Assembly (NCBI RefSeq): GCF_001570565.1
Contig: NZ_BBXE01000046.1
Coordinates: 1 to 64,000 of the forward strand
DNA length: 64,000 nucleotides
DNA from: Herbidospora yilanensis
GTDB lineage: Bacteria > Actinomycetota > Actinomycetes > Streptosporangiales > Streptosporangiaceae
Reading direction: 5' to 3'
Shown here: positions 1 through 64,000 of the stretch, piece after piece
Layout: every line of letters begins with the position of its first letter
How positions within the stretch are numbered: the stretch's first letter is position 1
Program-made: the position numbers and the translations under genes
Notes under the pieces: model-generated
Database searches by the model: none
Seen by the model: the letters and a program-made list of their open reading frames with translations, nothing else
Told to the model about the DNA's origin: nothing

Positions 1-103
1 GTGCCGGGCTGGAGAGCGCGGACAGCACACCGGTCGAGGACACCGCGGCGAGGGCGGAGCCGGTCATGGCGGAGGTCATGAACCCCCGGCGGGAGACGGC
101 CAC
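1..103 (-). CDS. Tat-exported protein, 5' end only
   Basis: Only the first 34 codons of this leftward gene lie in the window. The GTG start is preceded by a strong GAAGGAG Shine-Dalgarno six bases upstream. The N-terminus VAVSRRGFMTSAMTGSALAA has a twin-arginine motif (SRRGFM) followed by an Ala-rich hydrophobic stretch, so the product is probably exported folded through the Tat pathway. Nothing of the mature domain is visible, so no function can be given. It lies downstream of the histidine kinase on the same strand, with a 276-bp gap. Confidence 0.7.
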   Translation of the reverse strand, partial: MAVSRRGFMTSAMTGSALAAVSSTGVLSALSSPA

Positions 104-145
104 GTGGGACTCCTTCGGTCAGGCGGAGGGAAGGGCACGTCGCGG

Positions 146-163
146 TGTTATCGCCGCGTAACA
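146..163. promoter_or_regulatory. Short inverted repeat in the Tat-gene upstream region
   Basis: TGTTA and TAACA arms are separated by eight bases, 43 bp upstream of the Tat-exported gene. It could be a regulator site. The 104-379 interval otherwise holds no coding sequence I can support. It also contains a rightward TTGACA with no gene behind it. Confidence 0.25.
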
Positions 164-379
164 TCGGACGGCTCGGCGTCATCTTGACAGCGACCGACAC
201 ACAAACGCAACATTCGGCCGCCTTCTGGAAACTTCCGGATTAATGATCGGTAAGAGTGTGCAGGTCAGGGTCTCATCGTGGATCGGTCCAGGTTGCCGAG
301 TTCTGTAAAGAACCCTTCGATTTACTCGAAAAGATCGGACCTCTCACCGGCGATGGGCGCGCGGCGTTCGGCGGATGCA

Positions 380-1729
380 TCAGTCCTGGAGCGGCAGGCG
401 AAGGATCATGCGCGTTCCCCGGTCCGAGTCGCCGATGGTGAGAGAACCCCGGTGGGCCTCGGCGATCTCGCGGCAGATGGCGAGGCCGAGTCCGGTGCCC
501 GAGGGGTCCAGGTGGCGAGACTCCGCCAGCCGGGCGAATCTCTCGAAGACGAGTTCCCGATATTCGGGGGCGATGCCGGCGCCGTCGTCGGCGACCACCA
601 GCACCCCGGTGCCGTCCTCGGTCCCGACCGTGACGGTGATGCGGGTGGCGGCGTGCCGCTGGGCGTTGTCCAGCAGATTGGCCAGCAGCCGGGAGATCAG
701 CAGCCGGTCGCACGGGACGATCACGTCCGGCTCCAGGTCCGTCTCGATCGGCACCCGGCCGTGGGGGCGGCGCTCGATCTCGTGCCGGGCCAGCCGGCCC
801 AGATCGGCCGGTGCGTGCGGCGGCAGCCGATCGTTGTCCATGCGGGCCAGGGTGAGGATGTCCTCGGCGAGCACCTGCTGGCGTTCCAGGTCGTTGAGGA
901 GCTCCCGGGCGGTCGTCGGCCAGTCCACCTCGGGATCCGTCAACGCCTCCTCCAGCCTGAGCCGGGCTCCCGTGATGGGGCTTCGCAGGTCGTGGGAGAC
1001 GTCGGAGGTGAAACGCCGCTCCCGCTCGATGGCCCCTTCCAGGAGTCGCAGGGTGCGGTTCGCGGTAATGGCCAGATAGCGGATCTCGTCGTAGTGAGGG
1101 GGGATGGGCACCCGGCGACCAGGGTGTTTCTCGGTGATCTCGGACAGTTCGGAAGTGATGTCCACGACGGGGCGCAGCGCGCGGCCGACGAGGAAATCGG
1201 TTCCCACCGCCACCAGGATCAGCCAGATCAGGGCTCCGGCGATGAGCACGGCCGCGAACGCGCCGTCGCCGCCGTGCCAGGGAGGGGCCGGCTCCCCTCC
1301 GTAGACGATCAGGGCGCCGCCGGGGGTCGTGATCCACATCGCCGCGACGGTCAGGCATTGGCGGGGAAAGCTGGGCACGTCGCAGACCACCTGGTCCATC
1401 GCTCCGGGGCGCCGAGGCGGCACGAGGAAGGCCATTCGCGGCTGGCCGATCATCCGGGGGTTCGCCGACACGACTCTTCCACCGGCGTCCACCACCTGCA
1501 TGGCGGTCAAACCCTCGTCGGGCAGCACGGGCGGCACCACCGACGTGCCGGTCAACTGGTGCAGCACCCGCAGGTCGGCGGCGTACACCTCGCTGAGCTG
1601 CTCGGACAGCATGGACTTGTGGTTGCTGTCGAAGACGAATCCCATCGTCACCGCACACGCCACCGCCGCGGCCGCCGTCGCCCAGATCGTCAGCCGCAGC
1701 CGTACCGACCACTGCCGGGGCGACTTCAC
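380..1729 (-). CDS. Sensor histidine kinase (orphan)
   Basis: Membrane-bound two-component sensor kinase of 449 aa. TM1 spans about residues 12-33 and TM2 about 157-178, with a periplasmic sensor of about 120 residues between them holding two Cys (116 and 125). A HAMP-like linker follows. The HisKA box is DVSHDLRSP with the phospho-acceptor His at 246. The HATPase motifs are intact: LLDNAQRH (N box), DDGAGIAP (G1) and GTGLGLAI (G2). The start is GTG with GGAG seven bases upstream. Kinases of this class usually follow their response regulator directly. Neither the 295-bp upstream gap nor the 276-bp downstream gap encodes a receiver protein, so the partner is elsewhere. The signal sensed is unknown. 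Confidence 0.88.
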   Translation of the reverse strand: MKSPRQWSVRLRLTIWATAAAAVACAVTMGFVFDSNHKSMLSEQLSEVYAADLRVLHQLTGTSVVPPVLPDEGLTAMQVVDAGGRVVSANPRMIGQPRMAFLVPPRRPGAMDQVVCDVPSFPRQCLTVAAMWITTPGGALIVYGGEPAPPWHGGDGAFAAVLIAGALIWLILVAVGTDFLVGRALRPVVDITSELSEITEKHPGRRVPIPPHYDEIRYLAITANRTLRLLEGAIERERRFTSDVSHDLRSPITGARLRLEEALTDPEVDWPTTARELLNDLERQQVLAEDILTLARMDNDRLPPHAPADLGRLARHEIERRPHGRVPIETDLEPDVIVPCDRLLISRLLANLLDNAQRHAATRITVTVGTEDGTGVLVVADDGAGIAPEYRELVFERFARLAESRHLDPSGTGLGLAICREIAEAHRGSLTIGDSDRGTRMILRLPLQD

Positions 1730-1952
1730 GTGTCACTCCAGCGGCGAAGGAGGCCGCGAGGGCGCCCCGCGGTCCATCTCCGCCCGTCCGTGTGGTCTTC
1801 AGCCGACATCATCACTAGAAGTTATCAATCATGACTCTACGTACATGTCGGGGGTGCGGCATGTCGCTCCGGCCTGGTGGCGCAACGGAGCGTAATGTGA
1901 TGAACACGCAACGCCTTCATCGCTGCGGGTCAATGATGCGCGGAGAGTGTGG

Positions 1953-1979
1953 ACGACATGTCGTGCGGGCAGTCCGCAC
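1953..1979. terminator. Palindrome plus hairpin downstream of the ABC operon
   Basis: A perfect 12-bp palindrome ACGACATGTCGT adjoins a hairpin with arms GTGCGG and CCGCAC around a 5-nt loop. It lies just past the leftward ABC permease stop, so a terminator is likely. There is no clear U-tract and an operator role cannot be excluded. The rest of 1730-2024 holds no gene I can support. Confidence 0.4.
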
Positions 1980-2024
1980 TCTCCGCGGCACCCGGTGTCG
2001 CGTGACACATCCGCCGTCGGCCGA

Positions 2025-3869
2025 TCAGCCGGCATTCTCCAGGCGGCGTGCCGCCCGGTCGTGCCGGTTCGGGATGACCGTGCCGTAGTAGATCATCACC
2101 GCTCCGACGACCACGAAGGCGACCGCCACCGGGATCCGCCACGGATCGTCCAGGTGCAGCGCCAGGAACCAGAGCCGCGACTCGCCGCCGGTCCAGATCG
2201 TCCACAGCGGCACCAGCCCCTGCGGGAACAGCGGGATCCAGCAGAAGATCCACAGGAACGTGACCAGCGCCTGCTTGCGCGCGGGCAGTCTGGTCCGGGG
2301 CCGCCCCGCGGTCACGTCCCGGGAGCCGGGCGACACGGTTCCGCCCGAGCGCATCAGGCTCAGCAGTTCCGGCCCCTTCGACGCCAGCCGCCGATGGGCC
2401 AGCCGCCCGAACCATCCTGCCAGCAGCGCCCCCGTGCCCACCCCGACCACCACGGCCGACCACGACACGACCGGCAGGTCGAGCGCGTCACCGAGGTAGG
2501 CGACGCCGCCCGCCGGGAGCGCCGTCAGCGTCACCAGCAGCAGCATCAGCACGACCTGGCCGAAGACGGCGCCCGCCTCCAGCGGGTTGCCGCCGCGCCT
2601 GCCCGGCTCGGTCACTGGCACCAGCATGGTCACCGACACCAGGGCGATCAGCCCCGCCCCGCCGCCCAGGACCGCCGCCAGGATCGACAACGTCCACGGC
2701 CACGTCCAGCCCTCGCCGCCGGCGAGCGTCCCGGCGACGGTGAGGACGATCGCGATCGGGGCGACCCGCAGCAGCCAGGCGAGCTGGCGGCCCCGCACCT
2801 CCGCCCGCTCGGTGCCCGGGTTGACCAGGTTCAGCCACAGGGCGGTGCCGTCGAGGCCGAACAGGTTGGCCGAGGTCGCGGCGGCCATCACGACCACCAG
2901 GACCCCGGCCCACGGCAGCATGCCGGACCAGCCGATGATCAGGGGGACGAGGGTGTAGAGCAGGCCGAAGAAGACGGCGAACCACAGCAGGTGGATGCGC
3001 ATCAGGTCACGCGACCACGTCCGCAGCTCCTTCGCCGTCACCGCGCCCACCGGGCCGCGGGCGGCGAGGTCCCCTCCGGCGCCCTGGGGGACCCGGTGCA
3101 GGGGCCTGGTCGTGGTCCGCTCGACCAGCAGACGTGACCACACGAGCAGCGCCAGCACGATGAGCGCGCAGATCCCGAGGAGGGCCGCCGCCACCATGAG
3201 CCAGTCGCCCCGCCCGGCCGCCTCCACGGCCGCGACGCCCCAGCCCGACGGCAGCCGGCGCACCACGGCGGAGAAGGACGGCGGGAAGCCCGACGACAGC
3301 AGGTCGAACTGGATCGCCGCCCAGATCAGCACCCACGACTGGTTCAGCACGACATTCATCGACGCGTTGACCAGCGCCGCCAGGACCGCGCCCGTCCGCG
3401 ACCTGACGGCCACGGCGAGCACCCCGATCATCAGCCGCGACAGCACCACGACCAGTGCCACCATCAGCGGGACCGTCACCAGCGCGACCGTGAACCCGGC
3501 CAGGCCGAACGAGCCCGCGTAGACCACGAGGGCGCTGAACGCGACCAGGCTGACCAGCGGGGGGACGCCGACGAAGGCGGTGCCGAGAAGACCGAGGGCC
3601 AGTTTGCGGGGGTCGACCGGCAGCAGCGAGAAGTGCTCGGGCCGGACGCTCTCGTCGCCGCCGCCGGTGTAGACGGGGCCGAGCATCCAGCCGAACAGCC
3701 AGACCGCGAAGACGGCCGCCAGCAGGTCGCCGTCGATCCCGGCCACCACGATCGTGCCGACGGCCAGGGCCAGGCCGGCCAGGCCGCCCATGACCATGCC
3801 GGCCGCGCGGGACCCGCCGATCGAGTGCCGCAGCACCCGTATCTTCATCGCGATCAGGACGCCAACCAC
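2025..3869 (-). CDS. ABC transporter permease, polytopic
   Basis: A 614-aa integral membrane protein with about 12-14 hydrophobic segments spread over its length, separated by short Arg-rich loops. It is the permease partner of the ATPase immediately upstream. The two frames overlap by 16 nt, with the GTG start inside the last codons of the ATPase, which implies translational coupling. An internal ATG seven codons later is an alternative start but lacks a ribosome site. There is no substrate-binding protein, so an export or efflux role is more likely than import. The substrate is unknown. The family is one of the long actinobacterial ABC-2-like permeases that lack recognisable signature motifs. 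Confidence 0.75.
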   Translation of the reverse strand: MVGVLIAMKIRVLRHSIGGSRAAGMVMGGLAGLALAVGTIVVAGIDGDLLAAVFAVWLFGWMLGPVYTGGGDESVRPEHFSLLPVDPRKLALGLLGTAFVGVPPLVSLVAFSALVVYAGSFGLAGFTVALVTVPLMVALVVVLSRLMIGVLAVAVRSRTGAVLAALVNASMNVVLNQSWVLIWAAIQFDLLSSGFPPSFSAVVRRLPSGWGVAAVEAAGRGDWLMVAAALLGICALIVLALLVWSRLLVERTTTRPLHRVPQGAGGDLAARGPVGAVTAKELRTWSRDLMRIHLLWFAVFFGLLYTLVPLIIGWSGMLPWAGVLVVVMAAATSANLFGLDGTALWLNLVNPGTERAEVRGRQLAWLLRVAPIAIVLTVAGTLAGGEGWTWPWTLSILAAVLGGGAGLIALVSVTMLVPVTEPGRRGGNPLEAGAVFGQVVLMLLLVTLTALPAGGVAYLGDALDLPVVSWSAVVVGVGTGALLAGWFGRLAHRRLASKGPELLSLMRSGGTVSPGSRDVTAGRPRTRLPARKQALVTFLWIFCWIPLFPQGLVPLWTIWTGGESRLWFLALHLDDPWRIPVAVAFVVVGAVMIYYGTVIPNRHDRAARRLENAG

Positions 3870-4609
3870 GACGGGCCCTTCACGTCGTCGACGTCGGCCC
3901 CGACCAGTTCGACGAACCGGTCTTCGAGGGAGCGGCCGGCGCGCACCTCGTCGAGGGGCCCGGCGGCGGCGACGCGGCCCTTGTCGATCACCGCGACGTG
4001 GTCGCAGAGCTGCTCGACCAGCGCCATGACGTGGCTCGACAACACGACGGAACCACCCCCGGCGACGAAACCGCGCAGCATGCCCCGGATCGTCAGCGCG
4101 GAGACCGGGTCGACCGCCTCGAACGGCTCGTCGAGCACCAGCAGGCGGGGGCCGTGCAGCATCGCGGCGGCCAGGCCGATCTTCTTGCGCATGCCCGTCG
4201 AGTAGTCGATCACCAGGGTGCGCTCGGCCTGGTCGAGCTCCAGGATCTCCAGCAGTTCACCGGCCCGCGTGCCCGCCGTCGCGCGGTCGAGCCCGCGCAG
4301 CCGGCCCAGGAAGGTGAGGAGCTCGCGGCCCGTCAGCCGCTCGGGCAGGGCCAGGCCGTCGGGGAGCACGCCCACCCGCGCCCGCGCGCCGACGGGATCG
4401 GCCCACACGTCCACGCCGAAGACGCGGGCGTGGCCGGTGTCGGGGCGCAACAGGCCCACGGCCATGGACAACGACGTCGTCTTCCCCGCGCCGTTGGGGC
4501 CGACCAGCCCGTAGAAGGATCCGGGCGGGACCGAAAGGCTCACATGGTCGACCGCTATTTTCGGGCCGAAGCGTTTGCCGAGTCCGTCGAGTTCCAAAGC
4601 CGCAGCCAC
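3854..4609 (-). CDS. ABC transporter ATP-binding protein
   Basis: Cytoplasmic ATPase of 251 aa that energises the overlapping downstream permease. All motifs are visible: Walker A GPNGAGKTT (37-45), the modified signature YSTGMRKK, Walker B LLVLDEPF with the catalytic Glu, a D-loop region, and the switch His in SSHV. The YSTGM signature is typical of ABC-2 or antibiotic/bacitracin-type exporters (CcmA group). The start is GTG, preceded by AAGGTG. It is divergent from the TPR-like gene across a 135-bp promoter region. Confidence 0.88.
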   Translation of the reverse strand: MAAALELDGLGKRFGPKIAVDHVSLSVPPGSFYGLVGPNGAGKTTSLSMAVGLLRPDTGHARVFGVDVWADPVGARARVGVLPDGLALPERLTGRELLTFLGRLRGLDRATAGTRAGELLEILELDQAERTLVIDYSTGMRKKIGLAAAMLHGPRLLVLDEPFEAVDPVSALTIRGMLRGFVAGGGSVVLSSHVMALVEQLCDHVAVIDKGRVAAAGPLDEVRAGRSLEDRFVELVGADVDDVKGPSWLAS

Positions 4610-4744
4610 GATGGCACCTTATCGGGACAATGGCGGTCATTTGAATACGTGGTAATTGGCGAAATATGTCCTACTTGCGCCTGAAGTCCAGACTTCTCGG
4701 CTGAATCCGCGCAACGAACGTCGAAATATCGGCAATATGCTCGT

Positions 4745-5800
4745 ATGACTTCACCGGACGAGGACGTCGAACGAGCCCTCCGCGCGTTGAAGCACGACCC
4801 CACCCCCGCCGCCGCGATCGAGGCCGCCCAGGCCGTCGACCGGCGCCTGCGGACGGCGGGGCCCACCCTCGCCCTCGTCCAGGCCGCCGCCACCGCGCAC
4901 TCCCGCGCCGGGGAACTCCTCCTGGAGCGGGCCGTTCCGGGGCTGGGCATCTCGTTCGTCGACGCCGCCGTCATGGCGCGGCGGACCTCCCCGGATCTCA
5001 CCGAGGCGGCGCGGCACCTGCTCGCGGCGGCCCGCCACGACCCGCACGACGCCCACACCCTCCTGCTGCTCGGCTCGGTCGCGCTGGCGACCGGCGACCA
5101 CGAGGCCGCGCGCACGGCGGTCGGGGCGGGCCGCCCGGCCGAGCCCGAGCACGCCGCGATGCTCGGCACCCTGTACGCCTGCCTCGCGGCCTACGACCCC
5201 GGCACCCCCGAGGGCCGCAGGCTCTCGATCCTGCGCGCCGCCCTGGGGGCCCCGCCCAGCCTGATGCGGCCGCCCGCGCTGCTGGCCCTGGGCACCCTGC
5301 TGACCACCAGGTCGGAGGCGCCGCAGGACCTGGCCGAGGGGGTCGACGCCCTGGTCGAGCTGATGGAGCAGGCCGAGCCGGGCGACCCCGAGTTCGAGCA
5401 CGCCGTGATCCTGGTCCTGGCGGCGATGTGCCGCCACCTCACCGTCGAGTTCCCCGCCGACTTCGGCCGCCTCGCCGCGGCGCTGCCCTGGGGCGCCCGC
5501 GACGACCTCACCCTGGCCTGCGCGGCGGCCTGCCGGTCCCGGGTCGAGCGCGAGCCGGGACACCTGACCGAGGCCGCCCGCCACCTGCGCAAGGCCGTCG
5601 AACGCTCCCGGCCCGACGACCGGGAGATGTTCCTGCTGGCCGGGGCGGGGCTGGTGCTCTTCTACGACCGGTTCGTGGCCGAGTTCTCGCTGGTGTGGCT
5701 GAACGCGGCCGACCGGTGCTGCGACATCCTGGAGGCGTTGCCGTACGGCACGGACGTGTCGGCCATGCGGCGGGCGATTGCGGAGCAACGGTCTGCTTAG
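4745..5800 (+). CDS. TPR-like helical repeat protein, unknown role
   Basis: A 351-aa soluble protein composed almost wholly of Ala/Leu-rich amphipathic helices. Helix-turn-helix pairs with TPR-like spacing are visible (for example around LLAAARHDPHDAHTLLLLG and EAARHLRKAVERSRPDD). There is no signal peptide, membrane segment or catalytic motif. Similar all-helical regions occur beside CHAT or effector domains in actinomycetes, but no such domain is fused here. A GNAT gene follows after 6 nt, suggesting co-transcription. I do not recognise a specific family. Confidence 0.65.
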   Translation: MTSPDEDVERALRALKHDPTPAAAIEAAQAVDRRLRTAGPTLALVQAAATAHSRAGELLLERAVPGLGISFVDAAVMARRTSPDLTEAARHLLAAARHDPHDAHTLLLLGSVALATGDHEAARTAVGAGRPAEPEHAAMLGTLYACLAAYDPGTPEGRRLSILRAALGAPPSLMRPPALLALGTLLTTRSEAPQDLAEGVDALVELMEQAEPGDPEFEHAVILVLAAMCRHLTVEFPADFGRLAAALPWGARDDLTLACAAACRSRVEREPGHLTEAARHLRKAVERSRPDDREMFLLAGAGLVLFYDRFVAEFSLVWLNAADRCCDILEALPYGTDVSAMRRAIAEQRSA

Positions 5801-5806
5801 AGCAAA

Positions 5807-6544
5807 ATGTCCTTTATGGCCGACATGCTCACCCGGTACGCCCGCCTCCTCGCCGCCTCCGCCGACGCCCACGTCGCCCTCCAGGGCGGCAAGGTGTCGC
5901 GGAGCGACGACCTGTGGCTGGCCGACTTCGGGGGAGCGGCCGGGTTCGCCAACGGGGCCACGCCGGTGCGGGAGCCGGAGAACCTGGAGAAGCTGGTCGG
6001 CGAGGCGCTCGACTTCGCCGGCCTGCACGAGGGTCCCGGCCTGTTCTACTTCTGGAACGCCTGGCCGCTGCCCGAGCCGGTCGCGCCCTGGCGTCCCGAC
6101 GGGCAGCCGCCGCTGATGATCCGCGAGCCCGGCGCACCGCCGAGGCTGCCCCACCACGTCGAGGAGGTCACCGGCGACCCCGCCGAGTTCGAGGCGACGG
6201 TGGCGCGGGCCTACCCGCTCGACCGGGCGGGCTGGCGGCCGGGCCGCCTGTTCGGCCCCGACATCCATCGCACCGGCTGGCGGTTGTTCCTCGGCCGGCT
6301 CGACGGGCTGCCGGTGGCGACGGCGGCGGCGTACACCCATGACGGGCTCACCGAGGTCAACTACGTCTCGGTGGCTCCGGAGGCGCGCGGCAGGGGGTTC
6401 GCCGCGGCCGTCACCTTCGCCGCCGCGTGTGCCGACCCCGCCGCCCCGGCCATGCTGCTGGCCAGCGATCTCGGCCTGCCCGTCTACCGGAAGATGGGGT
6501 TCCGGGAGCTGAGCCGGTTCCACATGTGGGCCTACGAGCGCTGA
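5807..6544 (+). CDS. GNAT-family N-acetyltransferase
   Basis: A 245-aa protein with a C-terminal acetyltransferase fold. VSVAPEARGRGFAAAVTFAA is the acetyl-CoA pyrophosphate-binding motif A (R-G-x-G-x-A type), followed by the terminal beta-strand region PVYRKMGFRELSRFHMW. The first 120 residues form a separate helical/beta half seen in several actinobacterial GNATs. The substrate is unknown. Two start codons are possible (ATG here or ATG nine bases on), neither with a clear ribosome site. The last 13 nt overlap the convergent DUF1295 gene. Confidence 0.8.
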   Translation: MSFMADMLTRYARLLAASADAHVALQGGKVSRSDDLWLADFGGAAGFANGATPVREPENLEKLVGEALDFAGLHEGPGLFYFWNAWPLPEPVAPWRPDGQPPLMIREPGAPPRLPHHVEEVTGDPAEFEATVARAYPLDRAGWRPGRLFGPDIHRTGWRLFLGRLDGLPVATAAAYTHDGLTEVNYVSVAPEARGRGFAAAVTFAAACADPAAPAMLLASDLGLPVYRKMGFRELSRFHMWAYER

Positions 6545-7326
6545 CGCGGCGGCAGCGGGAAGAACCCGCTGGTGCGGTTGACGTAGTCGACGAACTCCTG
6601 GCCCTTGCTCTTGGCCATGCGCTTCTCGGTGAGGGCCTTGCCGCTCTTGGAGATCAGCAGGTAGGTCATCAGCCAGGGGCACACGATCGTGACGACCGCC
6701 CACGGGGTGCCCAGGGCGATGAGGAACAGGCCCCACCACACGGCGGCGTCGCCGAAGTAGTTGGGGTGCCGCGTCCACGCCCACAATCCCCGGTCCATGA
6801 CCCGGCCCTCGTTGGCGGGGTCGGCCTTGAACCGGGCCAGTTGCGCGTCGCCGATCGCCTCGAACGCGAACCCGACGACCCAGAACGCCACGCCCAGCCA
6901 GGTGAAGACGTTGAGCGGCTGGGGCTGGTACATGGCGATCTGCACCGGCAGCGACACGAACCACATGACCGCGCCCTGCGGCAGGTAGATCTTCCTGAGC
7001 ACGAAGGGGACCACCGGGCCGGTGTTGCGGCGCAGCATGGCGGCGTACCGGGGATCCTCGCCCCTGCCCCGGTTGCGGTGGTGGATGTAGGCCCCCAGCC
7101 GCAGCCCCCAGATCGCGGTGAGCACCAGCGCGAGCAGCGACCGCGCCAGGTTGCCCTCGCCGGAGGCGAGCGAGAGCACGAACGACACGATCGCGACGAC
7201 GACGAACCCCATGCCCCAGACCGAGTCGACGATCGACTGGTTGTTCGTGCGCAGCGCGTAGGCCATCGTCGCGGCCATCGTCAGAGCGACGGCCACGAGG
7301 GTCACCGCCAGATTCATCCAGATCAC
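6532..7326 (-). CDS. DUF1295-family membrane protein (steroid 5-alpha-reductase-like)
   Basis: Integral membrane protein of 264 aa with about six hydrophobic segments. The C-terminal motif GLWAWTRHPNYFGDAAVWWG is the diagnostic R-H-P-N-Y-F-G signature of the DUF1295/isoprenylcysteine methyltransferase/5-alpha-reductase superfamily, where it binds NADPH or SAM. The GTG start comes directly after the stop of the upstream thiolase (TGAC-GTG), so the two are probably one operon, hinting at a lipid or isoprenoid substrate. The reaction is not known. Confidence 0.82.
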   Translation of the reverse strand: MIWMNLAVTLVAVALTMAATMAYALRTNNQSIVDSVWGMGFVVVAIVSFVLSLASGEGNLARSLLALVLTAIWGLRLGAYIHHRNRGRGEDPRYAAMLRRNTGPVVPFVLRKIYLPQGAVMWFVSLPVQIAMYQPQPLNVFTWLGVAFWVVGFAFEAIGDAQLARFKADPANEGRVMDRGLWAWTRHPNYFGDAAVWWGLFLIALGTPWAVVTIVCPWLMTYLLISKSGKALTEKRMAKSKGQEFVDYVNRTSGFFPLPPRQRS

Positions 7327-7327
7327 G

Positions 7328-8500
7328 TCAACCGTCTACCCGCTCGATGAGCACCGCCACCCCGAGCCCGGCCGCGCCGCTGACGGCCGCGACGCCGTAA
7401 CGGCCGCCCAGGCGGGTCAGGTTCTCGGCGCACTGCCCGACCATGATCGCGCCGGTCGCGCCGAACGCGTGCCCCATCGCGATCGTGCCGCCGCCGGGGT
7501 TGAGCCGGTCGGGCCCCGGCCCGAGGTCGCGCCGCAGCCGCAGGCACAGGGCGGAGAAGGCCTCGGCGAACTCGTAGACGTCGACGTCGGCGGGTGTCAG
7601 GCCGGCCCTGGCGATCACCTTCTCGACGGCGGCCTGCCCGGCGGTCAGCATGATCACCGGGTCGACGGCGGCGGTCGCGGCGCCCACGACCCTGATCGGG
7701 CTCTCGGTGGTGCCGAGGACCAGCAGCGCCGCCCCGTCGGCGAGCGCGGGGGAGGAGCCGACCGTGTGGTGGTGGACGATCTCGCCGACCTCCGGACGGG
7801 CCTTCAGCACGATGGCGTCCTGCGCCGGGTCGGCGAAGGCGGGGGCCAGCGCGGCCAGCGACTCCATCGAGGTGCCCGGCCGGATCAGCTCGTCGCGGCC
7901 GAAGACCGACCCGTCGGCGCGGGCCACCGGGATCACCGAGCCGGCGAAGTCGCCCCGGTCCCAGGCCGCCGCGGCCTTCGTGTGGGTCTCGACGGCGTAT
8001 TCGTCGAGCTGCTCGCGGGTCCAGCCGTCGATCGTGGCGTTCAGGTCGGCGGCCACCCCCATGTGGATCGACCCGACCCGCTCGATCGTCGCCGGGTCGG
8101 TCCAGAGGGGCGCGCGATCGCTGAACATGGCCACCCGGGACACGCTCTCGACGCCCCCGGCGACCGCGAGGTCCATCTCCCCGGCGCGGATGCGCGCCGC
8201 CACCTGCGCCACGGCGTCGATCCCACTGGCGCAGAACCGGTTGACCGTCCCGCCGGGGACGGCGTCGCCCCATCCGGCCAGCAGGGTGGCCACCCGGGCG
8301 AGGTTGCCGCCCTGCTCGCCGACCTGCGAGGCCGACCCGACGATCACGTCGCCGACGGCGGCCGGGTCGAGCCCCCGGCCGACGAGCGCCCGTTGCAGCC
8401 CGGCCACCAGGTCGACGGGGCTCCGGTGGTGCAGCGAGCCCTTCGGGGAGCCCTTGGCCCGGGGGGTGCGCACGTAGTCGAGCACGTAGACGTCAGACAC
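7328..8500 (-). CDS. Thiolase (acetyl-CoA C-acyltransferase type)
   Basis: Degradative-type thiolase of 390 aa, the usual family length. The acylated Cys lies in TVNRFCASGIDAV, the His motif is around VGEIVHHHTVGS, and the C-terminal GGGTIAMGHAFGATG corresponds to the GGxxAxGHPxGATG block with Pro replaced by Ala. This supports thiolytic cleavage of 3-ketoacyl-CoA. The GTG start (VSDVYVLDYVRTPRAKG) was chosen because the family begins there. The frame is open further upstream but runs into the divergent gene. Only 37 bp separate it from the divergent SCP2-like thiolase. Confidence 0.88.
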   Translation of the reverse strand: MSDVYVLDYVRTPRAKGSPKGSLHHRSPVDLVAGLQRALVGRGLDPAAVGDVIVGSASQVGEQGGNLARVATLLAGWGDAVPGGTVNRFCASGIDAVAQVAARIRAGEMDLAVAGGVESVSRVAMFSDRAPLWTDPATIERVGSIHMGVAADLNATIDGWTREQLDEYAVETHTKAAAAWDRGDFAGSVIPVARADGSVFGRDELIRPGTSMESLAALAPAFADPAQDAIVLKARPEVGEIVHHHTVGSSPALADGAALLVLGTTESPIRVVGAATAAVDPVIMLTAGQAAVEKVIARAGLTPADVDVYEFAEAFSALCLRLRRDLGPGPDRLNPGGGTIAMGHAFGATGAIMVGQCAENLTRLGGRYGVAAVSGAAGLGVAVLIERVDG

Positions 8501-8537
8501 GGTTGCACTGTAACTCTGTTTGTTGTAGTACGAAAGC

Positions 8538-9752
8538 ATGCCGGAAGCCGTATGGGTCCTGGGCGGCCACCAGACCGACTTCGCCCGCAACTGGTCCCGC
8601 GAGGGCCTCGACTTCGCCGACCTCACCGCCGAGGTGGTGCGCGAGACCCTCGACGACGCGGGCGTCTCCGCCGCCGACGTCGACGTCATCCACGTCGGCA
8701 ACGCCTTCGGCCAGCTCTTCACCGGCCAGGGCCAGCTCGGCGGCATGCCCGCCACGGTCGTGCCCGAGCTCTGGGACGTGCCCGCCACCCGGCACGAGGC
8801 CGCCTGCGCCTCCGGCGGTGTGGCCCTGCTCGCGGCGATGGCCGACATCGAGTCGGGCCGCTACGACTGCGCCCTGGTCCTCGGCCTGGAACTGGAACGC
8901 ACCGTCCCCGGCGACGACGCGGCCCGCCACCTGGGCGCCGCCGCCTGGGTCGGCCACGAGGGCCGGGACGCCACGTTCATGTGGCCCCACATGTTCAGCG
9001 CCCTCACCGACGAGTACGACCGCCGCTACGGGATCGACGAGGCCCACCTTCGCGCCATCGCCCGGCTGAACTTCTCCAACGCCGCGGCCAACCCCAACGC
9101 CCAGACCCGCAAGTGGACCTTCACCGGCGCGAGCTTCGCCGCCGACGACGCCGCCAACCCGGTCGTGGAGGGCCGCGTCCGCCGCACCGACTGCTCCCAG
9201 ATCACCGACGGCGGCGCGGGCCTCGTCGTGGTCGGCCGCCGTTTCCTGGAGCGGCGGCGGTCCACCCCCATGGCGCGGATCCTCGGCTGGGGCCACCGCA
9301 CGGTCGGCCTGCCGCTCGACCGGAAGCTCGCCCGCAGCGCCGGCCAGCCCTACGTGCTCCCCCACGTCCGCCGCGCGATCACCGACGCCTTCACCCGCGC
9401 CGGGCTGTCTTTGGCGGAAATCGACGGCATAGAGACGCACGACTGCTTCACCATGTCGGAGTACGCCGCGATCGACCACTTCGGCATCACCGCCCCCGGG
9501 GAGAGCTGGAAGGCCGTCGAGAACGGCGACCTGGAAATCGGCGGACGGATCCCGGTCAACCCCAGCGGGGGCCTGATCGGCGGGGGCCACCCGGTCGGCG
9601 CGACCGGGGTGCGGATGGTGCTCGACGCGTGCCGGCAGGTGGCGGGGCGGGCCGGGGCCTACCAGGTCGAGGGGGCCCGCCGCTTCGGCACGCTGAACAT
9701 CGGCGGCAGCACGACCACGACCGTCGGCTTCGTGATCGGAACAGGGGAGTAG
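8538..9752 (+). CDS. SCP2/lipid-transfer-type thiolase
   Basis: A 404-aa thiolase-fold protein. The nucleophile region is RHEAACASGGVALLAA and the C-terminal block is PSGGLIGGGHPVGATGVRM, which places it with the acetyl-CoA acetyltransferase/SCP-x group that often acts on branched or sterol-like side chains. It starts a rightward operon with the dioxygenase, whose ATG follows after 2 nt. No Shine-Dalgarno is visible. A TAGTAC hexamer six bases before the ATG is consistent with a leaderless transcript. Confidence 0.87.
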   Translation: MPEAVWVLGGHQTDFARNWSREGLDFADLTAEVVRETLDDAGVSAADVDVIHVGNAFGQLFTGQGQLGGMPATVVPELWDVPATRHEAACASGGVALLAAMADIESGRYDCALVLGLELERTVPGDDAARHLGAAAWVGHEGRDATFMWPHMFSALTDEYDRRYGIDEAHLRAIARLNFSNAAANPNAQTRKWTFTGASFAADDAANPVVEGRVRRTDCSQITDGGAGLVVVGRRFLERRRSTPMARILGWGHRTVGLPLDRKLARSAGQPYVLPHVRRAITDAFTRAGLSLAEIDGIETHDCFTMSEYAAIDHFGITAPGESWKAVENGDLEIGGRIPVNPSGGLIGGGHPVGATGVRMVLDACRQVAGRAGAYQVEGARRFGTLNIGGSTTTTVGFVIGTGE

Positions 9753-9754
9753 CA

Positions 9755-11263
9755 ATGGACGTCGACGTCGTCGCACGGGTCCTGTCGACCCTTCCGGAAG
9801 ACGACGACCACCCCTACCGGACCGGCCCGTGGCGTCCGCAGACCACCGAGTGGCGGGCCGACGACCTCGACGTGGCCGGCGAGATCCCCGCCGACCTCGA
9901 CGGCGTCTACCTGCGCAACACCGAGAACCCCGTCCACCCGGCCATCGAGCGCTACCACCCGTTCGACGGCGACGGGATGGTCCACGTGATCGGCTTCCGC
10001 GACGGCCGGGCGTTCTACCGCAACCGCTTCATCCGCACCGACGGCTTCCTCGCCGAGGCCGAGGCTAGGAAACCGTTGTGGGCGGGCCTGGCCGAACGCC
10101 CCTCGCTCTCGCTGCGCGATGGCTGGGGCGCGCGCGGCGGCCTGAAGGACTCCTCGTCGACCGACGTCGTCGTGCACGCCGGGGTGGCGCTGACGAGCTT
10201 CTACCAGTGCGGCGACCTCTACCGGCTCGACCCGCTGACCCTGGAGACGCTCGGGAAGGCCGAGTGGCACGGCGACTTCCCCTACGCCTGCGGCGTCTCC
10301 GCGCACACGAAGGTCGACCCGCGCACCGGCGAACTGCTGTTCTTCAACTACGGCACCGACGAGCCCTACATGCACTACGGCGTCGTCTCCGCCGACGACC
10401 GGCTGACCCACTACGTCGACGTCCCGCTGCCCGGCCCCCGGCTGCCGCACGACATGGCGTTCACCGAGAACTACGCGATCCTCAACGACTGCCCGATGTT
10501 CTGGGACCCGGAACTGCTGAAAAGGGGCCGGCACGCCGCCCGTTTCCATCCCGACATTCCGCTGCGGATCGGCGTCATCCCCCGCACGGGCTCGAAGGTC
10601 CAGTGGTTCGAGGCCGCGCCGACCTACGTCCTGCACTGGGTGAACGCCTACGAGGAGGGCGACGAGATCGTGCTCGACGGCTTCTTCCAGGAGGACCCGG
10701 AGCCCAAGGACGTCGGCGACGGCGGCCACTACCAGCGCATGTTCCGATTCCTGGCGCTCGACCGGATGAAGACCAAGTTGCACCGCTGGCGGCTGAACCT
10801 GAAGACCGGGCGGTGCCGGGAGGAGCGCCTCACCGACTCCGTCACCGAGTTCGGCGTGCTCAACTCCCGGTACGGGGGTGTCGGCTACCGCTACGCCTAC
10901 GCGGCGACCGGGGTCGAGGGCTGGTTCCTCTTCGACGGGGTGACCAGACACGACCTGGTGACCGGCGAGGAGGAGACGTACAAGCTGCCGCCGAACGTCT
11001 ACGGCAGCGAGCCCGCCATGGCCCCCCGGCTCGGCTCGGCCGCCGAGGACGACGGATACCTGATCACGCTGACGACCGACATGAACGACGACCGGTCGGA
11101 GTGCCTGATCTTCGACGCGGCCCGGCCCGCCGACGGCCCGCTGGCCCGCGTCCGCCTCCCCGAACGCGTCTCCAGCGGCACCCACGCCACCTGGGCCCCC
11201 GGGGACTCCATCCCCGGCTGGCGCACCGCGGAGTCGCCCGAACGGGCCGTCGGGCTTGGCTGA
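9755..11263 (+). CDS. Carotenoid cleavage-type dioxygenase
   Basis: A 502-aa non-haem iron oxygenase (RPE65/carotenoid oxygenase family), cytoplasmic or membrane-associated, cleaving a C=C bond of a carotenoid, apocarotenoid or stilbenoid. All four iron-ligand His contexts are visible: CGVSAHTKVD, RLPHDMAFTE, YVLHWVNAYEEGDE and SSGTHATW. The N-terminal YLRNTENPVHP and FDGDGMVH are family hallmarks. It overlaps the following regulator by 8 nt and follows the SCP2-like thiolase by 2 nt, so the three form one operon. The thiolase context suggests that the cleaved chain is degraded further by beta-oxidation-like steps, which is an inference. The substrate is not readable from sequence. Confidence 0.9.
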   Translation: MDVDVVARVLSTLPEDDDHPYRTGPWRPQTTEWRADDLDVAGEIPADLDGVYLRNTENPVHPAIERYHPFDGDGMVHVIGFRDGRAFYRNRFIRTDGFLAEAEARKPLWAGLAERPSLSLRDGWGARGGLKDSSSTDVVVHAGVALTSFYQCGDLYRLDPLTLETLGKAEWHGDFPYACGVSAHTKVDPRTGELLFFNYGTDEPYMHYGVVSADDRLTHYVDVPLPGPRLPHDMAFTENYAILNDCPMFWDPELLKRGRHAARFHPDIPLRIGVIPRTGSKVQWFEAAPTYVLHWVNAYEEGDEIVLDGFFQEDPEPKDVGDGGHYQRMFRFLALDRMKTKLHRWRLNLKTGRCREERLTDSVTEFGVLNSRYGGVGYRYAYAATGVEGWFLFDGVTRHDLVTGEEETYKLPPNVYGSEPAMAPRLGSAAEDDGYLITLTTDMNDDRSECLIFDAARPADGPLARVRLPERVSSGTHATWAPGDSIPGWRTAESPERAVGLG

Positions 11264-12188
11264 GCCGGGGACGCGCCCCACCGTTCTGGCCGCGGGGGGC
11301 ACCAACGCGGTCGGCATGACGCTCGGCCTGGTCGGCGACGAGTGGAACCTGCTCATTCTCCGGTACGCCATGATGGGCGTTCGGCGCTACGGGGAATGGC
11401 GGAACACGCTCCCGATCTCCCACGCCGTGCTGACCGGGCGGCTGGCCCACCTCACCGAGTCGGGCGTCTTCGAGAAGACGTCCGGCGAGTCGAAACGGCC
11501 GGAATACCGGCTCACCAAACGCGGCCGCGACCTGTGGCCGGTGCTCCTCACCGTCTGGGCCTGGGAGTCGGCCTGGGTGCCCGACCACGCCGAGTCGCTG
11601 CCGGTCATGGCCCACCGGGGCTGCGGGTCGGCGTTCGCGCCCGTCCTGACCTGCCAGGCGTGCGGCGAGGCGGTGCTGCCCCGCGACGTCGCCGGGACCT
11701 TCGGCCCGTCGGGCACGTGGGAACGCTCGGTGCCGTCCGGCGCCACCCGGCGGCGCGTGGCGTCCGCTTCGGCCGGTCTGTTCCCGCAGACGATGACGCT
11801 GATCGGGAACCGCTGGTCGGCGGCCATCCTCGGCGGGGCCTTCCAGGGGCTGGACCGTTTCCGCGACTTCGAGCGGCGCCTCGGCGCGCCGCCCGCGATC
11901 GTGGCCGACCGGCTGCGCGTCCTCCGCGACCTGGGCATCTTCGAGCAGGCGCCCTCGGCCGACCGGGCCGGCTGGACGACCTACCACCTGACCGACAAGG
12001 GCCGGGCGTTCTTCCCCGTCGTGGTGACGGCCATCGCGTGGGGGCAGCGGTGGTTCCGGGCGCCCGAGGGGCCGGCGCTGGTCTACCGGCACCAGGGGTG
12101 CGGGCAGGCGTTCCTGCCCCGGCTGGCGTGCGGAACCTGCGGGGCGGCGCTGCGCGGGCACGACGTCGCGGTGGAGCGCCCCGGCTGA
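11256..12188 (+). CDS. Tandem HxlR winged-helix regulator with two zinc ribbons
   Basis: A 310-aa protein made of two copies of the same unit. Each unit is an HxlR-type winged helix (about residues 15-105 and 165-255) followed by a short Cys-rich tail. The tails read CGSAFAPVLTCQACGEAV and CGQAFLPRLACGTCGAAL, a C-x9-C-x2-C pattern suited to metal binding. HxlR proteins normally act as dimers of single domains, so this may be a single-chain pseudo-dimer. The TTG start lies inside the dioxygenase stop region (TTGGCTGA), implying coupled translation and probable local autoregulation of the thiolase-dioxygenase operon. Confidence 0.82.
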   Translation: MAEPGTRPTVLAAGGTNAVGMTLGLVGDEWNLLILRYAMMGVRRYGEWRNTLPISHAVLTGRLAHLTESGVFEKTSGESKRPEYRLTKRGRDLWPVLLTVWAWESAWVPDHAESLPVMAHRGCGSAFAPVLTCQACGEAVLPRDVAGTFGPSGTWERSVPSGATRRRVASASAGLFPQTMTLIGNRWSAAILGGAFQGLDRFRDFERRLGAPPAIVADRLRVLRDLGIFEQAPSADRAGWTTYHLTDKGRAFFPVVVTAIAWGQRWFRAPEGPALVYRHQGCGQAFLPRLACGTCGAALRGHDVAVERPG

Positions 12189-12195
12189 CGGACGG

Positions 12196-13107
12196 TCAGC
12201 GTGCCGCGTGGTCCGGCACCGGCTCGCGGGCCCGTTCGCCGGTCGCTGGCACGGCCTTCCTCCGGGTGACCGGGCGGCCCAGCAGGATGCCGGCGAGCGT
12301 CAGGGCCAGGCCGCCGAACTGGACCGGGGTCAGGGTCTCGGCGGCGACCAGGGTGCCGACCACCACGCCGGTCACCGGGTTGAGCAGGCCGATCAGGCCG
12401 ACCGTGCCGGCCGGGAGGTGGCGCAGGCCGGTGAACCACGCGGCGAAGGCCAGCGCGGTGGCGATCACCGAGACGTAGGCGTACGCGCCGATCGCGGGGA
12501 CGTCCACGGCCGGGGGAGCGCCCTCGGCGACGACGGCGATCGGGAGGAGGACCAGCCCGCCCGCCGTGAGCTGCCAGGCCGTCGACGGCAGGACGCCGGC
12601 CCCCTTGCCCCATCGTTTGGCCAGAATGAAGCCCACCGACGACAGGACCATCGCGGCGACCGACGCCAGCACGCCCCATCCGTTCACCGCCTCGGCGCCG
12701 GTGAGGACGGTCAGCGCCACGCCGGCCACGCCGACGCCCGCGCCGGCCAGGTGGGTGACGGCGGGGCGCTCGGAGACCAGGCCCCAGGCCAGCAACATCA
12801 TCACCATCGGGGAGGTCGCCATGACGGTGGACGCGACACTCGACGGGAGGAGCTGCGCGGCCAGGTAGATCAGGGCGAAGAAGACGCTCATGTTCAGCGT
12901 GCCGAGGACGAGCGAGCGCCACCACCACGAACCGCGCGGCAGTCTCCGGGTCAGGAGCAGCAGAAGCAGACCGGCGGGGAGGGCCCGGAACACGGCGCCG
13001 TAGAGGGGGTGGGTGGCGGGGAGGTATTCGTGGGTGACGTAGTAGGTCGTGCCCCACGCGATGGGGGCGATCGCCGTGACCGGCGCCCACCGCCAAGTAG
13101 CTTCCAT
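12196..13107 (-). CDS. EamA/DMT-family transporter
   Basis: A 303-aa protein with about ten hydrophobic helices in two EamA repeats, typical of RhaT/DMT metabolite exporters in the cytoplasmic membrane. The start ATG (MEATWRWAPVTAIAPIAWG) lies inside the first of two MarR operator palindromes. A TATATT box ends seven bases upstream, so the mRNA is probably leaderless. It is divergent from the marR gene, the usual arrangement for a MarR-repressed efflux gene. The substrate is unknown. Confidence 0.88.
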   Translation of the reverse strand: MEATWRWAPVTAIAPIAWGTTYYVTHEYLPATHPLYGAVFRALPAGLLLLLLTRRLPRGSWWWRSLVLGTLNMSVFFALIYLAAQLLPSSVASTVMATSPMVMMLLAWGLVSERPAVTHLAGAGVGVAGVALTVLTGAEAVNGWGVLASVAAMVLSSVGFILAKRWGKGAGVLPSTAWQLTAGGLVLLPIAVVAEGAPPAVDVPAIGAYAYVSVIATALAFAAWFTGLRHLPAGTVGLIGLLNPVTGVVVGTLVAAETLTPVQFGGLALTLAGILLGRPVTRRKAVPATGERAREPVPDHAAR

Positions 13108-13112
13108 GGAAG
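13101..13112. promoter_or_regulatory. MarR operator 1
   Basis: CTTCCATGGAAG is a perfect 12-bp palindrome. It covers the EamA start codon and lies just downstream of that gene's -10 box. Together with the second copy 21 bp away (two helical turns) it forms a phased operator pair between transporter and regulator. Confidence 0.75.
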
Positions 13113-13121
13113 AGAATATAG

Positions 13122-13133
13122 CTTCCAGGGAAG
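13122..13133. promoter_or_regulatory. MarR operator 2
   Basis: CTTCCAGGGAAG has the same CTTCC-NN-GGAAG arms as operator 1 and the same AG flank (AGCTTCCA-N-GGAAGA in both). It abuts a TATATC box that precedes marR, so binding should also repress marR. Confidence 0.72.
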
Positions 13134-13152
13134 ATATATCCTGACCCGCGTG

Positions 13153-13659
13153 ATGGATCACGTCGCGCGCATCCAGCAGGAGTGGGCCCGCGAGCGGCCC
13201 GACGTCGACGTCGGACCGGCCGGGGTGATCGGCCGCCTCCACCGCGTCGCCGGGCATCTGACCGAACGGCTCTGCCTCGTCTACCGGCGGTTCGGGCTGG
13301 CCGAAGGCGAGTTCGACGTGCTGGCCGCCCTGCGCCGCGCCGGGGCCCCGTACGAACGCGCGCCCGGCGAACTGGCCGCCCACACCATGGTCACCACGGG
13401 CGCGATGACCAAGCGCGTCGACCGCCTGGAACAGGCCGGGCTCGTCACCCGCCGCCCCAGCGAGTCGGACGGCCGGGGCCGCGTGGTCGCCCTGACGACG
13501 GCGGGCCTGGAACTGATCGACGCGGCGTTCACCGAGCACATGGCCAACGAACGCCGCCTCCTCGACGCGCTGGCTCCCGACGACGCCGACCGCCTCGAAA
13601 CGATCCTGACCACGTGGCTGGCCGTCTTCGAACTCCCCGTCGGCGAACCTCCCGCCTGA
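13153..13659 (+). CDS. MarR-family transcriptional regulator
   Basis: A 168-aa winged-helix repressor. The DNA-binding core is visible from ELAAHTMVTTGAMTKRVDRLEQAGLV to the wing RRPSESDGRGRVVALT, flanked by the dimerisation helices. The start is ATG, with an in-frame GTG one codon earlier. A TATATC -10-like box ends 12 bases upstream and there is no Shine-Dalgarno, which suggests a leaderless mRNA. The two operator palindromes in the 45-bp divergent gap make it the likely repressor of itself and of the EamA exporter. The ligand is unknown. Confidence 0.9.
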   Translation: MDHVARIQQEWARERPDVDVGPAGVIGRLHRVAGHLTERLCLVYRRFGLAEGEFDVLAALRRAGAPYERAPGELAAHTMVTTGAMTKRVDRLEQAGLVTRRPSESDGRGRVVALTTAGLELIDAAFTEHMANERRLLDALAPDDADRLETILTTWLAVFELPVGEPPA

Positions 13660-13710
13660 GACGCGCAGTCCGTCGCGGCGCCTGGCCGATCGGGTGCGGA
13701 CCGCCGGACT

Positions 13711-13757
13711 ACGGCTCCGCCCGGGTCGGCGGGCGGTGCGATGGTGGGCGGAGCCGT
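13711..13757. terminator. Bidirectional terminator-like hairpin
   Basis: Perfect 12-bp arms ACGGCTCCGCCC and GGGCGGAGCCGT flank a 23-nt loop between the convergent marR and phosphatase genes. No T-tract follows on either strand, as is common in actinomycete terminators. Confidence 0.6.
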
Positions 13758-13771
13758 GACGGAAGGGGGAC

Positions 13772-14929
13772 TCAGCGGCGGAACGGGCCCGTCACGCAGT
13801 AGGTGATGCCGCCCGAGGACGAACCCGACGTGCCCCGCTGCGAGGAGAAGTAGAGGCGGTCACCCGCCGGGTTGAAGGCCGGGCCGGTGATCTCCGACGA
13901 GCTCTGGTTGTTGATGCGCAGGAACGTCGAGATCTTGTCGTCGGGGGTGATCATGCAGATCTCCATGTTGCCGCCGTCCTCGGCGACGTAGAGGTCGCCC
14001 GCGGTCGAGCCCGTCACGTTGTCGACGCCGGTCAGCGGGGGCGTGCCCGAGGTGACCAGGCTGTCGTCGTAGGCCAGTTCGTAGGTGTTGTTCGTCAGGT
14101 TGACCTGCCAGACGCGGTTGTCGCCCTTGGTGGTGAACCAGACGGTGTCGTCGGCGTAGTAGCAACCCTCGCCGCCGTTGAAGGACTTCGAGCCGGACAC
14201 CTGGTTGCGGGTCGCCGTCGGGTCGCCGTCGGGGTCGGGGACGTTCGCCCAGGTGAACGAGCCGCTGGTGGCCGAGCCCGCCACCATGACCTGGAGGGTG
14301 CCCGACGACAGGTCGCCCCACGTGGTGGGCACGAAGCGGTAGAAACGGCCGTTGGACTCGTCTTCGGTGAGGTAGATCACGCGCCGGACCGGGTCGGCCG
14401 CCGCGGCCTCGTGGGTGAACCGGCCCATCGCCGGACGCTGGACCGCCGCGCCGCCGAAGGGGTAGGTCTCGTACACGAAGCCCCTGCTCACCTCTTCGCA
14501 CGACAACCACGTGTTCCACGGGGTCTTGCCGCCCGCGCAGTTCTGCCGGGTGTTCGACAGGATGCGGTTGGCCGAAACGACGTTGCCGGCCGAGTCGAAG
14601 CGGATCGCCGAGGCCCCGCCGCCGGGGTTGATCTCGGAGTTGGAGACGTAGATCCAGCCCGATCCGTCGGCGAAGCAGGCGCCGCCGTCGGGGGCGTCGT
14701 GCCAGGTGTACGAGGTGCCGGAGACCACCTGCCGCGATCGGGCCACCACCCGGCTGGTGAAGCCGGCGGGCAGCCGGATCCCGTTGGCGTCGGCCGCCTG
14801 GAGGGCGCCGTAGGGGCTGGTCGCCGGCTGGGCCGGGGCCGCCAGCGCGGCGCCCTGCCAGAGCGATCCGGAGAAGGCCACCGTGCTCGCGCCCAGGACG
14901 GAAGCACGAAGGAAATTGCGTCTTTCCAT
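13772..14929 (-). CDS. PhoX-family secreted phosphatase-like protein, Tat substrate
   Basis: A 385-aa protein with a Tat-type leader (MERRNFLRASVLGASTVAFS, then cleavage near AAPA). The body has DUF839/PhoX features: HDAPDGGACFADGSGWIYVSNSE, EDESNGRFYRFVP and GDLYVAEDGGNMEI, matching beta-propeller strands with acidic metal ligands. PhoX enzymes are Ca/Fe-dependent extracellular alkaline phosphatases. This one is much shorter than the roughly 600-aa classical PhoX, so it may be a compact branch with a different substrate. The ribosome site is excellent (AAGGAGGTAAG). A GTTCACC unit resembling a PhoP box lies upstream. Confidence 0.8.
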   Translation of the reverse strand: MERRNFLRASVLGASTVAFSGSLWQGAALAAPAQPATSPYGALQAADANGIRLPAGFTSRVVARSRQVVSGTSYTWHDAPDGGACFADGSGWIYVSNSEINPGGGASAIRFDSAGNVVSANRILSNTRQNCAGGKTPWNTWLSCEEVSRGFVYETYPFGGAAVQRPAMGRFTHEAAAADPVRRVIYLTEDESNGRFYRFVPTTWGDLSSGTLQVMVAGSATSGSFTWANVPDPDGDPTATRNQVSGSKSFNGGEGCYYADDTVWFTTKGDNRVWQVNLTNNTYELAYDDSLVTSGTPPLTGVDNVTGSTAGDLYVAEDGGNMEICMITPDDKISTFLRINNQSSSEITGPAFNPAGDRLYFSSQRGTSGSSSGGITYCVTGPFRR

Positions 14930-14942
14930 GATTTCTTACCTC

Positions 14943-14970
14943 CTTGACCGGGACTGTAAGCCTCGTAATG
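14943..14970 (+). promoter_or_regulatory. Candidate promoter of the dikinase gene
   Basis: TTGACC and TAATGT are separated by 16 bp, reading towards the Rph-like gene, within the 115-bp divergent gap. Confidence 0.4.
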
Positions 14971-14986
14971 TTTACACAGGGTGAAC
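14965..14986 (-). promoter_or_regulatory. PHO-box-like site upstream of the PhoX gene
   Basis: Read leftward, an exact GTTCACC unit is followed 11 nt later by a weaker unit (GTAAACA), the spacing of PhoP direct-repeat units in Streptomyces. It sits about 7 bp upstream of a TACAGT -10-like box, where PhoP activation would be expected. Confidence 0.45.
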
Positions 14987-15044
14987 GGAATGTGGGCGCT
15001 GAGTGACGGGTTTCGTATGACCGAGTTTCCGGCATCATCCCGAA

Positions 15045-17393
15045 ATGAGCCCGTACACCCTGCCGTTGACCAGCGAATCGGCCGACGCCGGCACCGCCGG
15101 CGGGAAAGGCGCCTCCCTCGCGCGGCTGGCGTCGGCGGGGCTGCCGGTGCCGGACGGTTTCCACGTCACCACCGCCGCCCGCGAGGCCGGGATGAACCGC
15201 GAGGTGACCGCCGAGATCTCGGCGGCCTACCGGGCGATGGGAGACGACGTGCCGGTCGCCGTGCGGTCGTCGGCCACGGCGGAAGACCGGCCCGACGTGT
15301 CGTTCGCCGGGCAGCACGACACCTACCTCGGGGTCCGGGGGGTCGCGGCGGTGATCGACGCGGTCGAGCGGTGCTGGCGGTCGCTCGACAACGACCGGGC
15401 GCGGGCCTACCGGGAGCGGGAGGGCATCGCCCGGCCGGGGATGGCGGTGGTCGTCCAGGAGCTCGTGGACGCGTCGGTGTCCGGGGTGATGTTCACCGAG
15501 CTCGACGGGAAGCTGGTGATCAACGCGGCCTGGGGCTGGGGGGAGACCGTCGCGGGCGGCACGGTCACGCCCGACGTCTACGCCGTCGACCGCGACGGCC
15601 ACATCGACGAGACGATCTCCGACAAGGCCGTCATGGCGGGCACCTCGGGGCTCGTGCCGGTGCCGCCCGACCTGCGGTCGGTGCCCACGCTGACGCGCGA
15701 GCAGGTGATGGCGCTGGCCGGGCTCGGGCGGCGGATCGAGATCCTGTACGGGATGCCCATGGACGTCGAATGGGGGATCGCCGCGGCGAAGCCGTACATC
15801 CTGCAGGCCCGGCCGATCACCGGGCGGCGGGAGGTGTGGAACGACTCGCTGCGCGGCGACTACCTGTGGACCAACGGCAACCTCGCGGAGGCCATCCCCA
15901 GTGTGATGACGCCGGTGACCTGGTCGGTGGTCCAGCGGTTCATGGCCGACGCGATGATCGCCGGGTCGTTCGCGGGACACCCGGTGTGCGGGAACATCGG
16001 CGGGCGTTTCTACCTGAACCTGTCGGTCCTGCTGACCATCGGCGACTCGCTCGGCCTCAGCCGGATGATCAGAGACACCCTGGAGCCGGTCTTCGGCCGG
16101 CTGCCCGAGGGCGCCGAGGTCCCGCTGCTGCCGCTGACCAGAGCCCGGTCGGTGCGCGGCACGCTCCCGCTGCTGCGGGGCCGGCTCGCCCTCATCCCCT
16201 ATGCCCGGCGGCTCGACCGCATGTTGCCGCGCCTGCGGCGCCGGGCCGACGACCTGCGGACCCTGATCGCCGTCAGCAACGACCTGGCCGGCCTGTGGCG
16301 GGGCGCGGTCGAGCCCTACTTCCGCGAGTGCAACCGCCTCCTGGCCGCCGCCGGACGGCAGGACGCCGGCAGCCTGATCTTCCTGCGCAACCGCCTGGAG
16401 AACCTCGTCGGGGCGGCCGACGCCAACGCGCTGACCAGCGGGTTCGGCGCCCACCTGGAGAGCATGGGGCCGCTCCTCGGCCTGGGCGAGGTGAAGCGCG
16501 GCCGGTTGCCCCGGCAGGAGTACGCCCACCGCTGGGGGCACCGCTGCCCCGACGAGCTCGAACTGTCGGCCGCCCGGCCGGGCGAGGATCCGGAGTGGGT
16601 CGACCGGGAGCTCGCCGGCCTGTCGGAGGACCCGATCCTCCTGCTGAGCCGGCAGGAGGAGGTGTCGCGGGCGGCGTGGCGGCGGTTCAAGGAGCACGAC
16701 CCGCGCGACGCCTACCGCTACTGGGGCCTGATCCGGCGGTGGGGCCAGATCGTCCGGGCCCGGGAGGAGGCCCGGTCGGAGGCGGTCCGGGCGTTCTGGG
16801 TGCTGCGCGACTGGGTGCGCCGGGCCGGGTCGGTCACCGGGGCCGGCGACGACGTGTTCTTCCTGCGGATCGGCGAGATCCTGCGGCTGCTCCGGGGCGA
16901 TCGGGGGGTGCTCGGCCTGACGGACGTGCGGCGGGCGGCCTACGAGCACTACCGGTCGCTGCCGCCCTACCCGGGGGTGATCCGGGGCGCGTTCGACCCC
17001 GAACGGTGGGCGGCCGACCCCGACCGGCGCTCCGACTACGCCGACGCCGCGAGGGGGCCCTCCGCGCGGGACGGGTCGATCAACGGCTTCCCCGGCGCGG
17101 CCGGGGTGGTGGAGGGCATCGCCCGCGTCATCCCGTCGATGACCGAGGCGCAGCACCTGGGCGCCGGGGAGATCCTGGTGACGAACGTGACGAACGTCGG
17201 CTGGACCCCGCTGTTCCCACGCGCCGCCGCCGTGGTCACCGACGTCGGCGCCCCCCTGTCGCACGCCGCGATCGTCGCCCGCGAGCTGGGCATCCCCGCC
17301 GTCGTCGGCACGGGCGACGCGACCACCCGGATCCGCGACGGGGCCCGGGTCCGGGTCGACGGCTCGGCCGGGACGGTCGAGGTCCTCGACTAG
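15045..17393 (+). CDS. PEP-synthase/rifampicin-phosphotransferase-like dikinase
   Basis: A 782-aa protein. It has an N-terminal ATP-grasp (PPDK_N) domain over about residues 1-290, with GGKGASLARL and VPVAVRSSATAED. A divergent helical middle region spans about 300-680. A C-terminal swivelling phosphohistidine domain contains GAPLSHAAIVARELGIP (catalytic His near residue 745). The protein ends right after the His domain and lacks the C-terminal PEP/pyruvate TIM barrel of true PEP synthases. That is the architecture of rifampin phosphotransferase (Rph), which phosphorylates an antibiotic hydroxyl using ATP. The middle domain is too divergent for me to assert rifamycin as the substrate. It is monocistronic or grouped with ychJ 14 nt downstream. 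Confidence 0.75.
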   Translation: MSPYTLPLTSESADAGTAGGKGASLARLASAGLPVPDGFHVTTAAREAGMNREVTAEISAAYRAMGDDVPVAVRSSATAEDRPDVSFAGQHDTYLGVRGVAAVIDAVERCWRSLDNDRARAYREREGIARPGMAVVVQELVDASVSGVMFTELDGKLVINAAWGWGETVAGGTVTPDVYAVDRDGHIDETISDKAVMAGTSGLVPVPPDLRSVPTLTREQVMALAGLGRRIEILYGMPMDVEWGIAAAKPYILQARPITGRREVWNDSLRGDYLWTNGNLAEAIPSVMTPVTWSVVQRFMADAMIAGSFAGHPVCGNIGGRFYLNLSVLLTIGDSLGLSRMIRDTLEPVFGRLPEGAEVPLLPLTRARSVRGTLPLLRGRLALIPYARRLDRMLPRLRRRADDLRTLIAVSNDLAGLWRGAVEPYFRECNRLLAAAGRQDAGSLIFLRNRLENLVGAADANALTSGFGAHLESMGPLLGLGEVKRGRLPRQEYAHRWGHRCPDELELSAARPGEDPEWVDRELAGLSEDPILLLSRQEEVSRAAWRRFKEHDPRDAYRYWGLIRRWGQIVRAREEARSEAVRAFWVLRDWVRRAGSVTGAGDDVFFLRIGEILRLLRGDRGVLGLTDVRRAAYEHYRSLPPYPGVIRGAFDPERWAADPDRRSDYADAARGPSARDGSINGFPGAAGVVEGIARVIPSMTEAQHLGAGEILVTNVTNVGWTPLFPRAAAVVTDVGAPLSHAAIVARELGIPAVVGTGDATTRIRDGARVRVDGSAGTVEVLD

Positions 17394-17407
17394 GGAAGAA
17401 TGGCCGG

Positions 17408-17785
17408 GTGGCCGAGAAGGGGTGTCCTTGCGGGTCCGGCAAGGCATACGGGGAGTGTTGCGGGCGGTTCCACGCCGGCGAGGCGGCGGCGCCGACCGCC
17501 GAGGCGCTGATGCGGTCGCGGTTCTCCGCCTACGCCAAGGGTGACACGGCCTATCTGCTGACCACCTGGCACTCCACGACCCGGCCGCCGCGCCTCGACC
17601 TCGACCGGAAGACCCGGTGGACGGAGCTAGAGATCCTGGAGACCTCCGGCGGGTCGGCGATCCACACCGAGGGGACCGTCCGGTTCCGGGCCCACTACGC
17701 CGAGCGCGGCCGGGCCGGGGTGCTGGAGGAGCACAGCACGTTCTCCCGTGAAAACGGCCGCTGGGTCTATGTCGCCGCTCTCTGA
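17408..17785 (+). CDS. YchJ-family SEC-C motif protein
   Basis: A 125-aa protein of the UPF0225/YchJ family. The N-terminal SEC-C zinc motif CPCGSGKAYGECC is followed by the family signature ALMRSRFSAYAKGDTAYL and a cystatin-like/NTF2-like beta sheet ending SRENGRWVYV. The function is unknown. SEC-C motifs bind zinc and mediate protein contacts. The start is GTG with GGGAAGA about nine bases upstream. The ATG eight bases earlier is out of frame. The end overlaps the next gene. Confidence 0.85.
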   Translation: MAEKGCPCGSGKAYGECCGRFHAGEAAAPTAEALMRSRFSAYAKGDTAYLLTTWHSTTRPPRLDLDRKTRWTELEILETSGGSAIHTEGTVRFRAHYAERGRAGVLEEHSTFSRENGRWVYVAAL

Positions 17786-18848
17786 CCTCGGCCTGCGCCG
17801 CCACCCCGACGACCCGCGCGACCCGTTCCGGGCCTGGGACGCCGCCGACGAATACCTCCTCGACGAACTCGGCGAGCCGCGGGGCGCGGTCGTGGTGTTC
17901 GGCGACCGCTGGGGCGCGCTGGTCACCGCGCTGGCGGCGCACCGGCCGGTCCAGATCACCGACTCCTACCTGACCCAGCAGGCGACCCGGGCCAACCTGG
18001 CCCGGCTCGGGCTGCCCGAGGCGACCCTGCTGTCGACCCAGGACGCCCCGCCCGGCCGGATCGACACGCTGCTGGTCCGCGTCCCCAAGAGCCTCGCCCT
18101 GCTGGAAGACCAGCTCATCCGGCTCGCGCCGGCGGTCCACGAGGGCACCAGGATCATCGGCGCGGGCATGGTCAAGGAGATCCACACCTCCACGCTGGCC
18201 CTGTTCGAGAACATCCTCGGCCCCACCCGCACGTCCCTCGCGGTCAAGAAGGCCCGGCTGATCTTCACCGAGCCGCGCCCCACGCCGAGGACGAGCCGCT
18301 TCCCGGTGACGTACACCCATGAGGGTCTCGACCTGGTCAACCACGCCGGCGTGTTCTGCGCCGACCGGCTCGACATCGGCACCCGGTTCTTTCTGAAGCA
18401 CCTGCCCGCGACCGTCAAGGGGCAGCGGGTCGTCGACCTCGGCTGCGGCAACGGGATCGTCGGGGCGTTCGTGCTGCGCGGCAACCCCGACGCCGAGGTG
18501 CTGTTCGTCGACGAGTCCTACGCCGCCGTCGCGTCGGCCCGCGCCAACGTGCGGGGTCCGGCGGAGTTCCGGGTCGGCGACGGGCTGGCCGGAGCCGAGC
18601 CGGAATCGGCCGACCTGGTGTTGTGCAACCCGCCGTTCCACACCCACCAGGCCGTCACCGACGCGACGGCGTGGCGCATGTTCACGCAGGCGAAGCGGGC
18701 CCTGCGGCCCGGTGGCGAGCTGCGGATCGTCGGCAACCGCCACCTCGGCTATCACGTCAAGCTGAAGCGCCTGTTCGGCGACGTGACCGTGGTGGCGGGC
18801 GATCCCAAGTTCGTCGTGCTGAGCGCGGTCAGGCGCGGGCCTCGATGA
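17769..18848 (+). CDS. rlmG: RlmG/RsmC-type rRNA guanine-N2 methyltransferase
   Basis: A 359-aa protein with the two-half architecture of RlmG/RsmC. The N-terminal half is a degenerate methyltransferase-like fold (VVVFGDRWGALVTALAA). The catalytic C-terminal Rossmann domain has VVDLGCGNGIVGAFVL as the SAM loop and LVLCNPPFHTHQAV, whose NPPF motif marks amino-group methylation of guanine in rRNA. RlmG modifies 23S G1835 in E. coli; the exact target here is inferred. The start overlaps the ychJ stop. The last 20 nt overlap the convergent methyltransferase gene. Confidence 0.85.
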   Translation: MSPLSDLGLRRHPDDPRDPFRAWDAADEYLLDELGEPRGAVVVFGDRWGALVTALAAHRPVQITDSYLTQQATRANLARLGLPEATLLSTQDAPPGRIDTLLVRVPKSLALLEDQLIRLAPAVHEGTRIIGAGMVKEIHTSTLALFENILGPTRTSLAVKKARLIFTEPRPTPRTSRFPVTYTHEGLDLVNHAGVFCADRLDIGTRFFLKHLPATVKGQRVVDLGCGNGIVGAFVLRGNPDAEVLFVDESYAAVASARANVRGPAEFRVGDGLAGAEPESADLVLCNPPFHTHQAVTDATAWRMFTQAKRALRPGGELRIVGNRHLGYHVKLKRLFGDVTVVAGDPKFVVLSAVRRGPR

Positions 18849-19884
18849 CCAGGTTGAAGTCGGTCGTCAGGGCGGTCCGCACCCGGCCGAAACCGGCCTC
18901 GCGCAGCAGCGCCTCGATGCGGGAGGGGCCCGCCTGGTTGCCCAGCCCGAGCCTGGCGCCCTCCGACAGGCCGTGCGGCAGGCAGAGCATGACCGAGGAC
19001 GCCGCGTAGGTCGCCGCGATCGGGTTGCCGATGGTGTCCTCCAGCCGGTCGGCCGCGAAGGGCTCGACGACCAGGACGGTGCCGCCCTCGGCCAGCGCCG
19101 CGCGGGCCCGGGCCGCCGCCGCCGGCGGGTCGCCCATGTCGTGGAGGGCGTCGAAGAAGCAGATCAGGTCCCAGGCGCCGGACTGCTCCTCGCCCGAGTC
19201 GGCGACGTGGAAGCGCACCCGGTCCTCGACCCCGGCGTCCTCGGCGGCCAGGCGGGCGGCCTCGATCGAGGGCTCATGGGCGTCGACGCCCACGAAGCGG
19301 GAGTTCGGGAAGGCCTCGGCCATCAGGATCGAGGACGTCCCCATGCCGCAGCCGACGTCGAGCACGCGGGCCCCGGCGGTCAGCCGCCCGGTGACGCCGT
19401 CGAGGGCGGGCAGCCAGTGGTCGACCAGGCTGAACCGGTAGAGCGGGGCGAAGAACCGCGACACGCCGCCGAACAGGTTCTCGTCGTGGCGGCCCCAGGC
19501 GAAGCCCTCGCCGGTGCGGAACGCCTCGGTCAGGTGGTCGGCGGCCTTCCAGGAGGCGGCCTGGATCTGCGAGGCCGAGGCGCGGGCGGCGATCGTGGTG
19601 TCGTCGGCCAGCACCAGGGCGTGCTCGTCGGGCAGTTCGTAGGTTTCTCCGGCGGGGTCGTAGTCGACGTGCTCGGCGACGGCCTGCACCCGCAGCCACT
19701 CGCGGACGTACCGCTCCGACAGGCCGGTCTTGGCGGCGAGGTCGGTGCTGGTGAGCGGGCCCGCCCCGGCCATGGCGCGGAAGAGGCCGAGCCGGTCGCC
19801 CAGGTGGGTCTGGAGGGTGAGGCCGGAACCCAGGCTCTCCAGGGTGATCTTCATCGCGAAGTCTTCGAGCTTCTTGGTGTCCAT
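18829..19884 (-). CDS. SAM-dependent methyltransferase with N-terminal winged helix
   Basis: A 351-aa protein. Residues 15-80 form a winged-helix dimerisation domain (TSTDLAAKTGLSERYVREWL), as in plant-type and antibiotic O-methyltransferases. A class I SAM fold follows, with VLDVGCGMGTSSILMA (motif I), the acidic residue in FVGVDAHE, and DLICFFDALHDMGDP (motif IV). The most likely role is small-molecule methylation. The ATG at 19884 was chosen because AGGG lies eight bases upstream. An in-frame ATG six codons earlier is possible. It is divergent from the alpha/beta hydrolase. Confidence 0.82.
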   Translation of the reverse strand: MDTKKLEDFAMKITLESLGSGLTLQTHLGDRLGLFRAMAGAGPLTSTDLAAKTGLSERYVREWLRVQAVAEHVDYDPAGETYELPDEHALVLADDTTIAARASASQIQAASWKAADHLTEAFRTGEGFAWGRHDENLFGGVSRFFAPLYRFSLVDHWLPALDGVTGRLTAGARVLDVGCGMGTSSILMAEAFPNSRFVGVDAHEPSIEAARLAAEDAGVEDRVRFHVADSGEEQSGAWDLICFFDALHDMGDPPAAAARARAALAEGGTVLVVEPFAADRLEDTIGNPIAATYAASSVMLCLPHGLSEGARLGLGNQAGPSRIEALLREAGFGRVRTALTTDFNLVIEARA

Positions 19885-19970
19885 GTCGTACACCCTGCCC
19901 ATTTCGCGTTTCACGGCCCTTTCGCCGTTCTGTCGCCGGTCATGAAAGGGTGAAATCTCGGCCATTAGTA

Positions 19971-20000
19971 TTGACGCCATTTCGCTGGGTAATGTGCATA
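19971..20000 (+). promoter_or_regulatory. Candidate promoter of the alpha/beta hydrolase
   Basis: TTGACG and TGCATA are separated by 18 bp and lie 23 bp before the hydrolase ATG, in the 138-bp divergent gap. Confidence 0.4.
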
Positions 20001-20022
20001 TTCCGGAACGGGGGATTTCGAA

Positions 20023-20826
20023 ATGCCGTACATCACCACGAACGACGGGGTCAGGATCTTCTACAAGGACTGGGGGACCGGGCAGCCCGTCGTCTTCAGC
20101 CACGGCTGGCCGCTCACCGCCGACGTCTGGGACAACCAGTTGCGCCTCGTCGCCGAGCACGGCTTCCGGGGCCTGGCCCACGACCGGCGCGGCGGCGGGC
20201 GGTCCGACCAGCCGTGGAACGGCAACGACATGGACACCTACGCCGACGACCTGGCCGCGCTGCTCGACACGCTCGACCTGCGCGGCGTCGTGCTGGTCGG
20301 CCACTCGACCGGCGGCGGCGAGGTCGCCCGCTACATCGGCCGCCACGGCACCTCCCGGGTCGACAAGGTGGTGCTGGCGAGCGCCGTCCCGCCGCACATG
20401 GCCGCCTCGATGCCGATCGAGGTCTTCGACGAGATCCGCGACGGCGTCGCCGGCGACCGGTCGCAGTACTACCGGGAGCTCGCGCTGCCCTTCTACGGCT
20501 TCAACCGGCCCGACGCCGAGATCAGCCAGGGGGCGATCGACGCGTTCTGGATGTGGAGCATGCAGGTCGGGGTCAAGAGCGCCTTCGAGTGTGTACGGGC
20601 GTTCTCGGAGACCGACTTCACCGGGGATCTGCCGCGGATCGACGTGCCGACCCTGGTCGCCCACGGCGACGACGACCAGATCGTGCCGTTCGAGGCGTCG
20701 GCCCCGAAGACCGCCCGGCTGATCCCCGACGCGACCCTCCAGGTCTACCCGGGGGCGCCCCACGGGATCAGGGGCGACTACGAGAAGGCGTTCAACGCCG
20801 ACCTGCTGACGTTCATCACGAAGTGA
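20023..20826 (+). CDS. Alpha/beta hydrolase (non-haem chloroperoxidase/esterase group)
   Basis: A 267-aa single-domain alpha/beta hydrolase. The oxyanion-hole motif is FSHGWPL, the nucleophile elbow is [13 protein letters not shown], the catalytic Asp lies in [11 protein letters not shown] and the catalytic His in YPGAPHGI. Sequence and length match the cofactor-free chloroperoxidase/arylesterase group, whose physiological role is usually esterase or perhydrolase activity. It has no signal peptide. The last 11 nt overlap the convergent deaminase gene. Confidence 0.9.
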
Positions 20827-21295
20827 TCGTGCGCCGGTGGAGGGCCTTCATCTCGGCCTCGAACTCCGGCGCCGGGCCCCCGACGGCCACGCCGGGCGCC
20901 ACCTCCTGGATCGGGAGGGGGCGCACCGGCGCCGACGGCGCGCCCCACCCCTCGCGCCATTCGGACAGCTGAGCGGCCGAGACGGCGTACACGATGCGGC
21001 CGAGGCCCACCCACGCGTGGGCGGCCGAGCACATCGGGCAGTGTTCGCCGGAGGTGTAGACGGTCGCGCCCGCCCGCTCCTCCGGCGTCAGGTTGGTCGC
21101 GGCCCAGCGGGCCAGTTCGAACTCGGGGTGGCGGGTCTGGTCGCCGGCGGCGGTCCGGTTGTGGTCTTCGGCCAGGACGGTCCCGTCGGCCCCGGCGAGC
21201 ACCGAGCCGAACGGCTCCTCGCCCGCCTCGAACGCCTCGTGGGCCAGCTCGACGCAGCGCCGCAGATGCCGCAGGTCCGTCTCGGAAACCGTCAT
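20816..21295 (-). CDS. Zinc-dependent nucleoside/guanine deaminase
   Basis: A 159-aa cytidine-deaminase-fold enzyme. The HPEFE motif supplies a zinc His and the proton-shuttle Glu (HxE type), and [14 protein letters not shown] supplies the two zinc Cys (PCxxC type). Of the subclasses, guanine or general nucleobase deaminase fits best. It is the last gene of the sugar ABC operon: the permease stop and this ATG are separated by only 2 nt, with AAAGGG upstream. That coupling to a sugar importer is unusual and may indicate that the imported compound is a nucleoside or aminated sugar. Confidence 0.85.
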
Positions 21296-21297
21296 CG

Positions 21298-22122
21298 TCA
21301 CCCTTTCACCGCACCGACCAGCCCGTTGACGAAGTAGCGCTGCAGGAAGGCGAACAGCGCGATCACCGGCAGCACCATGATCAATGATGCCGCGAGCACC
21401 TCGTTGTAGCGGACGACGGTACCGGAAATCAGGGACTCCAGGCCCAGGGGCAGCGTGTAGAGCGACTCGTCGTTGAGGGAGACCCGGCTCAGCACGTACT
21501 CGTTCCAGGTCGGCACGGCCGTCAGCACCGCGATCGTGACGTGCGCGGGCCGGGTCAGCGGCAGGTGGACGCGCAGGAAGATCCGCGCCTCGCTCGCGCC
21601 GTCGGCCCGCGCGGCCTCGCGCAACTCCTTGGGGACGCTCCGGTACGCCGCCGTCAGCAGCAGCACCGTCAGCGGGGCCGTGCCGTTGACGAAGGGCAGC
21701 ACCAGCCCCATGTGGGTGCCGAGCAGGCCCAGCCGGTTCTCCAGGATCACCACCGGCAGCAGCACCGTGATCCCCGGCACGAACAGCAGCGCCACGAACA
21801 ACCAGTAGAGCGCCTTCGCGCCCGGGAACCTGAGCACCGCGAACGCGTAGGAGGCCAGGCTGTAGACCACCAGCACGCCCAGCACCGTCAGCCCGGTCAC
21901 GATCAGGCTGTTGCGGAAGTAGTCGACGAACGCGAGCTGGTTCCACGTGGTGACGATCGTGTCGAAGGTCGGCTCGCGCGGGATCAGGTGTCCGCCGTCG
22001 AGGATCTCCTCCCGCGTCTTGAACGCCCCCGACACCATCCACAGGAACGGATAGAGGCTCAGCACGGCGTAGATCGTCAACGCCGCGTAGGCGGCCGTCT
22101 TCGCGACGCGGGCGGCGGTCAC
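21298..22122 (-). CDS. Carbohydrate ABC permease, MalG type
   Basis: A 274-aa inner-membrane subunit with six hydrophobic helices. The EAA motif VPKELREAARADGASEARIFLRV identifies the loop that contacts the ATPase. The GTG start overlaps the MalF-type stop (GTGA) with GAGGAGGG just upstream, so translation is coupled. No ATPase is encoded in the operon. A shared MsiK-type ATPase elsewhere is the usual actinomycete solution (inference from family biology). Confidence 0.9.
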   Translation of the reverse strand: MTAARVAKTAAYAALTIYAVLSLYPFLWMVSGAFKTREEILDGGHLIPREPTFDTIVTTWNQLAFVDYFRNSLIVTGLTVLGVLVVYSLASYAFAVLRFPGAKALYWLFVALLFVPGITVLLPVVILENRLGLLGTHMGLVLPFVNGTAPLTVLLLTAAYRSVPKELREAARADGASEARIFLRVHLPLTRPAHVTIAVLTAVPTWNEYVLSRVSLNDESLYTLPLGLESLISGTVVRYNEVLAASLIMVLPVIALFAFLQRYFVNGLVGAVKG

Positions 22123-23021
22123 CGCACCCTCCTCAGCAGCCGGGCGTTGGCCAGCGTCAGCAGCACGGCCCCCGCGAACAACAACCAGCCCAGCGCGCTC
22201 GACAACCCGAGCGTCGGCGCCAGCCCCTTGAAGAAGGCCAGTTCGTAGGTCTCCAGGGCGAGCACGCTGGTGTGCCCGCCGGGCCCGCCGTTCGTCATGA
22301 TCAGGAAGATCTGGAACCCGTGCAGCGAGTCGCGCACGCCCAGCAGCACGATCCCGGCCGTCATCGGCGTCAGCAGCGGCACGATGATCCGCCGAAGCAC
22401 CTGGCGGGGGGCCGCGCCGTCGATGCGGGCCGCCTCGACCATGCTCGGGTCGATCGCCTGGAGCCCGGTGAGGTAGAGCAGCGTCGCGGTCGGCACCGCC
22501 GACCAGACCAGGATCAGGATCAGCGTCCAGAGCGCCGTCGACGGATCGGCCAGCCAGCCCTGCGGCCGGGCCAGCGAGCCGAGGCCGGCCGAGCGCAGCA
22601 TCAGGTTGATCGAGCCCTCGGGTTCGAGCAGGTAGCGCCAGGCGTAGTAGGTGGCGATTCCGGTGGTGACGTACGGGAGGAAGTAGACCGAGCGCAGCAG
22701 TCCCCGCAGGCGGCGCACGGAGTTGAGCGTCACCGCCAGCGGCAGCGAGATCAGCACGGTCAGCAGCGGCACCGCCACGCACACGTGGAGGGTGTTCCAC
22801 GCGGCCCGGCGCACCGCCGGGGCCAGCGACGGGTCGGCCCACAGCAGGTCGGCGTAGTTCTCCAGGCCCACCCAGATCCAGTTCGGGGTGAACCCGTTCC
22901 ACGACGCGAAGCTCAGCGCGAGGCCGCTGCCGATCGTGTAGACGCCCATCACCGCGAAGAGCGCCACGGCCGGGAACACGAACGCCCAGCCGGTGAGCCA
23001 CTCCTTCCACCGGGTCGCCAT
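22119..23021 (-). CDS. Carbohydrate ABC permease, MalF type
   Basis: A 300-aa membrane protein with six hydrophobic helices. Its EAA loop reads DPSMVEAARIDGAAPRQVLRR. It forms the heterodimeric channel with the overlapping MalG-type subunit. The ATG follows the binding-protein stop TAG by two bases, consistent with one polycistronic mRNA. Family members import mono- or oligosaccharides. The substrate is not readable from the permease. Confidence 0.9.
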   Translation of the reverse strand: MATRWKEWLTGWAFVFPAVALFAVMGVYTIGSGLALSFASWNGFTPNWIWVGLENYADLLWADPSLAPAVRRAAWNTLHVCVAVPLLTVLISLPLAVTLNSVRRLRGLLRSVYFLPYVTTGIATYYAWRYLLEPEGSINLMLRSAGLGSLARPQGWLADPSTALWTLILILVWSAVPTATLLYLTGLQAIDPSMVEAARIDGAAPRQVLRRIIVPLLTPMTAGIVLLGVRDSLHGFQIFLIMTNGGPGGHTSVLALETYELAFFKGLAPTLGLSSALGWLLFAGAVLLTLANARLLRRVR

Positions 23022-23023
23022 GG

Positions 23024-24406
23024 CTACTCGGCGGACTTCCACATCGCGCCGAAGACGGCGTCGAGCTCCCGGCCGGCCCGCGCCGGGTCGAGCTCCTTCA
23101 GCGGTGACAGCCGCACGAACACCTCTCCCGGTTTGACCTGGTCGTAGCCGCCCGGGAAGAACGTCGTGTCGCCGGCGTCGTAGGTGCTCTCCGGGGCGCC
23201 GGTGAAGTACTTCTGCAGCGCGGCCAGCTCCGGGCCCATCAGCGTGGCCGCCTCGGCGCCCAGATCGGTGGCCGGGAGGTCGAGCGACTCCTTGGCCACC
23301 ACGCCCGCCCCGGCCGGCGAGGTGACGTAGTCGATCCACTTCAGCGCGGCGGCCCGGTTCTCGGACGTCGAGGTGACACCGAGGGAGGTCAGAGCCAACG
23401 GGGCCATCACGATGTCCTTGTGGGCGCCCGACTCCGAGGGCGGGATCGGGAAGGCGAGCACCTTGTCGGGCGACATGCCGTTCTGGGCCAGGAACGCCAG
23501 GGTGAACGTGCCGCCGACGTTGTAGGCCGACTTGCCCTGGGCGAAGGCGATGTCGGCCTCGTCGATGCCGAGGGTGGTCGCGCCGGGCATCCAGTAGGGC
23601 GTGAGCTGCCCGTACAGGTCGAGGGTCTTGACCCCGCCGGGGGACCCGAACCCGGCCGTGGTGCCCTTGGCGAACAGCCCCTGGAACTTCTCCCTGCCCA
23701 GGTAGGCGTGGGCGAGCGGCTGGTAGATCCAGTTGTAGCCGACCTGGCTGACCTTCAGGCCGAGCGAGAGGCCGCCCGCCCGCGGGTCCTTCTCCGTGGA
23801 CGTCTTGAGCGCCGCCACGAACTCCTCCCAGCTCGCCGGGGGAGTGTCGGGGCTGAGCCCGGCGGCCTGGAGTTTCTCCTTGTTGGCGTAGACGATGCCG
23901 AACGCTCCCGCGGTGAACGGGACGGCGTACATCGACCCGGCCTTGGCCTGCTTGAACGGCGAGTCGGACGCCGCGCGGTCGATCCGGCCCTGGTCGAGCA
24001 CGCCCGCGTTCCGCGTGGACGGCAGGAACCGCGCCCTCCAGGCGTCGTTCACGTCGCCGCCGATGTCGGCGAGCAGGCCGGAGGCGCCGAGCTCCAGGTC
24101 CTCACCCGCGGCGTGGGCCTCCAGGACGTCGGGCAGGTCGCCCGTCTGGGCGGCGCTCTGGATCTTGCTCTTGAAGACGTCGTCGGGCGTGACGGCCTCG
24201 ACCTTAACGCTGATGCCGGTCTGCGCGGTGAACCGCTCGGCGGCCTTCTGGAGCGCGGTCGCGTGCGACTGCTTGAAGGTCCACATCGTCAGCGACTGAC
24301 CGGACGCGGCCGGTTCGCCCGGTTGCCCGCCGCCTGACGAGCAACCGGCGGCCACCAAGGTGGCGACGGCGGCCAAGGACAGGATTCGCGCTTTCATAGA
24401 TGCCAT
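23024..24406 (-). CDS. Sugar ABC transporter substrate-binding lipoprotein
   Basis: A 460-aa extracellular solute-binding protein (family 1). The leader MASMKARILSLAAVATLVAA is followed by a lipobox Cys at VAAGCSSGGG, so the mature protein is lipid-anchored outside the membrane. The two-lobe SBP fold is recognisable from LTMWTFKQSH and the Trp/aromatic-rich C-terminal lobe. It heads the importer operon. A promoter with a tandem 15-bp repeat over its -35 lies upstream. ATG 24406 has GGGGG five bases upstream; ATG 24397 is an alternative. Confidence 0.9.
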   Translation of the reverse strand: MASMKARILSLAAVATLVAAGCSSGGGQPGEPAASGQSLTMWTFKQSHATALQKAAERFTAQTGISVKVEAVTPDDVFKSKIQSAAQTGDLPDVLEAHAAGEDLELGASGLLADIGGDVNDAWRARFLPSTRNAGVLDQGRIDRAASDSPFKQAKAGSMYAVPFTAGAFGIVYANKEKLQAAGLSPDTPPASWEEFVAALKTSTEKDPRAGGLSLGLKVSQVGYNWIYQPLAHAYLGREKFQGLFAKGTTAGFGSPGGVKTLDLYGQLTPYWMPGATTLGIDEADIAFAQGKSAYNVGGTFTLAFLAQNGMSPDKVLAFPIPPSESGAHKDIVMAPLALTSLGVTSTSENRAAALKWIDYVTSPAGAGVVAKESLDLPATDLGAEAATLMGPELAALQKYFTGAPESTYDAGDTTFFPGGYDQVKPGEVFVRLSPLKELDPARAGRELDAVFGAMWKSAE

Positions 24407-24428
24407 GTCGGCCCCCTGGGGGTGGGAC

Positions 24429-24442
24429 GCAAATCGTTAAGA
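24429..24442. promoter_or_regulatory. Degenerate copy of the GCAAAACG operator
   Basis: GCAAATCGTTAAGA matches 10 of 14 positions of the perfect operator at 28331-28344, and lies between the importer promoter and its first gene. It could let one regulator control both promoters. The similarity is modest. Confidence 0.35.
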
Positions 24443-24452
24443 CTGTCCCTGG

Positions 24453-24480
24453 AATTTACACGCGGGACATTCTGTGTCAA
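24453..24480 (-). promoter_or_regulatory. Promoter of the sugar ABC importer operon
   Basis: Read leftward, TTGACA and TAAATT are separated by 16 bp, about 47 bp upstream of the binding-protein ATG. The -35 lies inside the tandem 15-bp direct repeat, an arrangement suited to regulation. Confidence 0.6.
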
Positions 24481-24503
24481 GGGTCAGGGTGTCAAGGGTC
24501 AGG
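24474..24503. repeat. Two perfect tandem copies of a 15-bp repeat
   Basis: GTGTCAAGGGTCAGG occurs twice head to tail. One copy overlaps the importer -35 and the other overlaps the stop codon of the TetR-LacI gene. Each copy contains a TTGACA on the leftward strand. It may be a direct-repeat regulator site or a duplicated promoter element. Confidence 0.6.
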
Positions 24504-26040
24504 CCGATTCGCGGCGGACCAGCCGGGCCGGGATGATCGTCTCGGTCGAGCTCTCGGCGACCGTGCCCGACAACCGGGCCAGCAGGCGTTCGCCGCAGGC
24601 GCGGCCGATCTCGCGCGCCGGGTTGGCCATCGTGGTCAGCCGGGGTGAGACCAGGCTCGCGGCCTCGATGTCGTCGAAGCCCATCACCGCCAGGTCGCCG
24701 GGGATGCGCAGGCCGCGGGCCATCGCGGCGTCGATGGCGCCCAGGGCCATGATGTCGTTGGCGCACAACACCGCGTCGGGCGGATCGGCCAGGCCGAGCA
24801 GCCACGACGTGCCGCCCGCGCCGCCCGAGCGGCTGAAGCTGGTGTGCACGACCAGCCCGGGATCGGCCTCGATCCCGGCCGAGGCCAGGGCCAGCCGGTA
24901 GCCGGAGACCCGTTCGGCGGCGGGCCCCTCGGCGCGTGGCCCGCAGACGAAGCCGATGCGCCGGTAGCCCGTTTCCAGCAGGTAGCGGGTCGCCTCGGCG
25001 GCGCCGCCCTCGTCGTCGCTGTGCACCAGGTCGACGCCGTCCTGGACCTGCACGCCGCCCAGCCGGACCACCGGCAGCCCGGCCTCGATCACCGGCAGCA
25101 GGTCTTCGGCGTGGGTGTGGAAGACGGCGAAGGCCAGCCCGTCGACCTGCCGGGCGATCATCTGGTCGATCGCGGCACGTTCCATGTCGCGGTCGCCGTC
25201 GGTGTTGCTGATGATCTCGTCGTAGCCGGCCGGCCGCAGCACGTCCTGCAACCCCCGGGCCAGCGCCGGATAGAACGGGTTGGTGATGTCGGGGATGACC
25301 AGCCCGATCGTCTGGCTGCGGTTGGTGCGCAGCCCCCTGGCCAGCACGTTGGGCCGGTAGCCGAGCCGGTCGATGGCCTCCAGCACCCGCCGCCGGGTCT
25401 CCGCCGCGACCGGGCGGCGCCCGTTGAGCGTGTGGGACACCGTGGTCGCGCTGACCCCGGCGGCCCGCGCGACCAGCAGGATGCTCGGCCGCCGCGGGTC
25501 GGCGCGCGGGGCGGGGGCACGCCGGACCGGGGGCGCGGCGAACGAGGCCAGGGCCTCTTCGAGCCGGTCGCGGGCCTCCTCGGCGGCGGTGGGCGCGGGC
25601 ACGCCGTCGGCGACCCGCAGGATCGCCGACTCCCACACCCGCCGGGCCGCCGCCGCGATCAGCGTGCCGGTCACCCCCGCGCCGAGCTCCTCCTCCCGCG
25701 CCGCGAACGCCTCCCGGGCGTGCGCGCGCAGGTCGGCGTCGTCGCGGTAGACCCGCGCCCGCTCCCGGTCGATGACGCCGGTCGCCGCCACCCACCCGGC
25801 CACGACCTGCGGCACCGGCTCCTCGGGCAGCGGCCCGCGCGGCAGCAGCGGCGGGTCGGCGTCGAAGAAGAGCTGCTCCTTCGCCGGGAAGTAGTTGAAC
25901 ACCGTCTTGACCGCGACGTCGGCCTCGGCGGCGACGTCGGCGACCGTGACGGCGGCGAACCCGCGTTCGCCGAACAGCCGCAGCGCGGCCCCGGTGATCG
26001 CCCGGCGCGTCTCGGCCTTCTTCCGCTCCCGCCGATCCAT
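24499..26040 (-). CDS. TetR-LacI fusion transcriptional regulator
   Basis: A 513-aa single chain carrying two complete regulator modules. Residues 10-52 are a TetR-type HTH (VTVADVAAEADVAVKTVFNY, FPAKEQLFF), followed by a helical region to about 170 resembling a TetR ligand/dimer domain. A Pro/Arg linker (171-185) follows. Residues 186-238 are a LacI-type HTH with hinge helix (VARAAGVSATTVSHTLNG, GYRPNVLARGLRT), and residues 244-513 are a periplasmic-binding-protein-like sensor (IGLVIPDITNPFYPALARGL). The frame is continuous. ATG 26040 is preceded eight bases upstream by TATACG and no Shine-Dalgarno, so it may be leaderless. It lies between the dehydratase and importer genes and is their likely repressor. 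Confidence 0.85.
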   Translation of the reverse strand: MDRRERKKAETRRAITGAALRLFGERGFAAVTVADVAAEADVAVKTVFNYFPAKEQLFFDADPPLLPRGPLPEEPVPQVVAGWVAATGVIDRERARVYRDDADLRAHAREAFAAREEELGAGVTGTLIAAAARRVWESAILRVADGVPAPTAAEEARDRLEEALASFAAPPVRRAPAPRADPRRPSILLVARAAGVSATTVSHTLNGRRPVAAETRRRVLEAIDRLGYRPNVLARGLRTNRSQTIGLVIPDITNPFYPALARGLQDVLRPAGYDEIISNTDGDRDMERAAIDQMIARQVDGLAFAVFHTHAEDLLPVIEAGLPVVRLGGVQVQDGVDLVHSDDEGGAAEATRYLLETGYRRIGFVCGPRAEGPAAERVSGYRLALASAGIEADPGLVVHTSFSRSGGAGGTSWLLGLADPPDAVLCANDIMALGAIDAAMARGLRIPGDLAVMGFDDIEAASLVSPRLTTMANPAREIGRACGERLLARLSGTVAESSTETIIPARLVRRESA

Positions 26041-26084
26041 GGAGGGATCGTATATCCACACGCACCTTGCATCGGGTGTAAGTT

Positions 26085-27338
26085 CTACGGCGGCTCGATC
26101 CCCCCGTCCGGGCGGCGGACCCGGCCCGCCCACCGTTCGTGCAGGTGCGTCTCGGGCGGGAACCTCGCGGCGGCGCTCTCGTCGAGGTCGACGCCCCAGC
26201 CGGGGGCGTCGTGGGGGAACAGGTAGCCGCCGACCGGGTTGATCGTGCCGGGGAAGACCTCGACGACCGGATCGGGGTAGACGTGGCCCTCCTGGATCTG
26301 GAACGCGTGCGTGGTGACGTCGAGGGCGATGTTGGCCGCCGAGCCCACGGGGGAGACGTCGGCGGGGGAGTGCCAGGCGGTGCCGACCCCGTTCAGCTCG
26401 CAGAGCGCGACCAGTTTCCGGACCGGGGTCAGCCCGCCGACGGCGGAGACGTGCAGCCGCAGCAGGTCGACCCCGCCGTTCATGACCAGCCGCGCCGCGT
26501 CGGCGACCGAACCGAGCTGCTCCCCGGCCGCGATCGGCATCGGCGCCGCCGCCCTGACCTCGGGGAGCCGGTCGTAGTGCTCGGGGGCGATCGGGTCCTC
26601 CAGGAAGAACAGCCGATAGGGGGCCAGCGCCCGCGCGAGCCCGACCGCCTGCTTCACGGTGAGCCGCGAATGGACGTCGTGCAGCAGCCCCGGCTCCTCG
26701 CCGAGCTCCTCCCGGGCCCGTTCGAAGAGCCTCGGGGTGTCGCGGAGGTAGCGCTGCACGTCCCAGCCGTCGGGATAGGGCGCCTCCGGGTAGCCGCCCG
26801 GCGAGCCGGGAGCGCCGTAGTGGCCCAGGCCGGGCGCGCCGGTCTGCAGCCGGACGTTGCGGTAGCCCGCCGCCAGCAGCCGCCGGGCGTGGTCGAGGGT
26901 CGCCTCGACGGTCGCGCCCTCGGCGTGAAGGTAGGTGTCGGCGGCGGCCCGCACCCTGCCGCCGAGCAGCTCGTAGACGGGCATGCCGGCGCGTTTGCCC
27001 ATGATGTCCCAGAGGGCCTGGTCGACCCCGGACAACGCGCTGTTCAGCACCGGCCCGCCGCGCCAGTACGACGAGTAGTGCACCATCCGCACGATGTCCT
27101 CGATGTCGGCCGGATGGCGGCCCACGAGCATCGGCCCGACGTGCGCGTCGACGGCGGCGGCCACGGCGTGGAACCGCTGGGTGAAGGTGGCGCAGCCGAG
27201 GCCGTACAGGCCCGGATCGGAGGTGTCGACCCGGACGACCACCAGTGGCGGCCCCCCGGGCGCGGTCACGATCGACCGGACCCGGGTGATCCTCAGGTTG
27301 TCGCGCGGCTGCCAGGGGGCCTGGGTCTCGGGAATCAT
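26085..27338 (-). CDS. Enolase-superfamily sugar-acid dehydratase (ManD/RspA-like)
   Basis: A 417-aa protein with an N-terminal capping domain and a C-terminal TIM barrel. The metal-ligand series is visible: HDVHSRL (Asp, with a catalytic His two residues on), FFLEDP (Glu) and AAGEQLGS (Glu). That order and the DxH pair are typical of the D-mannonate dehydratase/RspA subgroup, which dehydrates sugar acids to 2-keto-3-deoxy acids using Mg2+. The start has AGGAGTG seven bases upstream. The dehydrogenase upstream and the sugar importer downstream support a uronate/aldonate catabolic role. The precise substrate is not determined. Confidence 0.85.
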   Translation of the reverse strand: MIPETQAPWQPRDNLRITRVRSIVTAPGGPPLVVVRVDTSDPGLYGLGCATFTQRFHAVAAAVDAHVGPMLVGRHPADIEDIVRMVHYSSYWRGGPVLNSALSGVDQALWDIMGKRAGMPVYELLGGRVRAAADTYLHAEGATVEATLDHARRLLAAGYRNVRLQTGAPGLGHYGAPGSPGGYPEAPYPDGWDVQRYLRDTPRLFERAREELGEEPGLLHDVHSRLTVKQAVGLARALAPYRLFFLEDPIAPEHYDRLPEVRAAAPMPIAAGEQLGSVADAARLVMNGGVDLLRLHVSAVGGLTPVRKLVALCELNGVGTAWHSPADVSPVGSAANIALDVTTHAFQIQEGHVYPDPVVEVFPGTINPVGGYLFPHDAPGWGVDLDESAAARFPPETHLHERWAGRVRRPDGGIEPP

Positions 27339-27462
27339 GTGGCCACTCCTGAGCTGTCGGCGATCGAAAGGGCGATGGCCGGGTGTCTTCCGGAGCGGTC
27401 CGCCATCGGGAGTAGGCATACGGCGCGATGGCTCGCGGGCAGTGGTGTTCGGGTGCGGCGGA

Positions 27463-28317
27463 TCATCTAGTCGCTGCCGGGAAGAGGTGCCGGGCACGGA
27501 ACCCGAGCAGGGTCTCGGCCGCCGTCAGGTCGATCGGCGCCTCGCGGCCCTCGAACCTTTTCCGGCGTTCCACATCGGGATGGAAGCGGTCGAGCAGTTC
27601 CTCGGTCGGCTGGGGGGCGAGGGTGTCGGGGGCCGTCACGAAGACCGCGTGGTAGCCGGTGAGGGGGACCGTGACGGCCAGCCAGGCCGCTCGGGCGGCA
27701 TCGCGGTCGTCGAGGTAGGTCCAGAGTTCCGACGCCCCCAAGCCGGGGTCGTCGGCGTAGCGGGCGGCGGTGTCGTCGAACTTGTCGCCGGGCCCGCCGA
27801 GCAGCGGATAGCGCAGCGCCACCACGCCCGTCCCGAACCGCCGGGCCATCATCTCGCCGGTCGCCTCGTCGGCCTGCTTGGACAGGCCGTAGGGGTCCTC
27901 GTTCTGGAGCGGGAGCCGCTCGTCGAGCGGCAGGTAGGCGGGGTGCAGCGGCTTGGCGGCCCACGGCATCCCGGTCACCGAGAGGCTACTGGCCAGCGCC
28001 GCCCGGGGCACCCCGAGCCGCCCGGCCTCCTCCAGCACGACGAACGTCGCCCGGGTGTTGCCGCAGTAGACCTCCTCGGGGGTGCCCAGCGTCGGCGCGG
28101 GGATGGCCGCGAAGTGCAGCACCGCGTCGACCCCGGCCAGCGCCCGCCGGACCGTCGCGGGATCGCCCGCGTCGCCCACCACGACCCGTTCCGCGCCCGA
28201 CGGCTCCCGATCGAGCGCGGTCGCCTCGACCCCCAGCTCGGCCAGCAGCGCGAGCGTGGCCCTGCCCAGCCTGCCCGCGGCCCCCGTGACCAGCACCCGG
28301 CGGGGTGTGTCGGCCAT
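27463..28317 (-). CDS. NAD(P)-dependent sugar epimerase/dehydrogenase (SDR)
   Basis: A 284-aa extended short-chain dehydrogenase. The Rossmann motif is VTGAAGRLGRA, the catalytic Ser region is LASSLSVTG and the catalytic pair is YGLSK (Tyr-x3-Lys). Size and motifs fit uronate dehydrogenase or sugar epimerases. With the downstream ManD-like dehydratase it would oxidise a sugar to its acid for dehydration (inference). It is the first gene of the leftward locus, with a strong AGGAGGTGATCG ribosome site. A LacI-type operator and a TTGACA -35 lie just upstream. Confidence 0.85.
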   Translation of the reverse strand: MADTPRRVLVTGAAGRLGRATLALLAELGVEATALDREPSGAERVVVGDAGDPATVRRALAGVDAVLHFAAIPAPTLGTPEEVYCGNTRATFVVLEEAGRLGVPRAALASSLSVTGMPWAAKPLHPAYLPLDERLPLQNEDPYGLSKQADEATGEMMARRFGTGVVALRYPLLGGPGDKFDDTAARYADDPGLGASELWTYLDDRDAARAAWLAVTVPLTGYHAVFVTAPDTLAPQPTEELLDRFHPDVERRKRFEGREAPIDLTAAETLLGFRARHLFPAATR

Positions 28318-28330
28318 TCGATCACCTCCT

Positions 28331-28344
28331 GCAAAACGTTTTGC
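28331..28344. promoter_or_regulatory. LacI-type operator of the sugar-acid locus
   Basis: GCAAAACGTTTTGC is a perfect 14-bp palindrome with the central CG typical of LacI/GalR operators. It lies between the promoter and the ribosome site of the dehydrogenase gene, so binding would block transcription. The TetR-LacI fusion encoded three genes on is the obvious candidate ligand. Confidence 0.85.
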
Positions 28345-28350
28345 TTATGA

Positions 28351-28358
28351 GCAAAACG
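28351..28358. promoter_or_regulatory. Second operator half-site
   Basis: GCAAAACG repeats the left arm of the palindrome exactly 20 bp away (two helical turns). It is placed where the -10 of the TTGACA promoter would be. It may give a multi-domain regulator an extra contact. Confidence 0.5.
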
Positions 28359-28373
28359 CGGCGTACCAGGGTT

Positions 28374-28379
28374 TGTCAA
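28374..28379 (-). promoter_or_regulatory. -35 element of the sugar-acid locus
   Basis: On the leftward strand this is an exact TTGACA. The -10 17-18 bp on is weak (TTTTGC/TTTGCT) and is formed by the operator half-site itself. Confidence 0.5.
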
Positions 28380-28413
28380 CGCGCTTCGCCGGGCGATCTT
28401 ATAGCCGGTATAT

Positions 28414-28953
28414 CTACGGGAAGTCGATGAAACCCGGCGGCACCCGGTCGGTCAGCCACACCCCGTTGGCGCTGATCCGGAACGCGTGCCCCTCGGCGTG
28501 CATGCGCCCAGCCCGCACGGTCAGCACGACCGGACGCCCCCTCCGCGCCCCCACCCGCTCGGCCGTCGCCACGTCGGGAGACAGGTGCACGTGGTGCCGC
28601 GCCATCCGCACCAGCCCCTCGGCCCGGATCGCGGCCAGCGCCGCCGGGGCGGTCCCGTGGTAGAGCACCTCGGGCGGCTCGACCACGGGCAGGTCGAGCT
28701 CGACCTCGATCGAGTGGCCCTGGCTGGCTCTGATGAGGCCGCCCTCGATGACGTACCGCCTCTTGTCGTTGGCCTCGACCACGTGGTCGAGCTCGGCCCG
28801 GTCGAAGGGGAAGCCGTGCGCGGCGGCGGCCGCGATCAGGTCGTCGACGGAGGTCCAGCCCCGCGCGTCGAGGACCAGGCCGATGCGTTCCGGCTCGTGC
28901 CGCAGGTGCTTGGCCAGGTATTTGGAGATGCGCACCATGCGCCGTTCGTCCAT
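28414..28953 (-). CDS. kptA: RNA 2'-phosphotransferase (Tpt1/KptA family)
   Basis: A 179-aa NAD-dependent enzyme that removes a 2'-phosphate from RNA ends, giving ADP-ribose cyclic phosphate. The family signature residues are in place: ISKYLAKHLRHEP (Lys/Arg-His), IRASQGHSIEVE (RxxQGHS), LYHGTA and HHVHLSPD. Bacteria lack tRNA introns, so the physiological substrate is uncertain; some homologues cap or modify RNA termini. ATG 28953 gives the usual length. An in-frame ATG 29 codons upstream would add a poorly conserved leader. It is divergent from the GH128 gene. Confidence 0.9.
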   Translation of the reverse strand: MDERRMVRISKYLAKHLRHEPERIGLVLDARGWTSVDDLIAAAAAHGFPFDRAELDHVVEANDKRRYVIEGGLIRASQGHSIEVELDLPVVEPPEVLYHGTAPAALAAIRAEGLVRMARHHVHLSPDVATAERVGARRGRPVVLTVRAGRMHAEGHAFRISANGVWLTDRVPPGFIDFP

Positions 28954-29058
28954 GGTCTTCGAGTGTGGCCGGAAAAACCCGCCGCCGTCTTCCCGATTTC
29001 TGTTATCCGCAGGTCGTCGCGGGGTCTCCGGTTCAGACATCCCCTACGAAGGACAACC

Positions 29059-30375
29059 ATGACTCAGACGACAGTTCCCCGCCGGCGCGCCGCGCTCGGG
29101 GGCGCCCTCGTGGCCGCCCTGAGCGCGTCCCTGATCACCGGTGCCGGGCCCGCCGAGGCCGCCGACACGCTGGTCTCGCAGGGTCGTCCCGCGGTGGCCT
29201 CGTCGGTCGAGCGGGGCGACCTGTCGGCGGCAGCGGCCTTCGACGGCAGGACGAGCACCCGCTGGTCCAGCAAGTTCGCCGACCCGCAGTGGATCCGCCT
29301 CGACCTGGGCAAGGTCACGCCGATCAGCCGGATCGTGCTCAACTGGGAGCGCGCGTACGCGACCGCCTTCCAGATCCAGACCTCGAACGACGCCGCGACG
29401 TGGCGGACCATCCACACCACCACCGCCGGCAGGGGCGGCGTGCAGACGATCAACGCCTCGGCCAGCGCCCGCTACGTGCGCCTCCACGCCACCAAGCGGT
29501 CCAGCCAGTACGGCGTCTCCCTCTGGGAGTTCCAGGTCTTCGGCAACGGCACCCCCGGGACGACCCCGACCACCACGCCTGCCACGACCCCCAAGCCGAG
29601 CCCGTCGTCGAGCCCGAGCACGCCCCCGGCGACCGCGAAGGGCAAGAAGGGCATCGCCGTCTGGCAGATCCCCGGCGTCAACGCCGCCGTGGCCAACGCC
29701 CAGGCGAGCTGGTACTACACCTGGGCCGTCGACCACGCCAACATCACCACCCCGGCCGACAGCCAGTTCGTCCCGATGATCTGGGGCGCCAACAGCGTCA
29801 CCGACGCCAACCTGGCCAAGGCCAAGGCGGCCGGCCCCTACCTGCTCGGCTTCAACGAGCCCGACTTCGCCGACCAGGCCAACATGACGGTCGAGAAGGC
29901 ACTCGACCTCTGGCCGAGGCTCCAGGACGCTGGCAAGATCCTCGGCGCCCCCGCCGTGGCGTGGGGCGGCGACCGCGCGGGCGGCTGGCTCGACCGCTTC
30001 ATGACCGGCGCGAAGCAGCGCGGCTACCGCGTCGACTTCATCCCGCTGCACTGGTACGGCGGCGACTTCGTCACCGAGCGCGCCGTCCAGCAGCTCAAGG
30101 GCTACCTCCAGGCCGTGTACGACCGTTACAGGAAGCCCATCTGGCTGACCGAGTTCGCCCTGATCGACTTCAGCAACGGCGTCCGCTACCCGACCGAGGC
30201 CCAGCAGGCCGCGTTCGTGACCGAATCGGCCAAGATGCTCCAGTCGCTTCCGTTCGTCGAGCGCTACGCGTGGTTCGGCATCGGCGCGGGGGCCGGCGGC
30301 GTCAACAGCGGCCTCTTCCGCGACAACGGCACCCCGACCGCGGTCGGCCGCGCCTTCCAGGCGCTGCCCCGCTAG
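29059..30375 (+). CDS. Secreted CBM32-GH128 beta-glucanase-like protein
   Basis: A 438-aa exported protein. The signal peptide ends near AEAAD (about residue 36). Residues 40-165 form an F5/8-type C (CBM32) carbohydrate-binding domain (TSTRWSSKFADPQWIRLDLG). A Thr/Pro/Ser linker (170-200) follows. Residues 205-438 are a glycosyl-hydrolase catalytic core of the Asl1/GH128 type, with FNEPDFADQANMT (Asn-Glu acid/base), FIPLHWYGG and IWLTEFALIDF (nucleophile Glu). GH128 enzymes cleave beta-1,3-glucan, so fungal or plant glucan degradation is likely. AAGGA lies six bases before the ATG. A strong terminator follows. Confidence 0.9.
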   Translation: MTQTTVPRRRAALGGALVAALSASLITGAGPAEAADTLVSQGRPAVASSVERGDLSAAAAFDGRTSTRWSSKFADPQWIRLDLGKVTPISRIVLNWERAYATAFQIQTSNDAATWRTIHTTTAGRGGVQTINASASARYVRLHATKRSSQYGVSLWEFQVFGNGTPGTTPTTTPATTPKPSPSSSPSTPPATAKGKKGIAVWQIPGVNAAVANAQASWYYTWAVDHANITTPADSQFVPMIWGANSVTDANLAKAKAAGPYLLGFNEPDFADQANMTVEKALDLWPRLQDAGKILGAPAVAWGGDRAGGWLDRFMTGAKQRGYRVDFIPLHWYGGDFVTERAVQQLKGYLQAVYDRYRKPIWLTEFALIDFSNGVRYPTEAQQAAFVTESAKMLQSLPFVERYAWFGIGAGAGGVNSGLFRDNGTPTAVGRAFQALPR

Positions 30376-30396
30376 TCACCCGATCCGGCCGGACCG

Positions 30397-30454
30397 CCAT
30401 CCCGGGACCCGCACCCCCGGCATTTCGCCCGGGTCCCGGGATGGCCCTTTTCTT
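30397..30454 (+). terminator. Strong rho-independent terminator
   Basis: Perfect 15-bp arms (CCATCCCGGGACCCG and its complement) around an 18-nt loop are followed by CCCTTTTCTT. It ends the GH128 transcript and insulates the next gene. Confidence 0.85.
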
Positions 30455-30470
30455 ACGCCATAATCCGACG

Positions 30471-31319
30471 ATGCTCCGCTTGTTGATCTCCGTGGCCCTC
30501 GTGTACGCCGGCGCCTCGGCCGCCGGAGGAGCGGCCGCGAAGGACCCGTGGCCTGAGGGTGGCCGCCTCGGCGTCTACATGTGCCCGCAGGACTCCGTCG
30601 TGGACGGCTGCGATGGGGGCGCGGCGACGCCCGAGATGGTCCGTGCCGTCCGCAGGGTGCTGGAGGCCGATCCCCGCCTCGCCGATCTGACGTACTCCAG
30701 CCCCGCGGACATGGTGGCGGACGCCACACGGCTGATGGAGGAGAACAGGTCGAACGCCGAACCTCTCTACGACCAGGCGGAACTGGCGGAGATGGGCCTG
30801 ACGGAAGACGACCTGAAGCCCGAGGAGGCGGGAATGGGGGGAATGTTCACCGCCACCATCGCCCGCACGGCGGACCTCGCGGCGGTGGAGGCGGACTATC
30901 CGGGCTACCCGGACAGCCCGGAGCTCGTCGGATCATGGGGGGCGTCGGTCACCCCCAAGCCGTACTGGGCGGACAAGGGCGAGGTCGTCGTCAGGATGTG
31001 CGGCGAGCGCGTGGAGTACTCGTCGTACACGTGCGCCGGAGGCCGGGGCGCGGCCACGGCGGCCGAGCTCGCGGCCGTCGAGAAGGTGCTCAGGGGGATC
31101 GACGGTGGAGTGGTGTATCCGGTGAGCCGGGCCTTCACGCTCTGGATCGAAAGCCGGGGCGATGTGCGGGAGTCGTTCGGAAAGCCGCTCGACCCGCCCT
31201 CCAGCGAGGTCACCGAGGCCCACTACGGCGAGATGTTCGTGGTGGACCCGCCCGGCACACCCGACCCCGCCCTCCTCGACCGGCTGATCCGCATGCCCGG
31301 GGTGTTGGGCGTGCACTGA
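30471..31319 (+). CDS. Secreted protein with two FtsX-extracellular-domain-like repeats
   Basis: A 282-aa protein with an N-terminal signal (MLRLLISVALVYAGASAAGG) and no other membrane segment. Two related halves are visible. Each starts with a beta strand and Cys pair (RLGVYMCPQDSVVDGCDGG; VVVRMCGERVEYSSYTCAGG). Each continues with AAT-x-E-x-x-AV and a helix (AATPEMVRAVRRVLEADPRL; AATAAELAAVEKVLRG) and ends with a strand-helix unit (FTATIARTADLAAVEADYPG; MFVVDPPGTPDPALLDRLIR). This pattern matches the extracellular domain of FtsX, which activates peptidoglycan hydrolases. The assignment is by eye. A role in modulating cell-wall enzymes is inference. Confidence 0.65.
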   Translation: MLRLLISVALVYAGASAAGGAAAKDPWPEGGRLGVYMCPQDSVVDGCDGGAATPEMVRAVRRVLEADPRLADLTYSSPADMVADATRLMEENRSNAEPLYDQAELAEMGLTEDDLKPEEAGMGGMFTATIARTADLAAVEADYPGYPDSPELVGSWGASVTPKPYWADKGEVVVRMCGERVEYSSYTCAGGRGAATAAELAAVEKVLRGIDGGVVYPVSRAFTLWIESRGDVRESFGKPLDPPSSEVTEAHYGEMFVVDPPGTPDPALLDRLIRMPGVLGVH

Positions 31320-31342
31320 TCTCTCTGCGGCAGGATCGAGCG

Positions 31343-32149
31343 ATGAGCATCGAGGCCATGCAGGAGCTCACCTCCCGCCTGTGGTTCCCGGGTGCCCGCT
31401 GGCACGTCGGCGACCTCGCCTGGGGTCTGCGCCAGCACACCGGCCGCGAGCACGAGTGGCCCACGAAGGTCTGGCGCTCGGACGGCCGGGTCGTCGCGTG
31501 GGGATGGGCCGAGTTGCCCGGCCACCTCAACCTCCAGGCCGTCGACGAGCACTGGGCCGATGAGGTCCTCGCCTGGTTCGAGGAGATCACCGAGCCGGCG
31601 GGCGTCGTGGTCTCCAGTGCCGAGCCGCACCTGGTGCGCGCCGTCGAGGCGCGCGGGTTCGTCCAGGTGGACGGGCCGTTCTTCCTGCATCTGGTACGCG
31701 ACCTCGAAGGGCTGCCCCGGCCGCGGGCCGCCTGCCGTCCCGTCATCGACGTCGCGGGCCGGGTCAGGGCCCACCGGGAGGCCTTCTACCCCTCGCGCGT
31801 CACCGAGGAGAGCTACCGGAACGTCCAGGACACCTGGCCGTACCGGAGAGAGCTCGACGTCGTCGCCGACGTGGACGGCGAGACGGCCGCCTACTGCCTG
31901 GCCTGGCTCGACGACGCCCGGAAGGCCGTGCTGATCGAGCCCGTCGGCACCGTCCCCGACCACCGGGGCAGAGGGCTGGCCCGGGACGTCTGCCTGGCCG
32001 CCCTCCACGCCGCGAAGGACCTCGGGGCCGAGATCGCCACGGTCAGCCCCCGGGGCGACGACGCCTGGCCGATTCCGGCGCGTCTGTACCGTTCGATGGG
32101 GTTCACCCAAGTCGCCCGGACCGTGCACTATGGTGTGGCCCGAGGATAA
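31343..32149 (+). CDS. GNAT-family N-acetyltransferase (double domain)
   Basis: A 268-aa protein. The C-terminal half is a canonical GNAT: VLIEPVGTVPDHRGRGLARD contains the R-x-x-G-x-G/A acetyl-CoA loop (HRGRGLA), then YRSMGFTQVARTVHYG. The N-terminal half is a degenerate GNAT-like domain (VVAWGWAELPGHLNLQ), as in MshD-like proteins. The substrate is unknown. The downstream EF-hand gene follows after 9 nt. Confidence 0.82.
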   Translation: MSIEAMQELTSRLWFPGARWHVGDLAWGLRQHTGREHEWPTKVWRSDGRVVAWGWAELPGHLNLQAVDEHWADEVLAWFEEITEPAGVVVSSAEPHLVRAVEARGFVQVDGPFFLHLVRDLEGLPRPRAACRPVIDVAGRVRAHREAFYPSRVTEESYRNVQDTWPYRRELDVVADVDGETAAYCLAWLDDARKAVLIEPVGTVPDHRGRGLARDVCLAALHAAKDLGAEIATVSPRGDDAWPIPARLYRSMGFTQVARTVHYGVARG

Positions 32150-32158
32150 GGAGACCAG

Positions 32159-32341
32159 GTGGACCTCAAGGCTACGTTCGACGCCATCGACGCCGACAGC
32201 GACGGATACGTCACCGAGGCCGAGATCGTCGCCCACTTCCCCCAGTTGCCCGCCGAGGCCCTGGGGGCCTACGCGACCGGTCTCGACGCCGACGGCGACG
32301 GCCGCTACTCCTTCGAGGAATTCTCCCGCCTCCTCGGGTAA
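32159..32341 (+). CDS. Small EF-hand calcium-binding protein
   Basis: A 60-aa protein consisting of one EF-hand pair. The loops are DADSDGYVTEAE and DADGDGRYSFEE, each with Asp/Ser/Asn-type ligands at positions 1, 3 and 5 and Glu at 12, so both should bind Ca2+. The GTG start has AAGGAG six bases upstream. Calmodulin-like mini-proteins occur in Streptomyces and relatives. The partner is unknown. It precedes an ECF sigma gene by 30 nt and may share its transcript. Confidence 0.9.
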   Translation: MDLKATFDAIDADSDGYVTEAEIVAHFPQLPAEALGAYATGLDADGDGRYSFEEFSRLLG

Positions 32342-32371
32342 TGCCGGGGCTCTCAACGTCATAAGGGGGAC

Positions 32372-32887
32372 GTGACCCCCGAAACCTTCGAGGCCGTCTT
32401 CCGCGACACCTACGAACGGCTGACTCGTTACGCGGTGCGCCGTTGCGCGTCGCCGCAGGACGCCGCCGACGTCGTCGCGGACACCTACGCCGTGGCCTGG
32501 CGCAAACGCGAGAAGATCCCACGCGGCGACGAGGCGATTCTCTGGCTCTACGCCGTCGCCCGCCGCGTCCTGTCCGAACACCGCAGGAGCGGCCGCCGCG
32601 ACGCGCTGCTCGACGCCGAGATGGCCGACCTGTACGCCGAGACGCCCGGCGTCGAGATGAGCGTGATCGGGCAGACCTTCCGGGCGCTGCCCGACGGCGA
32701 CCGCGAACTGCTCGCCCTGGTGGCCTGGGAAGGGCTCGGCCACGACGAGATCGCCGTGACGCTCGGCATCACCCGCAACAACGTCCGCGTCCGCCTCCAC
32801 CGCGCCCGCCGCCGGTTCGCGAAGGCGCTGGCCGCCAACGGCGTGCCCACCTCGTTCGCCCTGGCACCCCTGGGAGAAATCCGATGA
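32372..32887 (+). CDS. ECF-type RNA polymerase sigma factor
   Basis: A 171-aa extracytoplasmic-function sigma factor. Region 2 is visible (FRDTYERLTRYAVRRC, DAADVVADTYAVAWRKREKIP) and so is region 4 (LPDGDRELLALVAWEGLGHDEIAVTLGITRNNVRVRLHRAR). The start is GTG. The ATGA overlap with the next gene shows coupled synthesis with its membrane partner, the usual sigma/anti-sigma arrangement. The regulon and inducing signal are unknown. The upstream EF-hand gene raises a possible calcium link, which is speculative. Confidence 0.92.
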   Translation: MTPETFEAVFRDTYERLTRYAVRRCASPQDAADVVADTYAVAWRKREKIPRGDEAILWLYAVARRVLSEHRRSGRRDALLDAEMADLYAETPGVEMSVIGQTFRALPDGDRELLALVAWEGLGHDEIAVTLGITRNNVRVRLHRARRRFAKALAANGVPTSFALAPLGEIR

Positions 32888-33753
32888 CCGATCTGCTGAC
32901 GACCCTCGACCCGTCCGCCCGAGGCGGCGACCCGGACGCGCCGGGCGCCCGCGCGCTGCTGGCCCACGTGATGAGCGAGCCCGCGCCGGTCCGGCGGCGC
33001 CGCTTCCTGCGGCCCGCGCTGGTGGCCGTCGCCACCGGGCTCGTCGTGACGCTGACCCCGCCCCAGATCGTGACGTCCTACGCCAACGCGGCCGTCGAGA
33101 TCCACCTGGAGGGGAGGCAGTACGTCGCCCGGATCCTCGATCCCCTCGCCGAGCACGAGCGGTTCACCGAGGCGTTCCGCGCCGTGGGGCTCGACGTGCG
33201 GATCCGGCCGCTGCCGGTCTCGCCGCTGTCGGCCGGCACGTCGCTCGGCATGATGATCGGCGGGACGTTCGACCGCCCCGGCGAGATCGGCGGCGAGTTC
33301 GCCTACGACGGGGTCGTGCTGAGCGCCAATCCCGAGCCGAAGGGGTGCGCACCCGCCCAGCCGGGCTGCTCGCTGATCGTCCGGGTGCCCGAGGGTTTTC
33401 CCGGGTCGGTCGACATCCGGCTCGGCCGGCCCGCCCGGCCGGGAGAGGACTACGCCGACTTCGACAAGGCCCTCGCGCCCGGCGGGCCGCTCCACGGGGT
33501 GCGGCTGCGGCACGGCGCGCCCGTGAGGGACGTCAGGGCCGAGGCGGAGCGGCGGGGCCTGCGGGTGACGTACCAGAGGATCGACATCGGGCCCGGCGGA
33601 GGGCTCTCGTTCGCCGACGTCACCCCCGGCGACCGGTGGACCGTCTGGAACGCCTGGCAGGTCCGCGAGGGGGTGGTGCGGCTGCTGGTGACTGAACGGC
33701 GGCTCAGTCAGAACCCGTTTTACAACGGGTCCGCGCCGCCTCCCAACCTGTAG
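32884..33753 (+). CDS. Membrane-anchored sigma-factor partner (putative anti-sigma)
   Basis: A 289-aa type II-like protein. It has about 40 cytoplasmic residues, one TM helix at about 43-60 (PALVAVATGLVVTLTPPQIV) and a long extracytoplasmic domain. A segment around HGVRLRHGAPVRDVRAEAERRGLRV resembles a PASTA-type repeat. A Cys pair (GCAPAQPGC) could form a disulphide. It lacks the HxxxCxxC zinc motif of ZAS anti-sigma factors, so the anti-sigma role rests on the overlap with the sigma gene and topology. It is a common actinomycete pair of uncharacterised function. Confidence 0.7.
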   Translation: MTDLLTTLDPSARGGDPDAPGARALLAHVMSEPAPVRRRRFLRPALVAVATGLVVTLTPPQIVTSYANAAVEIHLEGRQYVARILDPLAEHERFTEAFRAVGLDVRIRPLPVSPLSAGTSLGMMIGGTFDRPGEIGGEFAYDGVVLSANPEPKGCAPAQPGCSLIVRVPEGFPGSVDIRLGRPARPGEDYADFDKALAPGGPLHGVRLRHGAPVRDVRAEAERRGLRVTYQRIDIGPGGGLSFADVTPGDRWTVWNAWQVREGVVRLLVTERRLSQNPFYNGSAPPPNL

Positions 33754-33759
33754 GCGGCA

Positions 33760-33788
33760 TTGACCCGACCTGTACCGCACCGTAACAA
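33760..33788 (+). promoter_or_regulatory. Promoter of the ino1-ebo operon
   Basis: TTGACC and TAACAA are separated by 17 bp, the best sigma-70-type match in this 210-bp gap. It would give a 5' UTR of about 170 nt. Confidence 0.55.
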
Positions 33789-33930
33789 TATGGACGTCTC
33801 GGGCTTGGCGGCGGTGGCACGTCATAGGTCAAGCAGGGTTTTTTGAACCGTAGACGCGTTCGGCGTGCGCGTCCTCCGACCGGGGACTCAGCGTGCCATA
33901 GGCCGGCTACATCCGACCTCACCAAGCCGT

Positions 33931-33954
33931 CCCTTCGGAGATATATCGAAAGGG
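33931..33954 (+). promoter_or_regulatory. Hairpin covering the ino1 ribosome site
   Basis: CCCTTCG pairs imperfectly with CGAAAGGG, the start of the AAAGGGAAG ribosome site. It could hold translation off in part. It is a plausible leader control element, not a proven one. Confidence 0.35.
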
Positions 33955-33963
33955 AAGCCGGTG

Positions 33964-35112
33964 ATGGTGAAGCAGAGTCGGACGGGCGTCTGGTTCGTTG
34001 GAGTTCGTGGGTCGGTGGCGACCACCGCGATGGCGGGTGCCACCGCGGTGCGGCTGGGGCTGGCCGCCCCGGCGGGCCTGGTCTCGGAACTGCCGGACTT
34101 CGCACAGCTTCCGTTGGCCGGATTCGGGGACCTCGTCTTCGGTGGTCACGACATCGTGGCCACGCCGCTGGCCAAGCGCGTGGAGCAGTTGACCACCTCG
34201 GGGGTGGTCCCGCGCGACATCGCGGCGGCGGTGCTGCCGGAGGTGACGGCGGTCGAGGCGGAGATCCGCGACGGCGTGCACGTCGAGGACGCGGTGCCGC
34301 AGCTCCAGGTCGTGGCGCGGCTGGCCGCCGACATCGCGGGTTTCCGCGAGCGGCACGGGCTCGACCGGGTCGTCGTGATCAACGTCTCGTCGACGGAGCC
34401 GCCGAGCGCCTACCGTCCCGAGCACGACGACCTCACGGCGCTCACGAAGGCGATGGAGACCGACGCCTACGTGCTGCCGCCCAGTTCCGTGTACGCCTAC
34501 GCCGCCTTCGAGGCCGGCTGCGCCTTCGTCGACTTCACCCCGTCGACCGGCGCCCGCCTGCCGGCGCTCGACGAGCTGGCCAAGTCGCGCGGCGTCCCGT
34601 ACGCCGGCAGCGACGGCAAGACCGGTGAGACGCTGATGCGGTCGGCGCTGGCGCCCATGTTCACCACCCGGGCGCTGCGTGTCCTGTCGTGGTCGGGCAC
34701 CAACCTGCTCGGCGGCGGCGACGGGGCGACCCTGGCCGACCCGGCCGCCGCGGCCAGCAAGACGGCCTCCAAGCAGCGGGGCATGGCCAAGATGCTCGGG
34801 TACTCCGCCGGGGGCGACGTCCACATTGACTACGTTCCTGACCTGGGCGACTGGAAGACCGCCTGGGACCACATCCTGTTCGAGGGATTCCTCGGCGTCC
34901 GGATGACGATGCAGTTCACCTGGCAGGGCTGCGACTCGGCGCTGGCCGCGCCGCTCGTGCTCGACCTGGCGCGGTTCACGTCGTGGGCGCACGCGCAGGG
35001 CGAGTCGGGCGCGCTGACCTCGCTCGGCTTCTTCTTCAAGGACCCCGTCGGCACCGACGAGCACCGGTTGCTCGCCCAGTACGACGCGTTGCGAGAGTGG
35101 GCGGCCCGATGA
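33964..35112 (+). CDS. Inositol-3-phosphate synthase family protein (ebo-associated)
   Basis: A 382-aa NAD-dependent cyclase. The Rossmann start GVWFVGVRGSVATTAMAGATAV is followed by the MIPS core VVVINVSSTEPPSAY, FVDFTPSTGA, YAGSDGKTGETLMRSALAPMF (catalytic Lys region) and SWSGTNLLGGGDG. The reaction is probably glucose-6-phosphate to 1L-myo-inositol-1-phosphate. The immediate ebo neighbours suggest a specialised sugar-phosphate cyclisation instead of bulk inositol supply. ATG 33964 fits the AGGGA ribosome site better than the adjacent GTG. It overlaps eboA by 4 nt. Confidence 0.88.
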   Translation: MVKQSRTGVWFVGVRGSVATTAMAGATAVRLGLAAPAGLVSELPDFAQLPLAGFGDLVFGGHDIVATPLAKRVEQLTTSGVVPRDIAAAVLPEVTAVEAEIRDGVHVEDAVPQLQVVARLAADIAGFRERHGLDRVVVINVSSTEPPSAYRPEHDDLTALTKAMETDAYVLPPSSVYAYAAFEAGCAFVDFTPSTGARLPALDELAKSRGVPYAGSDGKTGETLMRSALAPMFTTRALRVLSWSGTNLLGGGDGATLADPAAAASKTASKQRGMAKMLGYSAGGDVHIDYVPDLGDWKTAWDHILFEGFLGVRMTMQFTWQGCDSALAAPLVLDLARFTSWAHAQGESGALTSLGFFFKDPVGTDEHRLLAQYDALREWAAR

Positions 35113-35711
35113 CGCCCGACGACCTGCGCGCCGCCCTCGACCTCACCCCCGAGGCGGCGGCCTGGCTGGAGGCCTCCCGGGAGAAGGTCGCCGGCGACCC
35201 CGCCAAGCTGGCCGTCCTGTTCCCGGCGGCCGGGCGGAAGGTCGGCCGGGGCGCCCTGGAGCACCCGGCCGGCTGGACGGCCGACGACGCCGCCCGCGCC
35301 CTGCTGCTCGACGCGCTGCCGCGGCCCAGGGCGGCGGCGGTGTCGCGGGCGTACACCGAGGGGGACAACGCCGAGAAGCGGGCCGTGCTGCGGGCGCTGC
35401 CGCTCCTCGACCTCGGTGACGAGGGGCTGCCGCTGGTCCGCGACGCCCTGCGCACCAACGACACCCGGCTCGTGGCCGCCGCCATGGGCCCCTACGCCGC
35501 CGCCCACCTCGACGACGAGGGCTGGCGGCACGGCGTGCTCAAGTGCGTTTTCGTGGGCGTTCCCGTGGCCGCGGTCGCGGGCCTGGCCGACCGCGCCGAC
35601 GCCGAGCTGGCCCGCATGCTGGCCGACTTCGCCAAGGAGCGCGAAGCGGCCGGCCGCGTGGTGCCCGACGACGTGCACCTCGTGCTCCAACTCGCCGACC
35701 AGGAGTCCTGA
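35109..35711 (+). CDS. eboA: EboA-domain protein
   Basis: A 200-aa helical protein. TPEAAAWLEASREKVAGDPAKLAVLFPAAGRKVGR, the following domain and AYTEGDNAEKRAVLRALPLL are the characteristic EboA blocks. Its biochemical role is unknown. In cyanobacteria the ebo genes are needed for moving a scytonemin precursor to the periplasm. It is coupled to the upstream cyclase by an ATGA overlap and to eboB by a 2-nt gap. Confidence 0.88.
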   Translation: MTPDDLRAALDLTPEAAAWLEASREKVAGDPAKLAVLFPAAGRKVGRGALEHPAGWTADDAARALLLDALPRPRAAAVSRAYTEGDNAEKRAVLRALPLLDLGDEGLPLVRDALRTNDTRLVAAAMGPYAAAHLDDEGWRHGVLKCVFVGVPVAAVAGLADRADAELARMLADFAKEREAAGRVVPDDVHLVLQLADQES

Positions 35712-35713
35712 AC

Positions 35714-36571
35714 ATGCGTATCTTCGACCCGCACATCCACATGACGTCGCGGACCACGAACGACTACGAGGCCATGTACGAGGCCGGCGTCCGCGCCCTG
35801 GTCGAGCCCGCCTTCTGGCTGGGCCAGCCGCGCACCGGGGTGCGCTCGTTCCTCGACTACTTCGACTCCCTCGTGGGCTGGGAGCCCTTCCGGGCCGCGC
35901 AGTTCGGCATCCGCCACCACTGCACGATCGCGCTGAACCCGAAAGAGGCCAACGACCCCCGCTGCGTGGACGTCCTCGACGAGCTGCCGCGCTACCTCGC
36001 CAAGGACGGCGTGGTCGCGGTCGGCGAGGTCGGCTACGACTCGATGACCAAGGAGGAGGACGAGGCCTTCACGCGTCAGCTCGACTTGGCGAAGGAGCAC
36101 GAGCTGCCGATCATGGTCCACACCCCCCACCGCGACAAGGCCGCCGGCACCCGGCGGACCCTGGACGTCGTGCGCGAGTCGGGCATCGACCCGGGCATGG
36201 TCGTGGTCGACCACCTCAACGAGATGACCGTGAAGATGGTCGTCGAGTCGGGGAGCTGGGCCGCCTTCTCGATCTACCCCGACACCAAGATGGACGAGGA
36301 CCGCATGGTCCGCATCCTCCAGGAGTTCGGCACCGACCGGATGCTGGTCAACTCGGCCGCCGACTGGGGCCGCAGCGACCCGCTGAAGACCCGCAAGACC
36401 GGCGACGCGATGCTGGCCGCCGGGTTCGGCGCCGACGACGTCGACAAGGTCCTGTGGCGCAACCCGGTCGAGTTCTACGGCCAGTCGGGCCGCCTCGACC
36501 TGGAGGACCTGAAGACCGACGAGACCTTCGAGGGCAACTCGGTGCTGCGCGGCGTGCGCAAGGACGCCTGA
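35714..36571 (+). CDS. eboB: EboB, TatD-like metal-dependent hydrolase
   Basis: A 285-aa amidohydrolase-superfamily protein. FDPHIHMTSRT gives the HxH metal ligands, VAVGEVGYDS the bridging Glu, IMVHTPHRDK and VVVDHLNE the two further His, and NSAADWGRSDP the catalytic Asp. It is the ebo-cluster TatD subfamily. The substrate is unknown. AGGAG lies eight bases before the ATG. It is contiguous with eboA and eboE. Confidence 0.88.
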   Translation: MRIFDPHIHMTSRTTNDYEAMYEAGVRALVEPAFWLGQPRTGVRSFLDYFDSLVGWEPFRAAQFGIRHHCTIALNPKEANDPRCVDVLDELPRYLAKDGVVAVGEVGYDSMTKEEDEAFTRQLDLAKEHELPIMVHTPHRDKAAGTRRTLDVVRESGIDPGMVVVDHLNEMTVKMVVESGSWAAFSIYPDTKMDEDRMVRILQEFGTDRMLVNSAADWGRSDPLKTRKTGDAMLAAGFGADDVDKVLWRNPVEFYGQSGRLDLEDLKTDETFEGNSVLRGVRKDA

Positions 36572-36572
36572 C

Positions 36573-37724
36573 ATGCGGCTCCGGCATCCCGACGGGTCGA
36601 CGGTGCACGTCGCCTACTGCACCAACGTCCACCCCGCCGAAAGCCTGGAGGGTGTCCTGGGCCAGCTCGCCCGCTTCGGCGAGCCGGTCAGGGAGGCCCT
36701 CGGCGTCGACCGCCTTGGCCTCGGCCTGTGGCTGGCGCGCGACGTCGCGACCGCCCTGGTGGAGGACCCCGTCCAGGTGGTGCGGCTGCGCCGCGAGCTC
36801 GCCGCGCGCGGCCTGGAGGTGGTGACGCTCAACGCGTTCCCCTACCGGGGCTTCCACGACCCGGTGGTGAAGCGGAAGGTGTACGTCCCCGACTGGACCA
36901 CCCGCGACCGGCTGCGCTACACCCTCGACTGCGCCTCGGTGCTGGCCGGGCTGCTGCCCGACGACGCCGCGCGCGGCAGCGTCTCGACCCTGCCGCTGGC
37001 CTGGCGCACCCCGTGGGACGCGGGCATGGCCGCCCAGGCCCGGTCGCGGCTCACCGAGCTGGCCGAAGGACTGTCCAAGCTGGCGGCCTCCAGCGGCCGG
37101 ACGATCCGGGTGGCCCTCGAACCCGAGCCCGGTTGTGTCGTGGAGACCATCGGGCAGGCGTGCGAGGAGTTCGCCGCGCTCGACCACGACTGGCTCGGCG
37201 TCTGCCTCGACGTCTGCCACCTGGCCGTGCAGTTCGAGGACCCGGCCGAGGCGCTGGCCGCGCTGGAGACGGCGGGCCTGCCGGTCGTGAAGACGCAGGC
37301 CTCCTGCGCCCTGCACGTCGAGGACCCCGCCTCCGCGAAGGAGGAGCTGGCCGCCTTCCACGAGGAGCGGTTCCTGCACCAGACGCGGGAGCGCGGCGGC
37401 GGGTCGTGCGACGACCTCGACGAGGCGCTCGCCGGGCTGCCCGGCGACGACGCCTGGCGGGTGCACTTCCACCTGCCGCTGCACGCCGACCCCGAGCCGC
37501 CGCTGGCGAGCACGAGCGGCGTGCTGAACAGCACCCTCGAAGCCCTCTTCGGCGGAGAGCGGGCGGTGACCGACCACGTGGAGGTCGAGACCTACACCTG
37601 GCAGGTCCTCCCCGAGGACCGCCGCCCGCACGGAGACGCGGGCCTGGTGGCGGGTCTCGCCGCCGAGCTCGCCTGGACGCGCGACCGCCTGGTCGCGCTC
37701 GGACTGGAGGACGTGTCCCGATGA
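36573..37724 (+). CDS. eboE: EboE, metabolite-traffic TIM-barrel protein
   Basis: A 383-aa xylose-isomerase-like TIM barrel. AYCTNVHPAESLEGVL, VVTLNAFPYRGFHDPVVKRKVYVPDW, VALEPEPGCVVET, LGVCLDVCHLAVQFE and VHFHLPLH are conserved EboE blocks supplying Glu/His/Asp metal ligands. The reaction is unknown. It follows eboB after one nucleotide and overlaps the CopC-like gene by 4 nt, so the copper-type genes belong to the same transcript. Confidence 0.88.
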   Translation: MRLRHPDGSTVHVAYCTNVHPAESLEGVLGQLARFGEPVREALGVDRLGLGLWLARDVATALVEDPVQVVRLRRELAARGLEVVTLNAFPYRGFHDPVVKRKVYVPDWTTRDRLRYTLDCASVLAGLLPDDAARGSVSTLPLAWRTPWDAGMAAQARSRLTELAEGLSKLAASSGRTIRVALEPEPGCVVETIGQACEEFAALDHDWLGVCLDVCHLAVQFEDPAEALAALETAGLPVVKTQASCALHVEDPASAKEELAAFHEERFLHQTRERGGGSCDDLDEALAGLPGDDAWRVHFHLPLHADPEPPLASTSGVLNSTLEALFGGERAVTDHVEVETYTWQVLPEDRRPHGDAGLVAGLAAELAWTRDRLVALGLEDVSR

Positions 37725-38512
37725 CGAGATGGCTGGCCCGGTTGCTGATCGCGGTGCTCTGCCTGGGCACGACGACGGTCCTCCTGGAGGGCCCGGCGTT
37801 CGCCCACGGCCAGCTCGTCGAGTCGTCACCGGAGAAGGGCGGCACCCTCGCCGAGGCCCGCCAGACCCTGACGCTCTGGTTCACCGAGGCGCCGCCGGGC
37901 AACGCCCACTTCACCGTGACCGGGCCCGACGGCAAGCGCGTCGAGCGGCAGTGGCTCACCGGCGCGACCAAGCGCCTCGACGAGCCGGTCACGGAGCTGT
38001 TCCTGATCGACGGCAAGTGGGAGCCCCGCCTCTACCACGAGGGCTACTCGGTCGAGATCCCCGTGGCCTATTGGCCCAAGACCGGCGACTACACGGTCGA
38101 GTACCTGTCGATGGCCAGCGACGGCGAAGAGGTCAAGGGCAAGCTGGAGTTCACCTACGCGGGCAAGACGGGCAAGGCCCCCGCCGACTGGACCGAGCCG
38201 ACGCACGGCCCCGACCCGGGCCTGCTCGCCGCGATCGAGGCGGCCCACTCGCAGGACAACCGGCCGGTGACCCTGCCGACCACCGACACCCAGACCGTGA
38301 CGACGGCCGCGCCGAGCGTCGTGCCGTCGCCGGTGGCCGCGCCCGACACGGGTGACGACAGCCCGCTGGTCTGGCTGATCCCGGTCGTGCTCGGCCTCGG
38401 CGTGGTGGTCCTGCTGGCGCGGGCGATGCGACGTCCACCGGCGAAGAAGACGGGCAGGTCGGGGAACCCCGCGAAGAACAACCGGCCCAAGGCCGGCGCG
38501 AAGAGACGTTGA
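37721..38512 (+). CDS. CopC-domain membrane-anchored protein
   Basis: A 263-aa protein. A signal peptide ending GPAFA leaves His as the mature N-terminus (HGQLVESSPEKGG), the defining Cu(II)-brace residue of CopC. The immunoglobulin-like domain runs to about residue 150. The second-site motif is SDGEEVKG: the Asp is kept but the usual His of DGH is Glu, so the copper site may be altered. A Thr/Pro linker and one C-terminal TM helix (SPLVWLIPVVLGLGVVVLLA) with a basic tail follow, so it is anchored outside the cell. It is coupled to eboE. Confidence 0.85.
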   Translation: MTRWLARLLIAVLCLGTTTVLLEGPAFAHGQLVESSPEKGGTLAEARQTLTLWFTEAPPGNAHFTVTGPDGKRVERQWLTGATKRLDEPVTELFLIDGKWEPRLYHEGYSVEIPVAYWPKTGDYTVEYLSMASDGEEVKGKLEFTYAGKTGKAPADWTEPTHGPDPGLLAAIEAAHSQDNRPVTLPTTDTQTVTTAAPSVVPSPVAAPDTGDDSPLVWLIPVVLGLGVVVLLARAMRRPPAKKTGRSGNPAKNNRPKAGAKRR

Positions 38513-38523
38513 CTGGAGAACCG

Positions 38524-38868
38524 ATGAGACACCTCGCCGCTCTGCTCGTGGCGGTCATGGCCCTGACGGGCTGCGCCACCGGGGGACCGGCCGCCGCGGT
38601 CGGCCCGATCAAGGAGGTCACGATCACGATCTCCGGCAAGAAGGTCACCCCGCCTCCGGGCCGGATCGAGGTCCGCCTCAACCAGGGCGTCAAGATCACC
38701 GTGACCAGCGACGTCGCCGACGAGGCCCACGTCCACGGCTACGACAAGGCCGCGACGCTGCTGCCGAACCACCCCTCGGTCATCTCGTTCCTGGCCGACA
38801 CGACCGGGTTGTTCGAGGTGGAGACGCACGACCAGGGCCTCCAGCTCTTCCAGCTCGTGGTGAGCTGA
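38524..38868 (+). CDS. Cupredoxin-like lipoprotein
   Basis: A 114-aa protein. The lipobox is ALTGC at residue 17, so it is a lipid-anchored exported protein. The remainder is a single beta-sandwich (VTITISGKKVTPPPGRIEVRLNQG, HVHGYD, FEVETHDQGLQLFQLVV) resembling cupredoxins. His residues are present but the usual Cys and Met ligands are not, so copper binding is uncertain. The ribosome site is GGAGA. Its stop overlaps the next ATG (TGATG). Confidence 0.78.
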   Translation: MRHLAALLVAVMALTGCATGGPAAAVGPIKEVTITISGKKVTPPPGRIEVRLNQGVKITVTSDVADEAHVHGYDKAATLLPNHPSVISFLADTTGLFEVETHDQGLQLFQLVVS

Positions 38869-40151
38869 TGCTGCTGGCTCACGGCGTGGGCGGCCGTCAG
38901 GACCTGCCCATCCCGTTCTCCGCCGCCCTGATCGGCGCGATCATCTGCCTCGTGGTGTCGTTCGCCGCGCTGGGGTTCCTGTGGCGCGAGCCCCGGCTCG
39001 GCCCCGGCCTCGACGACGCCCGCCCGCTGCCGGGTTTCCTCCAGTGGCGGGTGCCGGAGTGGGTGTGGCGGGTGGTCGGCCTGGTCGCGACGGCGTACTT
39101 CCTGATCGGCTTCTTCGGCCCCGACGACGCCGACAACCCGACGGCCGGGGTGGTCTACGTCCTGTTCTGGGTCGGCCTGGTGCCGCTGTCGCTGGTCTTC
39201 GGCGGCGTCTGGCGGTTGTTCAACCCGCTGCGGACCGTCGTCCTGCTGGTCCGGGGCGAGCGCTCGGTCCGCCCGCTGCCCGAGCGCCTCGGCTACTGGC
39301 CGGCCGCCGCCGGGCTGCTCGCCTTCGTCTGGCTGGAGCTGGTCGCCCCCGGGCGGGTGACCCTGCCGGTCATCGGCGGGTGGCTTTCCCTGTACGCCCT
39401 CGCGATGCTCGCCGGCGGGTTCGTCTACGGCGTGCGGTGGTTCGACAAGGGTGACACCTTCGAGGTCTACAGCGACCTGGCCGGGCGGCTCTCCCCGGTC
39501 GCCCGCCGCGACGACGGCGTGCTGGTCTGGCGCAACCCGCTCGACGGCATGACCACCCTGCGCCCCGCGCCTGGGCTGGTCGTGCTGGTCATCGTCCTGC
39601 TCGGCTCGACCATGTACGACAGCGTCTCCAACGCGCCGGTCTGGGTCAGGTTCGTCCAGGAGAACAGCCTGCCGTCACCCGTGCTGGGCACCCTCGGCCT
39701 GCTGTCGGTGATCCTGCTCGTGCTGGGGGCCTACCTGCTGGCGACCCGGCTGGCCGGCCGGCGCGGCATGGGGGAGCAGCACCGGACGGCGGGCGAGATC
39801 GCCCACTCGATCGTGCCGATCGCCATCGGCTACGTCGTGGCCCACTACTTCACCCTGCTCCTGTACGAGGGCCAGCGCACGATCGCGCTGCTCTCCGACC
39901 CCCTGATGACCGGCGCCAACTGGCTCGGGACGGACGGCTGGACCATCCAGTCGGCGTTCCTGACCCCCGCCGCCGTGGCCATGCTCCAGGTGACCCTGAT
40001 CGTCATCGGCCACGTCCTCGGCACGGCCCTGGCCCACGACCGGGCCCTGGTGCTGTTCCCGAGGCGGACGGCCGTGGCGGGGCAGGTGCCCCTGCTGGTC
40101 CTGATGGTCGTCTACACGGTGACGGGCCTGATGCTCCTGTTCGCCGCCTAG
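38868..40151 (+). CDS. Polytopic membrane protein of the copper/ebo operon
   Basis: A 427-aa integral membrane protein with about ten hydrophobic helices. It starts [20 protein letters not shown], a conserved-looking exported loop with His. Proteins of this type beside CopC are, from memory, sometimes labelled fenitrothion hydrolase, a name I would not rely on. Conserved Trp-rich and His-containing helices ([19 protein letters not shown]) could bind metal or quinone. It is the last gene of the operon and overlaps the convergent SUMF1-like gene by 4 nt. Confidence 0.75.
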
Positions 40152-40678
40152 ATCGTCCGGGCCACCCGGAAGCCGAGATCGTCGATCGCGAACGCCGGGT
40201 GGCTCTTGCGGCGGCACGACGCCCGCAGCGCCGCCGGCCGGTCATGGGCGCCGCCGCCCCGGAACACCCGGTAGTCGCCGTAGACCTCGGGGTCGTAGAG
40301 GTCGGCCGTCCACTCCCAGACGTTGCCGATCATGTCGTACAGACCCCAGGAGTTGGGCTCCTTCAGGCCCACCTCCCGCACCTCGCCGCCGTGCCAGGCG
40401 ATCGCGTCGAGCTCGCCGTAGCGGTCGCCCCGGGAACCGGCGCGGCAGGCGTGCTCCCACTCGGCCTCGGTCGGCAGCCGCCCCCCGGCCCGCGCGCAGT
40501 ACTCCTGGGCGTCGTACCAGGACACGTCCGTGACCGGACGCCGGTCGCCGGCCACGCCGTGGAACTCCTCCCGGGTCACCGGATGGGCGGCGAGCAGGAA
40601 CGGCTCGACCTCGACCGTCCACCCGGTGTTCCGCGCCTCGTCGCGCAGCAGGATCACCCCGCCCGGGATCTCGATCAC
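40148..40678 (-). CDS. SUMF1/formylglycine-generating-enzyme-like protein, short form
   Basis: A 176-aa protein with the C-lectin-like SUMF1 core: [28 protein letters not shown], then [29 protein letters not shown] and the terminal GFRVART. It is much shorter than true FGE (about 300 aa). The active-site Cys pair of FGE is not evident, so it may be a non-sulfatase member acting like EgtB/PvdO modules. The GTG start overlaps the DUF427 stop (GTGA). Confidence 0.82.
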
Positions 40679-41412
40679 TTCGAGAACTTCGTCTTCGGCC
40701 GCTGCTCCAGCTCGCCGTCGACGTAGACGTCGACCTTCTCGTTGTAGAACGCGACCAGCCCGGCGATCTTCTGGCTCTCCGGCAGCGGCGTCCGGTAGGA
40801 CCAGGCGAGATCCTTGCCGCCGTTGACCGTCCAGTATTCGGCCGACCCCTTGTAGGGGCAGTGCGTGACGGTGTCGGTCGCCTCCATCAGGTCGAACCGC
40901 ACGTCGGTCTTGGGCAGGTAGTACCGGGCCGGCAGCCCGGTCTCGAAGAGGATGCGCGCGTGCCGCGACTCGGCGACCGTCTGCCCGTCGACCTCGATCC
41001 GGATGTGCCGCGACGACGGCAGGATGTCGACCCGCGTGTACGGGTCACGCGGGTGGACGAAGACCTCCTCGTCCTCCTCGAACCAGGCGTCCATGGCGTC
41101 CCACTCGAACCGGACGTGGTCGCGGATCTCCTCGATCGGCGAGTCGGCGTAGACGATCGCCGGGGCCTGCCTGCCGCCGGACGTGACGGTGTAGAGGGTG
41201 GCGTCGCCCCGGGAGGGCGAATGGGGCCCCGGACCGGCCTCCTTGAGCACCCCGGGCACGACGTCCTTGATCGGGATGTAGTAGGTCGGGTAGTAGGGCG
41301 CCTCCCAGACCATGAGCGCCGACGTGGTGTCGGCCACGGGCAGGCCGCCGAGATAAACGCGCAAACGCTTGGCCGTCGGCTCCAGCCGGACCCGGCCTCT
41401 GGTTGTCGTCAT
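40675..41412 (-). CDS. DUF427 protein, two domains
   Basis: A 245-aa cytosolic protein with two DUF427 beta-tent repeats. Repeat 1 is [22 protein letters not shown] to [23 protein letters not shown]. Repeat 2 is [22 protein letters not shown] to [16 protein letters not shown]. The ExxxP and HCPYKG motifs are the family hallmarks. The function is unknown. The next gene overlaps by 4 nt. An ATG five codons upstream is an alternative start. Confidence 0.85.
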
Positions 41413-41618
41413 ACCGGCGGAAACCATGCCTGGTGGGGAGGTATTCCACCCCTGGAGTCGCAGCCGGTCGGGAAAGTTTCAGTGCCCCGGCGGGCCGGGG
41501 CCTCCGCCCCCGCAGGAAGGCGTGCCGGATCTCCGGTCGCGATGTTTCATACTCTTGACGGTCGCCGATTGTTTCCTGTTTGCTTCGCATGATTCACCCC
41601 GTAGATCACGGGTGGAGA

Positions 41619-41632
41619 TGTTAACGCTCACA
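41619..41632. promoter_or_regulatory. LacI-type operator upstream of the GDSL esterase
   Basis: TGTTAACGCTCACA is a near-palindrome with a central CG. It resembles the TGTNAGCGCTNACA sites used by LacI regulators of secreted actinomycete carbohydrate-degrading enzymes. It lies 31 bp before the esterase ATG. The rest of 41413-41663 holds a GC-rich hairpin near 41495 and a weak TTGACG promoter. Confidence 0.5.
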
Positions 41633-41663
41633 TCAACCTGACCTGCACGATGAGAGGTTGGCC

Positions 41664-42803
41664 ATGTCCGCTGGGAAACGATTACTCACCCTGGTGCTCG
41701 GAGCGGTTACCGTGCTCGCCATGTTGGTGGCCGTCCGGGCGACCGCCGCCCAGGCGGAGTCCAACGGCGGGGTGCGCGTCATGCCCCTGGGCGACTCCAT
41801 CACCGAGGGCACCCAGGTGCCCGGCGGTTACCGCATCGGGTTGTGGCAGCGGCTGGCCGCCGCCCGGTACACCAACGATTTCGTCGGCTCCCAGTTCAAC
41901 GGGCCGAGCTCGCTCTGGGACCACGACCACGAGGGACATCCCGGCTGGCGCATCGACCAGATCGACGCCAACGTCACCGGCTGGTTGCGGACGCACAACC
42001 CGCGCACCGTGCTGCTCCACATCGGCACCAACGACATCCTGCAGAACTACAACGTGTCCACCGCGCCCCAGCGGCTGTCCACGCTGATCGACCGCATCAC
42101 CGCGACGGTCCCGAACGCCGACGTCCTCGTCGCGACCATCATCCCGCTGTCGTCGGCCAGCCAGGGAGCCGCGGCCCGCACCTTCAACGCGGCCATCCCG
42201 GGCATCGTCTGGGACAAGGTCTCCGCCGGCAAGCGGGTGCACCTGGTCGACATGTACAGCAAGCTCACCACGTCCGACCTGATCGACGGCGTCCACCCGA
42301 CGGCGGGCGGCTACGACAAGATGGCCGCCGCCTGGTACACGGCCCTGCAGTCGATCCCCGGAAGCATCGGCCAGCCGAACACCACCCCCAGCCCGACCCC
42401 GTCGCCGTCCCCGTCGGCGACCAGTTCCATCCGCGGTGTCGGTTCGAACCGGTGCGTGGACGTGGCGGGCGTCTCCCAGGCCAACGGCGCGCGGGCGCAG
42501 ATCTGGGACTGCAACGGGCAGGCCAACCAGCGGTGGACCGCCACGTCCGCGTCTGAGCTGCGGGTCTACGGCAACAAGTGCCTGGACGTGAACGGCGGCT
42601 CCACCGCCGACGGCGCGGCGGTGATCATCTGGGACTGCAACGGCCAGAACAACCAGAAGTGGCGTTTCAACGCCGACGGCACCATCACCGCCGTCGGCGC
42701 GGGCAAATGCCTGGACGTCCCGAACTACTCGACGGCCAACGGGGTGCCGTTGCAGATCTGGTCCTGCAACGGCGCCGCCAACCAGCGCTGGAGCCGGGTC
42801 TGA
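41664..42803 (+). CDS. Secreted GDSL esterase with ricin-type lectin domain
   Basis: A 379-aa exported protein. The signal peptide ends near AAQAE. Residues 38-235 are an SGNH/CE3-like esterase with MPLGDSITEG (nucleophile Ser), HIGTNDIL (Asn) and LIDGVHPT (Asp-x-x-His). A Thr/Pro/Ser linker (240-260) leads to a beta-trefoil CBM13 with three QxW-type repeats (CNGQANQRW, CNGQNNQKW, CNGAANQRW). It probably deacetylates plant polysaccharide such as xylan. GAGAGG lies six bases before the ATG. Confidence 0.92.
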   Translation: MSAGKRLLTLVLGAVTVLAMLVAVRATAAQAESNGGVRVMPLGDSITEGTQVPGGYRIGLWQRLAAARYTNDFVGSQFNGPSSLWDHDHEGHPGWRIDQIDANVTGWLRTHNPRTVLLHIGTNDILQNYNVSTAPQRLSTLIDRITATVPNADVLVATIIPLSSASQGAAARTFNAAIPGIVWDKVSAGKRVHLVDMYSKLTTSDLIDGVHPTAGGYDKMAAAWYTALQSIPGSIGQPNTTPSPTPSPSPSATSSIRGVGSNRCVDVAGVSQANGARAQIWDCNGQANQRWTATSASELRVYGNKCLDVNGGSTADGAAVIIWDCNGQNNQKWRFNADGTITAVGAGKCLDVPNYSTANGVPLQIWSCNGAANQRWSRV

Positions 42804-42841
42804 ACCCGATCCGGCGAGGGCGCCCGGACCGGGGCTGAAGA

Positions 42842-42874
42842 CCGCACGCCGGCGACACCGTCACCGGCGTGCGG
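42842..42874. terminator. Bidirectional terminator hairpin
   Basis: Perfect 11-bp arms CCGCACGCCGG and CCGGCGTGCGG with an 11-nt loop lie between the convergent esterase and ABC-ATPase genes. Confidence 0.7.
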
Positions 42875-42902
42875 CCGGGGCGCTCCCACCCGCACCCGCG
42901 TC

Positions 42903-43535
42903 TCAGCGGCGGCAGCGGACCTCCGTCCGGGTGGTCGTGACCGTCCCGTCGACCAGGCGGTGGACGTGACAGGCCCCGGCCGGGGCCTCGCGGGTGGCCG
43001 CCACGACCGCCAGGCCCTCCTTGGTGAGGCGGTCGAGGGCCGAGAGGTCGGCGGGCGCGTCGAGGAGCAGGATCCGGGGGTTGGCCATCAGGGCGCGGCC
43101 GACGGCGGCGGCCTGGTGTTCGGTGAGGGAAAGGGCGGCGGCATGGGCGCGGCGTTTTTCCCGCAGGTTCGGATAGAGGTCGTAGACCTTGTTGAGGGTC
43201 CACGGCCCCGGGGCCGCCCAGCGTGCGCCGACCAGGAGATTCTCCTCCACGGTCAGCGACGTGAACAAACGGTGATTCTGCGGCATCAGGCATAGCCCAC
43301 GGGCTTTCCGCCATTCCGGGCGTTCCCGGGTGATGTCGGAGTCGTTGAAACGGATCGTCCCGTTCGCGGCGGGGTGCAGGCCGACGACGGTACGCAGCAG
43401 CGTCGTCTTGCCCGAGCCGGGGCCGCCCACGATGGCGTGGTGTTCTCCCTGCTCAACCCGCATCGTGACGGCGCGGATGGCGCGCGTGGCGCCATAACCG
43501 GCGGACAGTGCGGTGACTTCCAGTACGGCGTTCAT
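42903..43535 (-). CDS. LivF-like ABC ATPase with degenerate catalytic motifs
   Basis: A 210-aa ATPase closest to branched-chain amino acid LivF. Walker A GGPGSGKTT is intact. The signature is SLTEHQAAAVGRAL, not LSGGxQQ. Walker B is ILLLDAPAD, with Ala at the position of the catalytic Glu. The protein is shorter than LivF (about 235 aa) and no LivGHMK genes are near. It may bind but not hydrolyse ATP, or be a decaying gene. Codon usage looks ordinary and the frame is intact. It is divergent from the AraC regulator across 93 bp. Confidence 0.75.
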   Translation of the reverse strand: MNAVLEVTALSAGYGATRAIRAVTMRVEQGEHHAIVGGPGSGKTTLLRTVVGLHPAANGTIRFNDSDITRERPEWRKARGLCLMPQNHRLFTSLTVEENLLVGARWAAPGPWTLNKVYDLYPNLREKRRAHAAALSLTEHQAAAVGRALMANPRILLLDAPADLSALDRLTKEGLAVVAATREAPAGACHVHRLVDGTVTTTRTEVRCRR

Positions 43536-43628
43536 TTGCCATCAATTGTGGAAATTTCAGGCCGCATTCGTCTTGCACCTGGCGGCACACGACTTGACGC
43601 TCAGCGCACCGGGTCCCAATCTGCACAC

Positions 43629-44582
43629 ATGCTCTATATCGCCCATACCGCGGGCGTCCCGGTCGAGGAGCGTCAGGATTTCTGGCAAGACGTGGTTTCC
43701 TCGGCATTTGTGCCACTTGAAGCGGTTTTTCCGACAAAGCGGTTCGAGGGAAGACTCCGGTCCACCTCGCTGGGCCCGCTCGACGTGATCGACGTCGACA
43801 CGACGGCCCACCAGGCCCGCCGGACCCCCAGGCTGGTCTCGGCCGCCCCGTCCGACAGCCTGAAGCTCGGCCTGTTCGTGAAGGGCCGCGGACGGCTGGA
43901 GCAGGACGGCCGCCAGGCCGTCGTCGAGACCGGCGAGATGGCCGTGTACGACACCGACCGCCCCTACTGGCTCGACTTCGACGAACCGGCCCGCATGGTC
44001 GTGCTGCTGTTCCCGCGCGCCATGCTCGGGCTGCCGCCCGACCGGGTCGACGAGGTGACGGGGCGGTCGATCCCCAGCGCCGGCGGCGTCGGCGCCCTGG
44101 TCGCGCCCTTCCTGCTCCGGCTCGCGGCGCAACTCGACGACGTCGAGGTCCGCGACTCCGCCCGGCTGGCCGGCAACGTCGTCGACCTGGTCGCGACCAT
44201 GCTCGCCGACCGGCTGGACCTGCCCCCGGCCGACCCCGACGCCGCGCGCCGGGCGATGCTGCTGCGCATCACGTCGTACATAGAAGGGCACCTGGGAGAC
44301 CCCGGCCTCGACCCGGCCCGGATCGCGGCCGCGCACCACATCTCCACCCGATACCTGCACAAGCTGTTCAGCGCCGAGAGCACGACGGTGGCCGCCTGGA
44401 TCCGCACCCGCCGCCTGGAGCGCTGCGTCCGCGACCTGCGCGACCCCCTCCAGGCCGCCCGTCCGGTCAGCGCGATCGGCGCCCAGTGGGGGTTCCCGGA
44501 CGCCTCCCACTTCAGCCGCCTGTTCAAGGCCGCCTACGGCCTCTCACCCCGCGACTACCGGAGCGCGGTGGGCGAGCACTGA
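43629..44582 (+). CDS. AraC-family transcriptional regulator
   Basis: A 317-aa protein. An N-terminal AraC-binding-like domain spans about residues 10-190 (LGLFVKGRGRLEQDGRQAVVETGEMAVYDTDRPY). Two C-terminal HTHs follow (DPARIAAAHHISTRYLHKLFSAE; SAIGAQWGFPDASHFSRLFKAAYGLSPRDYR). It lies at the edge of the siderophore locus and its 3' end overlaps the monooxygenase gene by 39 nt tail to tail. It is a candidate siderophore-responsive activator, which is an inference from position. No iron box was seen upstream of it. Confidence 0.88.
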   Translation: MLYIAHTAGVPVEERQDFWQDVVSSAFVPLEAVFPTKRFEGRLRSTSLGPLDVIDVDTTAHQARRTPRLVSAAPSDSLKLGLFVKGRGRLEQDGRQAVVETGEMAVYDTDRPYWLDFDEPARMVVLLFPRAMLGLPPDRVDEVTGRSIPSAGGVGALVAPFLLRLAAQLDDVEVRDSARLAGNVVDLVATMLADRLDLPPADPDAARRAMLLRITSYIEGHLGDPGLDPARIAAAHHISTRYLHKLFSAESTTVAAWIRTRRLERCVRDLRDPLQAARPVSAIGAQWGFPDASHFSRLFKAAYGLSPRDYRSAVGEH

Positions 44583-45833
44583 GTCGCGGATCTCGCCCGC
44601 CCGGATCGCCGTGGTCGACAACAGGGTCGAGGTGAGGCCGTGGGAGTGCTCGGTGCCTCCCTGGAGGTAGACGCCGGCGGTCACCGGGCCGGCGAACTGG
44701 ACGCGGTGGTCGCGGCTCACCCGCAGCGCGTCCTCGTCGTCGCGCAGGCAGAGCTTGCCCGCCTCGCCAAGGAGCGCGGCCACGTCGTGGGGGCGGTAGC
44801 CCGTCGCGTGGACCAGGACGTCGGCCTCGATCGTGACGTGCTCGCCGGTCGGGAGGTATTCGACCGTCACCCGCAGGCCGCCGGGACCCTCCTCGACGTC
44901 GCGGATGCGGGAGACGTTGAGCATCCGCAGCCTCTGGTGGCCGTGCACCTTCTCGCGGTACATGGTGGCGTACAGGGCCTGGATGAGGTCCATGTCGACC
45001 ACGGAGTAGTTGGTGCCCCGGTGGTAGTCGACGAGCGACCGCTTCACCTCGGCGGGGGCGGTGAAGTAGACGTCGACCGCGTCGGGGTCGAAGATGCGGT
45101 TCGCGAACGGGCTGTCGTCGGCGGGGGTGTAGCCGTACTTGGCGAAGATCGCGCAGACCTCGGCGTCGGTGAAGGTGCGGTGCAGGTAGTCGACCGCCTC
45201 GGCGGCGCTCTGCCCGGCCCCGAGCACTAACACGCGCCCGATCCGGTCGCCGCCGGCCACCTTCTCCGCCACCTTCGGGACCAGCCCGCTGGTGTGCCAG
45301 ACCCGGTCGGACAACACCGTCCCGGGCGGCAGATGCGGCTCCAGGCCCACCGCGACCGACAGGTTCCGGGCCCGGCGCACCCGGCCGTCGGCGGTGACGA
45401 CGTCGAAGTAGCGGATCTCGCCGTCCTCCTTGACGGCCTTCACCGCGGTCACCTCGGAGGAGTAGGTCACCGTGTGGGCCATGCGCGCCGCCGCCCACTC
45501 GAAGTAGTCGTGGAACTCCGCGCGGAGCGGGAACAGGGTCTTCTGGTTGAGGAAGTCGACCAGGCGGCCCTTGTCCCGCAGGTAGCACAGGAAGCTGAAC
45601 TCGCTGGCCGGGTTCCGCATCGTGACCAGGTCCTTCGGAAAGGAGACCTGCATCGTCGCGTCGTCGATGAGCATGCCGCGGTGCCAGCCGAAGCGCGGCT
45701 GTTTCTCCAGGAAGGCGGCGGTCATCCGCTCCGACGGCGCGGCCCGCGCGTTGTGCTCCTCGACGGCTATGGCCAGTGCCAGGTTCGAGGGCCCGAATCC
45801 GATCCCCAGAACGTCGTAGACCATCGTGGTCAC
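44544..45833 (-). CDS. L-ornithine N5-monooxygenase (siderophore)
   Basis: A 429-aa FAD/NADPH-dependent hydroxylase making N5-hydroxyornithine for hydroxamate siderophores. The FAD site is DVLGIGFGPSNLALA, followed by LEKQPRFGWHRGML and MQVSFPKDLVTMRNP. The NADPH loop is VLVLGAGQSAAEAVDYL, and the family C-terminal motif is VLVHATGYRP. Lysine hydroxylases of the same family are the alternative. The NRPS code supports ornithine. The GTG start has GGGAGG seven bases upstream. It is divergent from the formyltransferase across a shared iron box. Confidence 0.93.
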   Translation of the reverse strand: MTTMVYDVLGIGFGPSNLALAIAVEEHNARAAPSERMTAAFLEKQPRFGWHRGMLIDDATMQVSFPKDLVTMRNPASEFSFLCYLRDKGRLVDFLNQKTLFPLRAEFHDYFEWAAARMAHTVTYSSEVTAVKAVKEDGEIRYFDVVTADGRVRRARNLSVAVGLEPHLPPGTVLSDRVWHTSGLVPKVAEKVAGGDRIGRVLVLGAGQSAAEAVDYLHRTFTDAEVCAIFAKYGYTPADDSPFANRIFDPDAVDVYFTAPAEVKRSLVDYHRGTNYSVVDMDLIQALYATMYREKVHGHQRLRMLNVSRIRDVEEGPGGLRVTVEYLPTGEHVTIEADVLVHATGYRPHDVAALLGEAGKLCLRDDEDALRVSRDHRVQFAGPVTAGVYLQGGTEHSHGLTSTLLSTTAIRAGEIRDSVLAHRAPVVAG

Positions 45834-45865
45834 GCGATCGCCTCCCTTGTCGCTCGTATGGTAAA

Positions 45866-45884
45866 TAAGGTTAGCCTTACCTTG
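45866..45884. promoter_or_regulatory. IdeR/DmdR iron box 1
   Basis: TAAGGTTAGCCTTACCTTG matches about 14 of 19 positions of the TTAGGTTAGGCTAACCTAA consensus. It lies in the 83-bp divergent gap between monooxygenase and formyltransferase, so iron should repress both. Confidence 0.85.
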
Positions 45885-45916
45885 CAATATCGGCCGACGG
45901 AGAGGGAACCCCCACC

Positions 45917-46855
45917 ATGCGGGTCGTCATGTTCGGACACCAGACCTGGGGGCACCGCACCCTGCGGGCGCTGCTGGAGTCGTCGCACGAGGTCGTGCTG
46001 GCGGTGACCCATCCGAAGAGCGACCACGCGTACGAGAGGATCTGGGACGACAGCGTCGCCGACCTGGCCGCCGGGCACGACGTGCCCGTCCTGCTGCGCA
46101 ACCGCCCGACCGACCCCGAGTTACTCCAGGCCGTGAAGGACGCGCGGCCCGACGTCATCGTGGCCAACAACTGGCGCACGTGGTTGCCGCCGGAGATCTA
46201 CGACCTGCCCCCGCACGGCACCCTCAACGTGCACGACTCGCTGCTGCCGAAATACGCCGGGTTCTCACCGATCATCTGGGCCCTCATCAACGGCGAACCG
46301 GAGGTCGGCGTGACCGCCCACCGGATGACGGAGGACCTGGACGCGGGCGACGTCCTCCTCCAGCGCTCGGTCCCGGTGACGCCCACCTCGACCGCGACGG
46401 ACCTGTTCCTCGCGACCGTCGACCTCATCGCGCCGATCGTGCACGAGGGCCTCGACCTCATCGAGTCGGGCCGGGCGGTCTGGACCCCCCAGGACCGGTC
46501 GCAGGCCTCCTTCTTCCACAAACGGGCCGTCGAGGACAGCCGCATCGACTGGACGTGGCCCGCGGAGGACCTGGAGCGGCTGGTACGCGCGCAGTCGGAC
46601 CCCTATCCGAACGCCTTTACCTTTCACCGGGGCGAGCGGATCCGGGTGCTGGAGGCCTCGGTCTCGAAGGGCCGTTACGGGGGGACGCCGGGGCGGGTGT
46701 TCATCCGCGAGGGCGACGGGATCGTGATCGTGGCCGGGGCGAACGCGCGGTCGGGGCGGCTCCCCGGGTTGGTGATCAGCAAGGTCCGGCTCGACGACGG
46801 CACGGAACTCCCGGCGACGGAGCACTTCCGCGTGATGGGCGGCTACCTCGGCTGA
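45917..46855 (+). CDS. N5-hydroxyornithine formyltransferase
   Basis: A 312-aa enzyme of the methionyl-tRNA formyltransferase fold, using N10-formyl-THF. The N-terminal catalytic domain has the Asn-His-Asp triad region (NVHDSLLPKYAGFSPIIWALINGE; HRMTEDLDAGDVL), and the C-terminal OB-like domain begins near residue 205. It lies opposite the ornithine monooxygenase and matches the role of CchA in coelichelin biosynthesis: formylating N5-hydroxyornithine to the hydroxamate. A housekeeping fmt is unlikely here given the iron box. Confidence 0.9.
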   Translation: MRVVMFGHQTWGHRTLRALLESSHEVVLAVTHPKSDHAYERIWDDSVADLAAGHDVPVLLRNRPTDPELLQAVKDARPDVIVANNWRTWLPPEIYDLPPHGTLNVHDSLLPKYAGFSPIIWALINGEPEVGVTAHRMTEDLDAGDVLLQRSVPVTPTSTATDLFLATVDLIAPIVHEGLDLIESGRAVWTPQDRSQASFFHKRAVEDSRIDWTWPAEDLERLVRAQSDPYPNAFTFHRGERIRVLEASVSKGRYGGTPGRVFIREGDGIVIVAGANARSGRLPGLVISKVRLDDGTELPATEHFRVMGGYLG

Positions 46856-46931
46856 CCCGGCGACCCCGCGGGACTTCCGGGTAGAGAACGCGCCGAGCAT
46901 CCCGCGATGGGCGTATTGATACGATCGGTAG

Positions 46932-46956
46932 AGGTGTGCCGGGAAGTCTGGTCGGC
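46932..46956 (+). promoter_or_regulatory. Shared 25-nt leader element, nhaA copy
   Basis: Contains GCCGGGAAGTCTGGTCGGC preceded by AGGTGT. The same 25 nt, with one mismatch, precedes the CBS/ArsB-type operon at 50045-50069 in the same orientation relative to its genes. It ends 38 nt before the nhaA ATG. The GCCG and CGGC ends can pair, so it may be a structured RNA or a protein site. The remaining 46857-46994 holds no gene. Confidence 0.6.
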
Positions 46957-46994
46957 GGAGGTTGTTCGCGTTCCTGCTACCAGAGCGGAGTTCC

Positions 46995-48266
46995 ATGCCC
47001 GGCACCGAGATTCGTCGTGCCCCTCGACTGTTCGACCGCAGCACCTGGCCCGAGACCAGGCGCATCGCCGACATCCTGCGCAAGGAGACCATCGGCGGCG
47101 CGTTGCTGCTGGCGGCGGCGCTGGCCGCGATGGTGTGGGCCAACTCCCCGTGGGCGCAGGCCTACCGGGAGCTCGGCGCGATCGAGGTCGGCCCCGCCGC
47201 GCTGCACCTGAACCTCGACCTGGCCGCCTGGGCGGCCGACGGCCTGCTGGCGATCTTCTTCTTCGTGGCCGGGCTGGAACTCAAACGCGAGTTCGTCGCC
47301 GGTGACCTGAGCGACGTCCGCCGCGCGGCCGTGCCCGTGGCGGCGGCCTTCGGCGGCGTGCTCGTGCCCGCCCTGCTCTACCTGGCCATCGCGGGAGAGA
47401 CCGGGGCGCGGGGGTGGGCGATCCCGACCGCCACCGACATCGCCTTCGCCCTGGCCGTGCTGGCCGTCGTCGGCCGGAACCTGCCCGCCGGGCTGCGCAC
47501 GTTCCTGCTGACGCTGGCGGTGGTCGACGACCTGATCGCCATCGTCATCATCGCCGTCTTCTACACCGCCCACCTGTCGGTCGTGCCCCTGCTGCTGGCC
47601 CTGGCGCCGCTGGCGGTCTTCGCCGCGCTGGTACGGCGGCAGGTGCGCGCATGGTGGCTGCTGCTGCCGTTGGCGTTCGCCACCTGGGCGCTGGTGCACG
47701 CCTCGGGCGTGCACGCCACGGTGGCCGGGGTGCTGCTCGCGCTGACCGTCCCGGTGCCCCGCCGCGACGGCGGCGAAGGCCCAGGACTGGCCGAGCACTT
47801 CGAGCACCGGCTCCGGCCGGTCTCCGCCGGGATCGCGGTGCCGGTCTTCGCCTTCTTCTCCGCCGGCGTCACCCTCGGCGGCCTCAGCGGTCTGGCCGGC
47901 ACCCTGAGCGACCCGATCGCCCTGGGCGTGGTCGCCGGCCTGGTGGTGGGCAAGCCGGTCGGCATCCTGCTGGCGACGTGGCTGGTGGCCCGCTTCACCC
48001 GGGCCAGCCTGGACGACGGCCTGGCCTGGATCGACCTGGCCGGCCTGTCGGTGCTGGCCGGGATCGGCTTCACCGTCTCCCTGCTCATCGGTGAACTGGC
48101 CTTCGACGGGCAGAGCGGGGTCAAGGTCGCGGTGCTGGCCGGGTCGCTGGCCGCCGCCCTGCTCGCGACGGTGATCCTGCGCATGCGCGCCCGCGTCTAC
48201 CGGCGGCTGCACGAGGCCGAGACCCGCGACTCCGACGGCGACGGCGTGCCCGACTGCTACGAGTGA
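46995..48266 (+). CDS. nhaA: Na+/H+ antiporter NhaA
   Basis: A 423-aa protein with about 12 membrane helices. The paired catalytic aspartates lie in [13 protein letters not shown], and the inverted-repeat helices carry [35 protein letters not shown] and [17 protein letters not shown]. It exchanges external protons for internal Na+ or Li+. The C-terminal tail ends [13 protein letters not shown], an acidic DxDxDG calcium-type loop that is not part of standard NhaA. GGAG lies five bases before the ATG. It is convergent with the ArsB/NhaD-type gene. Confidence 0.93.
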
Positions 48267-48280
48267 GGCCGCGCCACCTC

Positions 48281-49573
48281 CTACATCAGGTACCGCAGCC
48301 ACAGGTAGGGGGTGACCAGGGCGACGGTGACCACGGTGACGACCAGGCCGTACTTGGTGAACGTCCAGAAGCTGATCGGCTGGCCGTTGCGGGCGGCGAT
48401 GCCGATCACCACCACGTTGGCGGCGGCGCCCACGGCGGTGGCGTTGCCGCCCAGGTCGGCGCCGAAGGCCAGCGCCCACCAGAGCACCTGGGCGTGCTCG
48501 TTGCCGCCGCCCGCCTGGACCAGGTCGGCGGCGATGGGGCTCATGGTGGCGACGTACGGGATGTTGTCGACGATCGCGGAGATCACGGCCGATCCCCACA
48601 ACATGACCATGGTGGCCAGCCCGAGACGCCCCTCGGTGGCCTCGACGGCCAGGCGGGAGACCTGGCCGATGACGCCGGTCTCGACCAGGGCGCCGACCAT
48701 GACGAACAGGCCGACGAAGAAGACGAGCGTCGGCCATTCGACCTCGGCGATGGCCTCCTCCGTGGTGACCTTCGTGGCGGCCACCAGGATGCCGGCGCCC
48801 AGGATCGCGACGATCGAGGGTTCGTAGTGCAGCACCGGATGCAGTACGAACGCCACCAGGACCAGGCCGAGCACCACGAGGCTCTGCCACAGCAGCCGCC
48901 GGTCGGAGATCGCCTCCCGCTCGTCGAGTTGCATGATCTCGGCGGCGCGCCGTTCGTCGTATACGAACGCCTTGCGGAACAGCACCCGGCACAGGCCGAG
49001 GAACACGACGACCAGCACCACCACCATCGGGGCCATGTGCACCAGGAAGTCGTTGAACGACAGGCCGGCCCGGCTGGCGATGATGATGTTCGGCGGGTCG
49101 CCCACCAGCGTGGCCGCGCCGCCGATGTTGGAGGCCAGCGCCTCGGCGATCAGGTAGGGCACCGCCGACAACCCCAGCCGCGCGCACACCAGGAACGTGA
49201 CCGGCGCGATCAGCAGCACCGTGGTCACGTTGTCGAGCAGCGCCGAGGCCGCGGCGGTGATCAGGACCAGCAGCACCATCAGCCGGTAGGGGCGGCCCCT
49301 GGCGCGTTTGGCCGCCCAGATGGCCAGGTATTCGAAGACGCCCGTCTGTTTCAGCACCCCGACGATGACCATCATGCCGAGCAGCAGGAACACGACGTTC
49401 CAGTCGATCCCCGTCTCCTGGGAGAAGAACGCCGCCCCGGCGTCGGTGGCGTGGATGCCGAGCATGATCCCCGCCCCGCCGAGGGCGGCGGCGACCCGGT
49501 GGACCCGTTCGGAGGCGATCAGGGCGTAGACGCCCAGGAAGACCGCCAGCGACAACCAGGCGAGCGCGCTCAT
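48281..49573 (-). CDS. ArsB/NhaD ion-transporter superfamily protein
   Basis: A 430-aa protein with about 11-12 membrane helices. Two Asp-Asn pivots characteristic of the ArsB/NhaD/P-protein fold are seen: ASALLDNVTTVLLIAPVT and SAIVDNIPYVATMSP. GDPPNIIIASRAGLSFNDF and GADLGGNATAVGAAANVV complete the two half-repeats. The substrate may be Na+/H+ (NhaD) or an oxyanion. Proximity to nhaA and the shared leader element favour sodium. The ATG overlaps the CBS stop, so they are co-translated. Confidence 0.85.
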   Translation of the reverse strand: MSALAWLSLAVFLGVYALIASERVHRVAAALGGAGIMLGIHATDAGAAFFSQETGIDWNVVFLLLGMMVIVGVLKQTGVFEYLAIWAAKRARGRPYRLMVLLVLITAAASALLDNVTTVLLIAPVTFLVCARLGLSAVPYLIAEALASNIGGAATLVGDPPNIIIASRAGLSFNDFLVHMAPMVVVLVVVFLGLCRVLFRKAFVYDERRAAEIMQLDEREAISDRRLLWQSLVVLGLVLVAFVLHPVLHYEPSIVAILGAGILVAATKVTTEEAIAEVEWPTLVFFVGLFVMVGALVETGVIGQVSRLAVEATEGRLGLATMVMLWGSAVISAIVDNIPYVATMSPIAADLVQAGGGNEHAQVLWWALAFGADLGGNATAVGAAANVVVIGIAARNGQPISFWTFTKYGLVVTVVTVALVTPYLWLRYLM

Positions 49574-50013
49574 GCGCCGGAGAGCCGGTCGAACAGGGTC
49601 GTCAGCGTGATCGCGCCGAGGTAGCGGCCGTCGTCGACGACGGCGACCAGCGGACTTCGGGTGCGGGCCATCAGCGCGGCCACCTCCAGGATCGTGGCCT
49701 CGGGATCGGTCACGGGAAGCTCTCTCGGCCGTGGCGGCAACGCGTCCCGCACGGCCCGGTCGCCGACGTCGGCGAGAAAGAGGTCGGCGTGCGCCTCGTC
49801 GACGACCCGGGCCAGCGCCGGGTCGTCCTGGCAGTAGCCGGGCACCGCGAGCGCGAGGACCTGGGTGCCCGGCAGCACGCTGTGCGGAAGGCCGTCCTCG
49901 TCCAGCACGATCAGCCCGGCGAGGCCGAGCTCGGCCATCAGCCGGGCGGTCTGCCTGATCGGGGTGTCGAGGGTGACGGTGGGGAAGTCGGTGAGCAGAT
50001 CACGAGCGCGCAC
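49570..50013 (-). CDS. CBS-domain pair protein
   Basis: A 147-aa Bateman module. CBS1 runs from VRARDLLTDFPTVTLDTPIRQTARLMAE to about residue 55. CBS2 is PVTDPEATILEVAALMARTRSPLVAVVDDGRYLGAITL. Such pairs bind adenine nucleotides and gate transporters, and this one is coupled to the transporter gene by an ATGA overlap. The GTG start was chosen because GAAGGG lies seven bases upstream. An in-frame GTG 18 codons earlier would run through the shared 25-nt element. Confidence 0.8.
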   Translation of the reverse strand: MRARDLLTDFPTVTLDTPIRQTARLMAELGLAGLIVLDEDGLPHSVLPGTQVLALAVPGYCQDDPALARVVDEAHADLFLADVGDRAVRDALPPRPRELPVTDPEATILEVAALMARTRSPLVAVVDDGRYLGAITLTTLFDRLSGA

Positions 50014-50044
50014 GGCCGGGCCCTTCGCGGATGGCGGAAACAGT

Positions 50045-50069
50045 GCCGACCAGACTTCCCGGCTCACCT
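50045..50069 (-). promoter_or_regulatory. Shared 25-nt leader element, CBS-operon copy
   Basis: On the leftward strand it reads AGGTGA followed by GCCGGGAAGTCTGGTCGGC, ending 31 nt before the CBS start. The core of 19 nt is identical to the copy upstream of nhaA. It lies between the FecE-type stop and the CBS gene. Confidence 0.6.
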
Positions 50070-50093
50070 GGCAGGAACTCTAACAAGAGCCGG

Positions 50094-50888
50094 CTACGAC
50101 GTGTGGTGCCGCCCCATCGGGATGACCAGAGGCGTCCCGCTCACCGGGTCGGTCGTCACCTGGCAACGCAGGTCGAAGACCTCCGCGACGGTCTCCGCCG
50201 TGATGACGTCGGCCGGGTCGCCCTCCGCCACGATGCGCCCGCCCTTCATGGCGATCACGTGGTCGGCGTACCGGCAGGCCTGGTTCAGGTCGTGCAGGAC
50301 CATCACGATCGTGCGGCCCTCGTCGCGGTTCAGGTCGTGGATCAGGTCCAGGACGTCGATCTGGTGCGCGAGGTCGAGGTAGGTCGTCGGCTCGTCGAGC
50401 AGCAGGACGGGGGTGCCCTGCGCCACCGCCATGGCGATCCAGGCCCGCTGGCGCTGGCCGCCCGACAACTCGTCGACGGCGCGGCCGGCCAGGTCGGCGA
50501 TGCCGGTCGCGGCCAGGGCGCCGTGGACGGCCGACTCGTCGGCCTTCGACCACTGCCGCCACCACGTCTGGTGCGGCGACCGGCCGCGTGTCACCAGGTC
50601 GAGCACGGTCAGGCCCTCGGGCGCGGTCGGGCCCTGCGGCAGGATGCCGAGCCGCCGGGCCAGTTCCCGGGTCGGGATCGAGTGCAGGGCTCGGCCGTCG
50701 AGTTCCACCGCCCCCTTGCGCGGGGCCAGCAGCCGGGCCAGGGCGCGCAGGAGCGTCGACTTGCCGCAGGCGTTCGCGCCGACGATGGCCGTGATGCGGC
50801 CCGGGGGGACCTGCACGTCGAGGTCGTCGACGACGACCCGCTGGTCGTAGGCGAGCTGGAGGCCACCGGCCTGGAGTCGGGGGGTCAT
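50094..50888 (-). CDS. Fe-siderophore ABC importer, ATPase (FecE type)
   Basis: A 264-aa ATPase. Walker A GANACGKST, the signature LSGGQRQRAWIAMAVAQ, Walker B VLLLDEPTTYLD and the switch His in VLHDLNQACRY are all intact and typical of FepC/FecE. It powers the two FecCD permeases encoded just upstream on the same strand (6-nt gap). No cognate binding protein lies in the window. Confidence 0.93.
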   Translation of the reverse strand: MTPRLQAGGLQLAYDQRVVVDDLDVQVPPGRITAIVGANACGKSTLLRALARLLAPRKGAVELDGRALHSIPTRELARRLGILPQGPTAPEGLTVLDLVTRGRSPHQTWWRQWSKADESAVHGALAATGIADLAGRAVDELSGGQRQRAWIAMAVAQGTPVLLLDEPTTYLDLAHQIDVLDLIHDLNRDEGRTIVMVLHDLNQACRYADHVIAMKGGRIVAEGDPADVITAETVAEVFDLRCQVTTDPVSGTPLVIPMGRHHTS

Positions 50889-50894
50889 GGGATC

Positions 50895-51956
50895 TCAGCC
50901 TCCTGAGCCCGCGCGGTTGGCGCGGATGAGCAGCCAGAGCAGAATCGGGGCGCCGAGGACGCCGGTGACGACGCCGACCGGGAGTTCCATCGGGAACAGC
51001 CGGGCGGCGGCGAGGTCCGAGCCGGCCACGAACAACGCGCCGGTCAGGCCCGCCGCGAGCGGGGGAGGCCAGGCGGTGCCGGCCAGCCGCTGGGCGATCT
51101 GGGGCGCGGCCAGGGCGACGAACGCGATGGGCCCTCCGGCGGCCGTGCCGAAGGCGACCAGGCCGACCCCCGTCACGAGCAGGGCGAGCCGGACGAACTG
51201 CACGCGGGTGCCGAGGCCGATGGCGACGTCGTCGCCGAGCTGGAGGGTGCGGGTCAGGCGGCCGAGCGCCAGGGCCGCCGGGACCAGCACGGCCATGGTG
51301 AGCGCCAGCGGCAGGGCCTGGGACCAGTCGCGGCCGTTGAGGTTGCCGGTGAGCCAGCCGAGGGCGGCGTGCGCCTGGAACTGCATGCCGCGGGCCACCA
51401 GGTAGTCGGTGGCCGAGGTGGCCATCCACTGGAGGCCGATGCCGACCAGGATGATGCGGTAGCCGGTGGTGCCGCGCCGCCAGGCCAGCACGTACACGAG
51501 GGCGGCCATGACGAACGTGCCGAGCAGGCCGAGCGCTTGCGTGCTGACGGTGCCGGTCCAGCCGAAGACGATGCCGGCCACGACGGCCGTGCCGGCGCCC
51601 TGGGTGAAGCCGATCATGTCGGGGCTGGCCAGCGCGTTGCGGGTCATCGTCTGGAAGATCGCACCCGACAGGCCGAACGCGAAGCCGACCAGGAGGCCGA
51701 CGACGGCGCGCGGCAGGCGCAGCTCCCGCACGATCAGCAGCGTGCCGGGGTCGCCGACGCCGACGACGGCCCGCATCGCCTCGGTGAAGGTGATGGGGAA
51801 GTCGCCCATCGACACCGCCCAGGCGACCACGAGGAACGTGGCCGCGGCCAGCGCGGCGCAGACGGTGATCAGGCGGGGGCGGAGACGCCCGGAGAGGGGC
51901 GGCAGGGCGATCCGGAAGTGCGGGCCGGGCTTGGGGGAGAGGGTCTTGGCCGCCAC
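50895..51956 (-). CDS. Fe-siderophore ABC importer, FecCD permease 2
   Basis: A 353-aa BtuC/FecCD-type permease with about ten membrane helices. LSGAIFQTMTRNALASPDMIGFTQGAG is the family signature after helix 2-3. GGPIAFVALAAPQIAQRLAG contains the ATPase-coupling loop. The GTG start follows the upstream permease stop by one base. It forms a heterodimer with permease 1. Confidence 0.92.
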   Translation of the reverse strand: MAAKTLSPKPGPHFRIALPPLSGRLRPRLITVCAALAAATFLVVAWAVSMGDFPITFTEAMRAVVGVGDPGTLLIVRELRLPRAVVGLLVGFAFGLSGAIFQTMTRNALASPDMIGFTQGAGTAVVAGIVFGWTGTVSTQALGLLGTFVMAALVYVLAWRRGTTGYRIILVGIGLQWMATSATDYLVARGMQFQAHAALGWLTGNLNGRDWSQALPLALTMAVLVPAALALGRLTRTLQLGDDVAIGLGTRVQFVRLALLVTGVGLVAFGTAAGGPIAFVALAAPQIAQRLAGTAWPPPLAAGLTGALFVAGSDLAAARLFPMELPVGVVTGVLGAPILLWLLIRANRAGSGG

Positions 51957-51957
51957 G

Positions 51958-53007
51958 TCACACCTCGGCCAGCTTGCGGCGGCGGACCAGCATGATGAAG
52001 AACGGCCCGCCCAGGAACGCGATCAGCACGCCCGCCTGCACCTCCGTCGGTTCGGCGATCAGGCGGCCGGCGATGTCGGCGACGAGCAGCAGCGCCGGGG
52101 CGATCAGCGCCGACAGCGGCAGCAGCCAGCGGTGGTCGGGGCCGAGGCCGGCCGACTGGGCCAGGGCGCGGGCCACGTGGGGCACGACCAGGCCGATGAA
52201 GACGACCGGGCCGATCGCGGCGACGGCCGCCCCGGTCAGCAGCATGACGGCGACCACCCCCTGCGTGCGGACCAGGGCCAGGTTGCGCCCCAGCGAGGTG
52301 GCCACGTCGTCGCCGAGCGCGAGGCTGTTGAGCGCGGGGGCCGAGGCGAGCGCGAGCACCGCGCCGGCCACCACGAACGGGAGGATCTGGAGGGCCACGT
52401 CGCCGTTCAGCCCGGCCAGCGAGCCGGCCGACCAGAAGCGGTAGCGGTCGAGCGCCTCGACGTCCATGAGGACCATCGCGCTGGTCACCGAGCCGAGGAA
52501 CGCGGTCACGGCGATGCCGGCCAGGGCGAGTTTCACCGGGGTGAGGCCCGAGCGGCCCATGCGGCCCAGCACGAACACCACGACGCTGGCCGCCGCCGCG
52601 CCGAGGAGGGCGAACCAGATGAAGCCGTACAGGGTGCCGATGCCGAAGGCCACGATCGAGACGACGATGCCGAACGACGCGCCCGCGCTGACGCCGAGCA
52701 GGCCCGGGTCGGCGAGCGGGTTGCGGGTGAGCGCCTGCATGAGGGTGCCGCCCAGGCCCATCGCGACGCCGGTGGTCAGGCCGATGGCGGTGCGGGGGGC
52801 GCGGACCGACCAGACGATGTTCTCGACGTTCGACGACACCGGGTCTCCGGTGAGGGCGGCGACGACCTGGCCGAGGGGGATCGCGACGGCGCCCAGCGCC
52901 AGGGAGAGCAGGCAGACGAGGACGAGCAGGGCGACCAGCAGGGTCAGCAGCAACGTCGGCCGGACCCCGGGGGGTGACTTACTGGGAGTAACTGAACCGA
53001 TCGCCAC
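51958..53007 (-). CDS. Fe-siderophore ABC importer, FecCD permease 1
   Basis: A 349-aa BtuC/FecCD-type permease with about ten helices. LGGTLMQALTRNPLADPGLLGVSAGA is the classical signature and VVFIGLVVPHVARAL the coupling loop. It is the first gene of the leftward importer operon. The GTG start has GAGGA five bases upstream and an iron box 12 bp upstream, so it should be induced by iron starvation. It is divergent from the NRPS. Confidence 0.92.
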   Translation of the reverse strand: MAIGSVTPSKSPPGVRPTLLLTLLVALLVLVCLLSLALGAVAIPLGQVVAALTGDPVSSNVENIVWSVRAPRTAIGLTTGVAMGLGGTLMQALTRNPLADPGLLGVSAGASFGIVVSIVAFGIGTLYGFIWFALLGAAAASVVVFVLGRMGRSGLTPVKLALAGIAVTAFLGSVTSAMVLMDVEALDRYRFWSAGSLAGLNGDVALQILPFVVAGAVLALASAPALNSLALGDDVATSLGRNLALVRTQGVVAVMLLTGAAVAAIGPVVFIGLVVPHVARALAQSAGLGPDHRWLLPLSALIAPALLLVADIAGRLIAEPTEVQAGVLIAFLGGPFFIMLVRRRKLAEV

Positions 53008-53018
53008 GAATCCTCATC

Positions 53019-53037
53019 TTAGGTTAGGCAGCCCTTA
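53019..53037. promoter_or_regulatory. IdeR/DmdR iron box 2
   Basis: TTAGGTTAGGCAGCCCTTA has 15 of 19 matches to the consensus, with the left half exact. It is immediately upstream of the FecCD operon. Confidence 0.85.
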
Positions 53038-53075
53038 ACTCTAGCGCCCGGGTTTCGGTAGCCTTTCCCGAGAAC

Positions 53076-53094
53076 TTAGGTAATGCTTACCTTA
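53076..53094. promoter_or_regulatory. IdeR/DmdR iron box 3
   Basis: TTAGGTAATGCTTACCTTA has 15 of 19 consensus matches and perfect AGGTAA/TTACCT arms. It lies 36 bp before the NRPS start. Together with box 2, 57 bp away, it gives separate control of importer and synthetase. Confidence 0.85.
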
Positions 53095-53130
53095 GTAGTG
53101 GCGTTCATGGTTTGGGAGGCTCGGTCTTTC

Positions 53131-64000
<10,870 letters not shown>

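Follow-up and report, generated by a model that had tools for sequence, protein, structure and literature searches.

A minus-strand gene cluster in the window (the whole 64,000-nucleotide stretch of Herbidospora yilanensis DNA that was analyzed) encodes, in order, an NAD-dependent epimerase-family protein that we take to be uronate dehydrogenase-like (labeled UDH), a ManD-like dehydratase (DEH), a TetR-LacI fusion protein, and the solute-binding protein (SBP) and two permeases of a sugar-type ABC transporter (Table 1). These neighbors agree with the sugar-acid locus proposed in an earlier note on this DNA. The same gene order was found at 13 of the 23 fusion loci from named organisms. DEH is missing from the locus in L070 and in all five Planotetraspora, where UDH and SBP are present, and four Nonomuraea loci (L060, L063, L068, and L078) carry the fusion gene with none of the three. 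At L060, L063, L078, and L158 (all in the Nonomuraea group), the fusion gene lies outside the operon and adjoins the genes of two large proteins that are probably secreted. In Microbispora siamensis (L077), a LacI-only gene occupies the operon position of the fusion, between DEH and SBP. A cytidine-deaminase-like gene (20816-21295) follows the permeases in the window and at the six named Herbidospora loci; it had no match at the other 22 of the 28 loci.

Table 1. Features of the TetR-LacI fusion locus in the window
Feature	Position	Strand	Detail
ABC transporter permease 2	21298..22119	minus	annotation search
ABC transporter permease 1	22119..23021	minus	annotation search
ABC transporter solute-binding protein (SBP)	23024..24406	minus	annotation search
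LacI-like half-operator GTCTTAACGATTTGCG (candidate)	24428..24443	minus	before the transporter operon
TetR-LacI fusion gene, 513 aa	24499..26040	minus	ATG at 26040, stop 24499-24501
LacI sugar-binding-type sensor domain, residues 243-513	24502..25314	minus	Pfam, NCBIfam, structure-chain match
LacI hinge helix (predicted), residues 232-239	25324..25347	minus	AlphaFold2
LacI helix-turn-helix, residues 187-231	25348..25482	minus	Pfam and AlphaFold2
Flexible linker, residues 169-186, Pro/Arg/Ala rich	25483..25536	minus	pLDDT <50 at 169-182
TetR module, residues 1-168	25537..26040	minus	TetR_N 15-59 = 25864-25998; nine predicted helices
Conserved GATATACGATC, own promoter of the fusion	26046..26056	minus	TATACG (26049-26054) 8 bp before ATG
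T site CTTACACCCGATGCAAG at the fusion's own promoter (candidate)	26066..26082	minus	25 bp before ATG
ManD-like (mannonate/galactonate-type) dehydratase (DEH)	26085..27350	minus	below NCBIfam cut-offs; start codon provisional
NAD-dependent epimerase-family protein (UDH)	27463..28317	minus	annotation search
L site, LacI-type candidate operator GCAAAACGTTTTGC	28331..28344	minus	only genome match, <=1 mismatch
-35 hexamer TTGACA, catabolic promoter	28374..28379	minus	bases 1-6 of TTGACAAACCCTGG (28366-28379)
T site GATATACCGGCTATAAG upstream of the catabolic-promoter -35 (candidate)	28398..28414	minus	overlaps -10-like TATAAG

The fusion frame runs through all 513 codons without interruption. The earlier note had described this frame, leaving its strand unstated, and had read the product as a TetR helix-turn-helix (HTH) and helical domain, a Pro/Arg linker, and a LacI HTH, hinge helix, and sensor, a reading that Pfam and AlphaFold2 bear out. 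The three Pfam domains that it named were all found on the 513-aa product, each above its cut-off: TetR_N (PF00440; residues 15-59; 3.4e-16), the LacI HTH (PF00356; residues 190-231; 1.1e-15), and Peripla_BP_1 (residues 243-510; 5.2e-35). NCBIfam TetR models match about the first 60 residues and LacI models match from residue 183-190 onward; among the matches listed for the fusion protein, no LacI or TetR model reaches its curated cut-off. In an AlphaFold2 model of the full fusion, built on 44 sequences, residue 168 is followed by a linker of low pLDDT, the LacI HTH, a predicted hinge helix of the LacI/GalR kind, and the periplasmic-binding-like sensor; at a pTM of 0.55, the model does not fix how the two halves are placed with respect to each other. 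TetR-family proteins usually stand alone at about 200 aa, and the HTH of LacI/GalR regulators is normally N-terminal, whereas the fusions comprise 513 to 639 aa and the LacI HTH begins at residue 187.

In this full-length model, the nine helices before the linker span residues 3-26, 33-40, 44-50, 54-59, 76-89, 92-100, 102-119, 123-144, and 149-168. Folded alone, the TetR half was modeled with a pLDDT of 88.9 and a pTM of 0.83. A Foldseek search of the PDB gave 17 matches at an E value of <=0.001, with a top TM-score of 0.66 (SCO0337, 2dg7) and one of 0.61 for MftR (8x0a); judging in part by title, the 50 PDB matches listed are presumably TetR-family or TetR-like regulators. Because of the nine helices and these matches, the TetR half of the model looks complete in topology, and an all-helical C-terminal domain with dimerizing helices is predicted (best TM-score, 0.66).

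The fusion protein is shortest in the seven Herbidospora rows of our alignment (513 aa) and reaches 553 to 639 aa in the other 19 rows, one of which ends at the end of its locus. The linker varies from 18 to 103 residues across the 26 aligned fusions, always in frame. In 17 of 24 fusions, including that of the window, the 25 codons preceding the LacI HTH contain no ATG, GTG, or TTG, so the LacI half lacks a conventional internal start there, and its independent translation from the linker was rejected for these 17. Such translation is conceivable in the other seven, of which one has an ATG and one a GTG with a ribosome-site-like sequence before the LacI HTH.

The architecture, which the earlier note had suggested seeking in other actinomycetes, occurs in at least 29 of the 341 genomes of the family Streptosporangiaceae (the source genome included). 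These comprise all 7 genomes of the Herbidospora genus group and 22 from six further genus groups. The search used the N-terminal part as the query and retrieved the best loci, so that weaker cases may have been missed, and 4 of the 29 fusion frames end at the limits of the retrieved stretches. The 23 named fusion loci (6 from Herbidospora, 3 from Acrocarpospora, 6 from Nonomuraea, 5 from Planotetraspora, 1 from Microtetraspora, and 2 from Streptosporangium) came from a scan of an 84,980-species collection with patterns in the LacI half, 80 of 93 loci being kept; the six Herbidospora loci are 94 to 97% identical to the fusion. No fusion outside the family was seen in that scan, in 197 genomes sampled from the class at a strict limit (E value of 1e-50), or in 296 sampled from the phylum (E value of 1e-80), with the source genome included in both samples. 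Several candidates were rejected. Two class matches (G496 and G505) that reach back to query residues 68-73 have no TetR half, and five of the family's TetR frames listed at 555 to 772 codons (L175 to L179) proved to be stand-alone TetRs whose GC-rich frames are over-long, the proteins themselves having 203 to 217 aa. In L109, L119, and L086, LacI is preceded by long frames whose translations have, by eye, a random GC-rich look and not that of TetR.

The closest LacI-only relatives are three Sphaerisporangium loci (L072, L073, and L075) and L077; these orthologs are 74 to 78% identical. With the TetR half as a tblastn query (E value of 1e-8), no match was found beside any of the four in the stretches examined; homologs with the two halves always in separate genes, which the earlier note would have taken as a refutation, were thus not found. 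A Nonomuraea zeae locus (L076) ends at a contig end and was excluded from both groups. In a LacI-half tree of 69 rows built by a quick method, the four LacI-only relatives cluster with the fusions in a single group (support of 98, starred); L076 falls inside it, and Microbispora falls among the fusions on unstarred branches. The fusion label requires two changes on this tree, and the starred branches allow one. The simplest reading of this pattern, and a likely one, is that the fusion arose once and was later lost. No stand-alone ortholog of the exact fusion TetR was seen among the loci examined.

Two classes of candidate operator accompany the fusion genes. Expectation maximization on 20 fusion UDH promoters yielded the motif cGCAAAaCGtTTTGCg, an even palindrome with a central CG that was present at all 20 and also in LacI-only L077. 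LacI operators typically carry a central CG, as stated in the excerpted text of one study (PMC4052901), and this motif, designated L, is a candidate operator of that type. In the 7.85-Mb source genome, the L pattern with <=1 mismatch matched only at 28331-28344, and the reversed control matched nowhere; this is the segment that the earlier note had proposed for binding assays, and it now stands as a candidate LacI operator. A slightly shorter pattern matched exactly in 24 of the 28 other fusion genomes, with one place for the reversed control across all 28. In 23 of the 24, an exact site is found at the fusion locus; in G203, the match is only on another contig. Among the genomes of L060, L063, L078, and L158, an exact L site occurs only in G203 (L060). 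Four of the five Planotetraspora genomes have a second L site, which in L162 and L163 lies upstream of the relocated DEH gene.

The other segment singled out for binding assays, 24429-24503, corresponds to the transporter promoter and includes a putative LacI half-site. The related sequence TCTTAACG(A/T)TTTGC lies between the regulator and SBP at all 24 loci that have an SBP, the four LacI-only loci included; its matrix score is low (8.4 to 10.3), and it is more than 1 kb before SBP at 7 of the 24. L-like matches with <=1 mismatch were found in 107 of the 341 family genomes, some of them fusion free, as would be expected of a widespread LacI operator type; those in L169 and L170 precede other LacI genes. 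Since L is also present in LacI-only relatives and in fusion-free genomes, it would appear to belong to the LacI half and to predate, or be independent of, the fusion.

The second class, designated T, emerged from the 100 bp preceding the fusion start at 24 loci. The motif is a palindrome, cTTaCAgccgcTGtAAg, that scored >=16 in 22 of these 24 training sequences; L063 (-16.3) and L064 (9.0) have no good site. A palindromic operator at the own promoter is common, though not universal, in the TetR family, and T is a candidate for such an operator. With L masked, a de novo search of the 20 UDH promoters gave as its best motif.tTacAgccgcTgtAa., which matched the own-promoter palindrome, and T as trained on own promoters scored >=13 at 15 of the 20. 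All five failures were the five Planotetraspora promoters. Sites at the Acrocarpospora UDH promoters are weak (13.2). Among eight lineage representatives, seven UDH promoters scored >=13, a count that none of 2,000 column-permuted palindromic matrices reached (maximum of 3); at most 2 did so in 1,000 resamplings of the promoters. In fusion genomes outside the training set, T was found at 5 of 5 fusion promoters and at 3 of 4 UDH promoters, being absent from the UDH promoter of L161. The T pattern with <=1 mismatch is not enriched genome-wide (13 places in the source genome versus 19 for the reversed control), and the two T sites of the fusion locus are among those 13 places.

T was not found at the regulators or target promoters of the four LacI-only relatives. 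No site scoring >=13 was found in the examined stretches of LacI-only L072, L073, and L075, and LacI-only L077 has none at its regulator or UDH promoter, its one T match (15.2) lying about 1.3 kb upstream of UDH. L167, in which no fusion was detected and no regulator was seen, retains DEH, an L site, and a remnant of UDH, and has no T. These negative controls are few: a UDH or DEH promoter is available only in L077, which is of the same species as L168, and in L167. Where the fusion lies outside the operon, T is found at its own promoter in L060, L068, L078, and L158 and is absent in L063.

Several further observations concern these elements. Two T sites lie near the fusion gene in L060, L078, and L158. 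At L159, a UDH-like stretch of about 105 codons (8375-8762; 40% identity) still has L and T sites in front. A GTGCATGATCACG-like element occurs once or twice upstream of UDH at four Planotetraspora loci (L062, L067, L071, and L074). A third match to T in the window, CGTTCACCCTGTGTAAA (13.1) at 14971-14987, was set aside as PHO-box-like; it lies between a minus-strand gene with a signal-like start (13772-14929), which it adjoins, and a gene at 15045-17393, and we take it to be a PHO box and not a T site. A match like it was found at six of the seven Herbidospora loci and is closer by about 2 kb at one of the six.

Stand-alone TetR genes provide a further view of T recognition. Of the 17 loci ranking next after the fusions (L050 and L180 to L195), seven in the Nonomuraea group (L050, L180 to L184, and L186), with the HTH sequence DVAVQTVFNHF or near to it, all have own-promoter palindromes of the type ATGTAGTnACTACAT, and four of the seven have a second T-like match 17 bp away. 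These palindromes share the center AGTnACT and the spacing of T and differ from it in the outer letters. Among the remaining ten, T-like palindromes were found in L187, L191, and L192, and the rest have no clear one. The palindromes, which were judged by palindrome score and eye and without a chance control, support, without proving, the idea that the TetR head reads T.

At the fusion's own promoter, T occupies the expected -35 position upstream of the conserved GATATACGATC, within which TATACG is a probable -10 element, and its distance from the ATG suggests a leaderless start of the fusion mRNA. Synonymous divergence among the seven Herbidospora genes is low in the first 60 codons (25861-26040; pS of 0.068 versus 0.15 to 0.16 for the remaining folded regions), perhaps in connection with the start of a leaderless mRNA. 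Both sites are present at 15 UDH promoters. Measured from the start of the -35 element, T is 10 to 30 bp upstream in 12 of them and 68 to 69 bp upstream in the 3 from Acrocarpospora, and L is 42 to 47 bp downstream. With T upstream and L downstream of the -35 element, the two sites bracket the core promoter. The T-L distances range from 53.5 to 111.5 bp and show no helical phasing; this speaks against a rigid loop, though not against flexible bivalent binding.

We interpret the fusion, with a probability of roughly two in three, as a bivalent regulator that joins two working repressor modules in one polypeptide, the TetR head autoregulating the gene and both heads acting at the UDH promoter. 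The LacI head would be the ancestral local regulator of the sugar-acid locus, repressing the UDH-DEH promoter from the L site just downstream of the -10 region and also the transporter operon via the related half-site. Fusion of a TetR-family gene in front of the LacI gene may then have occurred in an ancestor within the Streptosporangiaceae, bringing in the palindrome T of the TetR head, which covers the fusion promoter and would thereby confer autoregulation. A second T upstream of the UDH -35 element, present in most lineages seen, would let the two heads bracket that promoter. We infer that each head recognizes its own site (T for TetR, L for LacI), that each acts as a repressor, and that occupancy rises when both sites are bound. 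The two separately conserved operator classes make it likely that the protein has two DNA-binding surfaces, as had been proposed, and on the pattern of sites each head appears to keep its own DNA site beside the same sugar-acid genes. The two ligand pockets and the AND/OR gate that the earlier note had also suggested are more conjectural.

A more elaborate possibility is that a dimer or tetramer clamps the UDH core promoter, TetR upstream on T and LacI downstream on L, and acts as a logic gate that integrates two ligands and is released only when both are present, the operator of the new head having been gained stepwise, first for autoregulation and then at the target promoter. T and L do flank the -35/-10 region at 15 UDH loci, the linker between the heads is flexible, and T alone or L-type sites alone are found at other promoters, which makes their convergence at UDH distinct. 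The spacing, however, is unphased and extends to 110.5 to 111.5 bp in Acrocarpospora, Planotetraspora manages without T at UDH, no ligand is known, and the pTM of the full model leaves the placement of the halves undefined, so that we regard this arrangement as conceivable but doubtful. If it were true, with a clamp and two ligands, the locus would represent a genetically encoded two-input gate created by gene fusion.

The two halves differ in how strongly they are constrained. A comparison of the seven Herbidospora genes gave dN/dS values of 0.25 (TetR HTH), 0.35 (TetR C-terminal domain), 0.04 (LacI HTH), and 0.09 (sensor); purifying selection thus acts on each half, more loosely on TetR. In the 24-row alignment, the TetR HTH is strongly conserved, and the middle of the TetR half is the most variable part of the fusion, with low-complexity inserts in relatives. 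TetR ligand pockets are formed in the region of helices 4 to 7, and the variability and inserts there suggest that the TetR sensor of the fusion may be degenerate. This faster evolution and hypervariable middle would suit a protein in which the LacI half does all the regulation and the TetR half is a passenger module for dimerization or folding, T being read by another TetR or serving as a promoter element; LacI alone suffices in Microbispora and Sphaerisporangium, and the T site at the Herbidospora UDH promoter overlaps the -10-like TATAAG. The conservation of the TetR HTH speaks against such a passenger, as do the T sites at the own promoters of four off-operon fusions (though not L063), the LacI-only regulators without T, and the like palindromes at the own promoters of some stand-alone TetR kin, and we consider it unlikely. 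A sequencing or annotation artifact, in which a frameshift joins two neighboring genes, is ruled out for practical purposes by an in-frame join that is repeated in 29 genomes of seven genus groups with linkers of such different lengths.

The locus offers a candidate operator for each head, LacI-only orthologs in sister genera, and a small local regulon whose promoters are of three kinds (with T alone, with an L-type site alone, and with T plus L). Together these make the question of how a fused second head gains its sites and alters regulation testable, and the protein may provide a natural template for two-input repressors.

Compared with LacI/GalR regulators such as CcpA, RbsR, and PurR, residues 187 to 512 of the fusion match full LacI-family chains almost entirely (best match, 1rzr_G, "Glucose-resistance amylase regulator"; 7.3e-61); a hinge helix is predicted, and the central CG of the candidate site L resembles that of the LacI regulons in the excerpted portion of PMC4052901. 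The fusion differs from them in that its LacI HTH is internal, with a TetR module fused to the N terminus. With TetR regulators such as SCO0337 and MftR, it shares the HTH, nine predicted helices, and a palindrome (T) at its own promoter, but it has a short hypervariable pocket region and a complete LacI-type protein at the C terminus. Among the open-licence PubMed Central papers searched, we found no naturally occurring TetR-LacI fusion, characterized or otherwise. According to the authors of P2TF, writing in 2012, bacterial genomes seem commonly to encode regulators with several DNA-binding domains, yet they had found no experimentally characterized example; the portions of their paper drawn on here name no TetR-LacI case and give no operators (PMC3532121). 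A structurally known natural fusion is PafBC of Arthrobacter aurescens, which, according to the excerpts of its description used here, likewise places two HTH regulator modules with a short linker in one actinobacterial polypeptide (PMC6789036). PafB and PafC are, in the same excerpts, close WYL-family homologs that otherwise form a heterodimer (PMC6789036), whereas the TetR and LacI modules of the present fusion come from unrelated families, each apparently with an operator class of its own.
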